A stretch of 21,491 nucleotides of DNA, taken from the IMG/VR virus record IMGVR_UViG_3300032213_002816, positions 1 through 21,491 of that record; one strand, 5' to 3'. Shown one piece after another: positions 1 through 21,491 of this stretch. The notes below the pieces were generated by a model that saw only the letters and a program-made list of their open reading frames with translations, was not told where the DNA came from and searched no databases. A program made the translations under genes and the position numbers. Source of the stretch: a virus. The first letter of the stretch is position 1. Every line of letters begins with the position of its first letter.

Positions 1-1711
1 ATTTAGATTTTATATTAATGGTGGTGCTAATGATGCACCTAATGGTAGTTTATTAGACAAACAATTTAATAATATAACAGCTACATTTGATGGAACTACA
101 TTTTATGGTTATGTCAATAATGTTCTTCGTGTAACATATGTAGGTGCAATTAACCAACAAAGAGGTCCATATCCTAACTTCTGTTTTAATGATACTGGAG
201 TAAATCAAGGATTAAAAGGTCTTGCATTAGTCAATTTCTATAATAATGCTTTAAGTCCATCAAATAGAACACAATTATATAATGATGGATTTGAAAGATT
301 AGGCACCATAAATGCTCCAGCTTCTTATGTTGACCTTTTAGAACCTACTTGCTATTCTGGCACTGGTTTAACTATTAATGATTTAGCTAATCCTGCAGTT
401 GACTGGAATATATCTGCTTCTGGAACTACTTATGATGGAACTATTGGTTCAATTGCATTAACCACACAAAGTATTGAAGCTAATGCACAGTTAATCAATA
501 CTGGTGATGGTCCTATCACTATTGCTGGTTGGGTTAATATTAATCAATATTCTTATGGAACTAGTTTTAACTGTATACCTGCTGTTGGAAAAGCATTAGG
601 TGGAAATCAATTTAAACAAATAGCATTATATGGCTCTGTTCCAAATGCTGTTGGTTTAGGTAACTGTTCTAATGGTTCTGGCTTTGTTTATGGCAATGTT
701 GAAAGTCCAATAAATACTTGGGTTTTTGTAGTTGTTAAGAAAAATACAGGACAAACAACGAGTCAATATAAAACTTATATTAATGGCTTACCAAATGAAG
801 CAGGTTCTGCTGGAGCTAATGTTACTACTTCTATTGCATATAATGGTACATTTTCATATGGTTTAATTAATGGAACTATTTTTGGTGAAGGTGCAGCTAA
901 TTTCCCAATGAAAGTATCTCAATACTGGATGTGGAATGCTTATCTTTCTGATGGTCAAATTTTAGATTTATATAATGCCACAAAGGGAAGATTTACACCT
1001 CCAATTGCAGAATACAGTCCTTTTGATAATGCTTCTTATCCAGGAACAGGTAATACTTGGTTCGATTTAAGTGCTAATAATAATGATTTAGCCTTATCCA
1101 ATCAAACATTTACTCCATCTCCAATTAAAAGTTTCACATTTACAAATGGAAGTGCATATAAAGCATCTCCAGCAAGTTTTCCAACAAATATTTTCACATT
1201 TGATGGATGGTTCAATTTTACTGGTAGCTCATCACAAATTTTATATGCTGGTGGTAAAGACGGTAGCGGAACTGGTGTTTTATTTGGTTATAAATTTTCA
1301 GGTGCTAACAGTAATAAACCTTTCTTTGAAATGGGTGGTGGAGTTGCAAGACTTAACTTAACATTAGACCCAACTCCAGGTGAATGGTACAACTATACGA
1401 TTACTGGTGATGGTACTAACGTTAAAGCTTATGTCAATGGAGTTTTAGATGTCTCTGCTTCTCAAGGTGGAGGTTCTATAAACAATACTACATATGGATT
1501 AATATTAGGACAGTTTATTGATGGTACTGGTGGACCTAGTGGTCTTTTCTATTCACCATCTTCTTTTGGTCAGTTCAATGTATATAACCAAGCTTTAGAT
1601 GCTGGAACTATTCTTCAAAACTATAACGACAATTTAATAAATTATATTCCTCCAGGACCTTCTAGTAATGGAGTAGGTGGAAGACAATTTGCACAGGGAT
1701 TTAACGGATAA
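1..1711 (+). CDS. LamG-repeat adhesin-like structural protein (5' partial)
   Basis: The reading frame is open from base 2 to the stop at 1709-1711, so 569 residues are visible and the N-terminus lies outside the window. The ATG at 908 is an internal Met in mid-domain, not the start. Three LamG/concanavalin-like units can be seen. Each has a strand of the type W/I-x-x-x-x-A/V-T-x-D/G-G-T...YVNNVL or YINGLP or YVNGVL, and each ends in a Y-N-x-A-L-x-x-x-x-I/R-x-x-x-Y-N signature (FYNNALSPSNRTQLYN; WNAYLSDGQILDLYN; VYNQALDAGTILQNYN). The first unit is incomplete at the left edge. The C-terminus is a short Gly/Ser/Pro tail. LamG-like jelly-rolls usually bind glycans or other surfaces, so this is probably a particle appendage (head fibre, whisker or side fibre). 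It lies upstream of the neck genes. The domain call is firm; the location on the particle is inference. Confidence 0.72.
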   Translation, partial: FRFYINGGANDAPNGSLLDKQFNNITATFDGTTFYGYVNNVLRVTYVGAINQQRGPYPNFCFNDTGVNQGLKGLALVNFYNNALSPSNRTQLYNDGFERLGTINAPASYVDLLEPTCYSGTGLTINDLANPAVDWNISASGTTYDGTIGSIALTTQSIEANAQLINTGDGPITIAGWVNINQYSYGTSFNCIPAVGKALGGNQFKQIALYGSVPNAVGLGNCSNGSGFVYGNVESPINTWVFVVVKKNTGQTTSQYKTYINGLPNEAGSAGANVTTSIAYNGTFSYGLINGTIFGEGAANFPMKVSQYWMWNAYLSDGQILDLYNATKGRFTPPIAEYSPFDNASYPGTGNTWFDLSANNNDLALSNQTFTPSPIKSFTFTNGSAYKASPASFPTNIFTFDGWFNFTGSSSQILYAGGKDGSGTGVLFGYKFSGANSNKPFFEMGGGVARLNLTLDPTPGEWYNYTITGDGTNVKAYVNGVLDVSASQGGGSINNTTYGLILGQFIDGTGGPSGLFYSPSSFGQFNVYNQALDAGTILQNYNDNLINYIPPGPSSNGVGGRQFAQGFNG

Positions 1712-1741
1712 TAAATTTAGCAACTTTAAGAGGATTTTATA

Positions 1742-4213
1742 ATGTTTTACGTCTTACAAAATGAATCAACAGCAGCATTAAGAAGAGTACCAATTCTCTT
1801 AACTGATGCTGCTACTGGTACAACTGCTCAAACTGGAGTGGCTATAACCAATATTTATCCTCAAGTAAATATTAACGGTGGAGCTTTTGCTGGTGGTGCA
1901 GGTACAGTTGCTGAAGCTGGTTACGGTCAATACTATTACCAATTTGATGCCTCTGAAGTTGCTACTTTAGGTTTAGCTGGTATCCATGTTACTGCAGTAG
2001 GATGTAGAGATTATGATGCTATATGTCAAGTAGCTGCATTTAACGTTTACTCTGCTTCAGGCGTTGGAATTACAGCAGCTGACGTGTGGAATTACGATAT
2101 TTCAGGTGTTGTTGGAGCAGGTTTAGCAGGAAGTCAGTTGAATGTTGCTGCAGCAGGCGGTGGAACAACTACTGGTGATATTGCAACAGCTGTATGGGAT
2201 TACGCTGGAGCTACTGTTCCTGCCACTGTTAAAGAAACACTTGAAACAGCTTCTACACAAGCTAGTAATGCTTCTTCACAAACTGGTTCTTCCGTTATTA
2301 GAGATGCTGTTTGGGATACAGACGTATCTTATCTCACTTCACCTCAAGCTGGAGCTGCATTATATCAAGCTGCTCTTGGAACAACTCTTAACGCACCTTC
2401 CGAAGTATGGTCTTATGTAACAAGAGAGATTACAGGTGGTACTGCAACAACTGTAACCAATGCTGTTCTTGTTGACACTGCGTCAATGTCAGGTATTGCT
2501 AATACGGTATGGTCAACACTTACTGCGCCTTACACAACACACGCAACCTTTGGACATAATATTTTACGTTCTGATAATGCTGCAACAATTGGTGAAGTTA
2601 CATTACATCAATCTGGTGGAAGTAAAAGAGTTGATGCAGATGTTCATGCATTTGTAAATAATACTGCTTCAGCCACTGCAATGTTAAATATCCTTACTGG
2701 TATTGGTGCTTCAATGACAACCAATATCACTGGAAACTTAAGTGGTTCAGTTGGTAGTGTAACAAATCCTGTTTCTGTTGCTACTGCTTCTATGTCTGGT
2801 ATAGCCAACACTATTTGGTCCACTGATATTTCTGGATATACTACTGCTGGAACTGCTGGTTCGCAACTTAACTTGGCTGCTGCGCCTTCTGGTGCTGGTA
2901 TTACTGCTGGTGACGTAACTAATGCAGTTTGGAATGTTGCAACTTCATCTTACACTACTTCAGGAACCTTTGGACATAATATTTTACGTTCAGATGTTGC
3001 TGGTACTGCTGGTACTGTATCATTATGGACTGGTGGTGCATATAGTGGTATATTTGCAGACACATACAGAATTGATGAAGATTATAATGCAGCTATTGCA
3101 TTAAAAGATATCCTTACTGGTATTGGTGCATCAATTACAGGCAATATTACTGGTGATTTAAGTGGAAGTGTTGGTTCTGTAACTGCTGATGTTAATGTTT
3201 CCACTGCAAGTATGAGTGGAATTGCTAATACAGTATGGTCAACTGATATTTCTGGTTACACTTCACCTTCTGCTGGTTTCGACCTTTCTAATGCTTCTTC
3301 TGGAGCTGGAATAACTGCTGGTGATGTTTGGAATTACACATTACTTTCAAGTGGACAATCTGCTGATACTACTCTTGGTAATGCAGATGACCAAGCTACA
3401 GGTGCAAATACTAACACTAACTCACCAACATTAGAGGCTAATATCTGGTCATATGCTACTCGTACATTAACAAGTTCATCTGCACCAACTGCAGCTGATA
3501 TTTGGAGTTATGCAGGTGGAAGAACTATTACTGGTGGTATTGTTACTACAGTTGGTGACAAAACTGGTTATTCTTTATCTAGCACTCAATCTTTTAATCT
3601 TACTGGTAATATTACTGGTAGCCTTTCTGGAAGTGTTGGAAGTGTAACAGGTTCAGTTGGTAGTGTAGTAGGCCCAGTATTAGTTGCAACAGCATCTATG
3701 TCAGGTATAGCTGGAACTGTTTGGACATATTCGCCAAGGACATTAACAAGTGGTGCAGGCTCAACTGCAGGTGATATTTGGAATTATAATATCTCTGGAA
3801 TTACTGCTTCTGGTACTGCTGGAGCAACCTTAAATGATGCCTCTGTATCTGGAAGTGTAGTTACTATTGTTAATGGTCCTTATAGATTAACCTCTATTGC
3901 TGAAGGCACTGATGGAAGAATTGATATCCTTGCTGATAGTGTTCAAACCATTCAACTTAACTGTTTAGATGGATTTGGGCAACCTTTTAACATTACTGGT
4001 TATAGTTGTTTAGTAAATGTTTATGACATTTCTGGAGCTTTAGCAGTTACCTATACTCCAACTGTTGACTTTGCATCAAGTGGTATAGTTAGCTTTGATA
4101 TTGATACTGATGTTACTGGAACAACTGGTAGATATACTCTTGTAGTAGAACTTACTGCTGGTGCTGAAGTAGTACAGCTTGGTCCTCTCGAAATATTGGT
4201 AAGACCACTCTAA
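1742..4213 (+). CDS. Modular Gly/Ser/Thr-rich repeat fibre protein
   Basis: This is an 823-residue protein with a strong Shine-Dalgarno site (AAGAGGA at 1728-1734, 7-nt spacing). The N-terminal ~110 residues look like a globular beta domain. The middle is built from recurrent modules: ASMSGIANTVW-type (four copies), NITGxLSGSVGSV-type (three), TFGHNILRSD (two), and D-V/I-W-N/S-Y units such as ADVWNYDISG and ADIWSYAGGRT. The last ~110 residues lose the repeats and resemble the Ig-like, BppU-N-type folds found in phage appendages (weak similarity by eye). No enzymatic motif is visible. Tandem repeats of this kind form shafts in phage fibres, and low-complexity D-V-W-N-Y repeats are frequent in phage structural proteins of unknown position. 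The stop overlaps the next start (taATG). Lying between a LamG protein and the neck gene, it could be a head or neck fibre. Function is inferred. Confidence 0.62.
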   Translation: MFYVLQNESTAALRRVPILLTDAATGTTAQTGVAITNIYPQVNINGGAFAGGAGTVAEAGYGQYYYQFDASEVATLGLAGIHVTAVGCRDYDAICQVAAFNVYSASGVGITAADVWNYDISGVVGAGLAGSQLNVAAAGGGTTTGDIATAVWDYAGATVPATVKETLETASTQASNASSQTGSSVIRDAVWDTDVSYLTSPQAGAALYQAALGTTLNAPSEVWSYVTREITGGTATTVTNAVLVDTASMSGIANTVWSTLTAPYTTHATFGHNILRSDNAATIGEVTLHQSGGSKRVDADVHAFVNNTASATAMLNILTGIGASMTTNITGNLSGSVGSVTNPVSVATASMSGIANTIWSTDISGYTTAGTAGSQLNLAAAPSGAGITAGDVTNAVWNVATSSYTTSGTFGHNILRSDVAGTAGTVSLWTGGAYSGIFADTYRIDEDYNAAIALKDILTGIGASITGNITGDLSGSVGSVTADVNVSTASMSGIANTVWSTDISGYTSPSAGFDLSNASSGAGITAGDVWNYTLLSSGQSADTTLGNADDQATGANTNTNSPTLEANIWSYATRTLTSSSAPTAADIWSYAGGRTITGGIVTTVGDKTGYSLSSTQSFNLTGNITGSLSGSVGSVTGSVGSVVGPVLVATASMSGIAGTVWTYSPRTLTSGAGSTAGDIWNYNISGITASGTAGATLNDASVSGSVVTIVNGPYRLTSIAEGTDGRIDILADSVQTIQLNCLDGFGQPFNITGYSCLVNVYDISGALAVTYTPTVDFASSGIVSFDIDTDVTGTTGRYTLVVELTAGAEVVQLGPLEILVRPL
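2545..3270 (+). repeat. In-frame tandem duplication, 420-bp period, inside the fibre gene
   Basis: A 27-bp stretch at 2545-2571 recurs identically at 2965-2991. A 22-bp stretch at 2689-2710 recurs at 3109-3130, and the Met codon of the ASMSGIA module recurs at 2792 and 3212. All three pairs are exactly 420 bp (140 codons) apart, so the segment is an in-frame tandem duplication that has since diverged. An additional related module with its Met at 2486 lies 306 bp before the one at 2792, consistent with a unit carrying an indel. Confidence 0.8.
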
Positions 4214-4620
4214 TGGTTCATGCTACTGTCAATCTGAAAATTAATAAGGCTGCTTTTGACAGCCTTATTAATGAAGCAACTAAGGTAACTGAAGGTGCTG
4301 CAGATGTCATGGCAAATGAAATGAAGAAAAGTATTCTGACTGGAGCTAAATCTGGTCAGCAATACTTTTCTAATGGTAGAAGACATCAATCTTCAGCTCC
4401 AGGACAAGCACCTGCAAATAACACTGGAGCATTGGTAAGAAGTATTAAAGTTAAGAAAAATGGGAGAGAAGCTACAATCTCAATTGAAAAAGACTATGCT
4501 ATTTACTTAGAATTTGGCACTAGTAAAATGAGAGCAAGGCCATTCATCATTCCAGCATTTTTAAAGACTAAAAAGTGGTTTTCTGACAAGTTAAAAGCTA
4601 TTGCATCTAAAGGTAAATAA
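4213..4620 (+). CDS. HK97 gp10-like neck/head-tail joining protein
   Basis: This 135-residue protein is basic at its C-terminus. It carries the family signature of HK97-gp10-type proteins: an N-terminal helix (residues ~8-45), then a Ser-Ala-Pro-Gly-Gln-Ala-Pro loop followed by NNTGALVRSI, and later YAIYLEFGTSKMRARPF with a terminal helix. The spacing of APGQ...TG-L-R-S-I...YA-x-x-x-E-FGT...ARPF is characteristic. These proteins form the neck/tail-completion ring that joins the head connector to the tail tube. The start overlaps the upstream stop by one base (taATG), and the next gene begins immediately after this stop, so translation is probably coupled. The assignment rests on motif recognition and on position before a DUF3168-like gene and the tail tube gene. 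Confidence 0.85.
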   Translation: MVHATVNLKINKAAFDSLINEATKVTEGAADVMANEMKKSILTGAKSGQQYFSNGRRHQSSAPGQAPANNTGALVRSIKVKKNGREATISIEKDYAIYLEFGTSKMRARPFIIPAFLKTKKWFSDKLKAIASKGK

Positions 4621-5097
4621 ATGAGTTTTGAACCATTAATTATTAGTAAGTGGATTTATGACACTTTGAGTGCTGATGTAACTTTAGCCACTCTTATTGC
4701 TGGTTCAAAAGCTCCATTTTATCAGCAAGGAATTTATTTAGAAGTAGCGCCTGAAAAAGATGCTGTATCTCAACAAATGCCTCAATTACCTTATGTTGTG
4801 TATTCAAGATTAGGTAGTGAGGGTTCCGATGAAACTGTTTTATGTGGAGATAGATATTACACTGTTCCACTATTTAGAATAACTGTATGGGACCAAAAGA
4901 ATGGAAGTATATCTTATTCTAGAGTAAAACAAATAATAGATAGAGTAGATGTACTTCTTGGAAAACAAACTGTAACTGTATCTGGTTTAACATTCTTAAG
5001 CCAGAGATACGATACTGATCAGCCGTTTGAGGTGGGTTCGGACGGCAGAGTCGATTATGGGTTGAGTTTACTATATAGATTCAACACCGCTATATAA
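4621..5097 (+). CDS. Tail terminator/completion protein (DUF3168-like)
   Basis: A 158-residue protein that starts on the base after the previous stop. It has the layout of the DUF3168/tail terminator family: an N-terminal amphipathic helix (ISKWIYDTLSADVTLATLI), then a QxPYVVYSRLGSE strand, a central strand with Y-x-x-P-L-F-R-I-T-V-W, a helix (YSRVKQIIDRVDVLLG) and a C-terminal segment ending YGLSLLYRF. Family members cap the tail tube and fix its length before it joins the head. Its neighbours, an HK97-gp10-like gene before and a tail tube gene after, fit the common order. The gene's last ~100 bases are visibly more GC-rich than the rest. The next gene's ribosome binding site overlaps this gene's stop region. 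Confidence 0.78.
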   Translation: MSFEPLIISKWIYDTLSADVTLATLIAGSKAPFYQQGIYLEVAPEKDAVSQQMPQLPYVVYSRLGSEGSDETVLCGDRYYTVPLFRITVWDQKNGSISYSRVKQIIDRVDVLLGKQTVTVSGLTFLSQRYDTDQPFEVGSDGRVDYGLSLLYRFNTAI

Positions 5098-5111
5098 AGA
5101 GGATAAAAACT

Positions 5112-5552
5112 ATGCCACAACCTGTTTTAACGTCTGAAGTTGTTGTTGATATTAGCTTTGGTGCTGATTCACAAGCAACTGGTGGAGCTGGGTCTATACC
5201 TGCTTCTCCAACAGCAAATATCGAATGTCAAGCAAAGAGCGTAAAAGCAACCATTACTGCTCGAACTGTTGACCTTACCACTCTTTGTTCAGAGACAGAA
5301 GCCACGTTTACTACTGGCTTAACTGGTACTCTTGACCTTGAACTCTATGTTGATGAAACTTCTGGTCCAATTTTCCTTGGTAAAACTGGATATCTTTGTA
5401 AAGTAGCAGTTAATATGGGTGGTTCAGGTGGAACTATTACCTATCAAGGATTAGTTACTGATGAATCACAAACATATGCTCCTGGTGATGTTGAAATGGA
5501 AACCGCAACCATAAAATTAGGTGCATTTGGATTCACAACTGTAAGTACATAA
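5112..5552 (+). CDS. Probable major tail tube protein
   Basis: This 146-residue, mostly beta protein has one of the best ribosome binding sites in the window (AAGAGGA at 5097-5103, 8-nt spacing), as expected for an abundant structural protein. It contains strands separated by Gly/Thr-rich turns, notably a TARTVDLTTLC segment, then the T-G-L-x-G-T-L-D-L-E-L-Y pattern and a late Y-x-P-G-D-V-E-M-E-T-A-T-I segment, all typical of tail tube subunits. It directly precedes the frameshifted tail chaperone and the tape measure, which is the standard place for the tube gene. No specific family is identified beyond this. An alternative role would be a minor tail or decoration protein. Confidence 0.68.
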   Translation: MPQPVLTSEVVVDISFGADSQATGGAGSIPASPTANIECQAKSVKATITARTVDLTTLCSETEATFTTGLTGTLDLELYVDETSGPIFLGKTGYLCKVAVNMGGSGGTITYQGLVTDESQTYAPGDVEMETATIKLGAFGFTTVST

Positions 5553-5572
5553 GATAACTGTAAAATATATAT

Positions 5573-5950
5573 ATGATTAAAGCAATTTCAAAAGTTAAGA
5601 AAGTAGCGTTAAGGCCATCTGTTAAAATTGACATCGAGCAGTTTACAGATGAGCCTTGCGTTTTAGAATTTTCCGAGCCCACAGCAGCTTCATTGTTTCC
5701 TGATAATGAGTTGTTGAAGCAATTAAAGATTAAGTTTCCAAAATATCCAGATGCAATGCTCTATCAAGTAGCATTGTTAGCAAAGTGTTATGTGATTAAA
5801 CCAGAAGATGGTGATTCTATTAATGCATACAATGAATTTGGACAACTTGCTAAAGATAACAAAGAATGTTTTTATCATGTATTAGCTGAGTTTTTGAATG
5901 CTTTTCCTACCAATCTAGAAGATAAGGTAACAGAAGCAAAAAACGACTAA
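5573..5950 (+). CDS. Tail assembly chaperone, short form (gpG-like)
   Basis: This 125-residue protein lies directly before the tape measure gene, the fixed position of lambda gpG-type chaperones. It is largely helical and charged, with segments such as NELLKQLKIKFPKYPDAMLY and a helix ending EFLNAF, and shows no membrane segment. No good Shine-Dalgarno site precedes the ATG. Its last codons carry a slippery heptamer (A AAA AAC, 5938-5944) that shifts a fraction of ribosomes into the -1 frame to make the longer gpGT-like form, given as a separate entry. In known phages the chaperone binds the tape measure and recruits tube subunits and is absent from the finished virion. The call depends on position plus frameshift architecture, not on strong sequence identity. 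Confidence 0.82.
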   Translation: MIKAISKVKKVALRPSVKIDIEQFTDEPCVLEFSEPTAASLFPDNELLKQLKIKFPKYPDAMLYQVALLAKCYVIKPEDGDSINAYNEFGQLAKDNKECFYHVLAEFLNAFPTNLEDKVTEAKND

Positions 5951-6126
5951 TCGGATGTTCTGCTCAAATACTTTATTACAGCGTAAGGTATTTGAACAGG
6001 CATCCGACAGAATTAGATTTAACTTTAGACCAGATAGCTGAAGTTGCGTATGTGGCAAGAGAAATAGAAAAGTCAGAGGCTGAAAATGCCTCTGGCCTTC
6101 TAAAAGCCTTATTTGGAGCAAGATAA
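5573..6126 (+). CDS. Tail assembly chaperone, -1 frameshift product (gpGT-like)
   Basis: If ribosomes slip -1 on the heptamer at 5938-5944, the first 124 residues of the short form are fused to 60 more read in the other frame, giving 184 residues. The -1 frame is open from 5944 (Arg-Leu-Ile-Gly...) to the taa at 6124-6126. It encodes a plausible helical T domain (TELDLTLDQIAEVAYVAREI...LLKALFGAR). No start codon with a ribosome binding site exists for this segment alone, so frameshifting is the simplest way to express it. The end overlaps the tape measure ATG (taATG at 6124-6128), as in many gpG/gpT systems. The T part is thought to recruit tube protein while the G part binds the tape measure. 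Confidence 0.85.
5938..6007 (+). promoter_or_regulatory. -1 programmed ribosomal frameshift site: slippery heptamer plus hairpin
   Basis: A canonical X XXY YYZ heptamer (A AAA AAC) lies in frame at 5938-5944 (codons gca aaa aac), 3 nt before the zero-frame stop. After a 6-nt spacer a long hairpin starts. 5951-5957 pairs with 6001-6007 (7 bp), 5960-5962 with 5997-5999 (3 bp) and 5964-5971 with 5988-5995 (8 bp), interrupted only by a small internal loop and one mismatch. The apical part can extend with G-U pairs. Spacer length and stem position match the known requirements for -1 frameshifting. Confidence 0.88.
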
Positions 6127-7778
6127 TGACATTAGCAGAAGCAAACGTTAAATTTAGTAGTACTGGAGCAGACCAGGTTAAAGCTACTGCTGATGGAATT
6201 GGTAAATCTCTTGATTCAGTAGCAAAAAAAGCTGACAATGCTGGATTTAGCATTAAAAATATTGCTGCTGGAAATATAGTCAGTAATATTATTGAACGAT
6301 TAAGTGATAAAGCATTTGATTTAGGAAAAAACATTCTTGAAATGGGAATGAGTTTTGAAACTACTAATGCTCAATTTGAAGCATTAGGAATGAATGCAAA
6401 TACAACTAGAGACTTTATTGGTAAAGTTGCTGCTGCTTCTACATTAACTACTAAAGAACTTACAGCTCTTGCTCAATCTCTTCAATTATCAGGATTTAAT
6501 ATTTATAGAGTATTACCTGCTTTTGGAAAACTTGCAGATTTAGCAGGTAAAGACCAAGATAAATTGCAAGGAATGGTTAGACTATTAAATGTCTTAAAAA
6601 CTGGAGCAAGACCAGACCAAGAATTATTGCAAAGTCTTAAAATGCCTACTCTTTTATCAGAAGCTGGACTAAAATTTGATAAAGGTAAATTAGTTGGTGA
6701 TATTAATTCTGCATTAGAATCAGTTATTAAAGTTATTGAAAGTAAAACTGGAAAAGTATCTCAAGCTTTAGGTAAGACTTTTGAAGCTTCTTTTTCATCT
6801 TTAGTAGACCAATTTGATAAAATTAAAGAAACATTAGGAAGTAGAATTCTTAGCTGGGCAAAACCTTGGGTTGATGGCTTAACTACTGTACTTAAAGCAA
6901 TGACATCAAGTGGTATTTGGGAAAGATTTTTAAACCAATTTTTCTTATATGGTGATAATGCAAATAAAAATCTTAAAGATGGTTTATTAAATAAAGAAAC
7001 TTTATTTGCAGTTTCAAACTTTATAGTAGATATACTAACTAAATTAGCATTCCTACCAGCAAGAATTCAAGTTATTTTTAAAGAAATAGTTCCTATGATG
7101 AAAGAGATTTTTTCTAATCTCAAAGAAGACCCTACAATCAAAGGTTTTTTAACAGTTTTTGAATTAATTGGAAAACAAGCAAAAACAAATGCTTACAATG
7201 AAAGATTTCAACAAACAAGAGAAAAATTATTCAAAGCTGGTCAAGTCAAAACTTTAAATATGTCTGACGATGTAGATAAAAAAATAATTGAAATGACAAT
7301 GCAGCTTGAAGATAGAAGAGGAAAAGGAATTGGTGCAAGTAAAGGTGTTGCACAAAAATTACTTGATATAGATGAAAGAGAAAGAAGAACTAAAAATATT
7401 GAACAATTAAAAGCACGTTCAGCTATTTTAGGTATGGGATTAGAACCTCCAGTTGTAGGTAAAGGTAAAGTTACACTACCTGGAACTAAAACTGGTGATG
7501 ATACTGAAGTCAATAAACCCAAAAAGACAAAAGATACTAGTCTTCTTGAACTAATCGTACAAAATACACAAAAAGCTAATGAGCTAACCTTAAGAAATAT
7601 GACTTATGGTGGTGGTCAGTTAGCTGCTGAAGGTGTATCATCTGTTCAAATGGCAAATTATAGAACTGTATCAAGTCCAAGAATAAATGCTACAAATGAC
7701 ATGGTTCGTGGTGTTAAGAAAGAAGTAAACGCAACAATAGGATCTAATTTTCTCAACTTTAGTCCACGGAGATCATAA
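6126..7778 (+). CDS. Tail tape measure protein
   Basis: This 550-residue protein follows the frameshifted chaperone and has the features of a tape measure: an N-terminal helical segment of VKFSSTGADQVKATADGIGKSL type, a hydrophobic/amphipathic region (roughly residues 40-75), and a conserved-looking stretch (ALGMNANTTRDFIGKVAAASTLTTKELTALAQSL) like the tape-measure N-terminal domain. Long helices and charged coiled-coil-like segments occur around residues 330-440, with a Lys-rich linker near 450-470. GGAG at 6115-6118 with 7-nt spacing supports the ATG that overlaps the chaperone stop. In known phages the protein sets tail length and is ejected with DNA. At about 0.15 nm per residue it would correspond to a short tail of very roughly 80 nm. 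No lysozyme or peptidase domain is recognisable. Confidence 0.85.
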   Translation: MTLAEANVKFSSTGADQVKATADGIGKSLDSVAKKADNAGFSIKNIAAGNIVSNIIERLSDKAFDLGKNILEMGMSFETTNAQFEALGMNANTTRDFIGKVAAASTLTTKELTALAQSLQLSGFNIYRVLPAFGKLADLAGKDQDKLQGMVRLLNVLKTGARPDQELLQSLKMPTLLSEAGLKFDKGKLVGDINSALESVIKVIESKTGKVSQALGKTFEASFSSLVDQFDKIKETLGSRILSWAKPWVDGLTTVLKAMTSSGIWERFLNQFFLYGDNANKNLKDGLLNKETLFAVSNFIVDILTKLAFLPARIQVIFKEIVPMMKEIFSNLKEDPTIKGFLTVFELIGKQAKTNAYNERFQQTREKLFKAGQVKTLNMSDDVDKKIIEMTMQLEDRRGKGIGASKGVAQKLLDIDERERRTKNIEQLKARSAILGMGLEPPVVGKGKVTLPGTKTGDDTEVNKPKKTKDTSLLELIVQNTQKANELTLRNMTYGGGQLAAEGVSSVQMANYRTVSSPRINATNDMVRGVKKEVNATIGSNFLNFSPRRS

Positions 7779-7780
7779 AA

Positions 7781-10700
7781 ATGCCATTAGGTTATGAAGA
7801 ATGTGACATTCATGTTTATCTAGATTATCCACAAGAAAGACAAAGTAGAAATGGTTCTTATGTATGGTGCACTGATGGAACTCAAGTTAATGCAGGCTCT
7901 TTAGTAGATTGTATTATTGATCCAGTTACATTAAGTGTCTTTGGTAAACCACTTCCAATGACTCCGGAATGGATGGCTAACGTTGTTGGTCCTTATTACA
8001 GATATCAAATTAATGACTTTGTATATACTCTTCCAGCATTAAGTACAGATTACAAAGAACAAAACTATAAAATTACTGGAAATAATTATTTAATTTGTGC
8101 TTCTGCAGACCCTTCTAAAACTTCTTCAAAAGTATATTTAGGCGTTGATGTAAAAAGAAATGAACCACTTTTCTTTTCTTTTTCTAAACTTGATAAAAAA
8201 TCATCAAGTAAAGACCCAATAGTAAAATTATTTTGGTCTAATCAAGATAACACTGATAAAGATGTTCAGCTACACTTTACTCAAGATGGTGGTTGTGATG
8301 TTTATCGTGGTTATAAGCCCTTATTTGGAACAATTACGACTTCAACTATATCAACTACTGTAACTGGCGTAAATACTAAGTTTATGACTCAGTTTGCTAA
8401 TGGTGATTTAATCTTTTCTGTTTATGGTCAACTTTTAGGTCAAGTTTCAACAAGAACTACAGATACTCAATTAACTTTAGTTGCTAATGCTACTAAAAAC
8501 TTTACTGGTTCATATAATAAAAAACAACCATTAAAAGTGCAGTCATATTCAAGAACTGAAAGCAATTATTCTGGTGGAAGACCAACTTTAGTAACTGCGA
8601 ACCCAAATGACCAATATAATGATGTTTATATAATTCCTTGTAGAGGTGATTCTTTATTAGTATTGACTAGTTTTGGATTAAACTTTTGCCATTCGTTTGC
8701 AGATTTAAATTCCACATTTATATTTCCTGATCCTCCAAGAAATATTAATAATTATATAGCTGCAGATGCTAACTATACTCGTGTTCCAATAATTACTCCA
8801 GAAGGTGAATTTGCTATTCAAATACCTGAAGGAAAAGTAGCGTGGCAATTAGCAAAACTATATTTTAAAGCTAACTGGAGTGTTGAATCTCAAGAAATAA
8901 CAACTGCAACAGTTCCACCTGTACTTCCATATTTTTTAGAAAATCAAACAATATCTTTTAATAATTGGGTTAATCCAACAACAGTAACAGGTACTGGAAC
9001 TTCATTTTTAACTGATTTACAAGATACTGATGTATTGTTTGCTCAATATGGTGGAGGATATTCTACTTATTTAATTGGCTCTATATCTAACATAGTAAAT
9101 GATACTGAATTAACATTAGAAGAACCTAATCAATACCAAGCAACTGGTTTGTCATTTACATATAACAGAAGACTTACTGGAACCATTAGTTTTGCAACTG
9201 GAGATAATATCATCAATGGTGTTGGAACTGCATTTTTAAGTGAATTAGAATTACTTGATAAAATTTATTTATCTGATGGTACTTATATTGGTCAAGTAGA
9301 TGCAAAATTGTCAAACTCACAATTTACAATTGCATCACCAACTACTATTGGAGCAGGTTCAGCTAGATTTTATACAAACTTTCCAGAGTATTACATCCAA
9401 ATTAAAAATGGCCAATATGAAGCTTTTGGTGATTTAGGTTTTGATAACATACCATATTCTGTAAATGCACCTACATTTGATATTAGAACTTCAGAATTAC
9501 AATCAACAGGGTTTGGTGGAGAAAATAAGAAATTTAAACTTTTTCTAGAACAAACTTCTGAAGATGAAAGTGTTAATTATGGATACATGATTTATTCTAT
9601 TGATTATATTTTGAATACATTTAATCAAACTACTCCAGATTCAACAATTGATATAGTATCTGCATTAGAGTCTTTAAATATATCAAGGTCAGAGAATGGT
9701 GAAATAAATCTTTCATTTGATGCAAGAACTAAACTTCTTGAAGATTTAGGCGTAGTAAAACCAGAGATTATATCTAATAGACCCGTTAAAGTAACTATGA
9801 AGCCTAGAAGACTTTTACTTACAGGTTTAGTGTCTAAAGGTGCTTCTGACCAACTAATTGGTACAGATACTTTATTTACTGAAGAACTTGCTGTTGACCA
9901 AGAAATATACTTAGAAAATGGTCTATTTGTTGGTAATGTTTATTCGATAGAGTCCGATACTGCTCTGACTCTTTATGGATATACTGCTGAAGAGTTTGCT
10001 GCAGAACCTTTTTCTCCATATAAAATATTTTCAGAATTTATAATTTTTGAAGGGTATACAGCTGCTCCAGATATTGATTATTTACAGTCTGGCCCTAATG
10101 CAACTACATATTCAGAGTATGCTAAACTTTCATTTTCTGCTATAGATAAAAAACAAAGATTAAACTTTGAATATTTTGACACTGCACCAAACTTTGATAG
10201 TTTTTCATTAGATGAAAGTGTTGCTGCAGCACTTACCATAAGCGGAGAAGCTCATAACAATATTAATAACATTGCATTAATAACATCTCCATCTATTCAA
10301 CAATATCAAGTTCCAATAAATAGAAATAATTCAAATGGTCAGTACAATTTTTCAATTAACTTTGGAGATACAGCTGGTGGTTTCATTGAAAAACTAAGAA
10401 GTGATTTTGCTCAAAACTTTGTATTTTTTGCTAAATCAGATTGGAAAAAGAAACAGAATTCTCAAAAAGGTTTTAATAATTTCACATTTTTTGAACTAAA
10501 AGATTATAATTATTTACCATCAGCTACTGATCCATCAATTAATAATGTTTCTTTATATTTAAATGAAACTTTAGCTCAAAATGATGGACTTATTCCGATT
10601 TATGCTTCATACAAAAGAACAATAAGAAACTTAAGAAAAACATATGAAACACCTGAAGCAAATAGAATCATAATTATTGGTTTGAATAAATCTGATGGTT

Positions 10701-11704
10701 CTAGAATTCAAGTAGTATTAAATGATGAAGCATCTCAAAATGCATTAAAATTACCTATTAACAGACCAAATAACTGGTTAGGTGATGTTTATCCATTCGT
10801 CATGATTAATGATAAGTTCAACACAAAATCTGATGCTGAGCAAGCTGCTAATCAATTTTTTGATAAAATCACAACGGGTAGAGAAATTATTGAATTTGAA
10901 TCAGATTTATTGACTTTTTACGATAATTACACAAAATATGTACCAAGTTCAGGACCAACACCTTTATCTGGACAAATTCAATTTAATGAAATTGAAACAA
11001 CAGTATATGGTGATTCAACTGCATTTACTACTGAGTTAGAAATAGGTGATGTTTTATATGACAATACTGGAAGAGTGATTGGATTAGTTTATTCTATAAC
11101 TGATGATTTTGAATTAGAATTAAATGCTAACGCAACATATACTCAAGCATCTTTTATTCCTTTTAACAATTACACTCAAGTTTTAAATGAATATAATTAT
11201 ATTGATATTGGAGATATCATAACGATTTATGATCAAGATAATGTTGCATCAACATGGCAAATATTAGAGTGGAGTTGTGATTTCATAAGAGAATATATTA
11301 CTCCATCTTATGCTACACCTACAGTAAGATTTGCAAAATATAGAGCTAAAAAAGTATTGCTACCTGTTGAAGAAGAATTTTATATTAATCCAACATTTGT
11401 TGAACCTGCACCAAATCAAAAAATAATAGAATCATTTCAAGAATTAGAACTAAGAGTTTATGCAATAAACATAAATACACCAACAGCAATTGCAACTCTT
11501 ACTAATGAACCAGCAGGAATGGTAATAACTGGTCCATTTAGTGATTCAATAGGAAATTATTATGGAATAACTTGGACACCTGATGCTTTAGATGCTAATG
11601 CTATATATGGTCAAGAACCTTATCCTATTACATTTACTTTATCAGATGGTACTAATAGTAAATCTTATCAATTTAGCGTAAGAGTTTATCCGGATACATT
11701 ATAA
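7781..11704 (+). CDS. Tail tip / baseplate hub-like protein with five small beta-repeat insertions
   Basis: A 1307-residue protein with GGAG at 7768-7771 (9-nt spacing). It follows the tape measure, where hub or distal tail genes lie. The region around residues ~860-1240 resembles a hub fold, with YNFSINFGDTAGGFIEKL, a long middle domain, then YNYIDIGDIITIYDQD...WQILEWSCDF. Five copies of a ~60-residue beta unit are interspersed at about residues 183-245, 389-460, 465-530, 679-748 and 1062-1128. Each has the pattern V-x-G-x-x-T-x-F-x-x-x-L-x-x-x-D-x-I/L-Y...G-x-x-I-G-x-V-x-S-I-x-x-D-T-x-L-T-L. The C-terminal ~90 residues look like an Ig/He_PIG-type domain ending in LSDGTNSKSYQFSVRV. The likely role is cell-facing tail tip or central fibre. 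The hub assignment is moderate; the repeats are seen directly. Confidence 0.7.
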   Translation: MPLGYEECDIHVYLDYPQERQSRNGSYVWCTDGTQVNAGSLVDCIIDPVTLSVFGKPLPMTPEWMANVVGPYYRYQINDFVYTLPALSTDYKEQNYKITGNNYLICASADPSKTSSKVYLGVDVKRNEPLFFSFSKLDKKSSSKDPIVKLFWSNQDNTDKDVQLHFTQDGGCDVYRGYKPLFGTITTSTISTTVTGVNTKFMTQFANGDLIFSVYGQLLGQVSTRTTDTQLTLVANATKNFTGSYNKKQPLKVQSYSRTESNYSGGRPTLVTANPNDQYNDVYIIPCRGDSLLVLTSFGLNFCHSFADLNSTFIFPDPPRNINNYIAADANYTRVPIITPEGEFAIQIPEGKVAWQLAKLYFKANWSVESQEITTATVPPVLPYFLENQTISFNNWVNPTTVTGTGTSFLTDLQDTDVLFAQYGGGYSTYLIGSISNIVNDTELTLEEPNQYQATGLSFTYNRRLTGTISFATGDNIINGVGTAFLSELELLDKIYLSDGTYIGQVDAKLSNSQFTIASPTTIGAGSARFYTNFPEYYIQIKNGQYEAFGDLGFDNIPYSVNAPTFDIRTSELQSTGFGGENKKFKLFLEQTSEDESVNYGYMIYSIDYILNTFNQTTPDSTIDIVSALESLNISRSENGEINLSFDARTKLLEDLGVVKPEIISNRPVKVTMKPRRLLLTGLVSKGASDQLIGTDTLFTEELAVDQEIYLENGLFVGNVYSIESDTALTLYGYTAEEFAAEPFSPYKIFSEFIIFEGYTAAPDIDYLQSGPNATTYSEYAKLSFSAIDKKQRLNFEYFDTAPNFDSFSLDESVAAALTISGEAHNNINNIALITSPSIQQYQVPINRNNSNGQYNFSINFGDTAGGFIEKLRSDFAQNFVFFAKSDWKKKQNSQKGFNNFTFFELKDYNYLPSATDPSINNVSLYLNETLAQNDGLIPIYASYKRTIRNLRKTYETPEANRIIIIGLNKSDGSRIQVVLNDEASQNALKLPINRPNNWLGDVYPFVMINDKFNTKSDAEQAANQFFDKITTGREIIEFESDLLTFYDNYTKYVPSSGPTPLSGQIQFNEIETTVYGDSTAFTTELEIGDVLYDNTGRVIGLVYSITDDFELELNANATYTQASFIPFNNYTQVLNEYNYIDIGDIITIYDQDNVASTWQILEWSCDFIREYITPSYATPTVRFAKYRAKKVLLPVEEEFYINPTFVEPAPNQKIIESFQELELRVYAININTPTAIATLTNEPAGMVITGPFSDSIGNYYGITWTPDALDANAIYGQEPYPITFTLSDGTNSKSYQFSVRVYPDTL

Positions 11705-14691
11705 TGCCTAGCCCACCATCATTTACTGGAACATACTACGATGATATTACTACTGCAAGATTATCAAATCTTACATTTCTAGGCATATTTGATATTAAAA
11801 TTCTTGCAGTAGACCCATCATTTGCTAGACCTCCAGAATTTTATGAATATGAAAGATATGTAGATAGAGTGTTTATTGGAAATCATTTTGGTTTCCAATA
11901 TCATTTTACTTTTGGTTTGATTCTTAAAGGTTCTGCTGATGTACCTAATTTTGGATTATGGAGATGGACTTTCGTATGTGATGTAGATATTGTTTTTCCA
12001 GATGGATATGTTAAATCAGAAAGAGTTATCTTAGGTTCTGAATTAGTTGACCCATTAGTATATAACTATAAAGAAGTTTCTTTTCCAGTTACATTTACTA
12101 TCACAAGATTTAATTTACCATCATCACCATATGTAAATTTATTTGAAGATACATTTTATGGTATGCATCCTCCATTTACTACTTTAGATTTGTATGAAAA
12201 AATTGCTAGTGGCAATGAATTTCTTTTAAGAGTTGAAGTATTTGGTTTAACTGGAGGTATTGTTCAAGAAGCTGACCATAATTTAACATCAGATGCATAC
12301 ACTGACTACGAATATACCATAAATACCAAGTTACACTCTAAAGGTTCTACTGCAGGTGTTCAAGGATTGCAATTAACTAATTTAAATATTAATGGACTTC
12401 CTATTACAGACTATACATATTTACACGTCGTAGATTCTAATAATTATTTTTATCAAACATCTTCAGTTGATGCGAAGGTTCAAGGGACTGATGATATTTT
12501 TGGTGGTTCAGTTTACAACTTTATAGAAGCAAATACTCTTGTTACAATGGAAAGAAATATCAAAAACAAGGGCATTATTCATTCTTGGCAAAGTTCTTAT
12601 CCTGATGATTTAGATGTAACTATTTCTAAATTTGATACTACTGGAAGAACTATAACTGTTCCTGGTGGAGAGTTCACAGAAGAAGAACTTTGGCAAAAAT
12701 ATAGTTTTGATTCAAATATTGAAATAGCAGGTACACCTAATAATCAAAGTTTAGCATTTAATAATTTACCAACAGGATATATTCAAAATACAATATCTTC
12801 TGCATCTTTAATTGCTAATGGTGATTTTGCTGGAGCTACTAGATTACCCTTTAGAGCTTGGTGGAAACCTGGTGCAGATATATATCATTCAAAAAATACC
12901 ATTCTTGCTGGTTCTGGTAATTCTCGTACTTATAACTCACCTAATAGAAATAATTTCTCTGGATATCGTTATTTAGATGTTACAGGTGGAAGTGCAACAA
13001 CATCTCCAGAAGCAGGAAAATTATTAATTACTTCTGATGGCTCCAATGTAATAATTGAAAAAGATTTAGTTTGGAATACTGGTTCTCAAACTAAAAGAAT
13101 AGATTTGTGTTTTGGTGGTTTAGCTCATACTAACTTCCCAGATTTACAAGGACAAGATAATCCATATCCTAGATATAATGCTAGTTATCCTCCAGCAGCT
13201 TCAGGTGCTCGTATAGTTAATCAAGATATGTACGGTATTGGACAAGTAGGGTCTTTAATTGCTACTGGAAACGTTAATATTTCGCAGTTTAAATTGACTA
13301 GAGAGGATAACACTGCTAAAGCATCTTTTGTAGCTCCATTTGCTGGTAATCAAGCAAATGCTGGTTCAACTAATAATGGTTTTGTTAAAGTACAAACCGA
13401 TTCAATTAATAGACAATATTTTGGAAGACGATTTTGGGAACAAGATATGTCTGGTAAAAATGAAGAAGAGTATGACTTGTTACAAGAATTAACTCTTGAT
13501 GGAATTGCAGTAGCAACAACTGTTAAATTATCTGTTCAAGACTTATGCGACAATATAAACAATAGAGTTGGTTATCAAGGTGGAAAAATACATACTGGAT
13601 GGACTGCTTCTGGTTCTTATAATCCAAGTTCTAGTCCAGGTTATTTAACTTATTGTTTTGACAAAGATAATGCATATGCTTCTTGGTTAAATGGTTTTGG
13701 AGTGCAGAATGCTTCTGGAGCACAAAACTTCAGTATCTTAAGGGATTTAAGCCAAGAATCAGGTGATAAAGATGTCTATACTCAAATGATATTCGACCGT
13801 ATCAACTGTAATTATCCACCAGATTATTTTGACCCATTTCAATTAGAAGCTCCAGGTGAAACACAACTTCTTCTTTATAGTTTTAGTTGTTTAAGGTCAG
13901 TTGCTCATGGATTAGTGCAAGAGCAACAACTTGGAGAAACAGTTAACTTAGAAGATACAAGTGGAAATATATTTGGTCAAGGTATTACTGATGTAGTTGG
14001 AAGTTATCAAACTGGATTACCTGGTGGATTACCTGAAAATGCAGCTAGGATTGGTTATTCAACTGGAACTATTCCAATAACTAAACTCTTTACTGCTAAG
14101 AGGTTTAGAGGTGCTTTTTATGTAATTCCAGTACCAGTTGGAGTTAACATACTTTCTGCTGATATTAGTGGCTTTTATCAGGGTTGTATTGGCACTATTA
14201 ATATGACTGATGTTGATTTAATATTCTCTTCAACTCCAGACTTTTCCACTTTTGATACATTGTCTACTAACATTACTGGTATGTCTAATGTTGCTATAGC
14301 TTGGTTACGTCCAACAAATAGTAATCAAATGATATTAGCAACTCAAAGGGAATCTGATTCTGCGATAATAAGATATGTATTGGATGACTTTGTAAATGGA
14401 GTTGCAAGTATGGGTACAGTTATAGGAAATGGTTCAACGCCAGCAATAGCTATTAATGGAAATGGTACTCAAATAATATTTTGGAGAACATCTTCTTCTA
14501 ATGTTGCAAGGATTATTATTGATAGTGCTGGAAATATTACCACTGCAGCTTCAAACGTAGTAACTGGTAATGTTAGTGATTCAGGTTTAGGATGCTACTG
14601 GCTTGATGACGAGGTTTTCTTAGTTTACAACCATACAGTTAATGGACTTACAGTGGTCAAGTCAGATGATTATGGACAAACTTTTAGCTAA
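11704..14691 (+). CDS. Large distal tail / fibre protein with C-terminal propeller-like region
   Basis: This 995-residue protein starts at an ATG overlapping the upstream stop (taATG). No family is recognised for the first ~750 residues, which are Tyr/Phe/Asn/Gly-rich and beta-predicted, typical of tail-tip and fibre proteins. The last ~200 residues have the rhythm of a beta-propeller (repeats such as NVAIAWLRPTNSNQMILATQRE, then TPAIAINGNGTQIIFWRTSS, then CYWLDDEVFLVYN). The protein ends three residues after an Asp-box-like motif (S-D-D-Y-G-Q-T-F), the BNR signature of sialidase-type propellers. It is the last tail gene before the lysin, a usual place for the receptor-binding or host-contact protein. 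No catalytic sialidase Arg triad or Tyr/Glu pair was identified, so enzymatic activity is not claimed. Confidence 0.6.
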   Translation: MPSPPSFTGTYYDDITTARLSNLTFLGIFDIKILAVDPSFARPPEFYEYERYVDRVFIGNHFGFQYHFTFGLILKGSADVPNFGLWRWTFVCDVDIVFPDGYVKSERVILGSELVDPLVYNYKEVSFPVTFTITRFNLPSSPYVNLFEDTFYGMHPPFTTLDLYEKIASGNEFLLRVEVFGLTGGIVQEADHNLTSDAYTDYEYTINTKLHSKGSTAGVQGLQLTNLNINGLPITDYTYLHVVDSNNYFYQTSSVDAKVQGTDDIFGGSVYNFIEANTLVTMERNIKNKGIIHSWQSSYPDDLDVTISKFDTTGRTITVPGGEFTEEELWQKYSFDSNIEIAGTPNNQSLAFNNLPTGYIQNTISSASLIANGDFAGATRLPFRAWWKPGADIYHSKNTILAGSGNSRTYNSPNRNNFSGYRYLDVTGGSATTSPEAGKLLITSDGSNVIIEKDLVWNTGSQTKRIDLCFGGLAHTNFPDLQGQDNPYPRYNASYPPAASGARIVNQDMYGIGQVGSLIATGNVNISQFKLTREDNTAKASFVAPFAGNQANAGSTNNGFVKVQTDSINRQYFGRRFWEQDMSGKNEEEYDLLQELTLDGIAVATTVKLSVQDLCDNINNRVGYQGGKIHTGWTASGSYNPSSSPGYLTYCFDKDNAYASWLNGFGVQNASGAQNFSILRDLSQESGDKDVYTQMIFDRINCNYPPDYFDPFQLEAPGETQLLLYSFSCLRSVAHGLVQEQQLGETVNLEDTSGNIFGQGITDVVGSYQTGLPGGLPENAARIGYSTGTIPITKLFTAKRFRGAFYVIPVPVGVNILSADISGFYQGCIGTINMTDVDLIFSSTPDFSTFDTLSTNITGMSNVAIAWLRPTNSNQMILATQRESDSAIIRYVLDDFVNGVASMGTVIGNGSTPAIAINGNGTQIIFWRTSSSNVARIIIDSAGNITTAASNVVTGNVSDSGLGCYWLDDEVFLVYNHTVNGLTVVKSDDYGQTFS

Positions 14692-14716
14692 CGAATAAAA
14701 ACTCTAGCTTAAAAAA

Positions 14717-14742
14717 ATAGGCCTTAATTTCTTAAAGCCTAT
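14717..14742. terminator. Hairpin between tail and lysin genes
   Basis: An inverted repeat with arms 14717-14722 and 14737-14742 (6 bp) continues after one mismatch as 4 more A-T pairs around a TTTC loop. On the + strand no T-run follows; on the - strand seven Ts follow. It may stop leftward transcripts, act as a weak attenuator, or be an RNA processing site between the tail operon and the lysin. The structure is real; the role is uncertain. Confidence 0.4.
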
Positions 14743-14757
14743 GAGTTGGAGTGTTCA

Positions 14758-15330
14758 ATGATTATAACAGCTTTATACTATACTATTCCAAACCAGGTGT
14801 CAAGTAAAATGCAAAAAGAAATAGCTTTATTAGCAGCAGATGATGCAGTGTTAAACATTGGAGTAACTGAATCAAGTATAGACAATTTCGGTCCTGCCAT
14901 TAAAAAATACTTAGCATCAGTAAACCTCGAAGAAGGATTTGCGTGGTGCTGCGGTTTTGTAAAGTATAGATTTATCAATGCAGCTGAAAAACTAGACTTA
15001 ACCCTATCTAAGGAATTTCTTAAGCTTGACGGCTGGTCCCCATCCTGGAAAAAATATGCTGAAAAACACAATGTTTGGACATCTTTAGAGGAAGCTAAAG
15101 CCAATCCATCAATTGTCAAAAAAGGACACGTTATTCTCTTTTATTCTGCTGAAAAGAAACGTATTTATCATGCTGGAATTGTCATCTCTTCAAATGAAAG
15201 TGGAGTTGTTACCTGCGAGGGTAACACAGGACCTGGTCCTGGAGTAACAGCTAATGGTGATGGAGTATATTTAAAAAGAAGAAGTTGGACTTCTATTGGA
15301 ACACTTGGAGGTTTTTTAAGAACATATTGA
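14758..15330 (+). CDS. CHAP/NlpC-P60-like peptidoglycan hydrolase (endolysin candidate)
   Basis: This 190-residue protein probably cuts peptidoglycan as a cysteine peptidase or amidase. The motif FAWCCGFVKY places the candidate nucleophile at Cys64 or Cys65. An Asp-Gly-W-x-x-x-W...A segment follows, then GHVILFY and HAGIVIS give the candidate catalytic His138, with TCEGNTGPG (Glu154, Asn156) as the usual third position and turn. This Cys...His...E-G-N pattern is typical of CHAP-like phage lysins. The start is placed at ATG 14758 because GGAG at 14748-14751 lies 6 nt upstream; a TTG four codons earlier (14746) would bury that site. There is no signal peptide or transmembrane segment and no separate wall-binding domain. 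No holin gene lies beside it in the window. It could instead be a virion-associated hydrolase. Confidence 0.8.
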   Translation: MIITALYYTIPNQVSSKMQKEIALLAADDAVLNIGVTESSIDNFGPAIKKYLASVNLEEGFAWCCGFVKYRFINAAEKLDLTLSKEFLKLDGWSPSWKKYAEKHNVWTSLEEAKANPSIVKKGHVILFYSAEKKRIYHAGIVISSNESGVVTCEGNTGPGPGVTANGDGVYLKRRSWTSIGTLGGFLRTY

Positions 15331-15369
15331 CTATTTTAAACTGCACAACAAAACAAGAGCTAATTGAAA

Positions 15370-15400
15370 AAACCAGGTCGTAAGACCTGGTTTCTTTTTT
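15370..15400. terminator. Strong bidirectional rho-independent terminator
   Basis: A perfect 10-bp stem (15370-15379 with 15384-15393) has a GTAA loop. It is followed by CTTTTTT on the + strand, and the reverse strand also ends in a T-run. It closes the lysin/tail transcript and would also stop leftward transcription from the small ORF at 15411-15620. Confidence 0.9.
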
Positions 15401-15410
15401 CAGTGAGTTT

Positions 15411-15620
15411 TTATGAGATATGAACCTGAACGAACTCTTGTATTTTATCATCATTTTTTACTAATGCAAGAGAGTGCTTTAAATAAATACGGTCAAGTAA
15501 ATCACAACACTTTTCAATCTTCTTTTTTATTTCAATGTCCCAAAGACGTTGTTCTTCATCCCATTTAGAATCAAACTCATCTAACCAACATTTGTCATCT
15601 TTTTCAATTTCAGTGTTCAA
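15411..15620 (-). CDS. Small charged helical protein, unknown function (TTG start)
   Basis: This is a 69-residue leftward ORF rich in Asp, Glu and Lys with Trp and Cys (segments such as CWLDEFDSKWDEEQRLW and IEKCCDLLDRIYLKH), predicted to be mostly helical. It contains no internal Met. The only start seen is TTG at 15618-15620, with a weak AGAAG about 9 nt upstream. Support for a real gene is its protein-like composition and the bidirectional terminator right after its stop. Against it are the non-ATG start, no obvious promoter and a competing 51-codon ORF on the + strand (15413-15568). No family is recognised. If real, it is a single-gene accessory insertion (moron-like) between the lysin and the iteron region. 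Confidence 0.42.
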   Translation of the reverse strand: MNTEIEKDDKCWLDEFDSKWDEEQRLWDIEIKKKIEKCCDLLDRIYLKHSLALVKNDDKIQEFVQVHIS

Positions 15621-15792
15621 ATCATTTCTTCTTTCAGTTTAACTACCAACAGATTCATCATACCATACCCAATTCTCTAGAGGGTGGAATTCCTATTCAA
15701 ATGAGGGCAAAGCCCTCTTCTTTTGTTTCAATTTGTTTTAAGGTGCTTAAAGAATGCTTAAACAAGAGAATGAATATTTAGCCTAAGAAACG
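15621..15792. other. Intergenic region before the iteron array
   Basis: About 170 bases with no convincing gene. It contains the rightward terminator at 15703-15730, two isolated TTCAAAT motifs related to the iteron core (starting at 15616 and 15694), and a short direct repeat GCTTAAA (twice, 10 bp apart, near 15745-15761). A 10-codon ATG ORF at 15753 is too short to call. Confidence 0.5.
15703..15730 (+). terminator. Rho-independent terminator, rightward
   Basis: A perfect 6-bp GC-rich stem (15703-15708 with 15712-15717) with an AAA loop is followed by a pyrimidine-rich tract (TTCTTTTGTTTC). It may be a second barrier that isolates the downstream iteron/promoter region from read-through of the tail/lysin operon, or it may end a short rightward transcript from the 15400-15700 interval. 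Confidence 0.65.
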
Positions 15793-15960
15793 TTCAAATA
15801 GACAAAAGTTATTTGAAAAAATATTGTCACTTATTTGAATGTTTATTCGTACTTATTTGAAAGAATATTACCACTTATTTGAAAAGTATTATTCAAATAA
15901 AAAGGGATATTTGTTTGACACGCAGAAGAGTATGATATAGTTATTTGAAAGGATATTATG
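15793..15960 (+). repeat. 22-bp iteron array, bounded by inverted copies
   Basis: The core TTATTTGAA starts at 15809, 15831, 15853 and 15875, exactly 22 bp apart. A fifth copy at 15941 is 66 bp (3 x 22) further on. The surrounding bases agree too: each unit reads roughly A-C/G-TTATTTGAA, a short variable stretch, then an A/T-rich ATATT-like end. Inverted copies (TTCAAATA at 15793-15800; TTCAAATAA at 15892-15900) flank the four-unit block, forming inverted repeats with spacers of 9 and 8 nt. The fifth unit contains the ribosome binding site of the next gene. Two helical turns per unit suggest a protein filament binding one DNA face: replication origin, centromere or operator. Confidence 0.88.
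15915..15941 (+). promoter_or_regulatory. Putative sigma70-type promoter for the AT-hook gene
   Basis: A perfect -35 hexamer TTGACA lies at 15915-15920, between the fourth and fifth iterons. The -10 is weaker: TATAGT at 15936-15941 (15-nt spacer) or TAGTTA at 15938-15943 (17-nt spacer). Transcripts would begin near 15950, just at the ribosome binding site. Iteron units on both sides, and one overlapping the -10 region, suggest control by whatever binds them. Confidence 0.5.
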
Positions 15961-15962
15961 AA

Positions 15963-16868
15963 ATGTTTGAACACAGTTACGACCCTTGGAAATGGAATGT
16001 CAAAGAAGAATTAAAAGAAGACCAACTTTTTGCTAATTTTTCACACGCAGTAATTCAAAGGATTTCTAAAGATGATTTGAATGTTGTTAAGAGCTATAAA
16101 GGAATTCCAGGTTTAAAAGAAAACTTCCATATGCGTTCTACTAATAATGGTAACCGAGAGTTTTCTAAACTTTGGCCTTGGCTTAATCAACAAATAAACA
16201 GTGGAGTCTATAACAAGTATATGACCACTAAAGACTTTCTTAGTGATGAATATATTGAAATCTTAGAAAACTACATTGACAGATACATTCTTCCATATTG
16301 CAAAAAAGTTAATTTAAAAAAATATGTTGAACCAATTGTTGAAGAACCAATTGTTGAAGAACCAATTGTTGAAGAAGTAATAATTGAAAAGCCCATAGTT
16401 GAAAAACATAAATCAAATGCTGGTAGACCAAAAGGTAGCAAGAACAAAAAACAAGCAAAAGAAATGTTTATGCCAACTTATAGAATTGGTACTATTGATG
16501 GAAACGTAGATATTGATTCTTTTATTAAAGCTATTGCTGACTTAGTGTGGAGAAAAGAAGGACAAATAGATTCTTTCTATATTCATAATCTTGTTCTTAG
16601 TGATTCACATAAAAAGTATATCAACTATCTTTTTATGAAAAACCAATCTACATTAGAAAATAAATATTGGAAAATAGTTAAAAAAGGTAAAGCAAACATT
16701 CTTATGCCAAAAATGAGAAGGTCTGGTTATTATGGATGTGCACAAGGTAAGTATGATTTATTTGGACTTACATATATTTCTGAAATGTCTAATATTTCAA
16801 AAGATACTTTATTCTATAGACTAAAACATATGAGTATCAAAGTAGCAACAAAAAACCCTGGTGAATAA
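15963..16868 (+). CDS. AT-hook / HTH DNA-binding protein, unknown role
   Basis: This 301-residue protein starts at ATG 15963, preceded by AAAGGA at 15948-15953 (9-nt spacing). An in-frame TTG at 15945 would precede that site and is less likely. The N-terminal ~110 residues form an unknown helical domain rich in Trp, Asn and charged residues. Residues ~122-147 are a Pro-Ile-Val-Glu-Glu repeat linker, followed by an AT-hook (GRPKGSKNKK, from Gly154). A C-terminal domain ends in an HTH-like segment (YDLFGLTYISEMSNISKDTLFYRLKHMSIKVA region), the type seen in phage DNA-binding proteins and next to HNH/AP2 proteins. No nuclease or polymerase motif is seen. The iteron array directly upstream makes this product the prime candidate to bind it, as an origin-binding, partition or autoregulatory protein. 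That link is inference. Confidence 0.65.
   Translation: MFEHSYDPWKWNVKEELKEDQLFANFSHAVIQRISKDDLNVVKSYKGIPGLKENFHMRSTNNGNREFSKLWPWLNQQINSGVYNKYMTTKDFLSDEYIEILENYIDRYILPYCKKVNLKKYVEPIVEEPIVEEPIVEEVIIEKPIVEKHKSNAGRPKGSKNKKQAKEMFMPTYRIGTIDGNVDIDSFIKAIADLVWRKEGQIDSFYIHNLVLSDSHKKYINYLFMKNQSTLENKYWKIVKKGKANILMPKMRRSGYYGCAQGKYDLFGLTYISEMSNISKDTLFYRLKHMSIKVATKNPGE
16329..16373 (+). repeat. Three perfect 15-bp tandem repeats (Pro-Ile-Val-Glu-Glu linker)
   Basis: GAACCAATTGTTGAA occurs three times in tandem without mismatch, then decays into related units encoding EVIIEKPIVEK. The unit length is a multiple of three, so copy-number change keeps the frame and alters only the linker between the N-terminal domain and the AT-hook. 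Confidence 0.9.
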
Positions 16869-16878
16869 CCAGGGTTTT
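16852..16878. terminator. Bidirectional rho-independent terminator between convergent genes
   Basis: A 10-bp perfect stem (16852-16861 with 16869-16878) has a 7-nt loop containing the upstream gene's stop codon. A pyrimidine tract (TTTTCTTCTT) follows on the + strand and a T-run on the - strand. It serves both the rightward AT-hook gene and the leftward gene that ends at 16894. Confidence 0.85.
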
Positions 16879-16893
16879 CTTCTTATTAAAGCT

Positions 16894-17331
16894 TTACCTT
16901 ACTGTGACATTAAATATTATTGAATGGCCAGCAGTTGACATTAAAACGAACTTCTTTTCATCGTAATCATAATACAAATGATTTTCGTTACCATCAGGAT
17001 TTTGATTATAAGCCAACTGAGTTAAACCAAAACCAAATGATAAGTCAATGCATTCTTCTGACGCAATATTTTCCATAAACTCAATAAAATACTTTCCACT
17101 ATTATATTTTTTAACAATGAAAAACTTCTTGTTGGAGTTATTGAAATATAAAACCATATGTACTCTTTCATAGCTAACCTTTGAAATAGCAAATATATCA
17201 CCAATAACATTGTATCTACCAAATACTCTTAAGCTTGTAGCCTGAGTATGATTAGGGTCATTACATATTTCAATTAAGTTGTCTAAGGAAATATAAAGTT
17301 CCTTGGACATAATATCGTTAACATTACTCAT
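16894..17331 (-). CDS. Conserved-looking hypothetical protein, divergent from the regulator operon
   Basis: This leftward gene encodes 145 residues. The start is set at the ATG at 17329-17331 because GAGGT lies 7 nt upstream and a promoter-like TATAAT precedes it. The frame stays open for 70 more codons upstream, but that extension would run through the divergent promoter and into the opposite gene, and its residues look like random AT-rich translation. The product has alternating polar/hydrophobic strands (FIVKKYNSGKYFIEFMENI; HLYYDYDEKKFVLMSTAG; IIFNVTV), suggesting a small beta or alpha-beta protein. It has no transmembrane segment and no recognised family. Its head-to-head arrangement with a repressor/sigma operon is typical of an early or lysogeny-type switch, so a regulatory or anti-host role is possible but not shown. 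Confidence 0.66.
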   Translation of the reverse strand: MSNVNDIMSKELYISLDNLIEICNDPNHTQATSLRVFGRYNVIGDIFAISKVSYERVHMVLYFNNSNKKFFIVKKYNSGKYFIEFMENIASEECIDLSFGFGLTQLAYNQNPDGNENHLYYDYDEKKFVLMSTAGHSIIFNVTVR

Positions 17332-17343
17332 TTCATAAACCTC

Positions 17344-17379
17344 ACCTATATTATAACCTATACCTACATAAATACGCAA
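17344..17379 (-). promoter_or_regulatory. Leftward sigma70-type promoter
   Basis: Read leftward, TATAAT lies at 17355-17350 with TTGCGT 18 nt upstream (about 17379-17374). The expected start is about 7 nt past the -10, at or just before the GAGGT ribosome binding site, so the leader would be only about a dozen bases. GGTATA-like motifs are repeated within and around this promoter and could be operator half-sites. Confidence 0.55.
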
Positions 17380-17403
17380 TATACCTGCAAAAAATATACA
17401 TTT

Positions 17404-17423
17404 ATATGTTATAATAAACATAT
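17404..17423. promoter_or_regulatory. Rightward -10 box in a 20-bp palindrome; leaderless start
   Basis: TATAAT at 17410-17415 ends only 6 nt before the ATG at 17422, so transcription should start at or next to the A of ATG, giving a leaderless mRNA as for lambda cI from PRM. No Shine-Dalgarno site is present. The -10 box lies inside a perfect inverted repeat, ATATGTT (17404-17410) and AACATAT (17417-17423), with a 6-bp spacer. A protein bound here would block both -10 recognition and initiation. The -35 region is poor, which hints at activation or at a special sigma factor. Confidence 0.6.
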
Positions 17424-17652
17424 GGACGAAGAAGACGATTTTATTGAGATTGCTGAAGAGGGTGTTATTCCTTATTTGAGAATCTATATCTCTGTAGGTA
17501 AACAAAACCACGACATGCTTGAAATACATGAGATATTGCAAGTTTTAACGCAAGATGGAAAATCACCATCAGAAAACATTAAAGAAATGATGGACAACGG
17601 AATGGTTAATATTTACGCCACATCTTTTAACCAGGTAGTAAAAGTACTATGA
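17422..17652 (+). CDS. Small acidic protein, first gene of the regulator operon
   Basis: This 76-residue protein is very acidic at its N-terminus (MDEEDDFIEIAEE), with a strand-like middle (YLRIYISVG) and a predicted helix (LEIHEILQVL, then SENIKEMMDNG). No family is recognised. It has no ribosome binding site: the ATG sits 6 nt from a TATAAT box, so the mRNA is probably leaderless. Its stop overlaps the next start (ATGA), so translation of the XRE regulator is coupled to it. A DNA-mimic, antirepressor or cofactor role for the downstream regulators is conceivable from its charge and position, but nothing in the sequence proves it. Confidence 0.6.
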   Translation: MDEEDDFIEIAEEGVIPYLRIYISVGKQNHDMLEIHEILQVLTQDGKSPSENIKEMMDNGMVNIYATSFNQVVKVL

Positions 17653-17861
17653 AGAGAAAAGATTTATTAATCACAGAACTTACTCAAATGGAAATAGCAG
17701 AAAGGGTAGGTGTCGCTCAACCATTAATAAGTAGATGGTTCTCTGGTAAATGTATGCCAAGACCAGAAACCATTAAAAGAATCGCTACTGCATTGAATAT
17801 CGAAGAACGAGAATTACTACTATATCTATATGACAAGCATCAAAACCTGGCAAGATTATAA
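17649..17861 (+). CDS. XRE (Cro/C1)-type HTH transcriptional regulator
   Basis: This 70-residue protein consists of little more than one Cro/C1-type helix-turn-helix: LTQMEIAERVGVAQPLISRWF (helix 2, turn, recognition helix with the S-R-W-x-S-G-K ending), then PRPETIKRIATALNI. There is no dimerisation or cleavage domain, so it is Cro-like in size. It overlaps the upstream gene by 4 nt (ATGA) and the sigma gene by 32 nt, so all three belong to one operon. It probably binds the palindromic site at 17404-17423 or the GGTATA-type repeats in the divergent promoter region. This assignment to a target is inference. The HTH call itself is firm. Confidence 0.85.
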   Translation: MKRKDLLITELTQMEIAERVGVAQPLISRWFSGKCMPRPETIKRIATALNIEERELLLYLYDKHQNLARL

Positions 17862-18606
17862 ATACTCTAGGAAGTTAAATCCTGGATATCCTAATCTTGC
17901 TCAGGATAGGTTTTTGCATTCACAATTAGAAACAAGACATAGACAAAAAGCACTCGATGAAATAATAAACATAAATATGTCTCAAGTTAACAAACTATGC
18001 AAACAATATTCCTGGTGTAATATTGACTTTGAAGATTTACAACAATATGCAATAGAAGGAATTATAGCTGCAGCAGATAACTATAAACCTGATAGTGGAA
18101 ATAAGTTTAGTACACTAGCTTATCATTACATTTTAGGACGTATTAGAAGAGCTATAGAACAATACAATCACCTTATTAAAATCCCAGCTCATATAAATCT
18201 TGCTAAACTAAGAATAAACCACCTTGACTTAGAAAAAGAAATACTAGATGAAGAGTTATTACCATTAGTAACAGAAAAATATTCCCTATATACTTTACGC
18301 CAAGCAATAATAGCCAAGAATATTAAAATACAAGAGTTCGACCCAACTTATGATGTTGATGTAGAGTTTGTCCAAGATGAAACAATAGAGATAAACATTT
18401 CTATTAATCAAATACTTTCCACACTTAGACCTATTGATATTAAATGCATAGAGTTATATTTTGGCCTTAATGGAAACAAATCACATTTTTATAAAGAAAT
18501 AGATAAGATGCTTGAAATAGACTCAGAAGGCATAATCAAAAGAGCACTAGTAAAACTATCAAATATTAGTGGAATTGAATCGTTTTTGGAATACTTAAAG
18601 AAATGA
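17830..18606 (+). CDS. Phage-encoded sigma70-family sigma factor
   Basis: This 258-residue protein has the sigma70 layout. Region 2 covers about residues 40-112, with IDFEDLQQYAIEGIIAAADNYKP (regions 2.1-2.2), then GNKFSTLAYHYILGRIRRAIE (regions 2.3-2.4, matching the bacterial G-x-x-F-S-T-Y-A...I-R-x-A-I pattern). A region 3.0-like IKIPAHINLAKLRI follows at 116-129. A shorter, diverged region 4 lies at about 193-250 (LSTLRPIDIKCIELYFGLNG, then a helix pair ending RALVKLSNI). Region 1.1 is absent, as usual for alternative and phage sigmas. It overlaps the XRE gene by 32 nt, has only a weak ribosome binding site (coupled translation) and overlaps terS by 4 nt. It probably directs host RNA polymerase to late promoters, standing where ArpU/RinA-type late activators lie in other phages. 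Confidence 0.84.
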   Translation: MTSIKTWQDYKYSRKLNPGYPNLAQDRFLHSQLETRHRQKALDEIININMSQVNKLCKQYSWCNIDFEDLQQYAIEGIIAAADNYKPDSGNKFSTLAYHYILGRIRRAIEQYNHLIKIPAHINLAKLRINHLDLEKEILDEELLPLVTEKYSLYTLRQAIIAKNIKIQEFDPTYDVDVEFVQDETIEINISINQILSTLRPIDIKCIELYFGLNGNKSHFYKEIDKMLEIDSEGIIKRALVKLSNISGIESFLEYLKK

Positions 18607-19034
18607 GCATTAATCAACAAAAACAGATAAGTGACAAGGAATCTGAATGTGTAGCTTTGTTGATAGCTGGAAAAACTATTACAGAAGTTTCTAGAATTAC
18701 CAATACTGCTAAGAGTACAGTTTCTAGATATAAAGATAATTTGATTGATGGTAAATATGATACCCAATTGACTAAAGTTCAAAATAATATGGGTGAGATT
18801 ATAGCAAATAGTCTTCTTGTTCATTTAGAAGCCATGAATACTATAGCAAGAGTAGCAACAGATGAAAATTACATCCAACAACAAGATGCAAAATCCATTG
18901 GAGAACTACATAACCAACTTAGAGCTTGGTCAATGGACATTCTCACGGCAGGAAGCAACCTCAAGAGCACAGTTTCTTCCGAATCAGAACCAGAACTCAT
19001 TGAAGCCTATATCGAGCCAGAAGATAAAGTTTAA
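18603..19034 (+). CDS. terS: Terminase small subunit
   Basis: This 143-residue protein lies directly before the large terminase and overlaps the sigma gene by 4 nt (ATGA). The N-terminal ~50 residues hold a helix-turn-helix (DKESECVALLIAGKTITEVSR, then NTAKSTVSRYKDNL), as in small terminases that recognise the packaging site. The middle (residues ~55-110) is helical, including ANSLLVHLEAMNTIARVAT and SIGELHNQLRAWSMDIL, suited to ring oligomerisation. The acidic tail (SESEPELIEAYIEPEDKV) is of the kind that contacts TerL. The last ~170 bases overlap the possible 5' end of terL in another frame and use more C/G third positions than the rest of the phage. The call comes from HTH plus helical architecture and position. 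Confidence 0.8.
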   Translation: MSINQQKQISDKESECVALLIAGKTITEVSRITNTAKSTVSRYKDNLIDGKYDTQLTKVQNNMGEIIANSLLVHLEAMNTIARVATDENYIQQQDAKSIGELHNQLRAWSMDILTAGSNLKSTVSSESEPELIEAYIEPEDKV

Positions 19035-20340
19035 AAATAAATATATTGAGTTTTTATATCAAACAAGCCCAAGAGCTTTCAAATTTAACTACAAACATAT
19101 AGAACTATTATCTGAAGTTTTATTAAAAGTATTCAATGGAGAAATTAAAAGATTAATTATAACGATGCCGCCTAGACATGCAAAGAGCGAAACAGTAACA
19201 ATGAGATTTGCCGCTTTTTGGATGCAATATAAAGATAATCAAAATGTTCTTGTTGCTGGCTATAATCAAAATATTGGACGCAGATTTTCAAGACGTACTA
19301 GAAATATATTGATGGAAAGAACAGGTTTAAATAATAACCATCAATCTATCGATGAATGGTCTACTCCAAACAACTCAACTTATTATGTCGGTTCAGTAAA
19401 TAATTCTCGCACAGGTATCGGATTTAACTTAATATTACTTGATGATATGATTAAGAGTCGAGAGGAAGCTAATAGTCCTCTAATACGTCAAAGATTGGAA
19501 GAATTTTATAGTGAGGACCTGTATTCTAGGCTTGAACCTAATGGCACCTTAATAATTACACAAACAAGATGGCACGAAAATGATGTAGTCGCTTATGCAA
19601 TGTCTAAAGAACCTGAAGGCTGGACAGTGATTAATTTACCAGCTTTAGCAGAAGATGAAAACGATATATTAGGAAGAAAGATTGACGAACCACTATGGCC
19701 AGAACGTTATAATCAGGAAACATTATTTGGGATTCGTAGTGTTCTTGGAGACTATTCCTTTCAAGCTCTCTACCAAGGCCGACCTACTTCAAGAGATGGT
19801 GACTTTTTTAAACCAAACAACATCAGCATTAAAAACATTCCTGAAAAAATTATTAGAAAAGTACGAGCTTATGATGTGGCCAATTCGCAAGGAAAAGGCG
19901 ATTATACTGTGTCGGCCTTACTTGGAATTGATGATAAAGAACATTATTGGATTCTTGATTTATGGCGAGCTCAATTAGGAACCAAAGAACGTGATGAAAA
20001 AATACTTGAAACAGCAATTAAAGATGGTCAGGATGTTAAAATAATTCTTCCCAATGACCCTGCAGCCGGGAAGAGTATGACATTTTACTGGACAAAACTT
20101 CTTGCAGGTTTTAATGTTGTTTTTGAGAGGCCTACTAACTCTAAAGAATCAAGGGCAACGGCATTTAGTGTGCAGGTAAATAATGGAAATGTTTCTATGA
20201 TGCAAGGAAATTGGAATTATGATATGATAAATGAGTTAAGGTCGTTTCCAAGTTCTAAACATGATGACCAAATAGATGCGCTAAGTTCTGGTTTCAATGA
20301 CTTAGCAATTAAAATCACAAGAAAGTTCCGTGCAATATAA
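18862..20340 (+). CDS. terL: Terminase large subunit (ATPase-nuclease)
   Basis: This is the packaging motor: ATPase plus headful/cos nuclease. Numbered from ATG 18862 (492 residues), it has a Walker A-like PPRHAKSE (103-110), Walker B ILLDD (191-195) followed by MIKSREEA, and the coupling segment TQTRWHEND (233-241). The RNase H-like nuclease acids are Asp338 (AYDVANSQGKGDYT), Asp399 (LPNDPAAGKS) and the HDDQIDALS cluster (467-475). The start is uncertain. ATG 18862 (weak AAGAG 9 nt upstream) and ATG 18886 both lie deep inside terS, and there is no ATG between terS and the conserved region. Non-AUG initiation near 19024-19047 or coupling by frameshift from terS are alternatives; a start there gives about 430-440 residues, closer to relatives. 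Function is certain; the N-terminus is not. Confidence 0.93.
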   Translation: MKITSNNKMQNPLENYITNLELGQWTFSRQEATSRAQFLPNQNQNSLKPISSQKIKFKNKYIEFLYQTSPRAFKFNYKHIELLSEVLLKVFNGEIKRLIITMPPRHAKSETVTMRFAAFWMQYKDNQNVLVAGYNQNIGRRFSRRTRNILMERTGLNNNHQSIDEWSTPNNSTYYVGSVNNSRTGIGFNLILLDDMIKSREEANSPLIRQRLEEFYSEDLYSRLEPNGTLIITQTRWHENDVVAYAMSKEPEGWTVINLPALAEDENDILGRKIDEPLWPERYNQETLFGIRSVLGDYSFQALYQGRPTSRDGDFFKPNNISIKNIPEKIIRKVRAYDVANSQGKGDYTVSALLGIDDKEHYWILDLWRAQLGTKERDEKILETAIKDGQDVKIILPNDPAAGKSMTFYWTKLLAGFNVVFERPTNSKESRATAFSVQVNNGNVSMMQGNWNYDMINELRSFPSSKHDDQIDALSSGFNDLAIKITRKFRAI

Positions 20341-20798
20341 TGTCAAGACCAATTCAAAATGTAGAATCATTTATGTCAAAAGTTTCCATTGATTCAGAAA
20401 CTAATTGTTGGAACTGGCAAGGATATGTAGAGCCAAATGGTTATGGACATTCTACATATAAAAACAAAACGATTAGAGCTCACAGATTAAGTTATTTTTT
20501 ATTTAAAGACAATACAAATCCAAGTTTAGTCATTTGTCATTCTTGTGATAATCGAAAGTGCTGCAATCCTGACCATTTAAGAGAAGATACTAAAAAATCA
20601 AATTCTATTGATATGGTAAATGCTGGTAATCAAATGAACCAAAAATTATCAGTAGAGCAAGTAATAGAGATTAAAAAAAGATTGATTAATTGGTATCCAG
20701 GTTTAAACACTCAATTGGCTGAAGAATATGGTGTTAATAATAGAACAATATCTGCAATAAAAACAGGTAGGTCTTGGTCTCATATTCTAATACCGTAA
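20340..20798 (+). CDS. HNH endonuclease with C-terminal HTH
   Basis: This 152-residue protein starts at an ATG overlapping the terL stop (taATG). It has the HNH_3-type core: CWNWQGYVEPNGYGH at the N-terminus, then RAHRLSYFL with the catalytic His, and VICHSCDNRKCCNPDHL giving the Asn/His and zinc-binding Cys residues. The C-terminal ~50 residues (KLSVEQVIEIKKRL, then LAEEYGVNNRTISAIKTGRSW) form the small HTH common on free-standing phage homing nucleases. HNH proteins next to terminase can also stimulate TerL cleavage during packaging, as shown for HK97-like phages. Here the HTH tail and the position between terL and portal fit either a homing endonuclease or a packaging factor. Domain assignment is firm; role is open. 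Confidence 0.9.
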   Translation: MSRPIQNVESFMSKVSIDSETNCWNWQGYVEPNGYGHSTYKNKTIRAHRLSYFLFKDNTNPSLVICHSCDNRKCCNPDHLREDTKKSNSIDMVNAGNQMNQKLSVEQVIEIKKRLINWYPGLNTQLAEEYGVNNRTISAIKTGRSWSHILIP

Positions 20799-20835
20799 AA
20801 ATATAATAGATTAATATCAAGGATTTAAAAACATA

Positions 20836-21491
20836 ATGGGCATATTTGATTTTCTAAGACCAACACAAAAGAGTCAGCCAATAGCAACAATTAACCAGAA
20901 CTTACCTCTTCCGCAAACGATGAGAGGGGCTAACTATCTCTCAGGCATAGGACTTCAAGATTTATTTGCTAACCTCTCCAGAAGATTACCAAATACTAAT
21001 AAAGACTGGCAAAATATAGCTGGCGACTTGATGCTTAATTCTATCGTAGCAATAAGTTTAGACTATTATATCAGAGGTTTTAGTCAAGCGCTTCCAATGG
21101 TTTATAGATTAGTTGAGGGAAGTGATACAGAATATGAAAAATATCCTCAACACCCTATGATTGCCCTTATTTCTAATCCTCAATATCAATTAGCTCCGAC
21201 ACGTTTCTGGAGCAATTGTATTATTGATTACAAGATTTACGGCAATGTTTATATCCGAAAGATTAGAAAATCAAAAGGCGGTCCAGTTATAGGATTGCAG
21301 TTTTTACCATCTCAACAATGTCAGCCTGTTGGAGATAATATAAATCCTATTACCCACTATAACTATGTTGTTGACGGTACACCTTATGCAGTTGAACCAG
21401 AAGATATTATTCACATCGCCTACGGTCGTGACCCAGTTGACTATAGACTAGGACGTTCACCTTTAATGTCCACACTAAGAGAAATAGCAAC
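20836..21491 (+). CDS. Portal protein (3' partial)
   Basis: The frame is open from ATG 20836 to the right edge, 218 codons visible. AAGGA at 20819-20823 lies 12 nt upstream, a rather long spacing. It opens with MGIFDFLRP, typical of HK97-family portals. It then shows a helical segment with SIVAISLDYYIRGFSQALPMVYRL, FWSNCIIDYKIYGNVYIRKIR (the Y-G-N-x-Y-x-x-x-x-R motif of portals), a LQFLPSQQCQPV strand, and VEPEDIIHIAYGRDPVDYRLGRSPL (matching the family's I-x-H-x-x-x...D-x-x-x-G-x-S-P-L signature). The product forms the 12-subunit ring at the capsid vertex through which TerL pumps DNA. Its place after terL and an HNH gene is the standard order. The rest, and the expected protease and capsid genes, lie outside the window. 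Confidence 0.92.
   Translation, partial: MGIFDFLRPTQKSQPIATINQNLPLPQTMRGANYLSGIGLQDLFANLSRRLPNTNKDWQNIAGDLMLNSIVAISLDYYIRGFSQALPMVYRLVEGSDTEYEKYPQHPMIALISNPQYQLAPTRFWSNCIIDYKIYGNVYIRKIRKSKGGPVIGLQFLPSQQCQPVGDNINPITHYNYVVDGTPYAVEPEDIIHIAYGRDPVDYRLGRSPLMSTLREIA

Follow-up and report, generated by a model that had tools for sequence, protein, structure and literature searches.

A phased 22-bp repeat array that changes together with the adjacent AT-hook protein gene in small tailed phages: a candidate iteron cassette

What is the role of a phased set of short repeats that stands directly ahead of a gene of no recognised family in a small phage? The window analysed here is an entire contig (21,491 bp) from a viral metagenome and belongs to a tailed phage. 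Its tail genes are followed by an endolysin gene (14746-15330), a small minus-strand open reading frame (15411..15620), the repeat array and the gene of an AT-hook protein (15963-16868). After these come a minus-strand gene, an XRE regulator, a sigma factor, TerS, TerL, an HNH gene and a truncated portal gene. The small open reading frame, which is divergent and lies across the array from the AT-hook gene, has homologues in the relatives L036 and L037. The sigma factor between the XRE regulator and TerS is phage-encoded (17830-18606; PHROG 351, 1e-26) and is retained in close relatives whose contigs span that region. A host search with the portal protein in bacterial genomes gave no match.

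The core TTATTTGAA is found exactly on the plus strand at 15809, 15831, 15853 and 15875. These 22-bp steps define direct units 1 to 4 (15809..15830, 15831..15852, 15853..15874 and 15875..15891). A fifth exact core begins at 15941, 66 bp (3 x 22) from that of unit 4. Two inverted cores on the minus strand bound the four units. The right one (TTCAAATAA, 15892..15900) is exact and forms an inverted repeat with unit 4 around an 8-bp centre; the left one (TTCAAATA, reverse complement TATTTGAA, 15793..15800) has one mismatch (8/9 bases, TTCAAATAg). Both lie out of the 22-bp register of the direct units, by +16 on the left and +17 on the right. Of the layout given in the preliminary description, the four units, the in-phase fifth, the TTGACA (15915-15920) and the overlap of unit five with the ribosome site are all present. 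The bounding inverted cores are there as well, but the left copy is imperfect and neither shares the phasing. At the left edge, ATATTTAGCCTAAGA (15774..15788, plus strand) is conserved; it is largely common to the L064 and L056 arrays, and the alignment has an invariant ATATTTAG block at its start.

Only one further exact core occurs in the 21.5-kb contig, at 12139. The lag-22 score over three 9-bp units of the window is 9/9, the next-best lag reaches 5/9, and none of 500 dinucleotide-preserving shuffles matches the lag-22 value. The array region is around 70-80% AT throughout, and no separate AT-rich unwinding element stands out. The view that this is an ordered array and not low-complexity AT sequence is upheld by the shuffles and by the retention of an array with the AT-hook gene in relatives. 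A search of viral contigs for the exact window array returned no match.

The TTGACA belongs to TTGTTTGACA (15911..15920, plus strand), in which a -35-like hexamer coincides with the exact core of the arrays in L005 and L036 (type A, below). It is the sole exact copy of that core in the window contig, and its meaning is ambiguous. An extended -10-like element, TGATATAGT (TGaTATAGT, 15933..15941, plus strand, with TATAGT at 15936-15941), is predicted from the sequence 15 bp from the TTGACA, and similar TG-n-TAT elements can be read upstream of the AT-hook gene in L005, L036, L056 and L064. Unit 5 (15941..15962, plus strand, core TTATTTGAA) ends at the ATG (15963) and spans the last -10 base, the likely start site and the Shine-Dalgarno AAGGA. 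L056 carries its own core, TGTAAGAA, in the unit-five position at the ribosome site; L064 has its core in the array and none at the promoter. An operator-type site overlapping the promoter or ribosome site of its own gene is found in the window and L056, not in L064, and repression through it is a prediction.

The gene downstream (15963..16868, plus strand) encodes a type B protein of 301 residues, which we propose as the binder of the array. Its AT-hook core GRPKGSKNKK occupies residues 154-163 (16422..16451, plus strand), and GRPKGS is invariant in all homologues (two in L036, and one each in L005, L056 and L064). An AlphaFold2 model built from four sequences predicts a C-terminal winged-helix-like unit (residues ~184-249) followed by a short HTH (~256-297; together 16512..16853, plus strand). 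The block pLDDT is 74-88 at residues 171-250 and lower beyond; the N-terminal part is helical at low confidence. The protein has no match in Pfam, PHROG or NCBIfam, Rep families there included, which agrees with its first description as an AT-hook/HTH protein outside recognised families, the HTH being weak. Foldseek with the low-confidence model found no significant match, and the best match of the family profile in the PDB, an HMG-I/Y AT-hook, is not significant (E 0.085). Neither the protein nor its alignment found a relative in viral contigs, genome contigs, or phage and plasmid records. Just N-terminal of the AT-hook, the window gene contains an in-frame 15-bp tandem repeat (16329-16376, EPIVE repeated) that is absent from L056.

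Relatives were reached through neighbouring genes. The terminase led to L005 and L006 (93%), the sigma factor to L035, L036 and L037 (84-85%), the portal to L056 and a sigma alignment to L064. The sample consists of few genomes. By appearance, the L005 contig (30,048 bp, 392-bp end overlap at 97%) and the L037 contig (32,125 bp, 154-bp overlap at 98%) are near-complete circles; those of the window, L036, L056 and L064 are incomplete. The window AT-hook protein shares 52% identity with that of L056, 49% with that of L064 and 56% with the product of a truncated second gene in L036. Its identity to the first L036 protein and the L005 protein is 30-32%. The latter two constitute type A; the window, L056, L064 and second L036 proteins constitute type B.

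In four lineages (L005/L006, L036, L056 and L064), the same locus holds an AT-hook homologue and, upstream of its gene, an array of 22-bp period that is flanked by inverted copies; the left inverted copy of the window has a counterpart in L005, L036, L056 and L064, each with its own core. The L005/L006 array consists of an inverted copy, four direct units spaced by 22, 22 and 22 bp, and an inverted copy, with the core GTCAAACAA. L036 has the same order and core, and GTCAAACAAATAAT is conserved in all four of its units. The L064 array begins with inverted ATTGCTACA and continues with three copies of TGTAGCAAT at 7693, 7715 and 7737. In L056, inverted TTCTTACA at 4779 precedes TATAAGA, TATAATA and TATAAGA (TATAAGAA/TATAATAC/TATAAGAA) in 22-bp steps. 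The lag-22 score is 9/9, with no shuffle reaching it, in four of the five arrays; L056 is degenerate, at 6/9, and 18 of 2000 shuffles are as good. In L037, where the AT-hook gene is absent, no 22-bp periodicity is seen (346/500 shuffles as good). The comparison with related phages that had been suggested at the outset, under which absent or unphased repeats beside a retained gene would have spoken against the pairing, came out in its favour: in these relatives the full-length gene is accompanied by an array that is phased at 22 bp and flanked by an inverted copy, in degenerate form in L056, and the gene-less L037 has no array. We considered an opposite direction of the array in L005 and L036 relative to the window and dropped it; all direct units read as a core ending in AA and then an AT-rich block, and the direction is probably the same.

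When sought in viral contigs, the L005/L036 core array was found in those contigs only. No second cluster of sites occurs elsewhere in any contig, and almost no exact core lies outside the array locus. This points to a local device, not a genome-wide silencer, and leaves the silencing module suggested in the preliminary description without specific support.

The arrays differ in a specific manner. In the alignment of the type B arrays (window, L056 and L064), the left edge ATATTTAG and an AATATT-like block between the cores are shared and the cores differ. From one B-type array to another, all exact copies of the core change simultaneously, the inverted copy among them. Copying of tandem units by slippage does not explain a left inverted copy that changes along with the direct units; selection for recognition by a co-changing protein would. 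The array follows the grouping of the AT-hook gene only, which places the window, L056 and L064 together (B) and L005 with L036 (A). The sigma and XRE alleles group the window with L036 and L037, as against L005, L056 and L064, and TerS groups the window with L005, L036 with L056, and L064 with L037. TerS/TerL (window 18603-20340 and relatives) form three allele groups exchanged between genomes that are alike in other respects, with TerS identities of 40-54% between groups and 82-90% within them. As judged from these groupings, the genomes are mosaics in which the TerS, TerL, sigma and XRE genes have been shuffled.

In L036, a type A gene and its array stand ahead of a type B gene that has lost its first ~130-150 residues. 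This truncated gene has neither a B-type array nor a unit-five core (TTGTACGAA; TTGTACGAAAGGATATT against TTATTTGAAAGGATATT), as expected if the array and the full-length protein are kept together. Sequence comparison establishes the co-occurrence of array and gene, their shared locus, the 22-bp spacing and their joint change, and points to a matched pair of sites and protein.

What would such a pair do? With 22-bp units, inverted copies and a unit over the start of the gene itself, the layout is one known from iteron replicons and from cooperative operators. We give an even chance to the reading that the array is an iteron-type origin with its cognate initiator, autoregulated through unit five. 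The locus would, with the same balanced confidence, be a self-contained iteron cassette of a small (~30-kb) tailed phage, with the binder gene directly downstream. The AT-hook would grip the AT-rich minor groove and the winged helix/HTH would read the core. Adjacent protein molecules would fill successive units, spaced by about two turns and lying on nearly the same face of the helix. The nucleoprotein complex would then open adjacent AT-rich DNA and recruit the host replisome, the array serving as replication origin and the protein as initiator. Surplus protein would occupy unit five, at the promoter and ribosome site of its own gene, and stop its own synthesis.

The window and its relatives have tandem direct repeats in the 17-22 bp range of iterons, regularly spaced at 22 bp, and the putative binder gene adjoins the repeats and co-varies with them. 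Gene content adds to this. L037, in other respects closely related, has, in place of the array and the AT-hook gene, an AAA_25 (RepA/DnaB-like) ATPase gene (824-1747, minus strand; PF13481, 3e-26) whose product matches helicase and helicase-primase families of PHROG. The distantly related L060 encodes a homologue of this ATPase (27% over 209 residues) upstream of the terminase gene. Among the open reading frames of the near-complete L005, no other recognisable replication gene was found. Together, these three observations tilt the reading towards replication, although the phage may replicate by host factors alone, which makes the absence of another replication gene weak evidence. The preliminary description had offered an origin and initiator as one possibility; the tie between array and gene is secured by the comparison, and origin function is favoured, at even probability. 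That the protein represents a new phage initiator family, with an AT-hook and winged helix/HTH unlike known Rep and O proteins, 22-bp iterons that switch with it and a locus swappable with a RepA/DnaB-like ATPase module, we rate slightly below even.

Other features speak against the origin reading. The protein has no match to an initiator family, and its winged-helix model has no significant structural counterpart. The intergenic regions of the arrays, that of the window included, contain no exact DnaA box except TTATACACA in L064 at 7816; such a box is not required by all iteron replicons. This box lies on the minus strand within a region of L064 (7790-7850), downstream of the array, that holds a second repeat of ~26 bp in two copies (TATAACTATATTCGTTATT / TATAACTATATTTGTTATT). 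GC skew in the near-complete relatives is uninformative, with no clear turn at the array in L005. The position of unit five over the promoter counts against the origin reading, because pure regulation fits it equally well.

A purely transcriptional role is the strongest rival, one that we consider plausible and place clearly short of even. The AT-hook/HTH protein would be a cooperative autorepressor or an early/late switch, perhaps acting as an immunity repressor; the array would be its upstream multi-site operator, and unit five the operator at its own promoter. Unit five overlaps the -10 end, the likely start site and the Shine-Dalgarno; L056 keeps its own core there, and the truncated, array-less B gene of L036 has none. 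The locus is next to an XRE regulator and a sigma factor, and cluster A mycobacteriophages offer a precedent for co-diversifying repressor and operator specificity (PMC6550527). Against this role, L064 retains the upstream units with no promoter-proximal core, and no contig has a second cluster of sites. No integrase was found, which makes lysogeny doubtful. A transcriptional role also does not explain the replacement by a helicase-like ATPase in L037, and it leaves L005 with no replication gene.

It is very unlikely that the protein is the DNA-binding part of a homing-endonuclease system and the array its target. The A-type C-termini, with their HTH, do resemble the HNH endonuclease family PHROG 3377 weakly (~2e-4), and GIY-YIG genes occur downstream in L005 and L064. 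However, the window and L036 have no nuclease at this place, and a homing target is usually a single position in an empty allele, whereas here a phased array with a changing core is kept beside the gene. Equally improbable is a partition centromere, a parC/parS-like array through which the AT-hook protein would segregate the phage genome, as the preliminary description had also proposed. In parC-type loci, as here, phased direct repeats lie ahead of the gene that encodes their binder, but no ParA, ParM or TubZ-type motor was found in the window or the near-complete relatives, and the sole ParB-like match is a 126-residue nuclease-like protein confined to L005/L006. We rejected partition on comparison and gene content. 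A packaging (pac/cos) site for the small terminase, ~2.7 kb upstream of terS, is the least probable of all and was rejected, for although packaging sites can be marked by repeat arrays and the terminase genes are nearby, the window and L005 share TerS (90%) and TerL (93%) yet differ in their arrays, L005 and L036 share an array core with TerS only 41% identical, and the TerS grouping contradicts the array grouping.

Two further observations concern the surroundings of the AT-hook genes. The leaders of the A-type genes (L036, 7650-7745; L005, 6862-6950) have very stable predicted folds, of -33.5 kcal/mol each (z -5.8 and -5.2). Each contains a long hairpin, whose TTGCAAG loop region is common to both, and an outer helix that pairs the Shine-Dalgarno, and an alternative pairing would give a pseudoknot. 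No Rfam family matched at gathering thresholds, these leaders included. In the models, the folds look like translational control. The GIY-YIG nuclease gene of the L005 contig (L045, 12113-12643) directly follows the A-type AT-hook gene, and its homologue in L064 (8838-9281) follows the B-type gene; both are comparable to the origin-directed nuclease Odn of phage ICP1.

If the origin-and-initiator reading is true, these close phages offer, at one locus, a natural series of protein/site pairs, three or four at the least, in which the geometry is fixed and the recognition sequence differs. This would be a rare setting for testing how initiator or repressor specificity evolves and what drives it, be it incompatibility, immunity, satellites or origin-targeting nucleases. 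The missing replication module would thereby be identified for a group of very small tailed phages that encode no other recognisable replication protein.

The locus resembles iteron origins (R6K/pi, pPS10/RepA, F, P1 and RK2) in its several direct repeats and predicted winged-helix binder, and its 22-bp unit is that of R6K and pPS10. Iteron plasmids are also known to carry inverted copies at the rep operator and to be autoregulated. Unlike the plasmid proteins, the phage protein matches no Pfam or NCBIfam Rep family and has an AT-hook, and an exact DnaA box is present in L064 only. The 22-bp iterons of R6K and pPS10 are bound by winged-helix Rep proteins, and cooperative binding depends on helical spacing (PMC4980987). 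As in lambda O/ori and PLE RepA/ori, specific pairs appear to be exchanged as modules. The lambda iterons lie inside the O gene, whereas those of the window precede the binder gene, and the 22-bp units differ from the ~30-bp PLE iterons. No sequence relation to the lambda O or PLE RepA systems was found. In the PLE of Vibrio cholerae, the phage nuclease Odn, a mimic of RepA specificity, is evaded when the iterons or the replication module as a whole are changed (PMC8263062). The repressor and stoperators of cluster A mycobacteriophages diversify together in specificity (PMC6550527), as binder and sites do here; the stoperators are scattered genome-wide, whereas the phage array is one phased locus. 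By analogy, the cassette may work like an iteron replicon or a repressor-operator set, and we claim its membership in neither.
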